Origin: an uncultured Clostridia bacterium | Lineage (GTDB): Bacteria > Bacillota > Clostridia > TANB77 > CAG-508 | DNA: 64,000 nucleotides | Direction of reading: 5' to 3' | Assembly (NCBI GenBank): GCA_944390285.1 | Contig: CALXPN010000006.1 | Span: 1 to 64,000, forward strand | Part shown: positions 1 to 64,000 of the stretch, one piece after another | Layout: every line of letters starts with the position of its first letter | How positions within the stretch are numbered: the stretch's first letter is position 1 | Position numbers and translations under genes: made by a program | Notes under the pieces: generated by a model | Told to the model about the DNA's origin: nothing | What the model saw: the letters and a program-made list of their open reading frames with translations, nothing else | Database searches by the model: none

Positions 1-28
1 ATGTCAACACTTTTTTTAAACTTTTTTT
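1..28 (-). repeat. Direct repeat copy 1: A-tract plus -35 element at window edge
   Basis: This copy matches positions 136-162 except for one missing A. Read on the minus strand it is two A-tracts followed by TTGACA (2-7), which looks like an UP element joined to a -35 box. The matching -10 would lie outside the window, so a promoter here cannot be confirmed. Confidence 0.5.
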
Positions 29-113
29 AAAAATTTTTTTAAGCATTTTTTGTATGATTTTATATTAAAATTTCAATGTTCTTAACTATTATTTTGGTTA
101 CGAACTGTTACTT

Positions 114-163
114 ATTTTAACACTCTTAATCGACAATGTCAACACTTTTTTTAACTTTTTTTA
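114..163 (-). promoter_or_regulatory. SigA promoter with A-tract UP element, pointing left out of the window
   Basis: On the minus strand a perfect TTGACA (137-142) is followed by a 17-base spacer and TAAAAT (114-119). Two A-tracts lie directly upstream (146-163). The same A-tract/TTGACA unit recurs at 1-28, so this looks like a pair of tandem promoters about 135 bases apart. Such an arrangement is typical of rRNA operons and other highly expressed genes in Firmicutes; the target lies beyond the window and is inferred only. Confidence 0.6.
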
Positions 164-218
164 TAGTTTTAGATTTTATTGTTATTTTTTTATAAATATT
201 ATACAAAAAAACATTTAT

Positions 219-2789
219 TTATAGAACTTCTTTTAATATTTCATCTACTGCTTTTTTCCTTTTTGCTTTAAAATCCTCTATTACTATTTTAGTTCTTTTA
301 GATTTTTTTCCCTCTTCTTTGGAATATTTATCATTTACATTATCTGATTTTATTTTAGCTTCTTTTATTATTTTATATAACATACCTAATTTTTTTCTTT
401 CTTCTGTGCTTCTACTCATATCTTCTATATAATACGACACAAAACCATTTGCCCTTTTATATTCTTGATTTTTTATACAAAGCTTAACAAAAAATTGTAT
501 ATCATCATCTTCTGCTTCTATAGATAATATAACATTTTCCAATAAATCAATATCTAATAAATTAAAATTATCTTCACCAAAATCTTTTTTACAAATATTT
601 ATATATTCTCTTAAATCATCTTGATATTCTGGGTTTAGAATTTTACCATTATCTAATAATTTATTAATTTTATTTTTTAATATCTCCTTTCGTTTTTCTT
701 GTTTTAATATTAATTTCATTTCTTTTGATGTATAATCTTTTGCTTGGGATTTCCTTTTTAGTTTTATTTTTATTATTTTAATTGTGTCATTTAATGAATA
801 ACCAATCTCTAAATAATCTTCTATTTCTTCCAAAATAATATCTTTTAATATGCTTTTAACTTCGTCTACACTCATTTTTAGTTTTATAGATGTTTTATAT
901 AAACCAATTCCAGACCAAATTTTATTTCTTACTCTATTTTTCTTTATAATATTTTCATTTAATCCTTGATTTAAAATTGTTCTTTCTATAATAGTATCTA
1001 TATCATCATATTTAGATAACATTAATTCATCTATAATTTCACTATTGGTTTTTCCTTCATATAGTAAATGTGCAATATAATTTTCTTGAGCTTTCAAAAA
1101 TTCATTTTTATTAGTTTTGTTTTCATCTTCACTTAAATTAGTTTTTATAATAACTTTTCTATTTCTTCCGAGTATTAATGCATTTGTTTCTTGCAAATCC
1201 AAACCAAACATTAGTTTACCAAACATTAAATATGATAAACTATGTTTTTCTGATTTATATAATTTCATAAAAAATTCTCTAGTAATTTCTTGATTACTAT
1301 ATAAATTATTTTTTCGCATAATTTCTTCTCTTAGATTTTCTAATTTATCTCCTAAAAATATCATCGTTTTCAAATATACTTTTCTATTTTCTGATTTTTT
1401 TGTTTTAGGATTTTTTATATCTTTTAATTTACTTCTTGAAAATTCTAGAATTTTTTCACAATATTCATTTTCAGGTAAAGGTACAAAATATTTATTATAT
1501 ATATATTTAAAATCTTTATATGATATTTTTTTACCAATATAAAATTCTTTTAAAATTTTATTTTTAGTTTCTGCTATTATTTCTTCATCTATTTTTAGAT
1601 TTTTTAATATAGTAGTATCTTTTCTTGTTCCATATTTTATAGCTAAATATATGTCTTTATCAATATCCAATATTTCTCTTGCAAAATCTTCTTCTGATAG
1701 AGGTATATAATATTTAGTATATATTTCTTGTAATTGCTTATATGTTATTTTATCTTTTTTATGTAATCTTAAACCTCGAATAACCTCTTCTCTTAATGAG
1801 ATTATTCTTTCTTTAGAAACAACTTCTTTTTTTAATATTGTCATATGTCTATTTTCATCATATTTTGCTGAATTAAGATTAGTTTTATCTATATCTAGAA
1901 TTTTTTCAGCAAAATCTTGTCTTGATATAGGTAAATAATTATTATCTAATATTTTGCTAAACTCTTTATAAGTTATACTATCACCTATATGTAGTTTTTC
2001 TTTTTGCACAATTTTTTCTCTTATTTCTTCAATATTCTCTGGTAATCTTACTTCCATAAGAATGTATCTAGTTTTATCTGGATAAAATTTCAAATTTTTA
2101 TAAGTTTTAAGATTGATATCTAGCATCTCTTTTGCAAAATCTTCTTCAGATAATGGTATAAAATATTCATCATATAATTCTAAAAATCTTTTATAATTTA
2201 TTCTATCTTTTCTATGTAATAATTTTTCTTTTAAACAAATATCTCTTATTTTTTTTATTTCATCTTTATCTATTATTTCATTTTCTAAGATTTCGGTTCT
2301 TGGTTTTTTATTTTTTTTATCTTCATTATTATTTTTATTTACAGCTTTATTATATTCTCTAATCAAAGGTCTTAACTTTTCTGGTTTTATATCTAGAATT
2401 TTTTCAAAAAACTCCTTTTCTTGAAATACTGTAGAATTAGTTTCAAATATTTCTTTTAATTCTTCATAAGTTTTTAATTCTCCTTTATGTAATTTATGTT
2501 TATATATTATTTTTCTTCTTATTTCTAATATTTCTTCTGAGGTTAATTCATAATTTTTTAATATCTTAGCTTTTTGATATCCTCCTTTTAAAGCCTTATA
2601 TGAAGATTTAGTTAATTGTAAATATTCAAGAGCAAATTCTTTTGGAGATAAAAAATCTTTTTTATTATTTTCTTCAAATATTTGTTTAGCTCTACAATAG
2701 ATATTTTTAAATTTTTCTTTATCAATAGATTCACCAATTTTTAAATTAAATTCTTTAATTAATATTTTCAATAAATCTTCAAAAATCAT
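219..2789 (-). CDS. Seven-repeat helical protein of unknown function (856 aa)
   Basis: I do not recognise a named family. Residues 1-550 hold about seven copies of a 74-90 residue unit. Each unit runs from a basic helix (IR..I..K..LH), through TYK.F..IY..Y and a PLSEEDFA.EILDID-like core, to a short IK.G/IL tail. Cores sit near residues 52, 127, 218, 293, 369, 443 and 523. The FA..ILDI....Y..IK pattern resembles a helix-turn-helix, so an array of DNA-binding-like units is a guess. Residues 570-856 are a different Lys/Glu-rich helical part with two further HTH-like stretches near 575-600 and 625-655. No signal peptide or membrane segment is visible. It stands alone upstream of the left-edge promoters and downstream of the eno terminator. 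Confidence 0.75.
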   Translation of the reverse strand: MIFEDLLKILIKEFNLKIGESIDKEKFKNIYCRAKQIFEENNKKDFLSPKEFALEYLQLTKSSYKALKGGYQKAKILKNYELTSEEILEIRRKIIYKHKLHKGELKTYEELKEIFETNSTVFQEKEFFEKILDIKPEKLRPLIREYNKAVNKNNNEDKKNKKPRTEILENEIIDKDEIKKIRDICLKEKLLHRKDRINYKRFLELYDEYFIPLSEEDFAKEMLDINLKTYKNLKFYPDKTRYILMEVRLPENIEEIREKIVQKEKLHIGDSITYKEFSKILDNNYLPISRQDFAEKILDIDKTNLNSAKYDENRHMTILKKEVVSKERIISLREEVIRGLRLHKKDKITYKQLQEIYTKYYIPLSEEDFAREILDIDKDIYLAIKYGTRKDTTILKNLKIDEEIIAETKNKILKEFYIGKKISYKDFKYIYNKYFVPLPENEYCEKILEFSRSKLKDIKNPKTKKSENRKVYLKTMIFLGDKLENLREEIMRKNNLYSNQEITREFFMKLYKSEKHSLSYLMFGKLMFGLDLQETNALILGRNRKVIIKTNLSEDENKTNKNEFLKAQENYIAHLLYEGKTNSEIIDELMLSKYDDIDTIIERTILNQGLNENIIKKNRVRNKIWSGIGLYKTSIKLKMSVDEVKSILKDIILEEIEDYLEIGYSLNDTIKIIKIKLKRKSQAKDYTSKEMKLILKQEKRKEILKNKINKLLDNGKILNPEYQDDLREYINICKKDFGEDNFNLLDIDLLENVILSIEAEDDDIQFFVKLCIKNQEYKRANGFVSYYIEDMSRSTEERKKLGMLYKIIKEAKIKSDNVNDKYSKEEGKKSKRTKIVIEDFKAKRKKAVDEILKEVL

Positions 2790-2835
2790 TTTATGTATTT
2801 TCCTTATAATATATTTATATAAAATTCAAAAAACA

Positions 2836-2881
2836 TTCTTAATATAAATAAAGAATGAGAGCTTTAATTACTCCCATTCTC
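2836..2881 (-). terminator. Terminator of eno
   Basis: On the minus strand, about 30 bases after the eno stop, GAATGGGAG pairs with CTCTCATTC (one G-U) around a nine-base loop. An A/T-rich tail follows, but a clean U-tract is lacking. Confidence 0.55.
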
Positions 2882-2909
2882 CATTTTCTTTAGTTTAAAT
2901 TAGATTAAA

Positions 2910-4229
<1,320 letters not shown>

Positions 4230-4294
4230 CTATTTTTATTTGTTTATATCACACAATATAGTTTGTGAATATAATTTTATTTATACCGTTTAGA

Positions 4295-4323
4295 ATTTTA
4301 TCATAAACTATTTATATTTTCAA
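4295..4323 (-). promoter_or_regulatory. SigA promoter of eno
   Basis: On the minus strand TTGAAA (4318-4323), a 17-base spacer and TAAAAT (4295-4300) lie about 80 bases upstream of the eno start. Confidence 0.65.
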
Positions 4324-4361
4324 GGTCTTTATAAAAATTTGGTCTAAGCCCAATTTTATAA

Positions 4362-4943
4362 TTACACTGTAGGTCTTGATATCATTTCATCTGTGATTTC
4401 TTCATTATCATAATATGTATAAATTTCTTCCATCTCTATTTCTGTATCATTATATATTTCAATTTTATTTATCATATAATTATCTTTGTTAAAGAAATAT
4501 TTAGAATTATTAAATGTTAATATATAATTATCATCATCAGAAGTTATTTTACTTATATCAAGATTTCTGTAATAAGTTTCTAAAAAATGTACAAATTTTT
4601 CTGCAAAAGAACTTTCAGCACTTGTATTATTTTGAGAACCTATTTTAAAAAAATCACCTAATTCTTTATCTTCATAATAAATAGTTTCGTTATTTTCTGA
4701 ATCTTTATATATTGTTTTTATTATGTAATCTTTTTTGTATATATCCACATTTGAAAAATTTTTTCCATTTACATTTGTTTTTATATTTATATGATAATTA
4801 TTATTATCTATATAAGCCATATTTGCATTATCTATTGATTTAATTAAATTATAGTTTTTGTACAAACTATACATAATACAAATTAAAATTATTAAAATAA
4901 TTAACAATATAATACATGCTATAGATAAAATTTTATTTTTCAT
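4362..4943 (-). CDS. N-terminally membrane-anchored hypothetical protein
   Basis: I do not recognise this 193-residue protein. Residues 4-27 form one strongly hydrophobic helix. The rest is a hydrophilic Asn/Asp/Tyr-rich domain, presumably outside the membrane, with alternating beta-like segments such as YHINIKTNVNG and YFFNKDNYMINKIEIY. This layout resembles small LolA- or DUF-type clostridial exported proteins, but no diagnostic motif is visible. GAGGGG upstream supports the ATG. It is transcribed toward eno, which has its own promoter, so it is probably a single-gene unit. Confidence 0.7.
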   Translation of the reverse strand: MKNKILSIACIILLIILIILICIMYSLYKNYNLIKSIDNANMAYIDNNNYHINIKTNVNGKNFSNVDIYKKDYIIKTIYKDSENNETIYYEDKELGDFFKIGSQNNTSAESSFAEKFVHFLETYYRNLDISKITSDDDNYILTFNNSKYFFNKDNYMINKIEIYNDTEIEMEEIYTYYDNEEITDEMISRPTV

Positions 4944-5059
4944 TAAAATCCCCTCACTTTTCTTTTTAATATAGTGACATTATTCCATATACAAAAAAAA
5001 AAATCAATAATTATCTTATAAAATATAAACAATACTTTACATATATTAATAAACAAACC

Positions 5060-5088
5060 TTGAAAAATTCGTATTTTTTCTTTATAAT
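5060..5088 (+). promoter_or_regulatory. SigA promoter placing the transcript start at the start codon
   Basis: TTGAAA (5060-5065), a 17-base spacer and a perfect TATAAT (5083-5088) put transcription initiation near 5095. That is at or one base before the ATG at 5096. There is no ribosome binding site, so the mRNA looks leaderless. Confidence 0.6.
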
Positions 5089-5095
5089 AAGTATT

Positions 5096-5977
5096 ATGAA
5101 AAAAATAATTGTAAATGAAAAATATAATAATAAAAAATTAAGTAACTTCATACTTAATTCATTTCCTGCTTTAAATAAAAATACTTTTTTTAAAGCTTTG
5201 CGAAAAAAAGATATTAGAATAAATAATGTTAAAATTTCTAATGATATAGAAGTACATTCTGGAGATGAAGTTACAATTTATATTAATGATAATCTTCTTT
5301 ATGGTATTTCAAATCTAAAAATAGATGTTGTATATGAGGATGATAATATTATAATTTTTAATAAACCAGAAGGAATATCTGTTACAGAAAATAGTACTAT
5401 GGAATATACTCTAACATCTATTGTAAAACAAAAATATGGGCAAAATTTGGAACCTTGTCATAGATTAGATAGAAATACTAAAGGATTAGTTTTATATGCT
5501 AAAAATCCAATCTCACTTGAAATTATGCTTAATAAATTTAAAAATAAAGAAATTGAAAAACATTATATAGCAAAAGTATATGGAATCCCCAAAAAAAATC
5601 ATGATATTTTAGAAGCATATCTTTTCAAAGATAGTAAAAAAAATATAGTATATATTTCTGATACACAAAAAAAAGATTATTCTAAAATAATAACAGAATA
5701 TACTATCATAAAAAAGGACCTTATAGAAAATACATGTTATTTAGATATAAATTTGCACACAGGTAAAACACATCAAATCAGAGCTCATTTAGCTCATATT
5801 GGTTTTCCTATTATTGGAGACGGAAAATATGGAATTAATAAAATAAATAAAAAATTTAATTTAAAAACACAATTTTTATATAGTTATAAAATAAAGTTTA
5901 ATTTTCAAACAGATAGTAGTATTTTAAATTATTTAAAAAATAAAGTAATAGAAATAAAAAATCCTTTAGATATTTAA
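5096..5977 (+). CDS. RluA/RluD-family pseudouridine synthase
   Basis: This protein isomerises uridine to pseudouridine in RNA, probably rRNA or tRNA; the target cannot be told. It has an N-terminal S4-like RNA-binding region (KKLSNFILNSFP..), then the catalytic domain with HRLDRNTKGLVLYAK carrying the nucleophilic Asp, and the late HTGKTHQIRAHLAHIGFPIIGDGKYG block. A TTG at 5060 could extend the frame, but it coincides with the -35 box. The ATG at 5096 begins MKKIIVNE, as expected for the family, giving 293 residues. It is one of the few plus-strand genes here and is convergent with the SGNH hydrolase gene. Confidence 0.9.
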   Translation: MKKIIVNEKYNNKKLSNFILNSFPALNKNTFFKALRKKDIRINNVKISNDIEVHSGDEVTIYINDNLLYGISNLKIDVVYEDDNIIIFNKPEGISVTENSTMEYTLTSIVKQKYGQNLEPCHRLDRNTKGLVLYAKNPISLEIMLNKFKNKEIEKHYIAKVYGIPKKNHDILEAYLFKDSKKNIVYISDTQKKDYSKIITEYTIIKKDLIENTCYLDINLHTGKTHQIRAHLAHIGFPIIGDGKYGINKINKKFNLKTQFLYSYKIKFNFQTDSSILNYLKNKVIEIKNPLDI

Positions 5978-5998
5978 ACTTTAAAGGATTTTTATTTA
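5957..5998 (+). terminator. Terminator of the pseudouridine synthase gene
   Basis: A perfect 12-base stem (5957-5968 with 5982-5993) ends in T-rich sequence. Its left arm overlaps the last codons of the gene. Its A-rich left flank lets it also serve the convergent minus-strand gene. Confidence 0.75.
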
Positions 5999-6019
5999 AT
6001 TATGGAAAAAATTTTTTCT

Positions 6020-6769
6020 TTATAATACTTTTTCTAATTTTTCTAATAAGTATGGTGCTAGTATTTTATATCCATCTTCTTTTATATGTATCCAATCATC
6101 CTGCCTATATGTTAAACCTGTTCCTATAAATTTATCTGACACATCTATATATTCAACATTTCTTTTTTCACATAATAGTTTTATTTGAGAAAACAACTCA
6201 TCTCTTCTTGTTTTTATTTCAGGTTTTATAGATTCATTAATAGTTATTTCATCTATTGTTTCATCATCTACAAGGAATAATTGTGCATAACAAAGTTTAG
6301 CATTTGGATACTTTGTTTGTAAAGCAACAACTATCTCTTCAAAATCACCAATAACTGTGTTTGGATCTGACATCTTATTTGGATCTTCTTCTACTTTTCC
6401 TATTTCTTTCTTTAGTCCTTCCTGTAAATATTCCATTGCATATCCTAATATATCATTTGCACCACCATCAAAAACGATAATATCTGGTGTACCTTGTAAA
6501 GTTTCTACTTGATTAATTATTACTATTTCATCATTGCCTGTATTATCTGTTATTGTGCTACCACTTCTCGAATTATTTATAAATTTTGAATCTGGTAAAT
6601 AACTTGCTAAATAATAATCAAAACCTTTGTCATCATTACCATATCCGGCCATTAAAGAATCACCTATAAAAGCTATAGTTTGGCCATTTAAATCTTTAGA
6701 TATGAAGTTACTTAATATAGCTATAAAAATGATTATTAATATGATAATTATTATAATTTTTCTTTTCAT
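6020..6769 (-). CDS. Membrane-anchored SGNH/GDSL-family hydrolase
   Basis: This is an esterase or lipase-like hydrolase; its substrate is unknown. An N-terminal helix (residues 2-23) should anchor it outside the cell. The SGNH blocks are visible: FIGDSLMAGYG with the nucleophilic Ser (block I), DGGANDILG with the block III Asn, and DWIHIKEDGY giving the catalytic Asp/His pair (block V). Length is 249 residues. GAGGTG precedes the ATG. Clostridial relatives are often annotated as acyl esterases acting on wall polymers, which I only infer here. Confidence 0.85.
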   Translation of the reverse strand: MKRKIIIIIILIIIFIAILSNFISKDLNGQTIAFIGDSLMAGYGNDDKGFDYYLASYLPDSKFINNSRSGSTITDNTGNDEIVIINQVETLQGTPDIIVFDGGANDILGYAMEYLQEGLKKEIGKVEEDPNKMSDPNTVIGDFEEIVVALQTKYPNAKLCYAQLFLVDDETIDEITINESIKPEIKTRRDELFSQIKLLCEKRNVEYIDVSDKFIGTGLTYRQDDWIHIKEDGYKILAPYLLEKLEKVL

Positions 6770-6801
6770 TAATTCACCTCTTTTATTATTTTAATCTATA
6801 A

Positions 6802-6848
6802 TAAAAAAAAATGAAAGGTATTTTAATAAAAATTTCCCCTTTCATTTT
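6802..6848 (-). terminator. Terminator of ftsH
   Basis: On the minus strand AAAATGAAAGG (its partner at 6808-6818) forms an 11-base stem around a 19-base interval and is followed by a run of U's. It lies about 30 bases after the ftsH stop. Confidence 0.75.
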
Positions 6849-6877
6849 ATATGCTTTATTTCATTAAAAATTAATAA

Positions 6878-8710
6878 TTATTTAAAAAATTCCTCGAATT
6901 CTTCACTTGAAATTTTTTCTTTTTCCAATAAAGCCTTTGCTACTTTATCTAATATATCCATATTTTCAGCAAGAATCTTTTGAGCTGTTAAATATGCGTT
7001 ATCTATTAAAACTTGTATTTGATTACCAACTTCATCTATTATTTTTTCACCAAATATTTGTAATTCATAAGGATCATCCACTTTTAATGAAATTGGTCCT
7101 AGAGAATCATCCATGCCATATACTGTAAGCATGTCTTTTGCAATTCCAGTTGCTACTTCTATATCATTACTAGCACCTGTTGAAATTTCATTTAAAGCAA
7201 TTTTTTCTGCAGCTCTTCCTCCCATTAATGCAACCATTTTTTCTAATAGTTCTGTTTTTGAAACATAAAACTTGTCTTCATTGGTTTTATACATTGTATA
7301 TCCACCAGCTAATCCTCTTGGGATTATAGAAACTTCTTTTACATCTGTTTGAGTAGGTAAGAATTTGCTTACTACAGCATGTCCTGCTTCATGATATGCT
7401 GTTAATTTTTTATCTTTATCTGAAATAACTCTATTAGTTTTCTCTAAACCAACAGTTATTTTCTTTACTGCATTTTCTATATCTTCATTTGTTATTTGAG
7501 AATGTCTATTTCTTGTTGCTAAAATTGCTGATTCATTTAAAACATTTGCAAGTTCTGCTCCAGTAAAACCTGCCGTATCTCCTGCAATAGATCTAAAATC
7601 TACATCTGGTGCAAATTTTTTGTTTCTACTATGCAATTTTAGTATATTTTCTCTTCCTAGTAAATCTGGTGCTGGTATTGTTATTTGTCTATCAAATCTT
7701 CCTGGTCTTAATAATGCTTTATCTAACATTTCAGGTCTATTGGTAGCTGCTAAAACAATAACAGTTTCACTTGTATCAAATCCATCCATCTCTACTAATA
7801 ATTGATTTAATGTTTGATTATTTTCTGTTTCAGAACCACTATTACTTGTTCTTCTAGAACCTATGGCATCAATTTCATCTATAAAAATAATACAAGGTGC
7901 CATTTTTTTAGCTTTATCAAATAATTTTCTTACTCTTGAAGCTCCAAGACCTGCAAACATTTCAATAAATTCTGAACCACTCATAGAAATAAATGGCACT
8001 CCAGCTTCACCTGCTATTGCTTTTGCAATTAGAGTTTTTCCTGTACCAGGTTTACCATATAATAAAATTCCTCTTGGAATTTTAGCTCCCATTTCTAAGT
8101 ACGCATTTGGTTTTTTTAGGAAATCTACTATCTCTATTAGTTCATCTTTTTCTTCATCAAGTCCTGCTATATCATCAAATTTAACTCCTGTAGGTTTTGA
8201 ACCATCTTCTCCACCATATACTTTGCCACTATCTCCTCCTAAGCCTTGCATTTTAAATATCATTATCATTAGGGCTATTAATAATAATGTTGGTAATAAA
8301 GAAAAAATTGTATCTGATATTCTTAAAATTGGATTAACTGGTTTTTGTATAAGTTCAATCTGTTTTCCTTCTTTATCTACTTTTTCTTGAATCCATTCCA
8401 TAAATGCTTGGATACTCGGTACTAAAACAGTTTTCTCTCTTTCTGTTTCTTCACCTTCTCCTTTTAAAGTTACTGTAACTGAAGAGCTTCCTGATGTCAT
8501 TTCTATCTTTTCAATTTTATCTTCATTTATCATTCCAATTAATTCTGTAAAAGGTAATTCTCTTTCTTCAGATCCTGATTTACTACTAAAATAATATACT
8601 GCAATTGAAGCTATTAAACACAATATAAGTCCTATTGTTAAAGCATATGTCCTTAATTCTCCTTTATCTTTAGGTTTTTTTTCATTATTTTGTTTTTGAT
8701 CTTTTTTCAT
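6878..8710 (-). CDS. ftsH: ATP-dependent zinc metalloprotease FtsH
   Basis: This is the membrane-bound AAA+ protease that degrades membrane and regulatory proteins. It has a cytoplasmic lysine-rich start, a first membrane helix (about 24-41), an extracytoplasmic domain and a second helix (about 135-153). The AAA domain follows, with Walker A GKPGTGKT (219-226), Walker B IIFIDEIDAIG, the pore loop around MFAGLG and the second region of homology ATNRPEMLDKALLRPGRFD. The zinc site HEAGH is at 440-444. The Walker A reads GKPGTGKT rather than the usual GPPGTGKT. Length 610 is slightly short but complete. It follows the DUF1189 gene closely on the same strand. Confidence 0.97.
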   Translation of the reverse strand: MKKDQKQNNEKKPKDKGELRTYALTIGLILCLIASIAVYYFSSKSGSEERELPFTELIGMINEDKIEKIEMTSGSSSVTVTLKGEGEETEREKTVLVPSIQAFMEWIQEKVDKEGKQIELIQKPVNPILRISDTIFSLLPTLLLIALMIMIFKMQGLGGDSGKVYGGEDGSKPTGVKFDDIAGLDEEKDELIEIVDFLKKPNAYLEMGAKIPRGILLYGKPGTGKTLIAKAIAGEAGVPFISMSGSEFIEMFAGLGASRVRKLFDKAKKMAPCIIFIDEIDAIGSRRTSNSGSETENNQTLNQLLVEMDGFDTSETVIVLAATNRPEMLDKALLRPGRFDRQITIPAPDLLGRENILKLHSRNKKFAPDVDFRSIAGDTAGFTGAELANVLNESAILATRNRHSQITNEDIENAVKKITVGLEKTNRVISDKDKKLTAYHEAGHAVVSKFLPTQTDVKEVSIIPRGLAGGYTMYKTNEDKFYVSKTELLEKMVALMGGRAAEKIALNEISTGASNDIEVATGIAKDMLTVYGMDDSLGPISLKVDDPYELQIFGEKIIDEVGNQIQVLIDNAYLTAQKILAENMDILDKVAKALLEKEKISSEEFEEFFK

Positions 8711-8737
8711 AAATAACTCTCTTTCCTTCTAAATATT

Positions 8738-9784
8738 TTATATTTCTGAGCCATCTGGTTCTCTGTTTGGTTCTATGCTTGGCTCTTCTTCATTATTTTT
8801 ATCATCTTTTTCTTTTGATTTTCTATCATCTTTTTTATCATTATCTTTTTCTTTATTTTCATTTTCTTCTTTTTCGTCTTCTTCCATATCTTTCATTATT
8901 TTTTCTTGAACTTCTATTATTTTCTGTAACTCTTCTGTTTGTTTCATAAAATCATATTTTATCATAAATATTGCTGCCACCATATAAATATAAGCTATTA
9001 ATAAATATATTATATTAAAATATTCTATATAGAAACCTGTAAACATGTAAACAATTGTATATAATGTAGCTAATACTATTGATAAAGTAAGTGAATATAT
9101 AGCTAAAACTATTATTGGTCTTATTTTGAAATTAATATTGCATAATCTTGAAGCTATCCAACCAAAAATACTTAGTATCAAAATATCTGATATTGTTGAA
9201 ATTATATTTGATACAAATAAAGCAATAAAATTATATATAAAAGCTATACCAATTAAATTATTTATTGTAGGATTACTAATTTGATTTTCTAAATCTGTTT
9301 TATTATTAATTGAAATATTATATCCTTCTAACAATTTTAAGTATGTTTCTTCAAGCTCTGTACCATTTGATAAAAATATTACTTTATCTTTTAATAAAAT
9401 CATACCAAATTCATTAACTTTTCCTTTGTATTCACTTATTTGTTTTTCATCTATACTTTCACTTGTATTTATTATTAATCTAAAATCATATTTTTCATCA
9501 TAAGCATCTACTTGACTTGAAAAGTTTAGAATTCCTTCTTCATAAGTAAACTCTGGTAATTCATTTTCTATATAATTTTTCATTCTATTCATTACATTAT
9601 AAAAATCATATGTTGTTGCAACTGCAACTATTACAGACACTAATAATATTAACACAAAAAAATACTTTATTGCAACTTTTAGATTTTCACCTAAAAACAT
9701 TCCATAATCTTCTAATTTAAATATAGCAAATTTCATTCTTGTAAAAAAACCTATTTTGTTTTTTTGTTGTATATCTTGTTCCAC
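8738..9784 (-). CDS. DUF1189-like polytopic membrane protein
   Basis: The protein has a first membrane helix near residues 37-58, an extracytoplasmic domain, then about four helices between residues 175 and 275. It ends in a long highly charged Glu/Lys/Asp tail. The FFTRMKFAIFKLEDY start and overall layout fit DUF1189, whose function is not established. The start is a GTG that directly abuts the alr stop codon. AGAAGGGAG inside the alr end is spaced correctly for it, so translational coupling with alr is likely. A later ATG at residue 17 is less well supported. Confidence 0.75.
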   Translation of the reverse strand: MEQDIQQKNKIGFFTRMKFAIFKLEDYGMFLGENLKVAIKYFFVLILLVSVIVAVATTYDFYNVMNRMKNYIENELPEFTYEEGILNFSSQVDAYDEKYDFRLIINTSESIDEKQISEYKGKVNEFGMILLKDKVIFLSNGTELEETYLKLLEGYNISINNKTDLENQISNPTINNLIGIAFIYNFIALFVSNIISTISDILILSIFGWIASRLCNINFKIRPIIVLAIYSLTLSIVLATLYTIVYMFTGFYIEYFNIIYLLIAYIYMVAAIFMIKYDFMKQTEELQKIIEVQEKIMKDMEEDEKEENENKEKDNDKKDDRKSKEKDDKNNEEEPSIEPNREPDGSEI

Positions 9785-10894
9785 TTATATATACTCCCTT
9801 CTAATTATATCATTTGTTTGTAATGGTGTAATATCTATCTCCACAATAGTACCTATATTAATATTATTACTATTTGTTATATCTATAATTGAATGATACA
9901 TCCCAAGTCTTCCAATTATTGGATAATATTCTTCATCAATTTTTACTTTTAGATTATTATTTTTAAATATTTTTTTTAATTCCATAAGAACAGATATTAT
10001 ATTATTTTTTAGAGAAAAGTCATCTCTTAATTTATTTCTATTTAATCCATCAACATATCCAACAGGTATAATAGCTATTTTAGTTTCTTTTTTTGTTTTA
10101 TAAGTATTACCATAACTTATATTATAGCCTTTAGGTAAACTTTTTATTTCTATAATTTTAGTTTTAAAATTTCCTATTTTTTTTAAGTTTTCTTTTTTTA
10201 TTAGTGTTCTCCCTTGTATAATAGACCCTAACCTAACCCCATCTAATCTCATATCTGGATATTTTAAAAAAGCAGTAGATGCCGAGCAATGTCTAATAAT
10301 TTTATCTGAATATAAATCTAAATTTTTTAAATTTTCTATAACCTCATTAAACCTATTAAATTGTAATCTTGTCCATTTTTCATTTATAGGATTAGAAAAA
10401 TGTGTAAAAATACCTGTTATTATAATTTTTTCATTTTTATTAAAAACTTTTGAAATAGATTCTATGTCATTATATAGAAAACCATATCTTCCAAAACCTG
10501 TATCTATTTTTATATGGATTTTTACATTTGATTTTTCTAAATTATTCAATTTTTTTTCTAATAATTCATATTCATATATATTTCCTATTGTTATTGTTAT
10601 ATTGTTTTGAATTAATTTTTCCAAATCCTCTTCTTCTGTACATGGAGTTAACATTAAAATTTCTTGTGATATTTTTTCTTTTCTTAAAATCAAAGCTTCT
10701 TCTAAGTTTGCAACTGCAAGAATATTAATTTCGTTCTCTATAAGAAAACTCGAATATTGAACTAAATCTAACCCCATTCCGTTGGCTTTTACAACTCCAA
10801 TAATTTTTGTTTTTGGATTATCTTTTTTTAAAATTTCTTTTATAATGTTTAAATTATTTTTTAAATCCTGTTTATTTATTTCTAATTTCTTCAT
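9785..10894 (-). CDS. alr: Alanine racemase
   Basis: This PLP enzyme interconverts L- and D-alanine to supply D-Ala for peptidoglycan. The cofactor Lys36 lies in VVKANGMG, a variant of the usual VVKANAYG. HIKIDTGFGRYGF in the barrel and YGNTYKT with the catalytic Tyr, followed by IPVGYVDGLNR, are all present. Length 369 is normal. The stop codon abuts the GTG of the DUF1189 gene. It lies just downstream of the FemABX-type gene, so this stretch is wall-oriented. It could be specialised for another amino acid, which sequence alone does not exclude. Confidence 0.94.
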   Translation of the reverse strand: MKKLEINKQDLKNNLNIIKEILKKDNPKTKIIGVVKANGMGLDLVQYSSFLIENEINILAVANLEEALILRKEKISQEILMLTPCTEEEDLEKLIQNNITITIGNIYEYELLEKKLNNLEKSNVKIHIKIDTGFGRYGFLYNDIESISKVFNKNEKIIITGIFTHFSNPINEKWTRLQFNRFNEVIENLKNLDLYSDKIIRHCSASTAFLKYPDMRLDGVRLGSIIQGRTLIKKENLKKIGNFKTKIIEIKSLPKGYNISYGNTYKTKKETKIAIIPVGYVDGLNRNKLRDDFSLKNNIISVLMELKKIFKNNNLKVKIDEEYYPIIGRLGMYHSIIDITNSNNINIGTIVEIDITPLQTNDIIRREYI

Positions 10895-10958
10895 TTATAA
10901 AACCTTTTTAATAAAATTAATCAAATTTTATATTATAATACTTAAAAAAATATTAAAT

Positions 10959-11852
10959 TTATTTTTTACCAGAAAATTTCTTTTTAAAAGTTCTCAAACT
11001 TCTAAATGTTTTTTCTGCTATTTTATATAATTTATATATTAATGGTTTATATGGAATATATATTTCACCTATAAATTCTGTAAAATCAGCATTAAAACCT
11101 TTCTTAAACCTATATAATCCATATTGAGGATGAGATTCATCTACTACACCTGAAACACCACGAAAATCATAAATATCTGCTCCTCTTTTTATTGCTTCTT
11201 TTATCATTGTCCATTGAAGCAGATAATTCGGCATAAGATTTCTATGTTTATTACTACTTGCTCCATATAAATACCAAACTTTATTTCCATACATTATTGG
11301 TATAATACCGGCTATTGGCTGATTTTCATAATATGCCATTAATAATTTCATATGTTCTGGAGCAAGTTCATCATACATTTTTTCAAAATATGATAAAGAT
11401 CTTATTATAAAATTATCTCTTTCACCTGTCTCAACCATTATTTTATGAAAATCTTTTAAATCTTCTTTATTACCTTCTTTTATAACTACTCCTTTTCTTC
11501 CTGCTAAACGAATATTATATCTTGTTTTTTGATGAAAAGCTGAAAAAATCTCTTCTTCTGTTTTCCCTTTTAAATTTAATCTAAAAACAAATCTAGGTTG
11601 AATTTCATCTTTGAAATCTTTACTATCATCTTTTATTTTAAAACCTTTGTGAGTAATTATTTCTCTGAATTTTTCATCACTTTTTAAAATATCTGGTTCT
11701 ACTCTTAAAACAAATGCTTTATATTTTTTGGCAAGCAAATTTGCTCCTTCTACTAAATCTGATATTACTTTTTCATCATATATATCACATACCGGTCCTC
11801 TTGCTGAATACATTATATTTCCGAAAAAATGGAATTTTACGTATCCAAACAC
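10959..11852 (-). CDS. FemABX-type peptidoglycan aminoacyltransferase, C-terminal part (frameshifted)
   Basis: This frame holds most of a FemABX (tRNA-dependent interpeptide-bridge) transferase. Recognisable parts are SARGPVCDIYDE, RVEPDI, KTRYNIRLAGRKGV, YLYGASSNKHRNLMPNYLLQWTMIKEA and YDFRGVSG. The N-terminal third is in the preceding frame (11785-12018). The two frames join exactly if one T is removed from a run of six (coding strand, 11824-11829), giving KIPFFGNIMYSARGP and a normal 352-residue protein. The ATG beginning MFGYVKF is therefore probably not a real start. It is either an indel error or a genuinely broken gene. Confidence 0.85.
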   Translation of the reverse strand: MFGYVKFHFFGNIMYSARGPVCDIYDEKVISDLVEGANLLAKKYKAFVLRVEPDILKSDEKFREIITHKGFKIKDDSKDFKDEIQPRFVFRLNLKGKTEEEIFSAFHQKTRYNIRLAGRKGVVIKEGNKEDLKDFHKIMVETGERDNFIIRSLSYFEKMYDELAPEHMKLLMAYYENQPIAGIIPIMYGNKVWYLYGASSNKHRNLMPNYLLQWTMIKEAIKRGADIYDFRGVSGVVDESHPQYGLYRFKKGFNADFTEFIGEIYIPYKPLIYKLYKIAEKTFRSLRTFKKKFSGKK

Positions 11853-12018
11853 AAAGACTTCCTTTTATACTTCCTTTATCATCTTCTGATAATATAACTT
11901 CTTTAATCCAATTCGTTTTTACATTTCCCCATTCAAGAGACTGCTGAAAATTACATCTTTCATGTGATTCAAGAAACTCCTTATAGAGTTTTTTATCTTT
12001 TTCTTCTAATAATCTCAT
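11785..12018 (-). CDS. FemABX-type peptidoglycan aminoacyltransferase, N-terminal part (frameshifted)
   Basis: This 77-codon frame carries the FemABX start. It includes FLESHERCNFQQSLEWGNVKTNW, typical of the family's opening, then a D..G.I.G sheet segment and IRKIPFF. After the run of six T's it reads about 12 foreign residues and stops. The remainder of the protein continues one frame over (10959-11852). The gene follows cysS on the same strand by about 20 bases. Confidence 0.8.
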   Translation of the reverse strand: MRLLEEKDKKLYKEFLESHERCNFQQSLEWGNVKTNWIKEVILSEDDKGSIKGSLCVWIRKIPFFRKYNVFSKRTGM

Positions 12019-12038
12019 GAATAAAATTCCTCCACATT

Positions 12039-13427
12039 TTATTTTTTTTCTAATATTGTTCCTTCTTTATTATCTTTTACTAAATATCCTTTTTTTATTA
12101 AAATATCTCTGATTCTATCTGATTCTTCCCAATTTTTATTTTTTCTTGCTTCATTTCTTTGAAGAAGTAATTCATTTATTTCTTCAGGAAAATCTGATGT
12201 TTTATTTTTTGAATAATTTTTTAAATCTAATCCTAAAACTTCATCAAACTTTAAAAGAAGATTTTGTAATTTTTTTGATTTTTTAGGATTTCTAATAATT
12301 TCCCATACAATACTCATTGCAACAGGCATATTTAGATCATCATTTATCGCTTCTAAAAATCTTTTTTCATAGTCTTCAATTTGTTCGTTTGTTACATCCT
12401 CATTACCTTGACTATGTTTTAAATAACCTTCTCTTAATCTATTTAATGCTATTTTTGCTGCATCCATTGCTTCAAAAGTAAAATTTATTTGTGCTCTATA
12501 ATTAGATGTATAATTAAACATTCTATAAACTAATGGTTCATATCCTTTTTCTTCTAAATCTTTTAAAGTATATAAATTATTCAGACTTTTAGACATTTTT
12601 CCACCATTTACTTGCAAAAATTCTACATGCATCCAATAATGTGCTGGTATTTTCCCACAAAAGCCTTTACTTTGAGCAATTTCATTTTCATGATGTATTG
12701 GAATATGATCAACTCCACCTGTATGAATATCAAATTCTTCACCTAAATATTTATAACTCATAGCAGAGCATTCTAAGTGCCAACCTGGGTATGATTTTCC
12801 AAAAAAAGAATCCCATTTCATTATATGGTTTTCAGGAGCTTTTATCCAAAGTGCAAAATCAGAGATATTTTTCTTATTTTTATCGAATTCAACTCTTGCA
12901 CCTGCTTTTTGATCCTCTACATTTCTATTTGATAACACTCCATATTTATCTAATTTTGAAGTATCAAAATATATTGTATCTTCTGTCTGATAAGTATAAC
13001 CATTTTCTATAATTTTTTTTACATATTCTTCCATGACATCAATATGCTCTGTAGCTCTTGCTACAATTTCAGGTCTATCTATATTTAATTTATCTATATC
13101 TTTTAAAAACGCATTCATATAAAATTCTGCTATTTCATATGGATTTTTATTTTCTCTTCTTGCTGCCTTCATCATTTTATCTTCGCCTTCATCAGCATCT
13201 GAAACTAGATGTCCAACATCTGTTATATTCATCACATGTTTTAATTTATAACCATTATATTTTAAAACTCTTCTTAAATTATCCATAAATAAATAAGCTC
13301 TTAAATTACCTATATGTGCAAAATAGTATACAGTAGGTCCACATGAGTATATTCTCACTTCTTTTGCATTAATAGGAATAAATTCTTCTTTTTTTCTTGT
13401 TAGTGTATTATAAAATTTTATACTCAT
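12039..13427 (-). CDS. cysS: Cysteinyl-tRNA synthetase
   Basis: This class I enzyme charges tRNA-Cys. YSCGPTVYYFAHIGNLRAY carries the zinc-binding Cys and HIGH motif. The family blocks VGHLVSDADEGEDKM, WHLECSAM and GGVDHIPIHHENEIAQS follow, then the KMSKS loop GGKMSKSLNN. Length 462 is normal. GGAGAG precedes the ATG. It lies between the class A PBP gene and the FemABX-type gene on the same strand. Confidence 0.98.
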   Translation of the reverse strand: MSIKFYNTLTRKKEEFIPINAKEVRIYSCGPTVYYFAHIGNLRAYLFMDNLRRVLKYNGYKLKHVMNITDVGHLVSDADEGEDKMMKAARRENKNPYEIAEFYMNAFLKDIDKLNIDRPEIVARATEHIDVMEEYVKKIIENGYTYQTEDTIYFDTSKLDKYGVLSNRNVEDQKAGARVEFDKNKKNISDFALWIKAPENHIMKWDSFFGKSYPGWHLECSAMSYKYLGEEFDIHTGGVDHIPIHHENEIAQSKGFCGKIPAHYWMHVEFLQVNGGKMSKSLNNLYTLKDLEEKGYEPLVYRMFNYTSNYRAQINFTFEAMDAAKIALNRLREGYLKHSQGNEDVTNEQIEDYEKRFLEAINDDLNMPVAMSIVWEIIRNPKKSKKLQNLLLKFDEVLGLDLKNYSKNKTSDFPEEINELLLQRNEARKNKNWEESDRIRDILIKKGYLVKDNKEGTILEKK

Positions 13428-13451
13428 AATTTCTCTCCTTATACTAATTTT

Positions 13452-13472
13452 TGGGCGGAGATATTCCGCCCA
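13452..13472 (-). other. GC-rich hairpin in the cysS leader
   Basis: GGGCGGA pairs with TCCGCCC around a five-base loop (13453-13471), extended by one A-T pair. On the minus strand it is followed by A's rather than U's, so it is not a standard terminator for the upstream PBP gene. It lies about 25 bases before the cysS start. Confidence 0.45.
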
Positions 13473-13530
13473 TTATTTAATTTATTTTTTTTAAACCTGA
13501 TTCTGGGAAGTCTGGTCTTGTTGTCCGCCA

Positions 13531-16272
13531 CTAGTTTGACCGAGAACTTTGCCCACCTTGTTCTGTTTGAGTTCCACCTGTTGAACCTTGCTCTGGATTA
13601 TCTTCTTCAGTTTGACCTGTGTTATTTTCATCTGTATTTGGTGTTTGTTGTTGATTTTGATTTTGTGGCGGAGTTGTTTGTTGATGATTCTGTTGTTGTT
13701 GCTGGTTTTGTTGTTGTGTAGATTGTTGTTGTTGTGCTGATGCTTGACTATTTTTCCATTCTTGCACCTTTTGATTGATATATGCATCTGCATCTACCCC
13801 CATTAGACCCATTGCTGCTGCCTCTGTTGCTGCTTGGAATTTTATTTGATCTTCTGGTGTTACGTAAGAAGTGGCTCCTCCTGCAACATGTATTGTACAT
13901 GTTCCTGTAGGTGCTGATTGAATAACTCCCTCTGTATGCCAAACAGGATCTCTTTCATATTCTGGAATATATCCCTCAATAACTGTTACATTTGGACAAG
14001 CATCTGTTGCTAATAATTGAGAATCATTACAAATTCTAATTGCTCCATGCCCTTCACAGGTTTCTGTTGGTACATTATCTTCTGAAAATACTTCTGTATA
14101 AACTGATGTACAACTTGCTGATGGTAGTTTTCCTGAAATTTTACAAACCTCTTGTCTTATTATTCCATCAGGCTCCTCAAATTCTGCACTTTCTAGATTT
14201 TCATGTATTTTTGTCATAACAGCATCCCAGATTTTTCCTGCTGGGTTTCCGCTAAAATGAACTGTTGCACTATGTGCATATCCATACCAACAAGTTGCTG
14301 TATAATATGGAGTAAATCCACAAAGCCATCTATCATAATCATCATTTGTTGTTCCTGTTTTAGCTGCTACATCTATTCCATCCATAGCACAATATGAAGC
14401 TGTCATTCCTGATTTTGTAGGCTCTTTTAAAATGTCTGCTTCTATATAAGCATTTTGCTCAGACATAACTCTTCTTTCTTCTTGATTTGGTTCATAAACA
14501 ATATTTCCACTACTATCTGTTACTTTTGTATAATATGTTGGAGTTATATAAACACCACCATTTGCAATAGCTGAATATGCTCCAGCCATATCAGCAGGAG
14601 AAACACCTTCATTTAATCCTCCTAAAGCAAGATTTATTCCTTCAGCAGTAAAATCTGGTAATCCAACACTTTTACAAAATTCAACAGCAGCTTCTGTTCC
14701 TATATTTGTTAAAGCTTTTGCATGTGGAATATTTAATGAAAGACCTATTGCTGTACGCATATTAACTAAACCTTTATATCCATCATAATTTTTTGGACTC
14801 CATGCATTTGAACCTGATCCCCATGTTGTTGGTTTGTCATAATATGTTGTAGCTCCTGTAATTGTTCCTGTTTCTAAACCTGGAGCTATTACAGCTATTG
14901 GTTTCATTGAAGAACCTGTTTGCTTTTTCACTTCTGTTGGATAATTGAAATATCCAAGTTTTGTAGTCGCTGTTCTTTCTTCATCTGAACCAGTTGCTGT
15001 AGCTGCTGCCACTATTTGACCTGTTTTGTGATCTTCTATAACCATAGTTGGAATAGAATATTGTACTATTGTTTCTTCTTCTCCGGTTTCTTTATTTTCT
15101 TCTTTATATTTTGTTTGTTTTATATAAGTGCTTTTTACAATTTCTTCTTCTAAAACTTTTTGAATATCTGTTTTTTGTGTTGTATAAATATGATATCCAC
15201 CACTATATAGAGCCATTTCTGCCATGTCCCTATTCATATCTTCATTATCTGCTATTATTTGATCTAATATTTGTTCTATTGCAGCTTCTGCCACATATGA
15301 AAGATCTGTTGTTACACTAGCACTTTCACCCTTTTGGAACTTAAGTCCATTATCTACTTCACTAATTGCTTGATTATATTGTTCTTCATTAATATAATTT
15401 AGCTCTTTCATTTTTGCTAGAACTGTTTTTGTTCTATCATTTATTTTTTCTTTCATTTCATTTTTCTTTGCTTCATCACCATCATAATCTTCAAATGGTT
15501 TATATGCATTTGGAGAATGATTTATCCCTGCCATAAACGCACATTCTGCAATACTTAAATCTTTTGCACTTTTATTAAAATAATAAATTGAACCTAATTC
15601 AACACCATTTATATCGTCTCCACCAACAAATATTAAATTTAAATATAATTCTAATATTTGATCTTTAGATAAATAATGTTCTACTTGTATTGCTTTTGAA
15701 ATTTCTTTAACTTTTCTCATAACACCAGCCAATGCTGTATTATCTTTTTCTTGTGTTATATTTTTTATAACTTGCTGTGTTATAGTACTACCACCAAAAC
15801 TTGATTTTCCACCATTTAGAATATATGTAACAGTTGCATAAGCAGTTCTTCCTATATCTATACCTGAATGGCTATAAAATCTTTCATCTTCTATAGCAAT
15901 ATATGCTTTAGGTAAATATTCTGTCATATCTGATAAACTAATACTTTTTCTTTTTGTTCCTCCACTTAATGTAGCAATAACTTGACCATCTGCATCATAT
16001 ACTGTAGAATTTTCATGTTTTATAACAAGACTTGCCTCATCTATTTTTAGTTCATCTCCAAAAATACCTACAAAAGCACCAACTAATATTCCAGCACCTA
16101 TTATTATAACTAATATAAGTACTAATATAGTTATTTTTATAGCTTTAGATAGTTTTGGATGTTTGTCTTTGAATTTTACTTTTCCTCCATTAGATTTCTT
16201 TGCTTGTTTTTTAGCTTTTTTATTTAGATCTGATGTTTTTATTCTTTTTGTTTCTTTATTTTCGCTTCCCAT
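13531..16272 (-). CDS. Class A penicillin-binding protein (glycosyltransferase/transpeptidase)
   Basis: This bifunctional wall synthase polymerises and cross-links peptidoglycan. It has a basic cytoplasmic start and one membrane helix (about 45-70). The GT51 domain has catalytic Glu128 in IEDERFYSHSG and the GGSTITQQ motif. The transpeptidase has Ser454 in GSSMKP, SLN, and KTGTTND. A Gln/Asn/Thr-rich tail ends it. GGAGGG precedes the ATG. The tail stops at 13531, but one frame over the same composition (TSGGQQDQTSQNQV) continues to a stop at 13491. A one-base indel near 13545 probably truncates the tail and is unlikely to affect catalysis. Confidence 0.95.
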   Translation of the reverse strand: MGSENKETKRIKTSDLNKKAKKQAKKSNGGKVKFKDKHPKLSKAIKITILVLILVIIIGAGILVGAFVGIFGDELKIDEASLVIKHENSTVYDADGQVIATLSGGTKRKSISLSDMTEYLPKAYIAIEDERFYSHSGIDIGRTAYATVTYILNGGKSSFGGSTITQQVIKNITQEKDNTALAGVMRKVKEISKAIQVEHYLSKDQILELYLNLIFVGGDDINGVELGSIYYFNKSAKDLSIAECAFMAGINHSPNAYKPFEDYDGDEAKKNEMKEKINDRTKTVLAKMKELNYINEEQYNQAISEVDNGLKFQKGESASVTTDLSYVAEAAIEQILDQIIADNEDMNRDMAEMALYSGGYHIYTTQKTDIQKVLEEEIVKSTYIKQTKYKEENKETGEEETIVQYSIPTMVIEDHKTGQIVAAATATGSDEERTATTKLGYFNYPTEVKKQTGSSMKPIAVIAPGLETGTITGATTYYDKPTTWGSGSNAWSPKNYDGYKGLVNMRTAIGLSLNIPHAKALTNIGTEAAVEFCKSVGLPDFTAEGINLALGGLNEGVSPADMAGAYSAIANGGVYITPTYYTKVTDSSGNIVYEPNQEERRVMSEQNAYIEADILKEPTKSGMTASYCAMDGIDVAAKTGTTNDDYDRWLCGFTPYYTATCWYGYAHSATVHFSGNPAGKIWDAVMTKIHENLESAEFEEPDGIIRQEVCKISGKLPSASCTSVYTEVFSEDNVPTETCEGHGAIRICNDSQLLATDACPNVTVIEGYIPEYERDPVWHTEGVIQSAPTGTCTIHVAGGATSYVTPEDQIKFQAATEAAAMGLMGVDADAYINQKVQEWKNSQASAQQQQSTQQQNQQQQQNHQQTTPPQNQNQQQTPNTDENNTGQTEEDNPEQGSTGGTQTEQGGQSSRSN

Positions 16273-16427
16273 ATGCCCTCCTTTTATAAGTAAGACTTAA
16301 AATTTTAAAAATTAGTGCTTATTATCATAGGTATTATATTACAATTACATAAAAAGATAAAGCTTTTTTTATTATTTTTTTATTAAAATTTATATTTCAT
16401 ATTTTTATTTACATTATATTATAAATA

Positions 16428-17285
16428 TTAAAATAAGTCTTTAATATCTTGAAAAACATAAGCTCCCTCTGCTATTAAATTATTAGTTCCTTTAGAATAT
16501 TCTGACATAATATTTCCAGGAACTGCAAAAACATCCTTTCCTTGTTCTAAAGCATAATCAACAGTTATTAAACTTCCACTTTTTTCTTTTGCTTCTACTA
16601 CTATAATCTTCTCTGCTAAACCACTTATAATTCTATTTCTTAAAGGAAAATTATATCTTTCAGGTTTAGTTCCTAATTTAAATTCAGAAATAATAGTTCC
16701 ATTTTGTTCTAAAATTCTTTCAAAAACTCTTTTGTTTTCTGCAGGATAAATCTCAATATCTGATATACCTGTTCCCAACACTGCAGTTGTTCTTCCAAAC
16801 TTACTATCTAATGCTCCTAAATGTGCATATTTATCTATTCCAATAGCTAAACCACTTATAATATTTATTTTTCTATCTGCTAGTTCTTTTGCTATTTTCC
16901 TTGCAATACTTTTTCCATAATTTGTTGCATTTCTTGCTCCTACAATAGCTATTCCTTGATTATTTAAATTTTCTAAATTGCCTCTTAAATAAATAATAGC
17001 TGGACTATTTTTTATATATCTTAATTTTTTAGGATATTTTTCAGAACAATATGTAATTATTTGTATTTCATTTTTTTCCATATATCTTACATATTTGTCT
17101 AAATTGATTTTATTTTTTTCATTTAGAATTATACTTATTATTTTTTCATCTAGCTTTAATTTTTCTAAATTATTTTTAGTTGAATTCCATATATTTTCAG
17201 TACTTTTAAATTTTTTTAATAAGTCTAATTTATTTTTATTACTAATTTCGATATTTGAAAACCAAATATCACAAAAATTTACCAT
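16428..17285 (-). CDS. dprA: DNA-processing protein DprA/Smf
   Basis: DprA binds incoming single-stranded DNA and loads RecA. The Rossmann-like core is clear: IVGARNATNYGKSIARKIAKEL, GLAIGIDKYAHLGAL, TAVLGTGISDIEIYPAENK, GTIISEF, PLRNRIISGL and SGSLITVDYALEQGKDVFAVPGNI. The upstream TTG/ATG extension is rejected because AAGGAGAG correctly spaces the ATG at 17285, giving 285 residues. The protein ends at DIKDLF without the C-terminal winged-helix domain found in many DprA proteins. It is not next to topA as in many Firmicutes. Confidence 0.92.
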   Translation of the reverse strand: MVNFCDIWFSNIEISNKNKLDLLKKFKSTENIWNSTKNNLEKLKLDEKIISIILNEKNKINLDKYVRYMEKNEIQIITYCSEKYPKKLRYIKNSPAIIYLRGNLENLNNQGIAIVGARNATNYGKSIARKIAKELADRKINIISGLAIGIDKYAHLGALDSKFGRTTAVLGTGISDIEIYPAENKRVFERILEQNGTIISEFKLGTKPERYNFPLRNRIISGLAEKIIVVEAKEKSGSLITVDYALEQGKDVFAVPGNIMSEYSKGTNNLIAEGAYVFQDIKDLF

Positions 17286-17383
17286 AAGCAAAGCTCTCCT
17301 TCTATATTTATTTTTTTTTGAAATTTTTAATAAGAAAATTTTATAAAACATTTATTTTGATTTAAAATAAAAAGAATATAATT

Positions 17384-17420
17384 ATATCTCATGAAAACTT
17401 AAAAAGTTTTCATGAGATAT
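17384..17420 (-). terminator. Terminator of folD
   Basis: A perfect 17-base stem with a three-base loop (arms 17384-17400 and 17404-17420) lies about 30 bases after the folD stop and ahead of dprA. The following sequence is T-rich but interrupted. Confidence 0.7.
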
Positions 17421-17451
17421 TTATTAAGAATAATATGAATAAAAATTTAAA

Positions 17452-18315
17452 TTAATGAACAGCTTTAACTTGATTTTTGATTTTAGCTGCTTTAACTAAA
17501 TTTGATAAAAGCATTGCAATAGTCATTGGTCCTACTCCCCCTGGAACTGGTGTAATATAACTTGCCTTTTCTGAAACTTTTTCAAAATCTACATCTCCAC
17601 AAATTGTTCCATCTTCTAGTCTATTTATTCCAACATCTATTACTACTGCTCCATCTTTTATCATCTCTTTTTTTACAAATCTAGGTTTTCCTATTGCTGC
17701 AATCACAATATCTGCATTTTTAAGAATTTTATCTATATTGTTTGTTCTTGAGTGACAAACAGTAACAGTTGAGTTTTTATTTAGCATACATTGAATCATT
17801 GGTTTTCCTACAATATTACTTCTACCTAATATTACAGCATTTTTTCCTTCTGTTTCTATATCATATTCTTCTAACATTTTTATAATTCCGTATGGAGTAC
17901 ACGAAATAAATGCATCTTCACCTATACTTAGATTTCCAACATTTATAGGATTAAAACCATCAACATCTTTTTCTGGTGAAATTGTTCTAAAGGCTTTATT
18001 TATATCAATATGTTTTGGAACTGGACTTTGAAGTAAAATACCATGAATCGAATTATCATTATTTAATTTTTGTATAATATCTAGCAATTCTTTTTCTGTT
18101 AAATTTGAATCATATAGATACTCTTCAAATTCTATCCCTACTTTTTCACATGCTTTTGATTTATTTTTTACATATACTTGAGAGCCCGAATCATCTCCCA
18201 CCATAATTACAGCAAGTTTAGGATTAATTCCATTTTCTTTCAATTCTGCTACTTCTTTTTTTAGTTCTCTTCTAATTTTCTTTGCAAGTTCTTTTCCATT
18301 AATTATTTCCGCCAT
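17452..18315 (-). CDS. folD: Bifunctional methylenetetrahydrofolate dehydrogenase/cyclohydrolase
   Basis: FolD interconverts methylene-, methenyl- and formyl-tetrahydrofolate in one-carbon metabolism. YVKNKSKACEKVGI carries the catalytic Tyr and Lys. GILLQSPVPKHI, the signature DVDGFNPINVG, the NADP site GRSNIVGKPM and PGGVGPMTIAMLLSN are all present. Length 287 is normal. It is the last gene of the dpaA-uppP-sortase-SH3-folD run, 38 bases after the SH3 gene. Confidence 0.97.
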   Translation of the reverse strand: MAEIINGKELAKKIRRELKKEVAELKENGINPKLAVIMVGDDSGSQVYVKNKSKACEKVGIEFEEYLYDSNLTEKELLDIIQKLNNDNSIHGILLQSPVPKHIDINKAFRTISPEKDVDGFNPINVGNLSIGEDAFISCTPYGIIKMLEEYDIETEGKNAVILGRSNIVGKPMIQCMLNKNSTVTVCHSRTNNIDKILKNADIVIAAIGKPRFVKKEMIKDGAVVIDVGINRLEDGTICGDVDFEKVSEKASYITPVPGGVGPMTIAMLLSNLVKAAKIKNQVKAVH

Positions 18316-18353
18316 TTTTATTTCTTGTTAATATATTATTATTAACTTTCCTC

Positions 18354-19493
18354 CTACAATTTTTCATTATTTACTTTTATATAATACATGCTTCCAAATA
18401 ACATAATAACTGCACTTATTACTATTATTACATATATGTATTTTGATATATTCCTTCCTACCTCAGGCAAAACTCCAACTTCTGCTTGAATATTTGCCAA
18501 AAGCTCTTCATTTGTTTGATTTGTATTTTCTACAACATTTTCATTATTTTCTTCATTTTGAACTTCATCCGGTGATTCTGTTGTTAACAATCTTGATGCT
18601 ACATATACAGTTTGTCCATTATAATCTATTCTAGACCATCCATTATCTGCATATCCTGTTCTTGTAACTTCTTGTCCTTCTGTTAAATACCCTACTTTTT
18701 CACTAGATGTACTCCAACTTGCTCTTAAATTACAATTTTGTGTTGCATATAATTTCTCATTTGTATCTTTAAATTCCACAGGATCTGGTTCTTGTTCCTC
18801 TGTAGATAAATATTGTCCCAAAATATATGCTGTAGTACCATTATATTCAACTCTAGACCAGCCATTACTTCCAATTCCTGTTCTTTTTAATTGTGTTCCT
18901 TTTATTGCACTTCCTACAATATCACTGCTTGTTGAATAGCTTTTCCTAACATTTACTGTTGCTGTTGTATAAACAGTTTCATTTACACTCGAAAATGTAA
19001 CCTGCGAATTATTATTACTATTGTTATTAGAATTATTATTGCTATTATTGTTATTATCACTACTATTGTTATTACTGGAAGAACCTCCAGTTGAAGCTCC
19101 TACTATATTTACTGAACCTGATTTTGATCCACCATTTTCTATTGCATTTCCACTAGAATCTGATATTACAATTCCGGTTGCCTCAACTCTAGCAGTTCCC
19201 TCTTTTGAAGCTGTAAAAGATACTGAATTCGGAAAATCACTCATACCAGCCATGTATACTAAATTTTTTGAACTACTTGTTCCATCACTAAAAGTAATTT
19301 TTATAGTTGCTTGAGCTGAATACGCATTTGATGGAAGAATCAGTGCTACTGTAAAGTTACTACCAACATTTACTGATGATGGACAATTTAGTCCTGCAAT
19401 ACTACTTGCATTTACATTGGTTATAAAACATGAAGCAGTTCCTATTATAAATATAAATAAAATAAATGTTAATTGAAATAATATTTTCTTCAT
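18354..19493 (-). CDS. Exported SH3-domain protein with LPEVG sorting signal
   Basis: A signal peptide (residues 1-30) is followed by an Ig- or cohesin-like beta domain (about 33-130) and a Ser/Asn linker. Two bacterial SH3 domains follow (about 170-235 and 245-305), each with NVR/NLR..S.S...VG....G and NGWSR..YNG. An acidic linker then leads to LPEVG (342-346), a hydrophobic helix (about 352-371) and a short tail with Lys. This end is a sortase sorting signal with Val in the Thr position. A sortase gene lies 17 bases upstream in the same operon, so this is its likely substrate. Bacterial SH3 domains often bind peptidoglycan; the target is unknown. Confidence 0.85.
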   Translation of the reverse strand: MKKILFQLTFILFIFIIGTASCFITNVNASSIAGLNCPSSVNVGSNFTVALILPSNAYSAQATIKITFSDGTSSSKNLVYMAGMSDFPNSVSFTASKEGTARVEATGIVISDSSGNAIENGGSKSGSVNIVGASTGGSSSNNNSSDNNNNSNNNSNNNSNNNSQVTFSSVNETVYTTATVNVRKSYSTSSDIVGSAIKGTQLKRTGIGSNGWSRVEYNGTTAYILGQYLSTEEQEPDPVEFKDTNEKLYATQNCNLRASWSTSSEKVGYLTEGQEVTRTGYADNGWSRIDYNGQTVYVASRLLTTESPDEVQNEENNENVVENTNQTNEELLANIQAEVGVLPEVGRNISKYIYVIIVISAVIMLFGSMYYIKVNNEKL

Positions 19494-19510
19494 CTGTGTC
19501 CACCATCCTT

Positions 19511-20215
19511 TTACACATTTTCTTCTGAAATTTCATTTACTATATTTTGAGTAGTTGAATTACTCAATGAATTAGTATAAGAAGTATCTTGATTTTTTTC
19601 TTCTGCTTTTACAATAAGTCTTGTTGTTGAACCATTTTCACATGTAATTAATGTAATTTCTACCTTATTTTCATCTTGCATTAGACAAGTTAAATCATTT
19701 GGTTCTACTGAATATATTTGTTTTATTTCATATTCTGTTTCTTCTAAATCTCTATCTATTATAGTGAATGTATCGCCTACACTTAATTCAGCTAATCTTT
19801 TAAAGATATTATCATAATCATGTCCTGCTATACAAAAATTACCATAATTATTTAAAGTTCCACCATATAATTTTATCACACCATTTTCTAATGCTTTATC
19901 TTCTGTAGAATCTAAAATATATTGTTTTACATCTAAATCATCAATTACAATTTGTCCTAGAACATTGTATCCTTCAATATTTGATATCATTTTTTCTTCT
20001 TGCACAACTTGTTTTGGTTCTTCTACTTGCTCATTTGTTTTTTCAAAAAACACTTTGTATATTGCAATTCCCGCAACTACTAATACTGTAATTATAGCAA
20101 TAACCACAATTACTATTTTTTTTCTTGAATCATTATCATCTTCATAATCAAATTCCTTATTGAATTTCGTTTCGTAAGAATAATCTTGATCTGCCGAATG
20201 TTTACCTCTTCCCAT
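19511..20215 (-). CDS. Sortase, membrane-anchored
   Basis: Sortases cut a C-terminal sorting signal and attach the protein to the wall. A charged cytoplasmic start leads to a membrane helix (about 33-57). The beta-barrel follows, with the catalytic His132 in FCIAGHDYDNIF, Cys192 in ITLITCENG and Arg199 in TTRLIV. It has the TLxTC signature. Length 234 fits the single-pass type. I do not assign a class; the GHDY..F..L...GD pattern would fit class B or D. It is flanked by uppP and the LPEVG-bearing SH3 protein at 16-17 base gaps, so it is probably a dedicated housekeeping or sporulation sortase. Confidence 0.9.
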   Translation of the reverse strand: MGRGKHSADQDYSYETKFNKEFDYEDDNDSRKKIVIVVIAIITVLVVAGIAIYKVFFEKTNEQVEEPKQVVQEEKMISNIEGYNVLGQIVIDDLDVKQYILDSTEDKALENGVIKLYGGTLNNYGNFCIAGHDYDNIFKRLAELSVGDTFTIIDRDLEETEYEIKQIYSVEPNDLTCLMQDENKVEITLITCENGSTTRLIVKAEEKNQDTSYTNSLSNSTTQNIVNEISEENV

Positions 20216-20231
20216 AATTTTTTCCTCCGTA

Positions 20232-21059
20232 TTATCTTATAAATATTAGTCCTAGTATTATGATTCCTAAAACTATTCTGTATATTGCAAAAATTTTAAA
20301 GCTACCTTTTTTCAAATAATTCATCAAAAATTTTATTACAATTAATCCTACTATAAAACTTGATATTACACCTACCCAAAAAGAAATTGATGTTAAAGCA
20401 AATTCGCCTATGTCAAATAAAACTGCTGCTGCAACTATTGGTGCTGATAGAAGAAAAGAAAATTTTGCCGCACTTTCTCTATCTATTTTTAAACTTCTAG
20501 CTATTGTCATAGTTATTCCAGAACGAGAAACTCCTGGAAAAGCTGCTGCTATTGCTTGTGACATACCTATTAAAATAGATTGTTTTAAATTAATTTCCTT
20601 ATATGTATATTGGCTTTTAGCTTTTTTATCAACAATAGCAAGTATAATTCCCATAACTATTAATGCAATTGCTATAAGTCCCATTTCTAAATTAAAATTA
20701 TCTTTTATTATAAATTCTGAAATTTTTTCTAAAATTAATGCTAAAATACCTGCTGGTATAGTTGCTATTACCAAATACCAAAACATTCTTCCATCTACTG
20801 AATCTTCTTTTTTTACTACTTTTTTAAATCCTGATGTTAAAAGATTTATCCAATCTTTGAAAAAGAAAATCACTATAGCTATTAGTGTTCCAAAATGAAG
20901 TGCTACATCAAAAGAACCACCAAATTCTATCATAAAATCCGGATTTTCCGTCCATTTAAATATCCAAGGAATTATATTTAAATGTGCTGAACTAGATATT
21001 GGTAAAAGTTCTGTTAATCCTTGCACTATACCTAAAATTAAAGCTTGTATTATTGTCAT
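20232..21059 (-). CDS. uppP: Undecaprenyl-diphosphatase UppP/BacA
   Basis: This membrane enzyme removes a phosphate from undecaprenyl pyrophosphate to recycle the wall lipid carrier. ELLPISSSAHL near the N terminus and FPGVSRSGITMTIARSL are its two active-site blocks (the first more often reads PVSSSAHL). About seven to eight membrane helices cover the 275 residues. It lies between dpaA and the sortase at short gaps. Its product pool is also used by sortase-linked wall assembly, which gives the operon a common theme. Confidence 0.96.
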   Translation of the reverse strand: MTIIQALILGIVQGLTELLPISSSAHLNIIPWIFKWTENPDFMIEFGGSFDVALHFGTLIAIVIFFFKDWINLLTSGFKKVVKKEDSVDGRMFWYLVIATIPAGILALILEKISEFIIKDNFNLEMGLIAIALIVMGIILAIVDKKAKSQYTYKEINLKQSILIGMSQAIAAAFPGVSRSGITMTIARSLKIDRESAAKFSFLLSAPIVAAAVLFDIGEFALTSISFWVGVISSFIVGLIVIKFLMNYLKKGSFKIFAIYRIVLGIIILGLIFIR

Positions 21060-21086
21060 TTTATCCTCCGTTTATCTCTTCATATT

Positions 21087-21950
21087 TTATAATTCTTTTA
21101 AAACATGATATAATGTTTCTTTTATAAATTCTGCTGATGTAAGTGGTGCTACTTTTGCAGGTAAAGATAATGCCCATATTACTTTTAATTTTTTCTCTCT
21201 AGCTGCTTTTCTATCAACTCCACCAGGATTTGATGCTAAATCTATTATTACAGCATCTTTTTTTATTAAATCTAATCTTTTGCCTTCTAATAATTGAAAA
21301 GGTATTGTATTTATTATGATTTCAAATTTACCTAAATTTTCATCTAAATCATTTAAATGTATTGGATTATAACCATATGCTTTTATCCATGAAATATCTT
21401 CATTTTTCCTTGCTTCACAATAAACTTTTGCGCCTATTCCATTTAACATTTTAGCTAATACTTTTCCAATTCTACCAAAACCCATAACTAATACATTTGA
21501 ACCATGTAATGTTCTTTGTGTCTCTTCCATAGCTATTTGAATTGTACCTTCTGCTGTTGCTATTGTATTCAATACTGAAAACTCTTCTCTTTTTAATAAA
21601 TCTGTATATTGTATACCTTTTGCATCTAATTCATCTTTAATTCCTATATTTCCAGCTATAAGATATTTTCCTTTTATAGCAGATATAAAATCTGTTAATT
21701 CAACACTATTTCTTCCAAATGGTGTTGAAAGTCTTCTTCTATCACTTGATAATGGAACAGGTCCAACAACAACTTTCGAATTTTTTATTGCTTCTTCTAA
21801 TGTTGGACACATCTCTACACTATCTAAATTTAATAATTCTTCAGAATTTTCTAATCCATAAGTATATACTGTATACCCATCTTTATCTAACATTTCTATA
21901 AGTTTTACAATTCTTAAATCTCCTCCAACAACAGTTATAGCTTTTTCCAT
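21087..21950 (-). CDS. dpaA: Dipicolinate synthase subunit A
   Basis: DpaA (SpoVFA) is the dehydrogenase-like subunit that makes dipicolinate, the spore-core solute, in the mother cell. ITVVGGDLRIVKLIEML, GPVPLSSDRRRLSTPFG, the Rossmann motif VLVMGFGRIGKVLAKML and DLASNPGGVD match the family. An in-frame GTG at 21959 forms part of the AAAGGTGAT ribosome binding site, so the ATG at 21950 (287 residues) is the start. The usual partner dpaB is not next to it; uppP follows instead. Confidence 0.93.
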   Translation of the reverse strand: MEKAITVVGGDLRIVKLIEMLDKDGYTVYTYGLENSEELLNLDSVEMCPTLEEAIKNSKVVVGPVPLSSDRRRLSTPFGRNSVELTDFISAIKGKYLIAGNIGIKDELDAKGIQYTDLLKREEFSVLNTIATAEGTIQIAMEETQRTLHGSNVLVMGFGRIGKVLAKMLNGIGAKVYCEARKNEDISWIKAYGYNPIHLNDLDENLGKFEIIINTIPFQLLEGKRLDLIKKDAVIIDLASNPGGVDRKAAREKKLKVIWALSLPAKVAPLTSAEFIKETLYHVLKEL

Positions 21951-22045
21951 ATAAATCACCTTTTCCTCTCTTTTATTTTTATTTAATTTTATGTGATTTT
22001 ATTAATATTATGTATTTAAAAACAAAAATACTCTTATAGAAATTA

Positions 22046-23356
22046 TTAGTTTCTTTGTCTTTCTTCTTTTTCTTTTTTTAATTTCTTTTCTTCTTTTTCT
22101 AATTCTAATTCTTTTTCTTTCATTTCTTTTTGTTTTTTATTTTTATTAAAGATATAATCTAATTTTTCATTAATTTTTTCTCTTGCCCAGTTTTCACTCA
22201 TCTGTTCTATTAATTTAGATGTTTGATCTAAATACTCTCTTGCTAACATTTCCTGTTTTTGCATTTCTAAACTTCTTTTTTGTATATTCTCTAAATCTTC
22301 ACTTTCTACTTGTTCTTTTTCCTCCATTTTTACAGAAACTGTAATATACTCTTTAATTTTCTCAAAACTCTTTTCTTTTTCTGCTAGTTTTAAAAGTTTT
22401 GGATCTAGTTCTATTGCTTTATTTAAAAAATTTATGGCAATATCTTTTTCATTTTTATAACAATATATCTTAGCAAGTTGATAATAAGATAACGCTTCTA
22501 ATTCACCATATAAGCTTTGCTCAAAATATTTTTCTGATGAATCATAATCACCTTGTATAAATGCAATCATTCCTAAATTATAGTTTGCACCATACATTTT
22601 ATGATTTATAGCAGCAGCTTTTTCATACATTTCTTTTGCTAGTTGAAAATCACTCAATCTTGTATATACAATACCTAAATTATAATATAAATCAAAGTCT
22701 GCTGGTCTATAAATTAATGCCTCATTATAAACATTTGCTGCTTCTTTAAATCTTTCTTGCTCACATAAAAGTTCTCCAAGCAAAATTGAACCTTCATAAC
22801 AATCTGGTTTCGTTTTTACTAAATTTTCTAACATCTCTATTGCTTCATCTTTTTTTCCTAAATCTCTTAAAAGCTCTGCTATTTTAAAATATGATTTATA
22901 ATCTCTTTTATTTATATCAACTGCATAAACATATTCTTCTATTGCTCTTCGCATTCCACCTTCTTTTTCATAACATTCAGCAAGCATTTTATGACCTAAA
23001 TAGCTATCTGGATACTTTGCAACCAATTTCATTAAAACTTTTTTTGCGAATTTTGTATCTCCCATAAATACAAGGTATTTTGCCAAAGCTATACTTAAAA
23101 CTTCAGAAAAATTAATTCCCTTTATTTCTATAATTATAATTATAAATGGAATAATAATTGAAAAAACGTATCTTATTATACACCAAAAAATATTTTCTTG
23201 CACTTTTAATTTTATTTCCATAAAACTAATTATTATCCCTATCGCTTGCAAAACTAATGAAATTATGTAATTAGTATCATTCTTCCTAATTATTTTAAAG
23301 AAAATTATTATAAATAAGGAAAATGCTAACAAGTTGAATATTATTTTTTCAATCAT
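22046..23356 (-). CDS. Membrane-anchored TPR-repeat protein
   Basis: Three hydrophobic helices (about 3-23, 30-48, 58-80) precede a run of about seven TPR units from residue 95 to 320, such as PADFDLYYNLGIVYTRLSDF and KMYGANYNLGMIAFIQGDY. A Glu/Lys-rich coiled coil closes the 436 residues. TPR proteins scaffold complexes; the partner is not evident. It lies 100 bases after the DUF1294 gene, so it may extend the polC operon. Confidence 0.8.
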   Translation of the reverse strand: MIEKIIFNLLAFSLFIIIFFKIIRKNDTNYIISLVLQAIGIIISFMEIKLKVQENIFWCIIRYVFSIIIPFIIIIIEIKGINFSEVLSIALAKYLVFMGDTKFAKKVLMKLVAKYPDSYLGHKMLAECYEKEGGMRRAIEEYVYAVDINKRDYKSYFKIAELLRDLGKKDEAIEMLENLVKTKPDCYEGSILLGELLCEQERFKEAANVYNEALIYRPADFDLYYNLGIVYTRLSDFQLAKEMYEKAAAINHKMYGANYNLGMIAFIQGDYDSSEKYFEQSLYGELEALSYYQLAKIYCYKNEKDIAINFLNKAIELDPKLLKLAEKEKSFEKIKEYITVSVKMEEKEQVESEDLENIQKRSLEMQKQEMLAREYLDQTSKLIEQMSENWAREKINEKLDYIFNKNKKQKEMKEKELELEKEEKKLKKEKEERQRN

Positions 23357-23457
23357 AATATTTCTCCACTTCTACATCCTTTTTATTCTTGATTATTATA
23401 TCATATACATTTTTTTTAAACAAGCTTATTTCTTACTTAAGTTATTAATCATAATTT

Positions 23458-23766
23458 TTAAACAAACATCTTATATAAATCTGAAATTATAAATATTGCT
23501 ATTATTATTTCAGTAATCAATATAGTAGGAATTCCAATCGTAAATTTCATTTTTTTAGTTTTATGTCTAAAAGTATACATTCCCAAAAGTGTTCCTATTC
23601 CACCACCTAGAGCTGTTATCATAATTAAAGTTCCTTCAGGAATTCTCCAATAACCTCTTTTAGCTTTAAATTTATCTATTCCCATTGCTAAAAAACCAAT
23701 TAAATTAATAATTAATAAATATGTGATAATATATTTTACATCTATTAGTACAAATAATTTTTCCAT
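23458..23766 (-). CDS. DUF1294 small membrane protein
   Basis: This 102-residue protein has three to four hydrophobic helices and the DUF1294 pattern GIDKFKAKRGYWRIPEGTL and GGGIGTLLGMYTFRHKTKK. Its function is unknown; in the family it is sometimes fused to cold-shock domains, absent here. It starts 21 bases after polC. Confidence 0.85.
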   Translation of the reverse strand: MEKLFVLIDVKYIITYLLIINLIGFLAMGIDKFKAKRGYWRIPEGTLIMITALGGGIGTLLGMYTFRHKTKKMKFTIGIPTILITEIIIAIFIISDLYKMFV

Positions 23767-23787
23767 TCCTATTTAAATTCCTCCATA

Positions 23788-26700
23788 TTATACAAATAAA
23801 CTTAATTGATTAGATTTAGTCATTCCTTTTAAACAACCAAATTTATCTAATAATTCTGTAACAGATTTTCCTATTTTAGAACGAGCTTGCATGTCTTCTA
23901 TACATTCAAATGGTTCTTCAAGCCTTGCTTGATAAATTCCCTCTGCTGCTATTGTTCCAAGTCCAGGAATACTATTAAGTGGTGGTCTTATTCCATCTTC
24001 TTCCATTAAAAATTTTGTACTATGTGACTTATATAAATCTATTGGCAAAAATTTTATTCCTCTTTCATACATTTCAAGTACAATTTCTAATATTGAATAC
24101 ATGTTTTTGTCTTTAACTGTTGCTGAATTTCCTGCATTATCTATTTCTTTCATTTTAGCTTTTACTTTTTCTTTCCCAAATATCATACATTCACTATCAA
24201 ATTCATCTGCTCTTATTGAAAAATACGCTGTGTAATATGCTTTAGGCTCATGAACTTTAAACCAGGCAATTCTAAAAGCATTTGTTACATAAGCTGCAGC
24301 ATGTGCTTTCGGAAACATATATTTTATTTTTTCACAAGATTTAATATACCATTCTGGAACATCATGAGATTTCATTATTTCTACATATTCTGCCCATTTT
24401 TCAGGATCTTTTAGAGCTTTACCTTTACGAACTGTTTCCATTATTTTAAAAGCATGATTTGGTTCTAATCCTTTTTTCATTAAATATACCATAATATCAT
24501 CTCTACAACCTATTGCTTCACTTAATGTAACTGTTCCTTGATTAATTAAGTCTTGTGCATTATTAAGCCATACATCAGTTCCATGTGAAAGTCCTGATAT
24601 ACTTATAAGCTCTGCAAAAGTTGTTGGTCTTGTATCTACAAGCATTCCTCTTACAAACTTAGTTCCAAATTCTGGTATTCCAAAACTTCCTACTTCTGAA
24701 TCAATCTGTTCAGGTGTTACTCCTAAAGCTTTTGTTGAGCTGAATATACTCATGGTTTCTTTATCATCTAAAGGTACTTTTGTTGGATCTATTCCTGTTA
24801 AATCATAAAGCATTCTTATAACTGTAGGATCATCATGACCTAATATATCTAATTTTAATAAGTTTTGATCTATAGAGTGATAATCAAAATGTGTAGTTAC
24901 AATATCTGATTTTGGATCATCTGCAGGGTGCTGTACAGGTGTAAATTCAAAAATTTCACGTCCTTTTGGTACAACTATAATTCCTCCCGGATGCTGTCCA
25001 GTAGTTCTTTTTACCCCAACACATCCTGCTGAAATTCTAGCAATTTCAGCATTTGGTTTATATATATTTCTTTCTTCAAAATAATTTTTAGCATACCCAA
25101 AAGCAGTTTTATCTGCAACAGTACCAACTGTTCCCGCTTTAAAAGTAGTTCCTTTTCCAAAAATCACTTCAGTATATTTATGAGCTTTAGCTTGATATTC
25201 TCCTGAAAAATTTAAATCAATATCTGGTTCTTTATCTCCATTAAATCCTAAAAAAGTTTCAAAAGGTATATCCATACCATCCTTATCCAATTTGTGACCA
25301 CATTTTGGACAGTTTTTATCTGGAAGGTCAAAACCATTTTTTACTCCATAATCTGTAAAATCTGAATATTTACAATTTGGACATCTATAATGAGGAGGAA
25401 GAGAATTCACTTCTGTTATTCCAGTCATATTAGCAACAAATGATGAACCAACAGACCCTCTAGAACCTACAATATAGCCATCTTCATTTGATTTCCAAAC
25501 TAATTTTTGAGCAATAATATACATAACAGAAAAACCGTTTTTTATAATAGAATCAAGTTCTTTATCAAGTCTTGTTTGTACTATTTCTGGAAGTGGATCT
25601 CCATATAATTCATGTGCTTTTTTATATGCAATATCCTTTATTGTTTGCTCACAACCTGGAATATGTGGAGGACACTTTTCTGGAGAAATAGGTTTTATCT
25701 TTTCACACATATCTGATACTAAATTAGTATTTGTAACTACAACTTCATATGCTTTTTCTTTTCCTAAATATTCAAATTCATTAAGCATTTCTTCTGTTGT
25801 TCTTAAATACAAAGGTGCTTGATTATCTGCATCATCATACTTCTGCCCTGCTTGCAAAATTCTTCTATAAATTTCATCCTGTGGATCCATAAAATGTACA
25901 TCACATGTTGCAACAACTAGTTTATTTAATTTTTCTCCTAATTCAACAATTTTTTTATTAAATTCTTTTAGTTTTTCCTCATCTTCTACTATTCCTTCTC
26001 TAATCATATATTCATTGTTTTTCAAAGGTTGAATTTCTAGGTAATCATAATAATTTGCAATTTCTTCTAACTCTTCTTCTGGTCTTCCTGCCACAATTGC
26101 TCTGTATAGTTCACCAGCTTCACATGCACTTCCAATTATTAATCCTTCTCTATACTTATTTAAAATGCTTTTTAAAATTCTTGGTTTTTTATAAAAATAA
26201 TATAAATGAGAATATGAAATTAATTTATATAAATTTTTTAATCCTACATAATTTTGAGCAAGTATTATGGCATGATATGATGGTAGTTTTCTAAAATCTG
26301 CTTCAAAAACATTGTCAAAATCATCTATAATTTTTGCTTTTTTTTCTTTTGCTCTTTCTATCATTTCCTTAAAAACTGCAACTAAAGTTTTAACATCATC
26401 TAAAGCTCTATGTGCTACATCAACTTTAATTCCTAATTTTTCTGCTATTATTCCTAATTTATATTTTGTAAATTCCGGAAACATTGCTCTTGCCAAACGT
26501 AAAGTATCTATATAAGTATTATCTAATTTTAAACCTAATTTCTCACAATTATATTTCATAAAACCAATATCAAAATCTGCGTTATGTGCAACTAAAACAG
26601 AATCTCCCATAAATTCTAAGATTTTTGGCATAACTTTATCTATTGTTTCTGCATCTTTTACCATATCATCTGTTATATGTGTTACTTCCACAACCTTTTG

Positions 26701-28224
26701 AGGTATTGGTTTTTCAGGATTTACAAAACATTCAAAAGTATCTATTACTTCACCATTTTTTATTTTTATAATTCCAACTTCTGTTATTTTTTCTGTTATA
26801 TGAGAAATACCTGTAGTTTCTAGGTCAAATACACAATATTCTGTATTATCTATAGGTTGTTTTCTTGAATAAAATACACATGGATCTTTGTCTGGAACAA
26901 AATATGCTTCTACTCCATAAATTACTTTCAAATCTGCTCCTGTTTTTTCCAAAAATTTATGCGCATCCGGAAAACTCTGAACAACCCCATGATCTGTAAT
27001 TGCAATGGATTTCCATCCCCAACTAATTGCTCTTTTCAATAAATCTGTACAAGGTGTTACAGCATCCATTTGACTCATTTGAGTATGCATATGAAGTTCT
27101 ACTCTTTTTTCTTCAGATTTATCTACTCTTGGTTCTGCCTTCTTTAATCCTGTAGACTCTATAATTGTATTACACATTATTTCGACTTCTTTTGAATATA
27201 AACTATATTTTGCTACTCCTTCTATTCTCAAACCTTTTGCTTTTGAAATTCTAGATTTAACAAGTTTAAATTTTTCTTTATCTAAAAAAGCTTTACAAGC
27301 TATTGTACTTGTACCATCAAAAAGATTAAACATTAATATTACTTTCTCATTTTTTATATCTCTTGAATCTATAGAACCATCTAGTATTTCACCTTCAACA
27401 CAAACTCTTACTTCAGTATTTTCTTCCATCGGAATATTTTCTATTTTAACAAGTTCAGTTTTAATTAATAAAGTTCTTCCTAATATTAAAGGTGATTCCT
27501 CATCTTTTACTGATACATCTTTATTTTGATGTGCTTCTATTTTGGCAGCAAGTTCAGGATTTTGATTTCTTAATTCTTCTTGCAACTTTTTCTTTTCTTC
27601 TTCTTTTCTTATTTTTTCTTCTTCAGCTTCTCTCAATTTTTCTTCTTTTCTTAATTGTATCTCTTGCTTTACTTGCTTTTCTAATTCAAGCAATGCTTCT
27701 TTTTCTTCTTGATTTCTTTTTTCTATTAATTCTTTTTCATATTCTTCAGAAATATCCTCTTCAAATTCTACATGATAATTTTTGTTATATAGATTTTTTA
27801 ATATATGCTCTATACCTTTATCAAATTTTTGAGAAACTAAAAAAGAAGCACCTTTCATATGCAATTTTATATTTAACTGGTCATTTTTTATTACTGGGAT
27901 ACTACCAGTTAAAATAGCTTTACTAAAAGGCTCTTTTTTACCTATGTATTTTATTATATTATTCCAATTTTCTTGTATAGATACTTTCGGATTTATTTCA
28001 TTAGAATATTTTATATCTAAAGAAGCTTTATTTAATTTAAAATTATTTATTAAAAAATCTTCAAAACTTTCTATTTCCTGCAAATTAATCTCTTTTGAAG
28101 ATGTTATTTTTACTTGTAATTTATTTGTTTTTTTATATAAATTTATATTCCCAACTTCTGCATCTATTAAATTATTATTTAATTTATAATCATTGAAAAC
28201 TTCTTTTATATATTTCTTCTGCAT
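23788..28224 (-). CDS. polC: DNA polymerase III alpha subunit, PolC type
   Basis: PolC is the main replicative polymerase of low-GC Gram-positive bacteria. It has an N-terminal domain with a Glu/Lys-rich coiled region (about 150-225) and an OB fold (about 240-350). The PHP domain starts at ELHMHTQMSQMDA (about 375). The inserted proofreading exonuclease has FDLETTG (about 466) and HNADFDIGFM. A zinc-binding region (CPNCKYSDF, CPKCGHK, about 950-980) precedes the polymerase catalytic motif PDIDLNFSG (about 1000). 1478 residues is usual. It sits downstream of the rseP/small membrane protein genes. Confidence 0.98.
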   Translation of the reverse strand: MQKKYIKEVFNDYKLNNNLIDAEVGNINLYKKTNKLQVKITSSKEINLQEIESFEDFLINNFKLNKASLDIKYSNEINPKVSIQENWNNIIKYIGKKEPFSKAILTGSIPVIKNDQLNIKLHMKGASFLVSQKFDKGIEHILKNLYNKNYHVEFEEDISEEYEKELIEKRNQEEKEALLELEKQVKQEIQLRKEEKLREAEEEKIRKEEEKKKLQEELRNQNPELAAKIEAHQNKDVSVKDEESPLILGRTLLIKTELVKIENIPMEENTEVRVCVEGEILDGSIDSRDIKNEKVILMFNLFDGTSTIACKAFLDKEKFKLVKSRISKAKGLRIEGVAKYSLYSKEVEIMCNTIIESTGLKKAEPRVDKSEEKRVELHMHTQMSQMDAVTPCTDLLKRAISWGWKSIAITDHGVVQSFPDAHKFLEKTGADLKVIYGVEAYFVPDKDPCVFYSRKQPIDNTEYCVFDLETTGISHITEKITEVGIIKIKNGEVIDTFECFVNPEKPIPQKVVEVTHITDDMVKDAETIDKVMPKILEFMGDSVLVAHNADFDIGFMKYNCEKLGLKLDNTYIDTLRLARAMFPEFTKYKLGIIAEKLGIKVDVAHRALDDVKTLVAVFKEMIERAKEKKAKIIDDFDNVFEADFRKLPSYHAIILAQNYVGLKNLYKLISYSHLYYFYKKPRILKSILNKYREGLIIGSACEAGELYRAIVAGRPEEELEEIANYYDYLEIQPLKNNEYMIREGIVEDEEKLKEFNKKIVELGEKLNKLVVATCDVHFMDPQDEIYRRILQAGQKYDDADNQAPLYLRTTEEMLNEFEYLGKEKAYEVVVTNTNLVSDMCEKIKPISPEKCPPHIPGCEQTIKDIAYKKAHELYGDPLPEIVQTRLDKELDSIIKNGFSVMYIIAQKLVWKSNEDGYIVGSRGSVGSSFVANMTGITEVNSLPPHYRCPNCKYSDFTDYGVKNGFDLPDKNCPKCGHKLDKDGMDIPFETFLGFNGDKEPDIDLNFSGEYQAKAHKYTEVIFGKGTTFKAGTVGTVADKTAFGYAKNYFEERNIYKPNAEIARISAGCVGVKRTTGQHPGGIIVVPKGREIFEFTPVQHPADDPKSDIVTTHFDYHSIDQNLLKLDILGHDDPTVIRMLYDLTGIDPTKVPLDDKETMSIFSSTKALGVTPEQIDSEVGSFGIPEFGTKFVRGMLVDTRPTTFAELISISGLSHGTDVWLNNAQDLINQGTVTLSEAIGCRDDIMVYLMKKGLEPNHAFKIMETVRKGKALKDPEKWAEYVEIMKSHDVPEWYIKSCEKIKYMFPKAHAAAYVTNAFRIAWFKVHEPKAYYTAYFSIRADEFDSECMIFGKEKVKAKMKEIDNAGNSATVKDKNMYSILEIVLEMYERGIKFLPIDLYKSHSTKFLMEEDGIRPPLNSIPGLGTIAAEGIYQARLEEPFECIEDMQARSKIGKSVTELLDKFGCLKGMTKSNQLSLFV

Positions 28225-28237
28225 ATTTGCCTCTTTT

Positions 28238-28810
28238 TTATTTATTATTGGGTCCTATAATTTGACCAATTGCTTCTAAAACTTCTTTTACATTCTCTAC
28301 ATTCTTTATTTGAAAACCATTTAATAATGTTGTTCCTGGAAAAGCTCCTTTTGCATATACACATAAATCTCCATATCCAAATCTTTTTTGTCTAAAAGTT
28401 TGGTAGTATGTTACATCAGTTAAATCCGAATATTTTACAACTTTTTCTGTGTTTATAAATAAAAAATTAAATGTATAAACAACTTTTTTTTCATAAAATA
28501 CTACTTTCCTTGCAATTGCAAGTCTTTTATCTATAAATAGTAAAAATCCCATTAGTATTACAAAAATAAGTATAAGTAAAAATTCTTCTAAAATTCCACC
28601 AGCTGATATGCAAACTATAGATGATAATATAAAAATAGCAATTATCCAAGCATATTTAGTAAATTCATATGCAATAGAATATTTCCCATTAAATTTTAAT
28701 ACCTCTTTTGTATCCTTTTTTAATTCTTCTTCCTCCTGATATTTCTTATAACAATTAGTACATATATCACCTTCTTTTTTTAAAGGTGCACCGCAAATTC
28801 TACATTTCAT
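28238..28810 (-). CDS. Zinc-ribbon, two-helix membrane protein with PH-like domain
   Basis: An N-terminal zinc ribbon (CRICGAPL..., CTNCYKKY) is followed by a linker and two hydrophobic helices (about 52-92). The C-terminal part (VVFYEKKVVYTF..., YSDLTDVTYYQTFRQKRFGYGDLCVY) has the look of a bacterial PH domain. No function can be named. It replaces ispG between rseP and polC, with 13- and 17-base gaps, so it should be co-transcribed. Confidence 0.75.
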   Translation of the reverse strand: MKCRICGAPLKKEGDICTNCYKKYQEEEELKKDTKEVLKFNGKYSIAYEFTKYAWIIAIFILSSIVCISAGGILEEFLLILIFVILMGFLLFIDKRLAIARKVVFYEKKVVYTFNFLFINTEKVVKYSDLTDVTYYQTFRQKRFGYGDLCVYAKGAFPGTTLLNGFQIKNVENVKEVLEAIGQIIGPNNK

Positions 28811-28827
28811 TTTCCCATACTTCCTTT

Positions 28828-29838
28828 TTAAAAAATTCTTAAAATATCTTTATAAGACACATAAAGTGAAAATAAAATTAATAGTAAAAAACCTGCTGAT
28901 TGTATTCCTAGTTCTATCTCTTCTTTTAGTGCTTTTCCTCGAATTCCTTCTATAATTAGTAATAATATCCTACCACCATCTAATGCTGGTATTGGCAATA
29001 AATTTGTTATTCCAAGAGATATTGATACTAAGCATAGTAAATATATAAAGTTATATACTCCATTAGTTTTTACTACTATTTCAGAAATTCCTATTGGTCC
29101 TGTCATTTGTTCTATTCCAACATTTCCTGTAAACAATAATTTCAAACTTTCACCTATTGATTCTAAAAAATTTATTGTTTCAAAAAAAGAATTATATAAT
29201 CTATCTACAAAACCTACACTAGACTCTCTCATTATTATTCCTAGAATATAAACTCCATCTGTATATTCAGTAGGTTTTACATTTAAATTAATAATTTCAT
29301 TATTTCTTTTTACTCTTACAGAGATATCCTCATCTTTTTCTGAATCTCTTAATGCTTTTGAAATATCCGATTTTACCCTTATCTTTGTATCATTTATTTG
29401 TAAAATCTGATCATTTATCTGAATTCCAATCAAGTTTTCTTTTGCTTCTGGCAGAATTTCTCCTACCACTGTAGAAACATTGTAATTTGCAAAAAACATT
29501 AAAATAAAATATACAATTATTGCAAAAATAATATTCACTAAAGCTCCTGCAGATACTATGATTATCCTATGAAGCAACTTAGCATTATTAAATGCCCCCT
29601 CTTGGTCTGATTTTTCCATTTCTCCTGTCATTTTTACATATCCACCAAAGGGTATACATCCTATACTATAAACTGTTTCTTTTCTTTTTTTATTAAAAAT
29701 TTTCGGTCCAAAGCCTATTGAGAATTCTTCTACCTTTACTTTAAACCACTTTGCTGCTAAAAAATGACCTCCTTCATGTATAAAAACAAGAAATCCTAAA
29801 AGAAAAATAATTTTTAAAGCATTAATAAAAAAATTCAA
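28828..29838 (-). CDS. rseP: Site-2 zinc metalloprotease RseP/RasP
   Basis: This intramembrane protease cleaves anti-sigma factors and remnant signal peptides. HEGGH (21-25) is the zinc site, a PDZ domain spans about 120-200, and LLPIPALDGGR supplies the third metal ligand. 336 residues is slightly short for the family. The start codon is a TTG, with AGGAGG about 11 bases upstream and no better alternative. It directly follows cdsA; in most Firmicutes dxr lies between them. Confidence 0.94.
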   Translation of the reverse strand: MNFFINALKIIFLLGFLVFIHEGGHFLAAKWFKVKVEEFSIGFGPKIFNKKRKETVYSIGCIPFGGYVKMTGEMEKSDQEGAFNNAKLLHRIIIVSAGALVNIIFAIIVYFILMFFANYNVSTVVGEILPEAKENLIGIQINDQILQINDTKIRVKSDISKALRDSEKDEDISVRVKRNNEIINLNVKPTEYTDGVYILGIIMRESSVGFVDRLYNSFFETINFLESIGESLKLLFTGNVGIEQMTGPIGISEIVVKTNGVYNFIYLLCLVSISLGITNLLPIPALDGGRILLLIIEGIRGKALKEEIELGIQSAGFLLLILFSLYVSYKDILRIF

Positions 29839-29853
29839 ATTTGAATATTCCTC

Positions 29854-30669
29854 CTATAAAAACATTGTTAATAAAAAATATGCAAATGGTGCTATAAAAA
29901 TAACACTATCTATCCTATCTATCATTCCACCATGACCAGGAAATAATTCACTAAAATCTTTAACTTCAAAATATCTTTTTATAGCCGATGCTGAAAAGTC
30001 ACCAATTTGACTTATTACACTTAATATAACACTTATTATTGCTATAGTTATATATGAAATTTCACATTCAAAAAAATAATTAAAAATAAATGTGAAAACT
30101 AAATTCATAAGTATTGCTCCTATAATTCCTGCTATACAGCCTTCTACAGATTTTTTAGGACTAACTTTACTAAATTTTGTTTTTCCCCATCTAAATCCTA
30201 CCAAAAAAGCTAGAATATCTGTTCCCCATGCTGACACTAATATATACCATATTAAAATTTTTCCAGAAATCTCTCCTTCTATCGCATATGTCAACGGAAT
30301 AAACACACAAAATCCGAAAATATATAATATTCCAATCAATGTATATGCAATATCCTCAAAATTTATTTTCATATTTGATACAATTACATGTAAAAATAAT
30401 ATTAAAAGTAAAATTGGAATACAATAGTTTACCCCTACATTTATTATATTTTCAGGAATAATATGTATAAAGGCAATCATTGCCACTGATACATAGCTTA
30501 TCCAAGATATTACCTTTGATTTCTTAGAAACACATTTTATATATTCATTCATAGCAATAATCGCAGCTATTGCGACAGCTACATCTATAATATACTTATT
30601 ACCAAAAATCAATACTAAAAACACTATTGGCAAACCAATTAATGCTGTACAAATTCTTTTTATATCCAT
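29854..30669 (-). CDS. cdsA: Phosphatidate cytidylyltransferase
   Basis: CdsA makes CDP-diacylglycerol, the precursor of phosphatidylglycerol and other phospholipids. About seven or eight membrane helices are visible. The C-terminal signature is intact (SPKKSVEG, GDFSASAIKRYFEVKDFSELFPGHGGMIDRIDS). Length 271 is normal. It lies 24 bases after uppS and 16 before rseP. Confidence 0.96.
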   Translation of the reverse strand: MDIKRICTALIGLPIVFLVLIFGNKYIIDVAVAIAAIIAMNEYIKCVSKKSKVISWISYVSVAMIAFIHIIPENIINVGVNYCIPILLLILFLHVIVSNMKINFEDIAYTLIGILYIFGFCVFIPLTYAIEGEISGKILIWYILVSAWGTDILAFLVGFRWGKTKFSKVSPKKSVEGCIAGIIGAILMNLVFTFIFNYFFECEISYITIAIISVILSVISQIGDFSASAIKRYFEVKDFSELFPGHGGMIDRIDSVIFIAPFAYFLLTMFL

Positions 30670-30692
30670 TCTAAAATTTCCTTTACTTAATC

Positions 30693-31400
30693 TTATTTTG
30701 CCCCAAATTTTCTATTTCTTTTATTATATACTTCAATCGCATAATCTAAATCTTGAATTGAAAAATCTGGCCATAATTTATCTAAAAACAAGAATTCTGA
30801 ATAAACAGATTGCCAAGGTAAAAATCCACTAAGTCTTAATTCACCACTAGTTCTTATTAGTAAATCTGGATCTGGGATATTTTTAGTATATAAATATTTT
30901 GAAAAAATTTCTTCATTTATATCTTCTACATTAATTTTACCATCTTTAATATCTAAAGCTATTTGTTTTGTGGCATTTACTATTTCATCTCTTCCACCGT
31001 AATTTAATGCTATACTAAAAATTGTACCTGTATTATTTTCTGTCCTTTTTATTGTTTTATTTATACTTGTTTTTAAAGAATCTGATAACACATCTATATT
31101 ACCTAATACTTTAATTACTATATTCTCTGTATCTGCTTCTTTGGCAAAATCATCTAAATATTTTTCTAATAAGTTCATTAATGCATCTACTTCTTCTTTG
31201 CTTCTTTTCCAATTTTCAGTAGAAAAAGCATAAACAGTTATATAATTTATTCCTATTTTATTGGCATATCTAACAATCTTCTTTAATGTTTCTGCACCCT
31301 GCTTATGACCTAATTTTATTGGTAAATTTTTTTTCTTAGCCCATCTTCTATTTCCATCCATAATAATAGCTATATGTTTAGGCATATTTTTATCTTCCAT
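30693..31400 (-). CDS. uppS: Undecaprenyl diphosphate synthase
   Basis: UppS condenses eight isopentenyl diphosphates onto farnesyl diphosphate, giving the C55 lipid carrier for wall synthesis. HIAIIMDGNRRWAKK carries catalytic Asp15, and the YAFSTENWKR and PDLLIRTSGELRLSGFLPWQS blocks are present. Length 235 is normal. GGAG supports the first ATG. It lies 11 bases after frr. Confidence 0.97.
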   Translation of the reverse strand: MEDKNMPKHIAIIMDGNRRWAKKKNLPIKLGHKQGAETLKKIVRYANKIGINYITVYAFSTENWKRSKEEVDALMNLLEKYLDDFAKEADTENIVIKVLGNIDVLSDSLKTSINKTIKRTENNTGTIFSIALNYGGRDEIVNATKQIALDIKDGKINVEDINEEIFSKYLYTKNIPDPDLLIRTSGELRLSGFLPWQSVYSEFLFLDKLWPDFSIQDLDYAIEVYNKRNRKFGAK

Positions 31401-31410
31401 ATTATCTCCA

Positions 31411-31959
31411 TTATATATTCATTATTTCTTTTTCTTTGTTTTCTAATAATTTATCTATTTCACTAACATATTTATCTGTTAATTTTTGAATTTTGTCTTC
31501 TAAGTCATTTCTATCATCTTCAGTGATTTCTGATGCTTTACATCTTGACTTAGCATCTTCCATTCCATCTCTTCTTATTGAACGAATAGCTACTCTTGCT
31601 TCTTCTGCAATTTTTTTAATATCTTTTACTAACTCTTTTCTTCTTTCTTCTGTTAATTCTGGAAAGTTTAATCTTATAACTTTTCCATCATTATTTGGGT
31701 TTAATCCTATATCTGATGTTAATATTGCTTTTTCAATTGATTTCAAGACACTTGCGTCCCATGGTTGAATAACTATCATTCTAGCTTCTGGAACAGAAAT
31801 TCCAGCTACTTGATTTATAGGTGTTGGAACACCATAATATTCTACATTTATTTTATTTAATATTGCAGGATTTGCTCTTCCTGCTCTAACTTCTGATAAG
31901 TTTTCATCAAAAACAATAATTGTTTTTTTCATTCTTTCTTCTAAATCTTGTAATTCCAT
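31411..31959 (-). CDS. frr: Ribosome recycling factor
   Basis: Frr splits post-termination ribosomes together with EF-G. The 182-residue protein shows the conserved [66 protein letters not shown] and late basic helix. It follows pyrH in the usual order. Confidence 0.98.
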
Positions 31960-31992
31960 AATAAAAATCCTTTCTATTTTTTATAATTTATT

Positions 31993-32697
31993 TTAAGATA
32001 CTAAAGTTCCTACTTTTTCACCTTTTACTGCTCTTACTATATTTTCTGGATCACTTATTGCAAATACTAATAATGGTATATTATTATCTTTACATAATGC
32101 TGTAGCTGTTGAATCCATAACTTTTAAATCTTGAGCTAAAACATCTTTATATGATATTTTGTCATATTTTACAGCATTCTTATCTATTTTTGGATCTGCT
32201 GAATATACACCATCTATTGTTTTTGCAAGTAATATTACTTCTGATTCTGTTTCTGCTGCTCTTAAAGCTGCTGCTGTATCTGTTGAAAAAAATGGATGTC
32301 CTGTTCCACATGCAAAAATAACAACCCTGCCCTTATTTAGGTGTTTTTCTGCTTTTCTTTTTATATATGGTTCTGCAATTTCTCTCATTTCTATTGCAGT
32401 TTGTAATCTTGTGTATATTCCTCTAGCTTCGATAGCATCTTGAAGTGCCAAACCATTCATAGCTGTTGCAAGCATTCCCATATAATCTGCTGTTGCTCTA
32501 TCCATGTTACTCCCATTTCTTGCTCCTCTCCAGAAATTTCCAGCTCCTACAACTATTGATACTTGAACTCCCATCTCTACAATTTCTTTTATTTTGTCTG
32601 AAATTGCTCCAATTACTTCTGAATTAATTCCATGACCTTCTTTTCCAGCTAGTGCTTCTCCACTTAGTTTTAATAATACTCTTTTATAGGCTATCAT
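31993..32697 (-). CDS. pyrH: UMP kinase
   Basis: PyrH phosphorylates UMP to UDP. The amino acid kinase fold shows [41 protein letters not shown] and the late KVMDSTA segment. Length 234 is normal. AAGGAGAA precedes the ATG, and a promoter lies upstream. It opens the pyrH-frr-uppS-cdsA-rseP-polC run; rpsB and tsf are not upstream of it. Confidence 0.97.
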
Positions 32698-32740
32698 ACT
32701 ATTCTCCTTCTATTTTTATTTTTCCTACTATACTTTCTGT

Positions 32741-32769
32741 ATTCTATCATAAAAAAAGTTTTTTTACAC
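32741..32769 (-). promoter_or_regulatory. Extended -10 promoter of the pyrH operon
   Basis: On the minus strand TGATAGAAT gives TGn plus TAGAAT (32741-32746). The -35 17 bases upstream (GTGTAA) is weak. It lies about 45 bases ahead of pyrH. Confidence 0.45.
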
Positions 32770-32818
32770 TATTTTTTTTATATTTTTTATAAATTTTTAA
32801 ATTACTTTTATAAAACCT

Positions 32819-33265
32819 TTAAAGTTCATACATTTCAATCACTTTTAGTTTAAACTCTTCTGGTATTATTCTTATATTTTTTATATTTTTAAACTTTACT
32901 ATTTCTGGTATATAGTTTCCTCTATTAATATATTTAGGATCCCCAGAAAATTCCGGACCAGTTCCTGTACCTAATTTTCCGCTTTTATATTTACAGTAAA
33001 ATAAATATTCATCATTTGTCTCATTTATTTTGATTTGTCCTATTTTATTTCCCACATCTACTTCTATACCAAACTCTTCTAAAATTTCTCTTTTTACTCC
33101 ATCTTCTAGTGATAAATCACTTTCTTCTAGACCTCCACCTGGAAAAACATAATATTCTCCATATGGTTTATCTGTATTTGGAGTTGGTTTTACATTTTTT
33201 CTATGCATTAATGCAATTCCATCATTCATTTCTACCAATCCCGCAACTCTTATCCTTTTTTTCAT
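32819..33265 (-). CDS. Nudix hydrolase
   Basis: This 148-residue protein has a Nudix fold opening with RVAGLVEMNDGIALMHRK. Its Nudix box runs GGGLEESDLSLEDGVKREILEEFGIEV. The REILEEFGI half is canonical, but the first half carries one extra residue and Asp instead of Glu, so metal binding may differ slightly. The substrate is unknown. AAGGAG precedes the ATG. Confidence 0.88.
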   Translation of the reverse strand: MKKRIRVAGLVEMNDGIALMHRKNVKPTPNTDKPYGEYYVFPGGGLEESDLSLEDGVKREILEEFGIEVDVGNKIGQIKINETNDEYLFYCKYKSGKLGTGTGPEFSGDPKYINRGNYIPEIVKFKNIKNIRIIPEEFKLKVIEMYEL

Positions 33266-33323
33266 ATTACTTACTCCTTCTTTACTTTTTTATTATAAAC
33301 GTTTATTAATAAAACATATTATG

Positions 33324-33358
33324 TAAAAAAAGAACTTTAAGGAATTTCCCTAAAGTTC
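33324..33358 (-). terminator. Terminator of greA
   Basis: On the minus strand GAACTTTAGGG and its partner form a 13-base stem with mismatches around AAAT, followed by seven U's. It lies a few bases after the greA stop. Confidence 0.8.
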
Positions 33359-33365
33359 ATAACTT

Positions 33366-33842
33366 TTATTTTTTTATTGATAATATTTTTAATTTAATTA
33401 TTCCAACAGGAGCTTGAACTTCTACTATATTATTTCTTTTTTTACCTAATAAAGCTTTTCCTATTGGAGACTCATTAGATATTTTATTATTTTTTGTATC
33501 TACTTCTGTTGAACCAACTATTGTGTATTCTATTGTTTCGTCAAATTCTGTATCTAATACTTTCACTTTATTTCCAACTTGAACAACTTCTGTATCTATT
33601 TCTGATTCGTCTATAATCTTTGCATATTTTATTTTTTCTTCTAATTCTGCAATCTTTATTTCATTAGCTGCCTGAGCATTTTTAGCTTCATCATATTCTG
33701 AATTTTCTGATAAATCTCCAAAACCTAAAGCAACCTTTATTCTTTCAGCTATTTCAGCTCTTACTTCTGTTTTTAATCTTTCTAATTCTTTTTCTAAATT
33801 ATCATATCCTTCTTGTGTTAATAAAAATTCTTTTTCTCCCAT
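33366..33842 (-). CDS. greA: Transcription elongation factor GreA
   Basis: GreA stimulates transcript cleavage by arrested RNA polymerase. The N-terminal coiled coil shows [35 protein letters not shown] with the acidic tip, and [12 protein letters not shown]. The C-terminal FKBP-like domain ends [21 protein letters not shown]. 158 residues is standard. AGGAGG lies upstream. Confidence 0.97.
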
Positions 33843-33938
33843 TATATAACGACCTCCTCGTGTTTGTTATAATATATACTTAAATATAATAAGATTTATT
33901 TTTTAATTTGTCAAGTTTATTTCCATTTTTTATTAGTT

Positions 33939-34850
33939 TTAATTTTTTATTTTACATAATTTAGTATATTCACTTTTTCTTATTTTACTATTTATACCAT
34001 ATAAAAAATTTATATTAACATTATCTAAATCGATTTCTTTTTTTATATTTTGTGGATTTGTATTTTTATATATATAACTTTCATATAATATAGAGTTATC
34101 AAATCCATTAAAATATATACTATTCTTCAAGTATTTTCTTGGCATTATAATTTCAAAATAATTAATATTTATTCCTTCAAAGCTTTTAGAGTCTATATTT
34201 ATTTCGTTAGAAAGATTAATAATACAAGTTTTTTTAGGTAAATTATATTTATTTATCTCTTCTTCTTTAAAATCAAAATTAAAAATTATATCAGATTTTT
34301 GTAAACTCTTTTTATAATTATTATTTATATTCAAAATTGTACCATTTTGTTCATATAATTCTTTTTCTATTTTCTTAAATTTTTTTTCATTATTTGTGAT
34401 AATATTTAAAACTTTAATTTTTAATGATAATTCTCTAATATTATATACTAGTACATCTGATATTTCATCACATAAAAAAGATACTTCTTGATAATTTAAA
34501 TTCTCTTTTTTACATTTACAAATATATTCTACTACTTTTGGTATTAAAAACTTAAAAAGCCATTTACCATCACAAATCTTTACATTTTTATTTTTCATAA
34601 AATCTATAAATTCTTTATTTTTCAATAAATTATTTGTTAAACATACTCTAGTTATGCAATTTTTATCAATATACTTAGAAAGTTTCTCTAAAGTTCTTTT
34701 ATCACTATCATTAATTGTTAAAACTGTCTTATCATCTATTTTTTCTTCTTTAATTTTTATAAACTTACTTCTTAATCTATTTTTTAAATTTTTAAAAATA
34801 GTTTTTTTAATATCTATTTCATTATTTTCAATTAATTTTATATATATCAA
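33939..34850 (-). CDS. Hypothetical protein, possible Rossmann-like fold
   Basis: I do not recognise this Lys/Asn/Ile-rich protein of about 303 residues. The first half has KTVLTINDSDKRTLEKL and a CITRVCLTNNLLK segment. The middle alternates strands and helices (KIKVLNIITNNEKKFKKIEKEL; SDIIFNFDF; KKTCIINLS), which could be a nucleotide-binding Rossmann-like domain, but no glycine motif is clear. The frame is open to a GTG at 34859, but spacing from GAGGTGA favours the TTG at 34850. That ribosome binding site lies in the fucO terminator hairpin. A short clostridial lineage-specific gene is likely. Confidence 0.7.
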   Translation of the reverse strand: MIYIKLIENNEIDIKKTIFKNLKNRLRSKFIKIKEEKIDDKTVLTINDSDKRTLEKLSKYIDKNCITRVCLTNNLLKNKEFIDFMKNKNVKICDGKWLFKFLIPKVVEYICKCKKENLNYQEVSFLCDEISDVLVYNIRELSLKIKVLNIITNNEKKFKKIEKELYEQNGTILNINNNYKKSLQKSDIIFNFDFKEEEINKYNLPKKTCIINLSNEINIDSKSFEGININYFEIIMPRKYLKNSIYFNGFDNSILYESYIYKNTNPQNIKKEIDLDNVNINFLYGINSKIRKSEYTKLCKIKN

Positions 34851-34890
34851 AAAAATCACCTCTATAATGTATATATGAGATGATTTTTTA
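34849..34890 (-). terminator. Terminator of the FucO-like gene, overlapping the next gene's RBS
   Basis: On the minus strand AAATCATCTC pairs with GAGGTGATTT (one G-U), followed by seven U's. The right arm contains the GAGGTG ribosome binding site of the next gene, and the U-tract runs into its TTG start. Confidence 0.7.
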
Positions 34891-34908
34891 TTTATGCTAA
34901 TTTTTTTA

Positions 34909-36063
34909 TTACATAGCTTCTCTATATAATCTTATAAAATCTTCTTTTGTTACTTCTCTAGGATTTCCTGGTTTACATGGGTCTTCCATTGCTTTTTCTG
35001 CAAGCATTTCTAAATCCTCTTCTTTACATCCTGTATCTTTAACAGTTTGAGTAACTCCAACTGCTTTTGATAATTCTGTTATTTTCCATACAAATGTATT
35101 TATAACATCTTGATCATTTAAATCTCTTGCATCAGGTCTTCCAATATGACATAAAATTTCTCTAAATTTATCTGCACAAACTTCCCCATTAAATCTCATA
35201 ACTGTTGGAAGTAAAATTGCATTTGCAATTCCATGTGGTGTATCATATACTGCACCTAACTGATGTGCCATTGAGTGAACTATTCCTAGTCCAACATTTG
35301 AAAATCCCATACCAGCCATATATTGAGCAATTGACATATTTTCTATAGCTTTTGGATCTTTTTCGTTTACAGCTTTTGGTAAATTTTCAAATATTAATTC
35401 TATTGCTCTCATATGGAACATATCTGACATTGTATTATGAGCTTTTGTAATATATCCTTCAACAGCATGTGTTAAAGCATCAAGTCCAGTTGCTGCTGCT
35501 GTTCCTTTTGGCAAAGATTCCATTAATTCTGAATCTACTATTGCTAAAATTGGTATGTCATGTGGATCAACACAAACCATTTTTACTTTTCTTTCTTCGT
35601 CTGTTATAACATAATTTATTGTAACTTCTGCTGCAGTTCCATGTGTTGTTGGAAGAGCAATCATTGGCATTCCTTTATTTGCAGTATTTGATGCTCCATT
35701 TAAAGATACAACATCTGCTCTATCTGGATTTGTCATTATTATTGAAATTCCTTTTGCTGTGTCCATTGCAGAACCACCACCAACTGCAACTATAACATCT
35801 GCTCCTGATTCTTTACATTTTGCTACACCATCTTGAACATTTTTTACTGTTGGATTAGGTTTTACTTCTGAAAAAATATCATAAGCAATACCTGCTTCAT
35901 CTAAAATCTGTGTAACTTTTCCAGTAACACCACATTCATATAGTGCTTTATCTGTAACTACTAGTACCTTATTAAAACCTCTAGTTTTAATTTCATTTGA
36001 TAGTTCTGTTCTGCACCCCCTACCAAAATATGCTGTTTCATTTAAAACAAATCTTTCTGACAT
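34909..36063 (-). CDS. fucO: Iron-dependent group III alcohol dehydrogenase, FucO (lactaldehyde reductase) type
   Basis: This enzyme interconverts aldehydes or hydroxyaldehydes and alcohols with NAD(H). It aligns along its whole length with FucO: FVLNETAYFGRGC, VGGGSAMDTAKGI for the cofactor, LPTTHGTAAEVTINYVITDEE, VCVDPHDIPILAIVD, and metal ligands in GLDALTHAVEGYI, HSMAHQLGAVYDTPHGIANA. The real substrate could be lactaldehyde, 1,2-propanediol or a short-chain alcohol. Length is 384 residues. No fucose or rhamnose genes are nearby, so the pathway is not shown by context. AAAGGAGG precedes the ATG. Confidence 0.92.
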   Translation of the reverse strand: MSERFVLNETAYFGRGCRTELSNEIKTRGFNKVLVVTDKALYECGVTGKVTQILDEAGIAYDIFSEVKPNPTVKNVQDGVAKCKESGADVIVAVGGGSAMDTAKGISIIMTNPDRADVVSLNGASNTANKGMPMIALPTTHGTAAEVTINYVITDEERKVKMVCVDPHDIPILAIVDSELMESLPKGTAAATGLDALTHAVEGYITKAHNTMSDMFHMRAIELIFENLPKAVNEKDPKAIENMSIAQYMAGMGFSNVGLGIVHSMAHQLGAVYDTPHGIANAILLPTVMRFNGEVCADKFREILCHIGRPDARDLNDQDVINTFVWKITELSKAVGVTQTVKDTGCKEEDLEMLAEKAMEDPCKPGNPREVTKEDFIRLYREAM

Positions 36064-36185
36064 TTTAATTTCCTCCTTTGAATATTAAATAAAATAAAAT
36101 TTTATTCTTAAATTATTATTACCAAAAATAGTATATCAATAAATAAAATTTCTTACAAGTTTATTTTTGTTTTTCTTATCTATAC

Positions 36186-36214
36186 TTGACTATATAAAAT
36201 CATTTTTGTATAAT
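36186..36214 (+). promoter_or_regulatory. Near-consensus SigA promoter of the SCIFF gene
   Basis: TTGACT (36186-36191), a 17-base spacer and a perfect TATAAT (36209-36214) predict a start near 36221. Confidence 0.75.
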
Positions 36215-36221
36215 AAAAAAC

Positions 36222-36244
36222 AGATTACACCTAGTTTGTAATCT
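36222..36244 (+). other. 5'-terminal hairpin in the SCIFF mRNA
   Basis: AGATTACA (36222-36229) and TGTAATCT (36237-36244) form a perfect eight-base stem with a seven-base loop. This places it at the predicted 5' end, where it could protect the mRNA. A second six-base stem, CTTTGT/ACAAAG (36258-36263 with 36272-36277), touches the ribosome binding site. Confidence 0.55.
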
Positions 36245-36288
36245 TAGAGCAACACAACTTTGTTTAATTACACAAAGGAGGTGAAAAC

Positions 36289-36432
36289 ATGAAACACATT
36301 ACAACACTTAACACAAAACCCATGCAGGCGAACATAAAACATGGAGGATGTGGAGAGTGCCAGACATCTTGTCAATCCGCTTGCAAGACTTCTTGCACAG
36401 TCGGAAATCAGCAATGTGAAAATAAAAAGTAA
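36289..36432 (+). CDS. scfA: SCIFF peptide precursor (six cysteines in forty-five residues)
   Basis: This 47-residue RiPP precursor is the nearly universal SCIFF peptide of Clostridia. It starts MKHITTLNTKPMQANIKHGG and carries Cys at 21, 24, 28, 32, 36 and 43, in the CGECQTSCQSACKTSC core followed by TVGNQ.CEN. In studied species a radical SAM maturase (ScfB) makes a thioether bridge, and its gene usually lies next door. Here no such gene is in the window: the convergent neighbour is unrelated. AAAGGAGGTG gives a perfect ribosome binding site. The gene is visibly richer in G and C than its surroundings and stands against the direction of its flanking genes. Confidence 0.95.
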   Translation: MKHITTLNTKPMQANIKHGGCGECQTSCQSACKTSCTVGNQQCENKK

Positions 36433-36477
36433 GGCCACGTTGACCATACTCACATTGCAACAATTGTGTTTCAAAGG

Positions 36478-36511
36478 AAAAGGTCGGATTCACACCCGAC
36501 CTTTTCTTTTT
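36478..36511 (+). terminator. Terminator of the SCIFF gene
   Basis: AAAAGGTCGG (36478-36487) pairs perfectly with CCGACCTTTT (36496-36505) around an eight-base loop, with T's continuing. It can also end the convergent gene. Confidence 0.9.
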
Positions 36512-36523
36512 AAAAAACATTAT

Positions 36524-37495
36524 CTATCTTAGATGAGATGATGCATCAAACTGTTTTTTATTTGCAATCACAGTTTTTAAAAAAGTACCTTTATTTTGCT
36601 GAGAAAAAGAATATCTTTCTTCTTTTTCCCCATATAAACTTCCTCCTCTTATCTCTGTTATTGTTTGTGAACTTTTATCATATTCAAATTTAAACAATAC
36701 CCTTAAATCATTTGGATCCACAGGTTTTGCTATAACTTCATATCTATTTGTTGCATTATTCTTTTGCATATATATGCCATACCTTTTTAACATTTCTGTA
36801 AATATTTGATTAAAATTGCTGTAAAAATCTGGATCAAATTTCTTACTAGATAAATTTTCATTTGTCTTTATTCCATATATATATTCCATAATTTTTTTTG
36901 TTGATGCTAATGCTCCTTCAAACATCTTTCCATAACTACTTTTACTGCCCAAACTATTTTCGAGTAATGGTTCTGGTTCCAAAAAAACATATGGAATTTG
37001 AGTTTCATTAAACCATACTTTACTTTTTTGCATATCTTTAAATAAGCTCGGATATTCATTTTTTATATTACTTAATAAATTTATTTTTTGATAAATATCT
37101 TCTTGATCTTTTAAATAGACTACTACTCTATCTAATCTATCACTTTCCCTTGCATATTTAAAATAAATATCACTTCCTGCTTTCAAAGAATTATTAATGA
37201 ATTGAACTGCAAGTTCATGTAAATTATGGTGTTTTGGTGATAAATATAAACGAGCCTTTATTCCGTCTTCAGAAAATCTTCTATTTACAGCAATATGAAA
37301 AAAACTATTTTCATTTCCATCTTGATTCTGTATATGTATATTAGCTCCCTTAGCCTTGGCTTCTTTTATAGATTGTATTAATTTTTTATCTTTACTCTTA
37401 AAATTTACATCTTCATCCAGAGTAGCAATATAAAAATCTGAATAATTTATATTACTATTATTTAGCATTAAATTTATTATTTCATCATATTTCAT
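36524..37495 (-). CDS. Hypothetical protein with possible HopA1/phosphothreonine-lyase-like domain
   Basis: No function is certain for this 323-residue protein. Residues 60-200 carry SFFHIAVNRR (His67), IKARLYLSP (R82, Y84), DIYFKYARESDRLDRVVVYL (Lys113, Arg120, Arg123), QIPYVFLEPEPL and SKSSYGKMFE. This order (His, R.Y, YFK, R.D/V.VY, a Pro-rich loop, S.G) is what I recall from the HopA1/phosphothreonine-lyase-like group, which includes the lyase partners of class V lanthipeptide synthetases. The assignment is from memory and weak. It starts 30 bases after tRNA-Gln and is convergent with the SCIFF gene. No signal peptide is seen. Confidence 0.7.
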   Translation of the reverse strand: MKYDEIINLMLNNSNINYSDFYIATLDEDVNFKSKDKKLIQSIKEAKAKGANIHIQNQDGNENSFFHIAVNRRFSEDGIKARLYLSPKHHNLHELAVQFINNSLKAGSDIYFKYARESDRLDRVVVYLKDQEDIYQKINLLSNIKNEYPSLFKDMQKSKVWFNETQIPYVFLEPEPLLENSLGSKSSYGKMFEGALASTKKIMEYIYGIKTNENLSSKKFDPDFYSNFNQIFTEMLKRYGIYMQKNNATNRYEVIAKPVDPNDLRVLFKFEYDKSSQTITEIRGGSLYGEKEERYSFSQQNKGTFLKTVIANKKQFDASSHLR

Positions 37496-37525
37496 TTTTT
37501 ATTCTCTTTTATCCTCAAAAAAAAT

Positions 37526-37600
37526 TGGCTGGGGTACTGTGATTCGAACACAGGAATGTCGGAGTCAGAGTCCGATGCCTTACCGCTTGGCGATACCCCA
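37526..37600 (-). tRNA. tRNA-Gln (anticodon CUG)
   Basis: On the minus strand the 7-base acceptor stem TGGGGTA pairs with TACCCCA. The D arm, an anticodon stem TCGGA/TCCGA with loop CTCTGAC (anticodon CTG), the TTCGAATC T-loop and an encoded CCA follow. CTG reads CAG, a codon rare in AT-rich genomes, so a TTG-anticodon gene must exist elsewhere. Confidence 0.95.
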
Positions 37601-37711
37601 ATATTATTTCAAAAAATTCTTATTTATTATATAACTTATATTTATATTTTACAAGTCATATCTACATTTTTTTATATAACAATTATTTTATAAAATAAAT
37701 TTATAAAAGTA

Positions 37712-37740
37712 TAGACTTTTTTTCATTTTTTGTATATTAT
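37712..37740 (+). promoter_or_regulatory. Candidate SigA promoter for the small secreted protein
   Basis: TAGACT (37712-37717), 17 bases and TATTAT (37735-37740) lie 30 bases ahead of the start codon. Confidence 0.4.
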
Positions 37741-37769
37741 ATTTATATCGTAATTTTTAGGAGGTTCTT

Positions 37770-38126
37770 ATGAATAGAACATTAAAATTTTTATTAATAA
37801 TATGTATAATGTTATTTTCTATAGGTTTTAGCAATAATATATATGCAACAGAAACAGAAGAAACGCAAAATCAATCAAGTAGTGAAGATTTTTCTAATAC
37901 TTCTTCTAATGAAAATAACACTAGTTCAGAAAATACTATAATTAATGATACTCCAGATGATTCATTATCAACACTTTCTCCATCTTCTGTGACAAGTGTT
38001 TCAACTGTTAATAGTTATGAACAGGCAAACTTAGATTTAAATAATATTTTATGTATTATTTTAATTGCTATTGGTGTTTTACTTATATTATTTGCAATCG
38101 CTATTTTGATAAGATTAAAAAAATAA
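37770..38126 (+). CDS. Small secreted protein with C-terminal membrane anchor
   Basis: I do not recognise this 118-residue protein. A signal peptide ends near ATETEE (about residue 27). A Ser/Thr/Asn/Glu-rich low-complexity section follows. A hydrophobic helix (about 92-114) and a terminal RLKK close it, so it should be a surface-exposed, membrane-tethered stalk. No LPXTG-like motif precedes the helix. AGGAGG precedes the ATG. It is convergent with the similar-sized gene at 38216-38659. Confidence 0.75.
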   Translation: MNRTLKFLLIICIMLFSIGFSNNIYATETEETQNQSSSEDFSNTSSNENNTSSENTIINDTPDDSLSTLSPSSVTSVSTVNSYEQANLDLNNILCIILIAIGVLLILFAIAILIRLKK

Positions 38127-38130
38127 ATAA

Positions 38131-38163
38131 AAAATAAATGGGCAAAAGCCCATTTATTTTTTT
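38131..38163 (+). terminator. Terminator of the small secreted protein gene
   Basis: A perfect 13-base stem (38131-38143 with 38148-38160) with loop AAAA runs into T's. Confidence 0.9.
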
Positions 38164-38215
38164 AAATTTTTTAATAAGTAAGCTTTTACACTTCCCTATT
38201 AACTAAAATTTTAAA

Positions 38216-38659
38216 CTAGCTATTATTTTGTGTTGCATAATACCAAATAGCTGCAATTATCACAATAGCTGCTACAACTAAAATAATCCACATCCATGTT
38301 GTTGTTGTCATTGTTGCAAAACCATTTTCAGCAGTAGCTGTTGTTTCAGATACTGTTCTAGTAGCATTGTAATTACCTGTCATATCTTTATTTACATTAT
38401 TCATTCCTGTTTGCATTTTATTTCCAATATCTTCTGCAGTATTCTTAGCATTATCTACTCCATCTTTTACCATATTTTTAGAATCATCTATTACATTACC
38501 TGAAATTACATTTTTCACACTATCACCTGTTTTGTTCATTGATTGCATTATTTCATTTCCTAAATTGACTGTATCATTTCCTTCTTCTGCAAAACATATT
38601 CCACAACATAGAGAAAGGATTATTATAGCTAAACCACAAATTAAACCTTTTTTTGCCAT
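38216..38659 (-). CDS. Small exported protein with amphipathic middle and C-terminal anchor
   Basis: The 147 residues comprise a signal peptide (cleavage near CFAEE, about 25), a repetitive amphipathic stretch (VKNVISGNVIDDSKNMVKDGVDNAKNTAEDIGNKM), GNYNATRT and a C-terminal helix (about 122-141). The amphipathic part resembles LEA-like sequences, which is only a comparison. I recall similar proteins with GNYNATRT plus a WxW..L membrane end in uncultured Clostridia, without a name. Function is unknown. AAGGAAGG precedes the ATG. It sits between the preceding small secreted gene and spoIIIAH. Confidence 0.75.
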   Translation of the reverse strand: MAKKGLICGLAIIILSLCCGICFAEEGNDTVNLGNEIMQSMNKTGDSVKNVISGNVIDDSKNMVKDGVDNAKNTAEDIGNKMQTGMNNVNKDMTGNYNATRTVSETTATAENGFATMTTTTWMWIILVVAAIVIIAAIWYYATQNNS

Positions 38660-38774
38660 AATATTTTCCTTCCTTAATAAATTTTCGCTTTTGCGATATA
38701 TGAATTTTTACTTCATATATATTTTATTATTAAACTTAAAAAAAAAAATATTCTAGCAAAATTTGATAAAACAT

Positions 38775-39404
38775 TTATTTATTTGTTATATTTATATTAG
38801 ATGCTTGAACATTTAATTGTCTTTCTACAATATTTTGTATTTGTGAAATTTGTTCTTTATTTAGTGTAGTAGATTTTACCACAACACTTGTAATATTATT
38901 ATTTATTAGAATAATTACATTTTCAAAACCTTTATTTTTTATTAAATTTTCTGCTATCATTATTCCATTTTTTGTATTTGTTATATTAGTAATTTCTTGT
39001 ACTGCAATAGCTTTTTGATCTGCTGGAGTTTCTTGAGAATCTACTAATTTTTGATATGTTTCTAACATCTCTGAATACATTCTATCTCTTTGAAGTTTTG
39101 TTTCTTCAAAATAATTATCTACATCTTCTTTAGATTCACTTAAATTACTTTCTTCAACATTTTGTTCATTTACATTATTTTCCAAATTATCATTTGAAAC
39201 AATTGAACCTTTATTTTCTGTATCAGGTTTACTATTTACTAATTGAACATCTCCTAGATTTACATCATTTGTGCTTTCAGCTGAAACTTCAATATTGGTT
39301 TCTTTGCTATTATCTAAACTATAATTAAAATATCCTAACATTATTAAAGAAAATGCTATAATAGTTAAACAAATTTGTTTTATTTTCTCTTTTTTAAATT
39401 TCAA
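38775..39404 (-). CDS. spoIIIAH: Stage III sporulation protein AH
   Basis: SpoIIIAH sits in the mother-cell membrane and, through its extracellular YscJ/FliF-like domain, meets forespore SpoIIQ. A single helix (about 8-26) precedes an acidic linker and the conserved end: ETKLQRDRMYSEMLETYQKL, QKAIAVQEITNIT, AENLIKNKGFENVII and the ring-building domain. The start is a TTG that overlaps the region after the spoIIIAG stop, with GGGGGATGAG upstream. 209 residues is normal. It ends the operon. Confidence 0.93.
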   Translation of the reverse strand: MKFKKEKIKQICLTIIAFSLIMLGYFNYSLDNSKETNIEVSAESTNDVNLGDVQLVNSKPDTENKGSIVSNDNLENNVNEQNVEESNLSESKEDVDNYFEETKLQRDRMYSEMLETYQKLVDSQETPADQKAIAVQEITNITNTKNGIMIAENLIKNKGFENVIILINNNITSVVVKSTTLNKEQISQIQNIVERQLNVQASNINITNK

Positions 39405-39406
39405 AA

Positions 39407-39988
39407 TTACTCATCCCCCATTTCAAAAACTTGTATTTTGTGATTTGCAAGACCTGTAACTGCTTCAACTGCCATTATAATATTAGATTTTATTGTAGGA
39501 TTGTTTGCTCCTTCTGCTGTAACTATTGCACCTTCTATAACTGGTTGTATCACTTTTTCAGTTATTATATTTGAACTCTCATCAGTTACCACAGCTTTTT
39601 CATCATTTTGAGTTTCAGTAGTTCTTTTTCCACCTGAAGCATCTGTTTCTTCTATTGTACTAGTACTTAGGCTAACATTATATATTGGCACTACTGTACT
39701 ACTTTCAGAATATGTAATTAATACAGACACTTTTCCAACTCCTTCTATTTTACTCAAAATTTCTTCTAATTTTGTTTCTAAACTATCTGACTCTGAATTT
39801 GTACTTAATGTTTCTTCTGTTGCAAGTTCAACTCCTGTTTGATTTTCATAATCTTTGGTTTCATTTGTATCCTTTTTTAATATTTTATTTATAATAATAA
39901 GTGTTATTACAAGTATTATTAGAAATGAAATTAAATTTTCTATTTTTTTATCTTTATTTGTAAAAATTTTTTTTATTTTTTCAAACAT
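39407..39988 (-). CDS. spoIIIAG: Stage III sporulation protein AG
   Basis: SpoIIIAG forms the large ring of the mother-cell to forespore channel. One membrane helix (about 18-37), then LEEILSKIEGVGKVSVLITYSES, the ring-building domain, and VIEGAIVTAEGANNP. EKVIQPV..GA.V.A.GA is the family signature. 193 residues. Confidence 0.94.
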   Translation of the reverse strand: MFEKIKKIFTNKDKKIENLISFLIILVITLIIINKILKKDTNETKDYENQTGVELATEETLSTNSESDSLETKLEEILSKIEGVGKVSVLITYSESSTVVPIYNVSLSTSTIEETDASGGKRTTETQNDEKAVVTDESSNIITEKVIQPVIEGAIVTAEGANNPTIKSNIIMAVEAVTGLANHKIQVFEMGDE

Positions 39989-40031
39989 ATCTAATCTCCT
40001 TATATATAATGTTTTTAATAAATAATTGTTA

Positions 40032-40559
40032 CTATCTAAATATAATTTGGGATTCTTCTACTAAATAATTTTCTATTAAAAAATTCGCAATATCTTCATA
40101 ATATATTTTCACACTTTCATTATTTCCTATAGATACAGTATTTATCGCAATTTCATTTAATTCTTTTTTTTCCACAGAAATTTCTATTAATTCTATATTT
40201 TCATATTTGTTATCAACAGTTACTTCTACTGTTTTTACTATATAACCCATTTTTTCTACTTCTTTTTTTATTGTTTGCTCAATTCCTATTATATATACAT
40301 CTTTCATATCTGAATTAAAATTTGAAGAAACCTCTTCAGAATTCTCTTCAATTTTTTTTAAATTTTCAAAATATTCAAAATCAATTTTATAATTCATTAA
40401 ATTTAACAACGGATTTATAATAACAAAAATTATATAAATTCCTATAACAACTTTTACATATTTTTTATTATTTCCTTCTGGAACTAGTAACTCAATAATC
40501 ACTGAAATAATTATTGCAATTATAATTCCCTCACACCAATTTCTTATTATCCCAATCAT
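40032..40559 (-). CDS. spoIIIAF: Stage III sporulation protein AF
   Basis: Two N-terminal membrane helices (about 8-27 and 35-52) are followed by a soluble domain with VEVTVDNKYENIELIEISV. This fits SpoIIIAF, a channel component with a ring-building-like end. Sequence conservation is low, so position in the operon supports the call. 175 residues. Confidence 0.9.
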   Translation of the reverse strand: MIGIIRNWCEGIIIAIIISVIIELLVPEGNNKKYVKVVIGIYIIFVIINPLLNLMNYKIDFEYFENLKKIEENSEEVSSNFNSDMKDVYIIGIEQTIKKEVEKMGYIVKTVEVTVDNKYENIELIEISVEKKELNEIAINTVSIGNNESVKIYYEDIANFLIENYLVEESQIIFR

Positions 40560-40567
40560 ATATTTTC

Positions 40568-41644
40568 CTATCTATACATAAGTGCTGTATTTGTAACTTT
40601 TAGAACTAATGTAATTCCAATTACAAACATTATTGAAACAGATATTAAAATAGCAAATAATATTTTATAACTATCACCTATTTCTTCTATTAAACTAATT
40701 ATTTTTTTATCAGCTATAACTTCACATACAGCAGATGTTAATTTAAACGAAAACCATAAAATTCCTATTTTTATTATAGGAATTAGCACAATTCCTATAA
40801 TAACAATAATTCCTATTATTCCAACTGAATTTTTTAAAATATTTCCACATCCTATAACACTATCTACTGTATCTCCTAATATTTTTCCAACTACAGGTAT
40901 AAAAGTAGAAACTGCTGCTTTAGCTGTTTTTCCAGTCATTCCATCTACAGAACTACTCAAAGTTCCTTCAATAGATAATGTACAAGAAAAAATTGTTAAA
41001 ATAATACCTAATATCCAAATTATTGAAGATTTCATAAATTTAGAAAGCTTGTCTATTGATATTTTTTTAGAAATATTTGAAATTATAGAAATTGTTATAC
41101 TCACAAGTAAAAAAGGTATTAAAAAACTAGATATAAAATTACCTATAAAATTAACCATAAATATCAAAATAGGTTCTGTGATTGTTGTTGTAACTAATGA
41201 ACCAGTTGTAAGCATTAATGTTAAAAGAAGTGGTATAAATAAATTCATAAAAATTACTATATTATTTATACAATCTTTTGTTAAATCTAAAATTGTTACA
41301 AAATTATTAGTGATAATTGTAACAATTATTAAATATTGTACAAAATATACAACTTTACTAGAATTTGAATTTCCTAAATTTTCTATAATAGTTTTGAAAA
41401 TGCTGTGTATTATAATTATTGTTACAATACTAATCATTAAAGTAATTATTTCTGAAAATTCTTGCAAAAAAACGTCAAATATATTATTTATTTCAAAAAT
41501 ATTTCCTATACTACCACTAATTGCATTTGAAAATAATTCTGTAATATCTAAATCAGGAAAAACATTTTGCGTATATTTTTCAGCAGAACTTAAAAAATCA
41601 CTAATATTTAATGCATCACTTTGAGAATTTAAAATTTCATTCAT
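40568..41644 (-). CDS. spoIIIAE: Stage III sporulation protein AE
   Basis: This is the largest polytopic part of the SpoIIIA complex. It shows about eight helices after a signal-like start, and the family segments TGKTAKAAVSTFIPVVGKILGDTVDSVIGCGNILKNSVG and IIPIIKIGILWFSFKLTSAVCE(V). 358 residues. AGGAG precedes the ATG. Confidence 0.95.
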   Translation of the reverse strand: MNEILNSQSDALNISDFLSSAEKYTQNVFPDLDITELFSNAISGSIGNIFEINNIFDVFLQEFSEIITLMISIVTIIIIHSIFKTIIENLGNSNSSKVVYFVQYLIIVTIITNNFVTILDLTKDCINNIVIFMNLFIPLLLTLMLTTGSLVTTTITEPILIFMVNFIGNFISSFLIPFLLVSITISIISNISKKISIDKLSKFMKSSIIWILGIILTIFSCTLSIEGTLSSSVDGMTGKTAKAAVSTFIPVVGKILGDTVDSVIGCGNILKNSVGIIGIIVIIGIVLIPIIKIGILWFSFKLTSAVCEVIADKKIISLIEEIGDSYKILFAILISVSIMFVIGITLVLKVTNTALMYR

Positions 41645-41656
41645 TTATTTCTCCTA

Positions 41657-42043
41657 TTATGGCAAAAGTTTTGTAAGAGTTTCTAAAGTTGTAGAAATCA
41701 CTGGAATTGACAAAGAAATTACAATTATTTTTCCTCCAAAATCAATCTTATTTGCTATTGAACTTTCTCCTGCATCTTTACAAATACTAACAGCATATTC
41801 AGTTAAAATTGATATACCAGTAATTTTTAGTAATAAACTTATAAATTTATTATTATACTCTGACTTATTAGAAATTTCATTTATAAAACTTATAATAGAA
41901 CTTATTGTATCCATAGAAAATAATATAATTATTGCTCCACCAATTAAAATTGGATATATTGCATATTCTCTTTTATATTCTTTTAAAACTATTGTTAAAA
42001 TTAAAGTGATAAAACCAATTCCTATAATTTTTAGTATATCCAT
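41657..42043 (-). CDS. spoIIIAD: Stage III sporulation protein AD
   Basis: A 128-residue, four-helix membrane protein with ICKDAGESSIANKIDFGGKIIVISLSIPV, the SpoIIIAD signature. Its start overlaps the spoIIIAC stop by one base, so translation is coupled. Confidence 0.95.
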   Translation of the reverse strand: MDILKIIGIGFITLILTIVLKEYKREYAIYPILIGGAIIILFSMDTISSIISFINEISNKSEYNNKFISLLLKITGISILTEYAVSICKDAGESSIANKIDFGGKIIVISLSIPVISTTLETLTKLLP

Positions 42044-42237
42044 TATAAATTAAACACCGTCCTTACTGTTTCAAATAAAGAACTTATCTCTTGTACTACT
42101 ATTGCTAAAACAATAACCATTCCAGCCAATGTAGTCATCATAGCTTGATCTTCTCTACCAGCTTTTGTTAATATTTGATACAATACTGCAACTAATATAC
42201 CTATTCCAGCAATTTTTATTAATAAATCTATATCCAT
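42043..42237 (-). CDS. spoIIIAC: Stage III sporulation protein AC
   Basis: A 64-residue two-helix protein with QILTKAGREDQAMMTTLAGMVIVL, matching SpoIIIAC. It is coupled to spoIIIAD. Confidence 0.95.
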   Translation of the reverse strand: MDIDLLIKIAGIGILVAVLYQILTKAGREDQAMMTTLAGMVIVLAIVVQEISSLFETVRTVFNL

Positions 42238-42246
42238 AAAACTCTC

Positions 42247-42750
42247 CTATATTAATAATATACAAATTCCTAAACCTAAAACTATGCCCATTGTCTTATA
42301 TAACTTCATATTTTTGTTTTTTTCATACTCAGCTTTTTCTATTTGTTTTTCTATTAAATTTTGTGTTAATAAAATCTCATTAACTTGTCCTTTAATATCA
42401 GTTTTTCCTAACAATTTACCCATCATTCTTATAATCTCTTTATCTTCATCTAATAAATTATTTTTTATATCATTTATTGATTCACTCCATGCTTCATAAA
42501 TATTTTTATTTTTATTAATTGTATTTAAAAATATATTTTCTTTATTTTCATATATTACTTTTGAAATATCTGAAAAAATACTTTTTAAAGGTTCATATGT
42601 GAATTCAATTTTCGTTTTAAACATAATTAAGGCATTTTGAAACATATTTAATTCTATAACTCTATTTTCATATGTCTTAGACTTTAATATTCCTATATAT
42701 GTGCAAATAATTATTATGCCAATTAGATTAATCCATTTTAAAATAAACAT
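42247..42750 (-). CDS. spoIIIAB: Stage III sporulation protein AB
   Basis: Helices at both ends frame a cytoplasmic helical domain with R.IELNMFQNALIMFKTKIEFTYEPL and LLGKTDIKGQ. It resembles type II secretion platform proteins, as known for the family. 167 residues. Confidence 0.94.
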   Translation of the reverse strand: MFILKWINLIGIIIICTYIGILKSKTYENRVIELNMFQNALIMFKTKIEFTYEPLKSIFSDISKVIYENKENIFLNTINKNKNIYEAWSESINDIKNNLLDEDKEIIRMMGKLLGKTDIKGQVNEILLTQNLIEKQIEKAEYEKNKNMKLYKTMGIVLGLGICILLI

Positions 42751-42767
42751 TTTCTACTACACATCCT

Positions 42768-43748
42768 TTAATTATCAAAATCTATAAAATTTAATTCTTT
42801 TGATTTTTCTTCAATATTCTCTTTCGAAAATTTTTCATATTCTGATTTTTTCTTATTTAATAAAAAAACCTCCTTAGGGATGCCTTTTTCATATGGATTT
42901 AAAAAAATTATTGTTTCAAAAAGATGCGAATTTATTAATTTTTTTAAAACTGGATTTAAATATATATCATCAAAATTAGAACCATGAGCAGAAAAAATTC
43001 CTTTACAACCTGAACACATTGCATAATTTATTACATCAATATCTTCAAATCCGCCTATTTCATCAGCTACAATAACTTTAGGAGCCATAGATCTCACTAA
43101 CATTCGTATTCCTATGCTTTTTGAAACATTTTCTATAACATCAGATTTTATACCTATATCATTTTGAGGTACTCCTTTATATAATGAAGCAATTTCAGAT
43201 CTTTCATCAACAATTCCTACATCTATACCTTTAAATTTTAAACTTCTTATTCCACTAGAAACTTGTCTTACTATATCTCTTAAAAGCGTTGTTTTACCTG
43301 CTCCTGGTGGAGATACTATCAAAGTATTATATACAGAATTTTCTTCTAAATTTAAAATATGTTTTAAAATATTATTACTACATCCTAAAATTTGTCTTGA
43401 TATTCTAAAATTTAAGCTATTTATATAATTTATATTTATTACTTTCTCATTTTCTATAACACACGAACCACTTATTCCAACTCTATGTCCTCCATTTATT
43501 GTAACAAATCCTTCTGCTATTTGTTTCTGATAGCTGTAAATAGAATTTTCACACACTGATTGTAAAATATTTAAAATTTCATCTCTATTTACCTGATATC
43601 TAACGATTTTTTCATAATTATTAAATTTTAATACAATTGGTTTTCCTACTCGTATTCTAATTTCTTCTAATATATTATATTTTTCACCAATTTCTTGTTT
43701 TAATATATTCTCTAATTTAATTGGAAAATATTTTAATATTCTTTCCAT
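42768..43748 (-). CDS. spoIIIAA: Stage III sporulation protein AA, ATPase
   Basis: This secretion-type ATPase powers the SpoIIIA channel. RIRVGKPIVL, GFVTINGGHRVGISG, Walker A SPPGAGKTTLLRD, VDERSEIA and MAPKVIVADEIGG are all visible. An upstream in-frame ATG (43823) would add 25 residues lying in the preceding terminator. GAGGAG fits the ATG at 43748 (326 residues). A GAATAT and a GTATGAT about 14 bases apart upstream faintly resemble a SigE promoter, which would be expected for this operon. Confidence 0.95.
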   Translation of the reverse strand: MERILKYFPIKLENILKQEIGEKYNILEEIRIRVGKPIVLKFNNYEKIVRYQVNRDEILNILQSVCENSIYSYQKQIAEGFVTINGGHRVGISGSCVIENEKVININYINSLNFRISRQILGCSNNILKHILNLEENSVYNTLIVSPPGAGKTTLLRDIVRQVSSGIRSLKFKGIDVGIVDERSEIASLYKGVPQNDIGIKSDVIENVSKSIGIRMLVRSMAPKVIVADEIGGFEDIDVINYAMCSGCKGIFSAHGSNFDDIYLNPVLKKLINSHLFETIIFLNPYEKGIPKEVFLLNKKKSEYEKFSKENIEEKSKELNFIDFDN

Positions 43749-43807
43749 AATTCTCCTCTTTTTATCATACTTAAAATATATATATTCATAAAAATTTTTT
43801 TTAGAAC

Positions 43808-43839
43808 AAAAAAAACATATCAAAATCGATATGTTTTTT
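43808..43839 (-). terminator. Terminator between the YezG-like gene and spoIIIAA
   Basis: A perfect 12-base stem (43810-43821 with 43828-43839) with a six-base loop ends in U's on either strand. It separates the glycolysis/YezG unit from the spoIIIA operon. Confidence 0.8.
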
Positions 43840-43845
43840 GTTATA

Positions 43846-44586
43846 TTATTTTTTCCAATTTAATATTTGATTATTATAAGTTATTTCTTCTTCATCTTCT
43901 ATAATATCATCTATTTTATTTTTCTTAAATAAACCTTTTTTCTTTTTCTCTTTAGGAATATTCTCTGTTTTTGATTGAGCTATTGCTTCTTCAACAGTTA
44001 ATGTTTTTTCATAATCTATAATATTTTTAACAGGTTGTTTATATACTCCTTCAATATATACATCTCTTCTGGGAATGTCATATAATTGTATATATTGATT
44101 ATATGCTTCTATTATTTTTTTATCCTTTTTACTCAAAAATTCTATACCTTCTGATAGATAATTATATCTCCAAATAACATGTCTTTCATAAGAATCAAAT
44201 TGAGACCTTTGTAAATTTTGATAATCGTATTCTATTTTAAATTGATAATTTTCAATACTAATAGTCACATTACTCCAAACTTTTCTTTTGGATTTAATTG
44301 CACGTTCTCTTAAAAGTTTAATTAGATTATACACATCTGTAATTAATTTTGAATATTGCTCTTCATCTATGTTAAAAAGACTAGGTATTTCATAACCATT
44401 TACAAATTTTCTTTTTATTATACCTTTTGGGAGATAATAAAAATACATTTCTCCCACTGGTTTTTGATTTGGTATATCTATCACAGAAGCATATAAATAT
44501 ATGCTTTCCCATTTTTCTGGAATTATATAAAATAATTTTTTTTGTATATCTGAATATAATATTTTTTCTTCTGGTAAACCTATCAT
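43846..44586 (-). CDS. YezG/DUF600-type immunity-like protein with C-terminal extension
   Basis: Residues 1-155 match the YezG pattern: IPEKWESIYLYASVIDI, VGEMYFYYLP, IPSLFNIDEEQYSKLITDVYNLIKLLRE, VWSNVTISIE, FKIEYDYQNL and ERHVIWRYNYL. YezG proteins are antitoxins to LXG-type toxins. Here no toxin gene is adjacent. A Lys/Glu-rich tail of about 90 residues with IPKEKKKKGLFKKNKID is not typical of the family. It follows gpmI by 55 bases and ends at a terminator, so it may be co-transcribed with glycolysis genes. Confidence 0.8.
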   Translation of the reverse strand: MIGLPEEKILYSDIQKKLFYIIPEKWESIYLYASVIDIPNQKPVGEMYFYYLPKGIIKRKFVNGYEIPSLFNIDEEQYSKLITDVYNLIKLLRERAIKSKRKVWSNVTISIENYQFKIEYDYQNLQRSQFDSYERHVIWRYNYLSEGIEFLSKKDKKIIEAYNQYIQLYDIPRRDVYIEGVYKQPVKNIIDYEKTLTVEEAIAQSKTENIPKEKKKKGLFKKNKIDDIIEDEEEITYNNQILNWKK

Positions 44587-44641
44587 AAATTTCTCCTAAA
44601 ATTAAGTTTATTTTAGCAATCTTTTTTATGAATTTATTATA

Positions 44642-46177
44642 TTAGTTCTCTATTAGACTTACTCCTGTCATTTCTGCAGGTTTCTCAAGTCCCATTATAT
44701 CTAGCATTGTTGGTGCAAGATCAGCAAGTTTTCCTTCTTTTAACTTTTTATTTGCTGGAATTCCAACAATTGCAAGAGGAACAGGATTAGTTGTGTGTGC
44801 TGTTTGTGGTTCTCCTGTTTTATAATCTATCATTTGCTCACAATTTCCATGATCTGCTGTTATCAATAATACTCCATTTACTTCATTTATTGCATTTACT
44901 ACTCTATTTACGCATTCATCTATTGCTTCTAATGCCTTAACAGCAGCATCTATACTTCCTGTATGTCCTACCATATCTGGATTTGCAAAATTTAAAATAA
45001 TTGCATCATATTTTTCAGATTTTATTGCATCAACTACTTTATCTGTAACTTCATATGCACTCATTTCAGGTTTTAAATCATAAGTTTCAACTTTAGGTGA
45101 TGGAACTAAAATTCTATCTTCACCTTCATATTGTTTTTCTTCACCACCATTAAAGAAAAATGTTACATGTGCATATTTTTCTGTTTCTGCTATTCTTAAC
45201 TGCTTTAACCCTTTATGACTTATATATTCACCAAATGTATTTTTTATTTCTTCTTTTTTGTAAGCTACTTCTACATTTGGCATTGTTTCATCATATGGTG
45301 TCATACAAACAAAATATGTGTTTAAGTCTTTAGTTTCAAAACCATCAAATTCTTTATCTACTATACTTCTAGTTATTTCTCTTGCTCTATCAGGTCTAAA
45401 ATTAAAGAATATAATAGAATCTCCATCTTCTATTTTTGCTATTGGTTCTCCATTTTTATTTGTTATAACTGTAGGTTTTACAAACTCATCAAAAATTTCT
45501 TTTTGATAAGATTCTTCTATAGCAGAAATCGCTGAATTTGCTTTTTCACCTTCTCCTTTTACTAAAGCATCATATGCAAGTTTTACTCTTTCCCATCTCT
45601 TATCTCTATCCATACTATAGAATCTTCCAGAAATTGAAGCAATTTGTCCTATACCTTTTTCTTTCATTTTCTCTTCAAGTTCTGAGATATAACTTTCTCC
45701 AGATGCTGGTGGTGTATCTCTTCCATCCATAAAACAATGTACATATACATTTTCAAAATCTTTTCTTTTAGCAAGTTCTAATAAAGCATATAAATGTCTA
45801 TTATGACTATGAACACCACCATCAGATAATAATCCCATTATATGAAGTTTTGAATTATTTTTTCTACAATTTTCTATAGCTTTTACAAATTCTGGCATAC
45901 TAAAAAAATCACCATCTTCAATTGCTTTAGTAATTTTAGCTAAATCTTGATATACAATTCTTCCAGCACCAATATTTGTATGTCCTACTTCTGAGTTTCC
46001 CATTTGACCTTCAGGTAATCCTACTGCTAATCCACTTGTATGAATTATTGTATTTGGATTTGATTTTAATATCTCATTTAGATGTGGAATATTAGCTAAT
46101 TTAACAGCATTTCCTTCTGTTTTTTCATTTATTCCAAATCCATCTAGTATCATTAACATCGTTAATTTCTTGCTCAT
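44642..46177 (-). CDS. gpmI: 2,3-bisphosphoglycerate-independent phosphoglycerate mutase
   Basis: GpmI interconverts 3- and 2-phosphoglycerate with two Mn ions. ILDGFGIN, the phospho-Ser loop [51 protein letters not shown] and TADHGN with late metal ligands are present. Length 511 is normal. It follows tpiA by 40 bases and is the last glycolytic gene of the cluster. Confidence 0.98.
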
Positions 46178-46217
46178 ATTCTCTCCTACACTTCCATTCT
46201 ACTATTGTTTATTTTTA

Positions 46218-46970
46218 TTACTCATCATAATTTACTATTTTACTAAACTCTTCAGGTTTCAAACTAGCTCCACCTACTAATCCACCATCAATATCAGATG
46301 TTGTAAATAATTCTTTTGCATTTGATGATTTTACACTACCACCATATTGAATTATTACATTTTCTGAAACATCTTCTCCATAAATTTTCTTTATTTCATT
46401 TCTTATTGCTTTTATAGAATTATTTGCATCTTCTGATGTAGCTGTTTTTCCAGTTCCTATTGCCCAAATTGGTTCATATGCGATTATTGTATTTTTTACT
46501 TGTTCTTTTGATAATCCATCTAAAGCAAGTTTAGTTTGAGTTGTAATAATTTTCTCTGTTTCTCCTGATTCTCTTTGTTCTAATGTTTCTCCTACACAAA
46601 CTATAGGTTTTAAATCATTTTCAAAAGCTGATTTTATTTTTTTGTTAACAGATTCATCTGTTTCATTATAATATTGTCTTCTTTCAGAATGACCTATTAT
46701 AACATATTCTACACCTATAGCTTTTAACATTTTACCAGATACTTCACCTGTATATGCACCATTTTCTGCAAAATGCATATTTTGAGCACCTATTTTTATA
46801 TTTGTATTTTGTGCATTCATTATACAATAAAATAAATCTGTATAAGGAACACATAAAATAACTTCTGCTTTACTGTTTTTCACCATAGGCTCAAAAGTTT
46901 GTATATATTCAATTGCTTCATTTGGAAGCATATTCATTTTCCAATTTCCTGCAATAACTTTTTTTCTCAT
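46218..46970 (-). CDS. tpiA: Triosephosphate isomerase
   Basis: TpiA interconverts dihydroxyacetone phosphate and glyceraldehyde 3-phosphate. GNWKMN (Lys), GHSERR (His), AYEPIWAIGTGKTA (Glu) and the phosphate loop YGGSV, GGLVGGASL are intact. 250 residues. It lies 23 bases after the Nudix gene. Confidence 0.98.
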   Translation of the reverse strand: MRKKVIAGNWKMNMLPNEAIEYIQTFEPMVKNSKAEVILCVPYTDLFYCIMNAQNTNIKIGAQNMHFAENGAYTGEVSGKMLKAIGVEYVIIGHSERRQYYNETDESVNKKIKSAFENDLKPIVCVGETLEQRESGETEKIITTQTKLALDGLSKEQVKNTIIAYEPIWAIGTGKTATSEDANNSIKAIRNEIKKIYGEDVSENVIIQYGGSVKSSNAKELFTTSDIDGGLVGGASLKPEEFSKIVNYDE

Positions 46971-46993
46971 CTTCTATCCTCCTTTTTCTGATA

Positions 46994-47767
46994 CTACCTT
47001 TCATCTGGAACAGTAATACTTTTTACTATTCTCTTATATATTCCAGGTTCGTCTACAATTCCTCTTTCTTTTTTACTTAAATATATTTTTTTGTATTCTT
47101 CTATTGATATATAAAAATTCCCTTTTTCAATAAGTGTATCTAAATTTTGAAAAGTTTTTTCATATTGCTCTTCATTCTCAGAAACATATGGAAATCTAAA
47201 TTTTGACTGTCTTATTGCCTGTTTTACTTCATCATAATCATACCAATAAATTTCTTCCACTGCTGAGTCTTTTGCCTCTATTCCGTAATCATCATCTACC
47301 AATAATCCATAAACTGTAGCAAAACATCTTAAATTTGCTTTTTTATCATCTTCTAAATGTTTTTCAAAATCCATATCTATTTTTCCTAAGAAACATAACT
47401 TATCTGCTAGCTGAGTTCTATCATATCCATTCATAGAAATTTCTTCTTTGAGTTCTCTTATCATTGCTATACGATTCAATTCCCAAGATTTCACATGTCC
47501 TGATACTAAATCTAATTCTTCAGGATTTATTTCACCTGTAGCTCTCTTTTCTACTAAAACTTTATTATTAGATTTATTTATAACAAAACATGTTACACAC
47601 TCTATCCAAGGCTTTATGAATTTGCCATTATATCTAGAGTCTTTTTTTCTACACATAAAGCCTTTTGAGGCATGTCTCTCATAAGCTATTTTACTAATAT
47701 CAAGCAGTTTTTCTTTATCTTCAGTATAAATTGCTATTTTTTCATTATTTTTTATTTCGTTTTGCAT
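46994..47767 (-). CDS. Nudix hydrolase inside the glycolytic operon
   Basis: The middle of this 257-residue protein is a Nudix domain with a loose box GHVKSWELNRIAMIRELKEEISMNGY (RELKEEIS core). An N-terminal extension (residues 1-45) and a C-terminal region with YPYVSENEEQYEKTFQNL flank it. The GTG at 47776 belongs to the AAAGGTGG ribosome binding site, so the ATG at 47767 is used. It resembles the Nudix/IDI-like group; the substrate is unknown. It sits between pgk and tpiA, an unusual place. Confidence 0.85.
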   Translation of the reverse strand: MQNEIKNNEKIAIYTEDKEKLLDISKIAYERHASKGFMCRKKDSRYNGKFIKPWIECVTCFVINKSNNKVLVEKRATGEINPEELDLVSGHVKSWELNRIAMIRELKEEISMNGYDRTQLADKLCFLGKIDMDFEKHLEDDKKANLRCFATVYGLLVDDDYGIEAKDSAVEEIYWYDYDEVKQAIRQSKFRFPYVSENEEQYEKTFQNLDTLIEKGNFYISIEEYKKIYLSKKERGIVDEPGIYKRIVKSITVPDER

Positions 47768-47819
47768 TAGTTCCACCTTTTCTATTTATGATAATATATA
47801 AGCAATTTATATTATATTA

Positions 47820-49004
47820 CTATTTATCTTGAAGTGCTTCTATTCCTGGTAGTTTTTTTCCTTCTAAAAACTCAAGTGATGCTCCACCACCTGTTGAGAT
47901 ATGTGTAAATTTATCTGCAAGTCCTGCTTTTTCAACAGCAGCAGCTGAATCTCCACCACCAATTATTTTTACTGCATCAACATCAGCAAGTATTTTTGCT
48001 ATACTATTTGTTCCAATAGCAAATTGATCAAATTCAAACAAACCTAAAGGTCCATTCCATACTACTGTTTTTGCTTTTTTTAATTCTTCTGAATATAATT
48101 TTATTGTTTCTTCTCCTATATCAAAACCTTCCCAGCCTTCTGGAATCTCTGTAAACTTTACAGTTTTACTTTCTGTATTTGGTTCAAATTCTTTTCCAAC
48201 TTTTGTATCAACTGGTAGCATGAATTTAACTCCTTTAGATTTAGCATCATTCATTAATTCTTTTGCTAAATCTAATTTATCTAATTCACAAATTGAATTT
48301 CCAACTTCATATCCCATTGATTTGAAAAATGTATAAGCCATAGCTCCACCTATCATTAACACATCAACTTTTTCAAGTAATGCTTTAATAACACCTATTT
48401 TATCTGAAACTTTTTTACCACCAAGTATTGCCATAAATGGTCTTTCTGGATTTTCTAAGGCTGTTCCTAAGAAATTTAATTCTTTTTCAATTAAAAATCC
48501 AGAAACTGCTGGTAAATAACTTGCAACACCTGTTGTTGAACTATGAGCTCTATGGGCTGTACCAAATGCATCATTAACATATATTTCTGCTAAAGATGCA
48601 AATTCTTTTGATAAATTTTCATCATTTTTTTCTTCCCCTGGTTCAAATCTAACATTTTCAAGAAGCATTACTTCGCCTTCTTTTAAATTTGCTGCTAAAT
48701 TTTTAGCATCTTCTCCTACAACATCTTTTGCAAGTTTAACTTCTTTTCCTAATAACTTTGAAAGTTCTTCTGCAACAATATTCAAAGAAAATTCAGGTTT
48801 AACCTCTCCTTTTGGTCTTCCCAAATGAGAACATAAAATTACTTTACAATTATTGTCTATTAAATATTTTATTGTAGGCAATGCTGCCACTATCCTTCTA
48901 TTATCTGTAATTTTTCTATTTTCATCATATGGAACATTAAAATCACATCTTACTAATACTTTTTTTCCTTTTATATCAATATCTCTTACAGTTTTCTTAT
49001 TCAT
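47820..49004 (-). CDS. pgk: Phosphoglycerate kinase
   Basis: Pgk makes ATP from 1,3-bisphosphoglycerate. [52 protein letters not shown], and the nucleotide loops [10 protein letters not shown] and [13 protein letters not shown] are present. A GTG at 49013 lies within the AAAGGGTGG ribosome binding site, so the ATG at 49004 (394 residues) is the start. It follows gap after a hairpin. Confidence 0.98.
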
Positions 49005-49061
49005 TTTTGCCACCCTTTCTTATTTTGTTTAATTTTATATAAGCCAAATATAAAATTATAT

Positions 49062-49107
49062 AAAAGAGCTAGCAATAAAAGGTCCGACCTCCACCACTAG
49101 CTCTTTT
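49062..49107 (-). terminator. Hairpin between gap and pgk
   Basis: Arms AAAAGAGCTAG and CTAGCTCTTTT (49062-49072 with 49097-49107) form a perfect 11-base stem. The loop contains an inner AGGTC/GACCT stem. It may end or partly attenuate gap transcription before pgk; T's on the minus-strand side are few. Confidence 0.7.
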
Positions 49108-49129
49108 GTATATTATAAATTATATTTAA

Positions 49130-50146
49130 TTAATTTAATTCTGCAAAATATTTGATTGTTCTAACCATTTGGCTTGTATATGAATTTTCATTATCATACC
49201 AAGCAACAACTTGAACTTGATATAATCCTTCATCTATTTTAGCAACCATTGTTTGTGTTGCATCAAATAATGAACCATTTGTAATTCCTATAATATCTGA
49301 AGAAACTAATGGTTCTTCTGTATATCCAAAAGATGCACTAGATTCAGCTTTCATTGCTGCATTTACTGAATCTACTGTTATATCATTTCCTTTAACTACT
49401 GCAACAAGTATTGTTGTAGAACCTGTTGGAACTGGAACTCTTTGTGCAGAACCTATTAATTTTCCATTTAATTCTGGAATAACTAATCCTATTGCTTTAG
49501 CTGCTCCTGTTGAATTTGGAACAATATTTACAGCAGCTGCTCTTGCTCTTCTTAAATCATTTTTTCTATGTGGTCCATCAAGAACCATTTGATCTCCTGT
49601 ATAAGCATGAACTGTTGTCATAATTCCAGATTGAATTGGTGCATAATCATTTAATGCTTTAGCCATTGGTGCTAAACAGTTTGTTGTGCAAGAAGCTGCT
49701 GATATAACTGTATCTTCTGGTTTTAATATTCCTTCATTTACACCAAATACAACTGTTGGTAAATCATTTCCAGCTGGTGCAGAAATAACAACTTTTTTAG
49801 CTCCTGCTTTAATATGAGCTGAAGCTTTTTCTTTTGATGTATAAAATCCTGTACATTCAAGAACAACATCTACTCCAAGTTCTCCCCAAGGTAAATTTGC
49901 TGCATCTTTTTCTGCATATATTTTAATAGTTTCTCCATCAACTGTAATAGAATCTTCCCCAGCTACTACAGTATCTGCTTTTTCATATCTTTTTTGTGCT
50001 GAATCATATTTTAATAGATGTGCTAACATTTTAGGACTTGTCAAATCGTTTATTGCTACGATTTCATATCCTTCTGCTCCAAACATTTGTCTAAATGCAA
50101 GACGTCCAATACGTCCAAAACCATTTATAGCTACTCTTACTGACAT
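49130..50146 (-). CDS. gap: Glyceraldehyde-3-phosphate dehydrogenase, type I
   Basis: Gap oxidises glyceraldehyde 3-phosphate with [12 protein letters not shown], the catalytic [12 protein letters not shown]ys, [19 protein letters not shown] and WYDNENSYT are all present. 338 residues is standard. A consensus promoter and a palindrome lie upstream, so it opens the gap-pgk-Nudix-tpiA-gpmI cluster. TGGAGGA precedes the ATG. Confidence 0.98.
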
Positions 50147-50167
50147 AATACAAATTCCTCCAATCTT

Positions 50168-50193
50168 GATACTTAAATTATATTTTAAGTATC
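50168..50193 (-). promoter_or_regulatory. Inverted repeat in the gap leader
   Basis: GATACTTAAA and TTTAAGTATC form a perfect ten-base inverted repeat with a six-base centre. It sits between the promoter and the ribosome binding site of gap. It could be an operator or an mRNA-stabilising hairpin. Confidence 0.5.
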
Positions 50194-50226
50194 TTTTATA
50201 TATTTTAGCCTTTTTTGACCAAAACT

Positions 50227-50255
50227 ATTCTATACTATATTAAAGGTTTTTTCAA
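50227..50255 (-). promoter_or_regulatory. SigA promoter of gap
   Basis: On the minus strand TTGAAA (50250-50255), a 17-base spacer and TAGAAT (50227-50232) predict a start near 50220. Confidence 0.7.
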
Positions 50256-50292
50256 GTCTTTTTTTAAAATTAATTACCTTATTATATATACA

Positions 50293-50325
50293 AAATGCCA
50301 CTAAAATGTCTTAATAGTGGCATTT
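50293..50325 (-). terminator. Terminator of the macroglobulin-like gene
   Basis: On the minus strand AAATGCCACTA and TAGTGGCATTT form a perfect 11-base stem (50293-50303 with 50315-50325) just after the stop codon. Confidence 0.7.
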
Positions 50326-50334
50326 CAATTATTA

Positions 50335-53300
50335 CTATTCTGTTATTGTTATCTGAACTGGTGCTAAAACACCTTGAATATCAGGATTATAATAGTCATA
50401 AGCAATTACTGCACCTGCTGTTACTACTTCTGGATATAAAGCTTTATAACTTATATTTAGTTTTACTTCCTTTTTATTTGTGAATTTTCTTAAATATAAA
50501 TTAATTTTTCCATAATTATATTCATATTTTTCTATTAATCCATTATGTGTAAGTAAAATCAAAGATTCTTCATTTACACTACAACCTTGTGGGATATTAA
50601 CTCTCACAATTCCATTTTCAATATAATCTCCAGAATTATTTACTACTGTAATAGTTTGGTCAATAGTATCATTTACTTTTGCAGTTTGAGTAATTGTTTG
50701 TTCTACAAGTATTTGCGGATATTCATTATTTAAATCTTCAGAATATGGTACATAATATTCTTTTACTATTTCATATATTAATTTTCCCTTTTCTAATCCT
50801 ATTTCGATTTTATTTTCATTTTCTATATTATCAAATTCTAATTCATATATATCTAATGCATTTTCAGCTATATCTATACTCTTTTCCTCTCCATTTACAT
50901 TTACAGTTAATTTTTGTTTTGATATATCATTATCTTCATTATACATATTTATAGCTTTTAATGCTAAAATTGTTGATTGAGTTGTTCCCCATGTTCCATT
51001 AGCTTTTCTAGAAGTTAATAAATAATTTACAAGTTGATCATTAGTTTTATTATTTTCATTTGTTTTACTTAAAACCATAGAGAAAAGTGCTGTTGTTTGT
51101 ATATTCTGATACTTTCCTCTTGAGCCATAATAATCACTTATATTTGATTTTAAATATGCTGTATCAGTATCTTCATTGATTTCTTCATTTAACTGTTTTA
51201 TTACATCTTTTGTACTGTCATTATCTGTATTTGCAAACACATTTGCAATTAAGGCTAATGTGTAAGCATCTTTAGCATCATCTAATTTATCCTCTAAATA
51301 ATTTATAGATTTTTCAAGTCTTTTATCTTCTGGAGCAACTTCTGATAAAGCCCATGTAATATATGCATTCATTGCTAAATCATCAACATTTTCTGCTCCA
51401 CCTATATATGTAGAATTAATATCATCAAAAGAACCATTAGATTTTTGTTTACTAAACAAATAATCTTGCATATCTTGCAGAATATTTTCGTCTATAGTAT
51501 AAACATCAGATATTTCATCCATTTCCATTAATCCAAATGCAGTTATTACTGGTTCTGCTGGAGAATGTCCATATAATGAATATCCTCCCTTTTCATCTTT
51601 AACTTCATATGTCAATAATTTCTGATATCCTTTTTGTATATAATTTAAAGCCTTTGATTTTAAATCTTGATTATCTATATTATTTTTTTCTAAATATTTT
51701 AATACCAAAACATCTGGATATAATGATGCTGATGTTTGTTCAAAACATCCTGAAGGTAATTTAAGCATTTCTTCTATTCCTTCAACTGCCTGAAGTATTG
51801 GAGCAGGATATAATTTTACCTTTATTTTCTTTGTTTTATCAATCGCATTCTCATTAAAAATCATATCTTGAGAATAATTATCTGTTATTGTTCCAGTTAA
51901 AGCAATTTCTTCCTTCTCGAACCCATTTATATCAACATTAAATGTTCTTTCAACAATATCTGTGAGTTCTCCTGATGTAGATTCAATTCTTAATGTGTTA
52001 TTTCCCTCTTTTATAATTTCTAATGGTACATATACCATTGTTGTAGAATTTGCTGAAACATTTACAGCTTTGTTATATTCTCCAATATTACACCAATCAT
52101 TGCTTTTTACATTTAAATTAATAGTCATATCATTTTCAGTATAATTATATAAAGTTACAGGTATTTGTAGTTTATCTGTTACAACTGAATTTTGTGGTAA
52201 TGAAAAATCTACAAAAAATTCTTTAAATACTTTAAATGAACTTGTAGCAGAACCTATTTCTCCATCTTTTGTATTTCCAATTGTTTGAATATTCCAAGTT
52301 GTTATATTATCACTTATTTCTAAAGAAGTTTCTGCTTCTCCATTTTGTGTTACTAATTCAGGTATAAAAGCTAAGCTCTCTAAAAACACATTTCTTACAT
52401 TTTCTTCTGTTTTTATATCTTTTTCTATTTCTTGAAGTTCTGAAGTAGTATCTTCATTTTGTGATGAACTATCTTCAAATATTATATTTTCTTCATTTGC
52501 TGAAGTTACTGATTGTGCAAAATTCTCTATAATAGAACTACCACTAGAAGTTCCTGTAGAATCTGTTGCAGACTCGAACATAGTTCCTGCACTTATATCA
52601 GTTGCTTTTGAAGATGTACTTGGTACTATATCATCTGCAGTTTCAAACATGATTTCTGGCTCACTTCCATATCTATAATTATTTCTATTATAAAAATTTT
52701 TATTCTCAGAAATATTTGATATCATATATATTCCTACAATTATTACAAGCATTAATATCATTCCGAATATTATACCAATGACATCTATATTAGATGCATT
52801 CAATATAATTTTTCCATTTTGAATATTAATTTTTGGTTTTTTTATAATAATTTTTGTTAGTATTAAATAAAGTACAAGAAGTATAAAGAACGCTAAACTA
52901 GCACTTAAAACTTCTGCCAATATTACAAATGCTATCCAAAATATAATTCCTCTTATTATACTTTCAGAAATGGATTTTAATATATTTTCTATTTTAGATA
53001 ATTTATTATTTTTTGACTTTCTTTTTAATATAACATTTATAACAATTGCAAATAAAATTAATATAATAAATCCAATAAATTGTAATAGTGTAATTGAATC
53101 ATTTGAAAATTCTAAAATAAATGCTATAAACATTGCTATAAAGAATATTAAAGGTACTAAGAAAATGTCTTTTGCCATATTATATATATATTCTTTTTGT
53201 CTATATAAGAATAATGTATATATTATTATTGCAATTACTAAATTTATAATTACACTTATAAAAATAGACTGAGTATAATCTACAAAAACATTTATAAAAT

Positions 53301-55320
53301 AAACTAATAATAAAGCTAATATAAATAAAACATTTATTACCGCAATAAAACATTCTTTTATTCTATTTGATTTAATAAAACAATATAAGCACATTACTAC
53401 AAGCACAATTATTGCAACTATAACTGCTTTTTCCAAATATTCATAATTATCATTTTGGTATGTATTTGATATTATATTAATATCTTCTGAATCTTGATTT
53501 AATAAAACAGAATTTAATTTCAAATCCGAAGATTCATCTAAAACTTCTGCATATAAATCTGCTGCTGTAATATTGTCAGTAAGTTCTATGTCTTGAAGAG
53601 CAAGTTTTATATTGTCTATTGATAAATCATTATCTGCTAAATTTAAAACTGCTTCATCTAATATGCTAACCAATAATGCACTATCTACAGCCTGTCCTTC
53701 TTGATTTGTAGTATCAAATTTAATATTTAAATTCTCTCCTGGACTATATTCTTTTTTGTCTGTTTCTATATTTATATTTAATGATTTATTTGGTTTTATA
53801 AAAATTGTTCTTTTTTGATATCTATTTGAAGATTCATCATTTGCCGTATATATATCTATTATTCCTGATATGTCATCTAAATTAAATTCAAAATCATTAC
53901 TATCTGATGAATATATTTTTAATAATTCTTTATTCTTAAATACATAAATTGTATATGCATTTTTATCTAATGTTGACTCTAAAGACACTTTTATATCATC
54001 ACCAGCATTATATTTTATTTTATCTGTTTTTATATAAACTCCATTTGAAGATGAATCAAGAGAAATTTCTTTATTTACTTTATTTGAATTCATATCTTCT
54101 GATGAAATCTCAGCTATCATTCCTTCATTAGATTCATTTGGTGTTAATGTAAATACGCCTATACCATTTTCGTCTGATATAACTTGTTTTGATATTTTTC
54201 CTAATCTTATAGTAGAATATGTCTTTACAGGCTCACCTGATGCAGTTTTTGTAATAACATATATATCATTTTGTAATCCTTCAGCTATTTGGCCATATTC
54301 CGGTAATAATTCTATTTCAAAAACATCTGTACCACAATAAACTTGTTTACTTGCCTCCACTGCATAATTAGAAGTGTCTATTATTTCAAATTCTAAATTT
54401 AAAGCACCTTCTTCTTTTATCTCATATGTTGTATTAAAATTTCCATTCGTATCTGTTATACCAATTATTTCTTCACCATTTATAGTTCCTTTTACATCAG
54501 CATTTACAACAGGTTCTCCAAAGAAATATTTTGAAGAAATTGTAATTTGAGAAGTCTCTCCTATAACATAACTTTCTTTATCTGTAGAGATTGTTGCTTC
54601 GAATTGTGGAGTTATATATGGATTTACTGTAAATGTTTTATTTACTTCTTGTACATCTGTTTTTATACTTAACTTATATGTACCACTATTTACTTCATCT
54701 GCTAAAGCAAATTTTCCATAAACTATTCCATATTCAGAAGTTTCTGTATTTTGAGAATATACTTTATTATCATTTCCATCATATATTTCTATTGTAACTT
54801 TTTGTTTTGCTGGTTTATAATTTTTATTAGATAATATTAAAGCTCTATAATTTAATTCATCTCCAGGTTTGTATATTCCTTTATCTAGAGAAATATTTAT
54901 ATTAGATAAATTATCTTTTACAATATTTATAGGTATTTCGGTTTTTTCTCTATAAATACCTGAAGTTGCAATAATTTGCAGATTATAATTGCCTGTTTCT
55001 ATATTCTCTGGCATTTCTAATGATACTGCACCTTTTTGCCCCTTTTCTATTTCAGAAACTGTTTTTGCGCCTTTTACTTTTTTACCATCATTATTATATA
55101 ATTGTAGCTTTATTTTACTATTAATCAATTTACCATCTTTATCAACTACATCTACTAAAACATCTATATTAGAATTATTATAATATATAGAATTTGCTTG
55201 TGTATATATGTTTAAATTTCCTTTCGTAAAAAAAGAAATAAGACAATATGCTTCAAATATTATAATTATTGCTATAATAGATAACAATATTATTTTCCAT
55301 TTATTTCTTGATATTTTCAT
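50335..55320 (-). CDS. Alpha-2-macroglobulin-like protein with internal eight-helix membrane domain
   Basis: This 1661-residue protein begins with one membrane helix (about 9-28) and macroglobulin-type beta domains, the second part including DKGIYKPGDELNYRALILS (MG2-like). About eight helices occupy residues 627-870. A Ser/Glu linker follows, then the macroglobulin core NITTWNIQTIGNTKDGEIGSA and a thioester-type motif PSGCFEQTSAS (Cys1192) in a helical TED domain. An immunoglobulin-like C terminus closes it. Known bacterial macroglobulins are periplasmic or surface protease traps; a membrane block in the middle is unusual. The even number of helices keeps both halves outside. A TTG at 55335 is rejected in favour of the ATG at 55320. 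No pbpC is adjacent. Confidence 0.9.
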   Translation of the reverse strand: MKISRNKWKIILLSIIAIIIIFEAYCLISFFTKGNLNIYTQANSIYYNNSNIDVLVDVVDKDGKLINSKIKLQLYNNDGKKVKGAKTVSEIEKGQKGAVSLEMPENIETGNYNLQIIATSGIYREKTEIPINIVKDNLSNINISLDKGIYKPGDELNYRALILSNKNYKPAKQKVTIEIYDGNDNKVYSQNTETSEYGIVYGKFALADEVNSGTYKLSIKTDVQEVNKTFTVNPYITPQFEATISTDKESYVIGETSQITISSKYFFGEPVVNADVKGTINGEEIIGITDTNGNFNTTYEIKEEGALNLEFEIIDTSNYAVEASKQVYCGTDVFEIELLPEYGQIAEGLQNDIYVITKTASGEPVKTYSTIRLGKISKQVISDENGIGVFTLTPNESNEGMIAEISSEDMNSNKVNKEISLDSSSNGVYIKTDKIKYNAGDDIKVSLESTLDKNAYTIYVFKNKELLKIYSSDSNDFEFNLDDISGIIDIYTANDESSNRYQKRTIFIKPNKSLNINIETDKKEYSPGENLNIKFDTTNQEGQAVDSALLVSILDEAVLNLADNDLSIDNIKLALQDIELTDNITAADLYAEVLDESSDLKLNSVLLNQDSEDINIISNTYQNDNYEYLEKAVIVAIIVLVVMCLYCFIKSNRIKECFIAVINVLFILALLLVYFINVFVDYTQSIFISVIINLVIAIIIYTLFLYRQKEYIYNMAKDIFLVPLIFFIAMFIAFILEFSNDSITLLQFIGFIILILFAIVINVILKRKSKNNKLSKIENILKSISESIIRGIIFWIAFVILAEVLSASLAFFILLVLYLILTKIIIKKPKINIQNGKIILNASNIDVIGIIFGMILMLVIIVGIYMISNISENKNFYNRNNYRYGSEPEIMFETADDIVPSTSSKATDISAGTMFESATDSTGTSSGSSIIENFAQSVTSANEENIIFEDSSSQNEDTTSELQEIEKDIKTEENVRNVFLESLAFIPELVTQNGEAETSLEISDNITTWNIQTIGNTKDGEIGSATSSFKVFKEFFVDFSLPQNSVVTDKLQIPVTLYNYTENDMTINLNVKSNDWCNIGEYNKAVNVSANSTTMVYVPLEIIKEGNNTLRIESTSGELTDIVERTFNVDINGFEKEEIALTGTITDNYSQDMIFNENAIDKTKKIKVKLYPAPILQAVEGIEEMLKLPSGCFEQTSASLYPDVLVLKYLEKNNIDNQDLKSKALNYIQKGYQKLLTYEVKDEKGGYSLYGHSPAEPVITAFGLMEMDEISDVYTIDENILQDMQDYLFSKQKSNGSFDDINSTYIGGAENVDDLAMNAYITWALSEVAPEDKRLEKSINYLEDKLDDAKDAYTLALIANVFANTDNDSTKDVIKQLNEEINEDTDTAYLKSNISDYYGSRGKYQNIQTTALFSMVLSKTNENNKTNDQLVNYLLTSRKANGTWGTTQSTILALKAINMYNEDNDISKQKLTVNVNGEEKSIDIAENALDIYELEFDNIENENKIEIGLEKGKLIYEIVKEYYVPYSEDLNNEYPQILVEQTITQTAKVNDTIDQTITVVNNSGDYIENGIVRVNIPQGCSVNEESLILLTHNGLIEKYEYNYGKINLYLRKFTNKKEVKLNISYKALYPEVVTAGAVIAYDYYNPDIQGVLAPVQITITE

Positions 55321-55362
55321 TTGTATAACCCCCAAAAAATTTTTACATTATCTTATACGCGC

Positions 55363-55394
55363 AAAAAGCTTATGTATTTATCTACATAAGCTCT
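55363..55394 (-). terminator. Terminator of the 90-residue protein gene
   Basis: AGCTTATGTA (55367-55376) pairs perfectly with TACATAAGCT (55383-55392); on the minus strand U's follow. Confidence 0.8.
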
Positions 55395-55400
55395 TTATTA

Positions 55401-55673
55401 TTAATTATTATCATTATTTTTTTTATTTTTTATCCAACCAAATAAATTGATTTCTTTAAAGAAAAAGTCATGTAATTCTGGAAACTTAATTTCTTGAAAT
55501 AAAAAATCATGAACTTCAGTTAAAACTTTTTCTTCTTTTGGTGTTAATTCTAGAACAATAGGTTTGTTCCAATCTATTTCTTTAAATAAAACTTTTTTTA
55601 ATTTTCCCCATATTCCAACTACTGCTGGTAGATTTCCCGTTTCAGATGTTTCTGTTAATTTATACTCTTTCAT
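55401..55673 (-). CDS. Hypothetical 90-residue protein with F-[KQ]-E-I repeats
   Basis: I do not recognise this soluble protein. It has three short copies of a phenylalanine-rich motif: LFKEIDW, LFQEIKF and FFKEINLF, two of them preceded by HDF. A strong AAGGAGGAGAG ribosome binding site and its own terminator indicate a real gene. It lies between mtaB (upstream) and the macroglobulin gene. No signal peptide is visible. Confidence 0.65.
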   Translation of the reverse strand: MKEYKLTETSETGNLPAVVGIWGKLKKVLFKEIDWNKPIVLELTPKEEKVLTEVHDFLFQEIKFPELHDFFFKEINLFGWIKNKKNNDNN

Positions 55674-55792
55674 TAGCTCTCCTCCTTAGTATAAAACATA
55701 CCTTATGATATTTATACTATAAGAAGCTTTATAATTCAATATCTTTTAAATTAAATTTATATTAAATTTTAATTACCAAATTATTACATTAA

Positions 55793-57034
55793 TTACTTAA
55801 TAATTTCTGCTATTAATGATAATTTTTCTGATTTTTTAACTGTTACTTTTTGTATTTTATTACATAAATTTTCATCTGATTTCACTTTTACCACAAGATA
55901 ATTAGAAGTATGTCCTTTATAATATCCTTCTTCATCTTTTTCTTCAAATAAAACTTCTACAGATTTATTTATATAAGTATTTAAATATTCATTTTCATTT
56001 TTATCAGATAATTCTAATAATTTTTTACTTCTTTCTTCTTTTATTTTACTCGAAACTTGATCTTTCATCAAAGAAGCTTTTGTACCCCTTCTTTTTGAAT
56101 ACTTAAAAATATGCATTTTGTAAAATTTTATTTTATTTAAAAAATTGTATGTAATTTCAAATTCTTCGTTTGTTTCTCCCGGAAATCCTACAATTATATC
56201 TGTTGTTAAAATAAGATCATCATAAGCTTTCCTTAATTTATTTACTATTTCCTCAAATTGTTCTGCAGAATATCTTCTATTCATTCTTTCTAGTGTTTGA
56301 CTACAACCACTTTGAAGTGACAAATGAAAATGATGACATATTTTTTCCAGTTTTATTAATCTTTTTATAAATTCATCTGTTATTAATAATGGTTCTATGG
56401 AACCAAGCCTTATTCTTTTTATTTTTTTTATGTTATTTATCTTTTCTAACAAATCTATGAGTTCAAATTTTTCTTTGAAATCCTTTCCATATGATGCAAC
56501 ATGTATTCCTGTTATAACTACCTCTTTTATACCTTTTTCTGAAATTTCTTCTATTTCTTTTATAATACTTTCTGGTTTTCTGCTTCTAACTCTTCCTCTT
56601 GCATATGGTATAATACAATATGAACAAAATCTATCACAACCATCTTGTACTTTTATGACTGCTCTTGTTTTTTCAGTATATGTAACACTTCCAAAATCTC
56701 CATAATTTTTGTTTTGCATTACATCGTCAATTTTATTTTCTTTTTTTAAATTTTCTGTATAATTTTCAATATATTCTAATATATGTATTTTTTCATTTGT
56801 TCCCAATACCAAATCAATTTCTGGTATTTCTTCTAATTCTTTTTTTGCAACTTGTGCATAGCATCCTACAGCTACAACTAATGCATTTTCATTATTTTTC
56901 TTTGCTTGTCTTAATATATGTCTTGATTTTCTATCAGACATATTAGTCACTGTGCAAGTATTTATAATATAAATATCTGATTTATCAGTAAAATCTACTA
57001 TTTTATATCCTGCATTTCTAAATAATTGTATCAT
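55793..57034 (-). CDS. mtaB: tRNA (t6A37) methylthiotransferase MtaB, N terminus frameshifted
   Basis: MtaB is a radical SAM enzyme making ms2t6A in tRNA. INTCTVTN, VVAVGCYAQ, the SAM motif DGCDRFCSYCIIPYARGR and a C-terminal TRAM domain are present. The family start ([TF]xGCKVNQYET, with a cluster-binding Cys) is missing from the frame but is encoded just upstream in another frame. Deleting one T from the run of seven (coding strand, 57075-57081) joins an ATG at 57110 (MNNILKNKVAF) to GCKVNQYETNGM and gives 438 residues, the normal size. The first in-frame ATG is thus not the true start. It is either an indel error or a recent defect. Confidence 0.92.
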   Translation of the reverse strand: MIQLFRNAGYKIVDFTDKSDIYIINTCTVTNMSDRKSRHILRQAKKNNENALVVAVGCYAQVAKKELEEIPEIDLVLGTNEKIHILEYIENYTENLKKENKIDDVMQNKNYGDFGSVTYTEKTRAVIKVQDGCDRFCSYCIIPYARGRVRSRKPESIIKEIEEISEKGIKEVVITGIHVASYGKDFKEKFELIDLLEKINNIKKIKRIRLGSIEPLLITDEFIKRLIKLEKICHHFHLSLQSGCSQTLERMNRRYSAEQFEEIVNKLRKAYDDLILTTDIIVGFPGETNEEFEITYNFLNKIKFYKMHIFKYSKRRGTKASLMKDQVSSKIKEERSKKLLELSDKNENEYLNTYINKSVEVLFEEKDEEGYYKGHTSNYLVVKVKSDENLCNKIQKVTVKKSEKLSLIAEIIK

Positions 57035-57140
57035 TCCATTTGTTTCATATTGATTTACTTTACATCCGAAGTGTAAAAAAAGCCACTTTATTTTTCAAAA
57101 TATTATTCATAATATAACTCTCTTTCATATCTTTAACTAT

Positions 57141-57172
57141 AAAATACTCACATTTATAAATGTGAGTATTTT
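57141..57172 (-). terminator. Terminator of the MreB-family gene
   Basis: A 32-base perfect palindrome, AAAATACTCACATTTA plus its complement, lies 25 bases after the stop. A/T-rich sequence continues on the minus strand. Confidence 0.75.
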
Positions 57173-57196
57173 AATTTAGTATGGTAAAAAATCTTA

Positions 57197-58192
57197 TTAT
57201 TTTCTCATTCTGTCCATGCTATCTAAATTGTCTAATGCTTTACCTGTTCCTTTTGCTACACAAGAAATAGCATCTTCTGCAATCATAACATTTATTCCTG
57301 TTTTGTCTTGTAATAACCTATCTAATCCATCTATCAAGCATCCTCCACCTGTCATATAAATTCCTTTATCACTGATATCTGCAGCAAGCTCTGGTGGTGT
57401 TTTTTCTAAAACAGCATGCACAGCATCAACAATAAGCATTGCTGGTTCTTCTAATGCTTCCATCATTTCACTAGAATAAATTGTTATAGTTTTTGGAAGT
57501 CCTGTTATTAAGTCTCTTCCTCTTACATCCATTTCCATATCCTGAATTTTTGGAAATACACATCCTATTTGTTGTTTTAATTCCTCTGCTGTTCTTTCTC
57601 CAATCATAACATTATGTCTTTTTTTTATATATTTTACTATATACTCATCAAATTTATCTCCAGCTACTTTTATAGATGAACTAACTACTGATCCACCAAG
57701 AGATATAACAGCAATATCTGTTGTTCCACCACCTATATCTACAATCATATTTCCAGATGGTTTTGAAATATCTATTCCTGCACCAATAGCAGCTGCTATT
57801 GGTTCTTCAATTAAATAAACTTTTCTTGCTCCAGCATTTGAAGCCGCATCTATTACAGCTTTTTTCTCCACTTCTGTAACTTGAGAAGGTATACAAATCA
57901 TTATTCTAGGTGCAAAAAAGAATCTTCCACAGATTTTACTTATAAAATATTTTAGCATTTTTTCTGTTACTGTATAATCTGAAATTACACCATCTCTTAA
58001 AGGACGTGTTGCGACAATATTTCCTGGAGTTCTTCCTAGCATTCTTCTAGCTTCATGCCCAACTGCTAGCACTTCACCTGTTACATTATTGACAGCAACA
58101 ACAGAAGGCTCTCTTAGAACAATGCCTTTCCCTTTCACATATGCAATTACAGTCGCAGTACCTAAATCTATTCCAATATCTTGTCCAAACAT
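57197..58192 (-). CDS. mreB: MreB-family actin-like cell-shape protein
   Basis: MreB/Mbl proteins form membrane-bound filaments guiding lateral wall synthesis. DIGIDLGTATVIAYVKGKGI (phosphate 1), GRTPGNIVATRPLRDGVI, EEPIAAAIGAG, DIGGGTTDIAVIS (phosphate 2) and MTGGGCLIDGL are present. An upstream ATG (58246) lacks a ribosome binding site, whereas AAAGGAGAG fits the ATG at 58192 (331 residues). No mreC/mreD follows. MreB and Mbl cannot be told apart here. Confidence 0.95.
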   Translation of the reverse strand: MFGQDIGIDLGTATVIAYVKGKGIVLREPSVVAVNNVTGEVLAVGHEARRMLGRTPGNIVATRPLRDGVISDYTVTEKMLKYFISKICGRFFFAPRIMICIPSQVTEVEKKAVIDAASNAGARKVYLIEEPIAAAIGAGIDISKPSGNMIVDIGGGTTDIAVISLGGSVVSSSIKVAGDKFDEYIVKYIKKRHNVMIGERTAEELKQQIGCVFPKIQDMEMDVRGRDLITGLPKTITIYSSEMMEALEEPAMLIVDAVHAVLEKTPPELAADISDKGIYMTGGGCLIDGLDRLLQDKTGINVMIAEDAISCVAKGTGKALDNLDSMDRMRK

Positions 58193-58331
58193 CAACACAA
58201 TCTCTCCTTTGAATTTCTCTAATGTAGAATTAATTTTGCCAAACATTACATTTGCATTACGATTATATTACATTTCTCTTTAAATATCAACCCTTTTTAT
58301 AATTAATTTATTAAAATTATATTAATTTTAT

Positions 58332-58360
58332 TTGTAATAAATCTAGCAATATGTTATAAT
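58332..58360 (+). promoter_or_regulatory. SigA promoter with extended -10 of the glycosyltransferase gene
   Basis: TTGTAA (58332-58337), a 17-base spacer and TGTTATAAT (TATAAT at 58355-58360) lie 40 bases upstream of the start. Confidence 0.65.
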
Positions 58361-58399
58361 ATTTTTTGTTATTATAAATTATTATTTTTGGAGTTATAT

Positions 58400-59338
58400 A
58401 TGGAAAAAATATCTATAATTGTACCTTGCTTTAATGAAGAAAAAGCATTGCCTTTATTTTATGAAGAATTATCAAAAAATTTAAAAAAATTTCCAAAAGA
58501 AGTTGATTTTGAAATTCTTCTTATAAATGATGGTTCAAAAGATAATACACTAAATATTATAAAAGATTTAAAAAATAAATATTCAAATATTGAATTTATA
58601 TCTTTTTCAAGAAATTTTGGTAAAGAAGCTGCAATTTTTGCCGGTCTTGAAAATGCATCTGGCAATTATGTTACTCTTATGGATGCAGATCTTCAAGATC
58701 CACCTTCTCTTTTATTACAAATGTATAATAGTGTAAAAAATGAAAATTATGATGCAGTTGGAACAAGAAGAGTAAATAGAAAAGGTGAACCAATTATAAG
58801 AAGCTTTTTTTCAAAAACATTTTACAAACTAATAAATAAAATTACTAGTTTTGACATGGTAGATGGTGCAAGAGATTTTGTATTTATGAAAAGAAATGTT
58901 GTAGATGCCATAATTTCTTTAAAAGAATATAATAGATATTCTAAAGGTTTATTTAGTTTTGTAGGTTTTAATGTAAAATGGATTGAATATGAAAATATTA
59001 AAAGAGTTGCAGGTGATACAAAATGGTCTTTTTGGAAATTAACACAATATGCATTAGAAGCAATCACTGCTTTTTCAACAGCACCATTAATATTTTCATC
59101 TATTATAGGTCTAATTTTTTGTATAATATCGTTCTTACTTATAATCGCAATAATTTTCAAAACATTAATTTTAGGTGATCCAACAAGTGGTTGGCCTTCA
59201 CTTGCATGCATTATATTTATGGTAAGTGGAGTTCAACTATTTTCTCTTGGAATTATTGGACAATATTTATCAAAAACATATTTAGAAGTTAAAAAAAGAC
59301 CTATATATATAATTAAAGAAAAAAGTATAAATAATTAA
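58400..59338 (+). CDS. GT2 polyisoprenyl-phosphate glycosyltransferase (DPM1/GtrB-like)
   Basis: This membrane GT2 enzyme probably transfers a sugar to a polyprenyl phosphate. ISIIVPCFNEEKALPLFYEEL, LINDGSKDNTL, FGKEAAIFAGLENASG, MDADLQDPP and GTRRVNRKGEP, SKTFYKLINKI fit the family. Two C-terminal helices (about 225-250 and 262-285) follow. A TTG at 58388 is rejected; GGAG spaces the ATG at 58400. 312 residues. It is divergent from mreB. Confidence 0.94.
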   Translation: MEKISIIVPCFNEEKALPLFYEELSKNLKKFPKEVDFEILLINDGSKDNTLNIIKDLKNKYSNIEFISFSRNFGKEAAIFAGLENASGNYVTLMDADLQDPPSLLLQMYNSVKNENYDAVGTRRVNRKGEPIIRSFFSKTFYKLINKITSFDMVDGARDFVFMKRNVVDAIISLKEYNRYSKGLFSFVGFNVKWIEYENIKRVAGDTKWSFWKLTQYALEAITAFSTAPLIFSSIIGLIFCIISFLLIIAIIFKTLILGDPTSGWPSLACIIFMVSGVQLFSLGIIGQYLSKTYLEVKKRPIYIIKEKSINN

Positions 59339-59360
59339 TATAATAAAACCTTATTACCAT

Positions 59361-59396
59361 AAAAAGTTTCATTTATAGTAAATGAAACTTTTTATT
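59361..59396 (+). terminator. Bidirectional terminator between the GT2 and DUF4363 genes
   Basis: A perfect 15-base stem (59361-59375 with 59379-59393) with loop TAG has A's on the left and T's on the right, serving both convergent genes. Confidence 0.85.
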
Positions 59397-59410
59397 TTAT
59401 ACAAAACTTC

Positions 59411-59836
59411 TTAAAAGATATTTTTTAAATTTAATTTTTCTTTTTCCTTAAAATGATTTAACCAATATTTAACTTCTGCTTCATTTTCTTGTGCATTTAC
59501 AAATTCTAAATTTTTTATATTCTCTTCTAAAAGAACTATACTTATTGTTACTTTTTCAAGTTCATCATGTTCAACAAACATAGCTAACTTATTTTGTTTA
59601 TTATTCCATTCATTTTTTAAATTAGAAACTTTTTCTTCAAGATTTTTTTCTGTTTCAGATGATAATTCATTTTGATTGTTCTGATATTTTGCTGTTTCTA
59701 TTAATATTGAAATTTCATCTAGTTTAGCCATAATTTCTTTTACACTTTTTTCTGAAATATAATTTGTAACAAAATCTAAAATAATTATCGAAATTAAAAT
59801 TATTATTATTAAAATAACTTCTTTTTTCAGTTTCAT
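59411..59836 (-). CDS. DUF4363 membrane-anchored protein
   Basis: A membrane helix (about 6-26) precedes a helical extracytoplasmic domain with NEWNNKQNKLAMFVEHDELEKVTISIVLLEENI, typical of DUF4363 (B. subtilis YdfR-like). Function is not known. A TTG at 59863 is less likely than the ATG at 59836, which has GGAAG. It lies five bases after the DUF421 gene, a known pairing. Confidence 0.85.
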   Translation of the reverse strand: MKLKKEVILIIIILISIIILDFVTNYISEKSVKEIMAKLDEISILIETAKYQNNQNELSSETEKNLEEKVSNLKNEWNNKQNKLAMFVEHDELEKVTISIVLLEENIKNLEFVNAQENEAEVKYWLNHFKEKEKLNLKNIF

Positions 59837-59841
59837 ATTAA

Positions 59842-60513
59842 TTATTCTTCCTTTTTCTGACAAAATATAGTTTGATCACCATTCAAAACTACTATAAGTG
59901 CTTCTTCTGGTTTTATATTAAATTTTCCAACTTCTCTTTCAAGCCAATTATAATCTTTTCCTAGTTTTTCTAAATTTTCATTCATTATTTTTCCATCAAT
60001 TACCAAATCATATGCTATCCCTTCATAAGAAACATTTAAATTAAAATCTTCTGGTTTTAAAGCTCTTTTTTCAGGTTTTAATACAACACTAATTTGTCCA
60101 CTTGTTTCTAAAATTGCAAATTCTACATCTCCTAAATTATTTATATTATTTACTCTTAATCTTTCTTGAAGCTCATTTATTGTAAAATTTTCTTGTATTA
60201 ATGCTTTTTCATCGATTTTTCCTCTATATATAAGTATTCGTGGTTTACCACAAATTATTTCTCTTATTTTAATACTTTTTAAATTTAATACTGAAATTAT
60301 AACATGAATAAATAATAAACCAAAAATCGGAATAACACCATATAATATTGGTACACCTATTTCTGCCATTGGTGCTGCTGCTAAATCTGCAATCATAATT
60401 GCAATAACAAGTTCAAAAGGTTGCATTTGTCCTATTTCTCTTTTTCCCATGAATCTCATAACAAATAATACCAACACATATATAATTATAGTTCTAACAA
60501 GTATAAGTAACAT
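59842..60513 (-). CDS. DUF421 (YetF-type) membrane protein
   Basis: Two to three N-terminal helices carry VMRFMGKREIGQMQPFELVIAIMIADLAAAPMA, and a cytoplasmic domain follows with ICGKPRILIYRGKIDEKAL, INELQERLR. The family includes YetF/YdfS; some members are spore proteins. A TTG-led extension to 60525 is rejected because GAGGAT serves the ATG at 60513 (223 residues). Confidence 0.9.
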   Translation of the reverse strand: MLLILVRTIIIYVLVLFVMRFMGKREIGQMQPFELVIAIMIADLAAAPMAEIGVPILYGVIPIFGLLFIHVIISVLNLKSIKIREIICGKPRILIYRGKIDEKALIQENFTINELQERLRVNNINNLGDVEFAILETSGQISVVLKPEKRALKPEDFNLNVSYEGIAYDLVIDGKIMNENLEKLGKDYNWLEREVGKFNIKPEEALIVVLNGDQTIFCQKKEE

Positions 60514-60650
60514 TTTTATCCTCAAAAATACAAATTTTATATGAATATTTTTTGCAAAAAATATTAAAATATACTTATATTTGTTTAATAAATTAAATTT
60601 TAATTTATTTTTTATTCAAATATATTTTTAAAACAAGGAGGTTTAGTAAA

Positions 60651-61028
60651 ATGGAAAGCAATAATTCAAATACCAAGTCTAATAGTACTATGGGAACTAT
60701 TGGACAAATTATTGGAAGATTTATAGTTGCTGCCATTATATTAGGAATAACTGCTTTTTTCACACCTGGTTTTTCTATAAATAACATCTGGTCATTAGCT
60801 ATATCTGCTATCGTTTTAACAGTTATGGATTATCTTATAATAAAATTCACTGGTTTACATGCAATGGCTTTTGGTAAAGGTTTTGTCGGATTTGTACTTG
60901 CAGTAGTAGTATTATATGCAACTCAATTCTTTGTAGCTGGATATTCTATTTCATGGATGGCTGCTATAATCGGTGCCTTAATCTATGGTGTAATAGACTA
61001 TATTATGCCTGGTGAACAAAGCATGTAA
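60651..61028 (+). CDS. DUF2512-like four-helix membrane protein
   Basis: After a Ser/Asn-rich start, four hydrophobic helices fill the 125 residues, including ITAFFTPGFSINNIW and MDYLIIKFTGLHA. This resembles DUF2512 (YndM-like) or holin-like proteins. The function is unknown. AGGAGG precedes the ATG. Confidence 0.75.
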   Translation: MESNNSNTKSNSTMGTIGQIIGRFIVAAIILGITAFFTPGFSINNIWSLAISAIVLTVMDYLIIKFTGLHAMAFGKGFVGFVLAVVVLYATQFFVAGYSISWMAAIIGALIYGVIDYIMPGEQSM

Positions 61029-61034
61029 TTTAAG

Positions 61035-61077
61035 AAAAATTGGTTTATAAATATTTTATTTATAAGCCAATTTTTTT
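61035..61077 (+). terminator. Terminator of the DUF2512-like gene
   Basis: An 18-base stem with one G-U type mismatch (61035-61052 with 61058-61075) ends in seven T's. Confidence 0.85.
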
Positions 61078-61100
61078 ATTTTTTAAAAAAATTGTATTTT

Positions 61101-61120
61101 TTTGTCACTTTTTGTCACTC
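61101..61120 (+). promoter_or_regulatory. Tandem TTTGTCACTY repeats ahead of the Spo0A-like gene
   Basis: TTTGTCACTT and TTTGTCACTC lie end to end with a ten-base period, one helical turn, 33 bases before the start codon. They share seven of nine bases with the Spo0A box TTTGTCRAA. They may be an autoregulatory site; no clear promoter is visible around them. Confidence 0.45.
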
Positions 61121-61152
61121 TCAATTGTTTTATTAGTGAGAGGGGTTTTAAT

Positions 61153-61842
61153 ATGTTAAAAATATTTGTTTTTTGTGAAGATTTTCACTATATGAAAAAA
61201 ATTGTTAATCAAGTATTAATAAATATTGAAGAAACAAAAATTGTAGGTATTACAAATAATTTAGATGAAGCAGAGAAATTATTAAAAGATAATCAAGCAG
61301 ATATTGTAATAAGTTCCGATCCTGAGATTATTAATATTGTAAAAGAAAAATTTTTTACATATAATCCATATTACATCATTTTTGTTCACAAACGAAAAAA
61401 AGAGAAATCTACTAGTACAGTTTTATATGAATACTATAATTCTTCTCCAAAACGTATTATTACAAGAATCTATAAATTTATAAATTCTAGTATCAAATAT
61501 TCTCAAAAAGAAAGAATAAGTATTTTACTTAAAGAATTAGGTTTTGAATTTAGACAAATCGGTACATCATACTTACTTGACGCTATATTTTATGTACGTA
61601 CATATAAAGGGTCTCTTTCTTTTAATAGTCTAGCAAATGATTTGTATACACGTGTCGCAAGGGAAAATAATACAACAACTGATATCATAAAATGGGCAAT
61701 AAGCCGTTCAGTAAACTATATGTATGAACATCATACAAAGTCTAGTTATAAAGCTTCAATAGGAAAATATTTACACCTAGAATATCCAGAAAAACCTACT
61801 CCAAAACAAATTATATCTATTATTTCAAATAAACTTGATTAA
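61153..61842 (+). CDS. Spo0A-like regulator with degenerate receiver domain
   Basis: Residues 118-229 match the Spo0A DNA-binding domain: ISILLKELGFEFRQIGTSYLLDAIFYV, LANDLYTRVARENNTTTDIIKWAISRSVNYMY. The N-terminal part (1-100) looks like a shrunken response-regulator receiver: MLKIFVFCEDF keeps acidic residues 9-10, but the phosphorylation position after ADIVIS is Ser55, with Asp56 one place off. The recognition helix (DIIKWAISRSVNYMY) also differs from Spo0A's SRVERAIRHAIE. GAGAGGGG places the start at ATG 61153 (229 residues), not the earlier frame start. It is therefore a Spo0A paralogue rather than Spo0A itself. Confidence 0.85.
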   Translation: MLKIFVFCEDFHYMKKIVNQVLINIEETKIVGITNNLDEAEKLLKDNQADIVISSDPEIINIVKEKFFTYNPYYIIFVHKRKKEKSTSTVLYEYYNSSPKRIITRIYKFINSSIKYSQKERISILLKELGFEFRQIGTSYLLDAIFYVRTYKGSLSFNSLANDLYTRVARENNTTTDIIKWAISRSVNYMYEHHTKSSYKASIGKYLHLEYPEKPTPKQIISIISNKLD

Positions 61843-61852
61843 TAAAATTTCA

Positions 61853-61887
61853 AAAAGGACAATCTAAGTAATATAGATTGCCCTTTT
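61853..61887 (-). terminator. Bidirectional terminator between the Spo0A-like gene and ileS
   Basis: AAAAGGACAATCT and AGATTGCCCTTTT (61853-61865 with 61875-61887) pair with one mismatch on plus, which is a G-U pair on minus. T's flank on both strands. Confidence 0.8.
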
Positions 61888-61906
61888 AATTTTTTAATAA
61901 AATCTT

Positions 61907-64000
61907 TTAATTTAAATTATCTCTACATCTTTCACATAAAGTAGGATATTCTGCACTTTCTCCAACAGTTTCTGAATACATCCAGCATCTTTCACATTTT
62001 TGTCCATCAGCCTTTTCAACTTTTACCCCTATTGGTACTTCTGAATCTTCATTTCTTCTATTTTCTAAAACTTTTACACCAGATACTATAAATATTTCTT
62101 TTAAAAGTTCTTCTTTTCCTTTTAAGAAATCATATTCCTCACTTTCTGCAAATAATGTAACTTTTGCTTCTAAAGAAAGTCCAATATCTTTATTAGCTCT
62201 TGCCATCTCTAAATGTTTTGCAACTTCATTTTTTAATGCTATTAATCTTTCCCATTTTATTGATAAATTTTCATCATCATATTTTTCATTTGGTTCTGGA
62301 TATTTATCAAGCATAACACTTTCAGTATTTTCACCTTTTTTATGTTTCATATAACTCCATATTTCCTCTGCTGTAAAGCATGTCATAGGAGCTAAAATTC
62401 TAACCAAACTTGATAATATTTCATACATTGTAGTTTGAGCTGCTCTTCTTTCTAAAGATTGTGGTTTAGATGTATATAATCTATCTTTTATAATATCTAA
62501 ATAGAATTGGCTCATATCAACAACGCAGAATTGATTTATTGCTTGATATGCTTCATGAAATTCATACGTGTCATAAGCTTTAGTACAAGTTCTTATTAGT
62601 CTATTTAATCTTGTTAAAGCCCATTTGTCTATTTCTTTTAAATCTTCATATTTAACAGGATTATCAACATCAAAATCTGATGTATTTCCCAATATATATC
62701 TTGCTGTATTTCTTATTTTTCTATAAACTTCTGTAACTTGTTTTATTATATTTTTAGAAACACTTACATCTGATTTATAATCTGATGCTAAAACCCAAAG
62801 TCTTAAAACATCTGCTCCAGACTCTTTTATTATTTCTTGTGGTGAAACAACATTTCCTATTGATTTAGACATTTTTCTTCCTTGTTCATCAACAGTATAT
62901 CCATGTGTTAAAACTTCTTTATATGGAGCTTTACCTTTGGTTGCAACAGATGTTAAAAGCGAAGATTGGAACCAACCTCTATATTGGTCACTTCCTTCTA
63001 AATACATATCTGCAGGAGGAAGTCCTCTTTCTGCTAAAACTGATTCATGAGTAGAACCTGAGTCAAACCAAACATCCATTATATCTGTTTCTTTTTTAAA
63101 CTCTGTACATCCACAAGAACATTTTGCACCATCTGGCATTAATTCTTTTTCTGATAATTCATACCATGCATTTGTTCCTTTTTCTTTTACTATTTCTTGA
63201 ATCTTCTTTAAACTTTCATCTGTAACATATTCTTTTTCACAATTTTTACAATAGAATATTGGTATTGGTACACCCCAAGTTCTTTGACGAGATATACACC
63301 AATCATTTCTATCTTCAACCATTTTTGTTATTCTTTCTTCTCCCCAAGCAGGATACCATTTAACAGTTTTTATAGCATCTAAAGTTTGTTTTCTAAATCC
63401 ATCAACAGATGCAAACCATTGACTTGTAGCTCTAAATATAACTGGTTTTTTACATCTCCAGCAATGTGGATAAGAGTGGTTTACTACTTGTGAAGCTAAA
63501 AGTAATCCATGTTCTGCTAACCATTTTATTATTTCTTTATCAGATTTTGCATAATACATATCTTTAAATGGTCCAGCACCTTCTCCTCTTTGAACCCCTT
63601 TACTATCCACTAAAACTATTATCTCTCCACCTTTTTTTAGTCCTAATAAATAGTCTTCTTTACCATAACTTGGTGCACAGTGAACACAACCTGTACCTGT
63701 TCCAAGTTCAACATTTACAGTATCTTCTGAACCTGTTACTACTTTTGAATCTCTATCTAAAAATGGATGTTTACATATAACACCTTCTAATTTTTCTCCT
63801 AAGATTTCATCTATTATTTTATATTCTTTGATTCCTGCAATTTCCATCACTTTATCTACTAATTCTTTTGCAAAAATCAATTTTTCTTTTCCTGTATCAA
63901 CAACTGCATATTTAAATTCTAATCCGACTGCAATCATTGAATTTCCTGGCAATGTCCAAGGAGTTGTTGTCCATATTACAACATAAGCATTTTCAATATC
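61907..64000 (-). CDS. ileS: Isoleucyl-tRNA synthetase (partial, N terminus outside the window)
   Basis: IleS charges tRNA-Ile. The visible part (about 697 residues) starts inside the editing domain with VVIWTTTPWTLPGN, at the right edge; the HIGH motif lies beyond. GTGCVHCAPSYGKEDY, CISRQRTWGVPIP, YLEGSDQYRGWFQSSL and the KMSKS loop DEQGRKMSKSIGNV follow. A C-terminal zinc finger (CERCW, CERC) closes it. An internal TTG near 63952 is only a Leu codon of this protein. Confidence 0.97.
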   Translation of the reverse strand, partial: DIENAYVVIWTTTPWTLPGNSMIAVGLEFKYAVVDTGKEKLIFAKELVDKVMEIAGIKEYKIIDEILGEKLEGVICKHPFLDRDSKVVTGSEDTVNVELGTGTGCVHCAPSYGKEDYLLGLKKGGEIIVLVDSKGVQRGEGAGPFKDMYYAKSDKEIIKWLAEHGLLLASQVVNHSYPHCWRCKKPVIFRATSQWFASVDGFRKQTLDAIKTVKWYPAWGEERITKMVEDRNDWCISRQRTWGVPIPIFYCKNCEKEYVTDESLKKIQEIVKEKGTNAWYELSEKELMPDGAKCSCGCTEFKKETDIMDVWFDSGSTHESVLAERGLPPADMYLEGSDQYRGWFQSSLLTSVATKGKAPYKEVLTHGYTVDEQGRKMSKSIGNVVSPQEIIKESGADVLRLWVLASDYKSDVSVSKNIIKQVTEVYRKIRNTARYILGNTSDFDVDNPVKYEDLKEIDKWALTRLNRLIRTCTKAYDTYEFHEAYQAINQFCVVDMSQFYLDIIKDRLYTSKPQSLERRAAQTTMYEILSSLVRILAPMTCFTAEEIWSYMKHKKGENTESVMLDKYPEPNEKYDDENLSIKWERLIALKNEVAKHLEMARANKDIGLSLEAKVTLFAESEEYDFLKGKEELLKEIFIVSGVKVLENRRNEDSEVPIGVKVEKADGQKCERCWMYSETVGESAEYPTLCERCRDNLN

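Follow-up and report, generated by a model that had tools for sequence, protein, structure and literature searches.

What does a SCIFF peptide do in a genome that seems to lack ScfB, the radical SAM enzyme that matures it? The question arises from a 64,000-nucleotide stretch of an uncultured Clostridia bacterium (called the window here, always at its full length), in which the SCIFF gene scfA stands without scfB. An earlier note on this DNA had described a clear six-cysteine SCIFF with its own near-consensus promoter, leader hairpin, ribosome binding site and terminator, and had offered two explanations, a displaced scfB or maturation by something other than ScfB. The product of the gene matches the SCIFF precursor model TIGR03973 with 84.4 bits against a cut-off of 50. 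It has 47 residues and, in keeping with the family pattern of six cysteines in about 45 residues, carries Cys at positions 21, 24, 28, 32, 36 and 43; Thr34 and Thr37 are both present. The gene lies in a compact transcription unit at positions 36186-36511, with a promoter, a leader hairpin, a Shine-Dalgarno sequence, SCIFF and a terminator hairpin. The features of the unit and its surroundings are as follows.

34909-36063, minus strand: iron alcohol dehydrogenase, coding neighbour
36186..36214, plus strand: promoter, -35 TTGACT, 17 nt, -10 TATAAT, 11/12 consensus matches
36222..36244, plus strand: leader hairpin P1, 8 pairs (fold prediction)
36249..36253, plus strand: GCAAC, an instance of the GYAAC box present in half of orphan leaders (see below)
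36253..36283, plus strand: P2, predicted partial pairing across the Shine-Dalgarno region (fold prediction)
36276..36281, plus strand: Shine-Dalgarno AGGAGG (sequence)
36289..36432, plus strand: SCIFF (scfA) precursor peptide, 47 aa, ATG at 36289, stop codon ending at 36432
36473..36510, plus strand: terminator hairpin of 15 pairs with a loop of 8, in the gap that separates SCIFF from the convergent minus-strand gene
36524-37495, minus strand: gene without assigned function, coding neighbour
from 37770, plus strand: ORF of 118 aa

The description of the unit given in the earlier note is confirmed. The promoter departs from the consensus at a single position, although the number of promoter-like sites in a 701-base region, 4, is to be read against the 2.9 expected from shuffles. 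Folding supported both hairpins, the terminator (z -6.3; 0 of 200 shuffles fold equally well) and P1 (z -2.0; 8 of 200). A terminator pattern scan listed none on the plus strand at 36473-36510, probably because the stem takes in the T run. The statement that the gene stands alone on the plus strand is correct for its two coding neighbours, both on the minus strand, but given the ORF at 37770 SCIFF may not be the sole plus-strand gene nearby. A scan of the contigs of genomes with a neighbour protein as the query found no relative.

We searched for ScfB in the genome that contains the window (G000; a draft of 1,664,390 bases in 26 contigs, 98.03% complete). As the earlier note had reported, the window has no scfB: no TIGR03974 match adjoins SCIFF or lies elsewhere in it. 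The proposal that the gene has moved fared less well, because the best TIGR03974 score in G000 was 18.7 bits against a cut-off of 425, with one long masked stretch unreadable to the search. Relocation is unsupported, since the same search does find distant ScfB in other genomes, about 61 kb from SCIFF in G261 and, in the genome of locus L239, on a different contig. The searches of G000, of 96 relatives and of the host order, with working positive controls, speak against it. Real relocations do exist: SCIFF and ScfB lie far apart or on different contigs in G122, G201, G214, G238, G261 and G282, four of which belong to one family (f60).

The SPASM model PF13186 had no match in G000 either. Twelve matches to Radical_SAM were found, 11 of them above the cut-off, and seven of the 12 are housekeeping proteins over NCBIfam cut-offs (MiaB, MtaB, HemW, PflA, YtqA, RlmN and NrdG). 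RimO, whose stretch is interrupted by masking, and another NrdG, which matches Fer4_12 (Pfam), were named from sequence only. L129 (Elp3/YtqA-like), L132 (activase-like) and L133 stay below every NCBIfam cut-off. L133 (G000:C1:255659-256699) is a small protein of the radical SAM type that has neither SPASM nor an assigned family; among 80 genomes searched, it has one relative of 72% identity, in G048. As a stand-in maturase L133 was rejected, as at E ≤1e-15 it occurs in one of the 59 genomes with SCIFF and without ScfB defined below, G000 itself, and in one of 21 other genomes.

SCIFF without ScfB is a recurrent pattern in the host order and not a one-genome oddity. A set of 96 relatives, G000 included, yielded SCIFF in nine and ScfB over the cut-off in none; within the host genus, SCIFF occurs in 3 of 53 genomes. 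In an even sample of the order, 385 genomes with at most four ScfB candidates scored in each, SCIFF was recovered in 71 and was absent from 314. ScfB exceeded the cut-off in 13, all SCIFF-positive and all of genus g20, and the next best match scored 194 bits. The other 58 of the 71 SCIFF-positive genomes, called orphans here, span 13 genera and three families; 47 of them reach a completeness of 90% or more, and missing sequence by itself would account for about four. A 59th orphan, G017 (72% complete), comes from the sample of 96 relatives, outside the order draw.

Outside the host order, ScfB is present in 203 of 204 SCIFF-positive genomes, as judged from an even sample of the class, 245 genomes with at most six ScfB candidates scored in each. 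SCIFF was found in 207 genomes of this sample, ScfB at E ≤1e-40 in 205 (202 above the cut-off) and both in 203. Two genomes have ScfB alone, and SCIFF alone was seen in G000, G067 and G071, all of the host order, and in G321 (69% complete). A ScfB-like match of at least 150 bits lies in the same stretch of DNA as SCIFF at 78 of the best 80 of 592 named SCIFF loci. Of the two exceptions, L277 comes from a genome with none, which is probably G532, one of the 58 orphans, and not an additional case. The other, L239, lies on a short contig that carries the label Selenomonadaceae, and the genome it belongs to has ScfB elsewhere (580 bits).

Across the 59 orphans, some PF13186 match occurs in 22 and none in 37, G000 included. 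The model matched 4 of 4 ScfB-positive control genomes, but it is not strong, as ScfB itself scores just 27 to 31 bits where listed. It misses some cases: G091, a PF13186-negative orphan, has a radical SAM protein that matches TIGR03974 with 125 bits. Neither a TIGR03974 match (E ≤1e-30) nor a PF13186 match was obtained in 36 of the 59.

We then compared orphan SCIFF with SCIFF from ScfB-positive genomes. All six Cys residues are kept in 59 of 59 orphans. The mean pairwise identity of the 23-residue core is 0.925 in 57 orphans versus 0.916 in 78 class ScfB-positive sequences. Pairwise codon differences in the same core amount to 20226 synonymous versus 2966 non-synonymous in the 59 orphans and to 36032 versus 6071 in 80 class ScfB-positive genomes, which were picked out of 203, mostly as top-scoring and not at random. 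Thr34 is kept in all 59 orphans and Thr37 in 54. Drift at Thr37 was rejected as a mark of lost maturation, since ScfB-positive sequences also have Gly there, 16 of 80 in the class and 13 of 13 in the order. At the third core residue, 7 of 59 orphans have Lys in place of Glu (CGKC), a change seen in none of the 80 class or 13 order ScfB-positive sequences. A leader-peptide start resembling K-H/R-I/V-x-T-L/I is found in 48 of 57 orphans, but the leader peptide is more variable in orphans (identity 0.449) than in ScfB-positive genomes (0.515). Leu at position -9 is present in 75 of 80 ScfB-positive sequences versus 41 of 59 orphans (p 1.8e-4, kinship ignored), a difference that may hint at relaxed recognition.

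Several orphan loci are syntenic; apart from greA, the neighbouring genes are named from a reading of their translated sequences. G000 and G019 have a common SCIFF locus, flanked by greA and an unassigned 306-aa gene at one end and by spoIIIA-type genes at the other, and G609 and G411 share a locus with a gapA-like gene downstream. SCIFF adjoins a trmFO-like gene, upstream of it, in 17 orphans, which include members of genera g20 and g175. Within 6.5 kb of SCIFF, 15 orphans have a SWIM/SNF2 helicase-like gene, upstream in those listed except G543. The syntenic loci disfavour contamination and recent arrival. With its core conserved, its synonymous codons varying widely and several of its loci syntenic, orphan SCIFF appears to be a maintained gene. 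In five g22 genomes (G419, G453, G512, G563 and G595), a common unassigned gene (up to 292 aa) lies on the same strand, 0.5-1.1 kb upstream of SCIFF.

The RNA leader of orphan SCIFF genes has a feature of its own. A GYAAC box lies within 80 nt before the start codon in 29 of 58 orphans (G471 was dropped because its start was not found), spread over eight genera and two families. In ScfB-positive genomes it occurs in 2 of 79 class leaders (one of 80 dropped) and 0 of 11 order leaders (two of 13 dropped), and in controls before 27 of 427 ORFs of at least 100 aa, taken from 48 loci of which 42 are orphan loci; the enrichment in orphan leaders has a p of 1e-15, kinship ignored. A stem of at least six Watson-Crick pairs ending within 6 nt of GYAAC is found in 16 of 58 orphans versus 4 of 427 controls, and in 16 of the 29 GYAAC segments versus 11% of those in single-base shuffles. 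The sequences of these stems vary between genomes; the variety of P1 pairs was counted on 16 stems selected for pairing and is not an independent covariation test, a role that falls to the single-base shuffles.

A covariance model, R1, was built from seven leaders. In 672 kb it recovered the leaders of G543, G609, G017, G000 and G095 at 19-30 bits (E 0.01-1.9); these five are outside the seed but had been picked by eye earlier. Matches of like score that do not precede SCIFF were also returned (G017, 30.9 bits; L063, 25.1 bits; and weaker ones), and in 80 class loci R1 reached at most 14.8 bits. The 30.9-bit match, L047:3310-3363 on the minus strand, is a second GTAAC-bearing leader in G017, without P1, before a SCIFF-adjacent gene. 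R1 is a weak model: on the window alone the SCIFF leader is the best of 29 matches, with an E of 0.048. Genome-wide in G000 the leader scores 22 bits and one match is better, at 30.4 bits; the sequence of the latter suggests the antisense strand of a T-box upstream of a valS-like gene. A G000-wide regulon sharing the leader element was unsupported in what was a weak test, with 150 of 2085 first-look candidates scored. Rfam 15 gave 14 matches at E ≤5 in window positions 35900-36600, none over its gathering score and none covering the leader on the leader's strand, and no match at E ≤0.5 at the leader of nine relatives' loci. The predicted openness of the Shine-Dalgarno site in G000 (0.42 vs 0.51 in shuffles) is not unusual. 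It is 0.25 vs 0.43 (p 6e-4) in 15 leaders picked by eye, 0.40 vs 0.49 (p 0.03) in the unselected 29 GYAAC orphans and 0.42 vs 0.50 (p 0.09) in the 29 orphans without GYAAC. These predictions are suggestive only of a pairing that would sequester the site in orphan leaders.

The window SCIFF resembles the known ScfA peptides (TIGR03973; CteA and Tte1186a) in its leader, six cysteines, core CGECQTSCQSACKTSC and Thr34 and Thr37. Thioether links are reported at the positions of Cys32, Thr34 and Thr37 in CteA and Tte1186a (PMC8326336). Unlike those peptides, it has no scfB adjoining or found elsewhere, it has its own promoter and terminator, and it shares its GYAAC leader box with half of orphan SCIFF genes. 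Relative to the SCIFF-ScfB ranthipeptide system (TIGR03973 plus TIGR03974), the precursor is shared and the defining maturase was not found in G000. The 2017 paper PMC5300114 describes 234 radical SAM genes that lie no more than 500 bp from a SCIFF gene and that all score well over the ScfB cut-offs, and it expects each ScfA to have an accompanying ScfB; that survey would miss orphans because its search begins from SCIFF/radical SAM pairs. Among the titles and abstract openings listed by a literature search, none reports SCIFF without ScfB.

These data bear on several accounts of the orphans. An scfB present in the species but hidden in an unassembled or masked part of the genome is conceivable for G000, a 26-contig draft with a masked stretch closed to the search. 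The same concealment would be needed in 58 genomes where incompleteness predicts about four, and the search that failed here found ScfB in nearly every SCIFF-positive genome outside the order; we consider this account decidedly improbable. SCIFF might instead be the decaying leftover of a lost SCIFF-ScfB pair, as its absence from 314 of 385 order genomes could indicate a gene being lost. This, too, we find improbable, as the core is as conserved as in ScfB-positive genomes while synonymous codons vary widely, promoter, Shine-Dalgarno sequence and terminator are intact, and genera g20 and g175 still hold syntenic copies.

The other half of the earlier proposal, a different maturase, survives as a rival. 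Another host enzyme, neither ScfB nor a recognisable SPASM protein, could mature SCIFF, and the invariance of Thr34 and the mostly conserved leader peptide speak for it, together with L129, L132 and L133, which lack an NCBIfam assignment, and the unassigned gene that precedes SCIFF in the five g22 genomes. We regard it as doubtful: seven of the 12 Radical_SAM matches of G000 are housekeeping types and none matches PF13186, L133, the one of the three compared across genomes, is confined among orphans to G000, and the genes common to at least four orphan loci look, the g22 gene apart, like housekeeping genes or like antisense ORFs. It is very improbable that the ScfB of other cells in the community matures the peptide, or that SCIFF is an unprocessed competitor of their SCIFF signal. 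Quorum sensing is given as the function of SCIFF in a table of the review PMC8326336, with Chen et al. 2020 among its sources, but no exporter, importer or receptor gene is prominent among the genes common to orphan loci.

A reading outside the original alternative fits better, namely that SCIFF works without ScfB in this order, through free cysteines; we put its probability at about 0.5. Orphan SCIFF likely has a job without ScfB, and it probably does that job in an uncross-linked form. ScfB would have been lost in the host order and SCIFF retained, to be transcribed alone from its own promoter under a leader RNA that may tune translation or message stability. The six free cysteines (CX2CX3CX3CX3CX6C) would then do the work, for example by metal binding or thiol chemistry. 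Some observations count against use without ScfB. The retention of Thr34 in all orphans and of Thr37 in most is one, because a peptide freed from modification might let its acceptor residues drift. The mostly kept leader peptide, the SPASM matches in 22 of 59 orphans and the 125-bit match of G091 are others, as is the scattered occurrence of SCIFF in the order, down to 3 of 53 genomes in the genus, which is as expected of an often dispensable gene. A broader version is tentative: order-wide, SCIFF could run without a maturase, as a cysteine peptide controlled by a so far undescribed leader RNA (the hairpin, the GYAAC box and the pairing over the Shine-Dalgarno site), with ScfB cross-linking an optional addition to an older thiol function.

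SCIFF occurs in 207 of 245 class genomes. Its role is still little understood, and the peptide and ScfB are regarded as an inseparable pair. The 59 natural genomes with peptide and without enzyme separate SCIFF's own role from the contribution of the cross-link, so that the question becomes testable by comparing SCIFF from an orphan species with SCIFF from one that has ScfB. Annotation rules that infer SCIFF from ScfB, or the reverse, would need an exception for the host order.

The ScfB-positive SCIFF of genus g20 belongs to the same peptide family, and its hosts to the same family (f1), as the window SCIFF. It differs in having a GVANQ-type core (13 of 13), an adjacent scfB and no GYAAC leader (0 of 11). 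An Orn/Lys/Arg-decarboxylase-like gene follows in 13 of 13 of these loci and spoIIIA-type genes precede in three, all named by reading; L087, L095 and L097 are g20 SCIFF-ScfB pairs located between genes of these two types. In G000 and G019, too, the orphan SCIFF is found past the 3′ end of spoIIIA-type genes, but in the opposite orientation.
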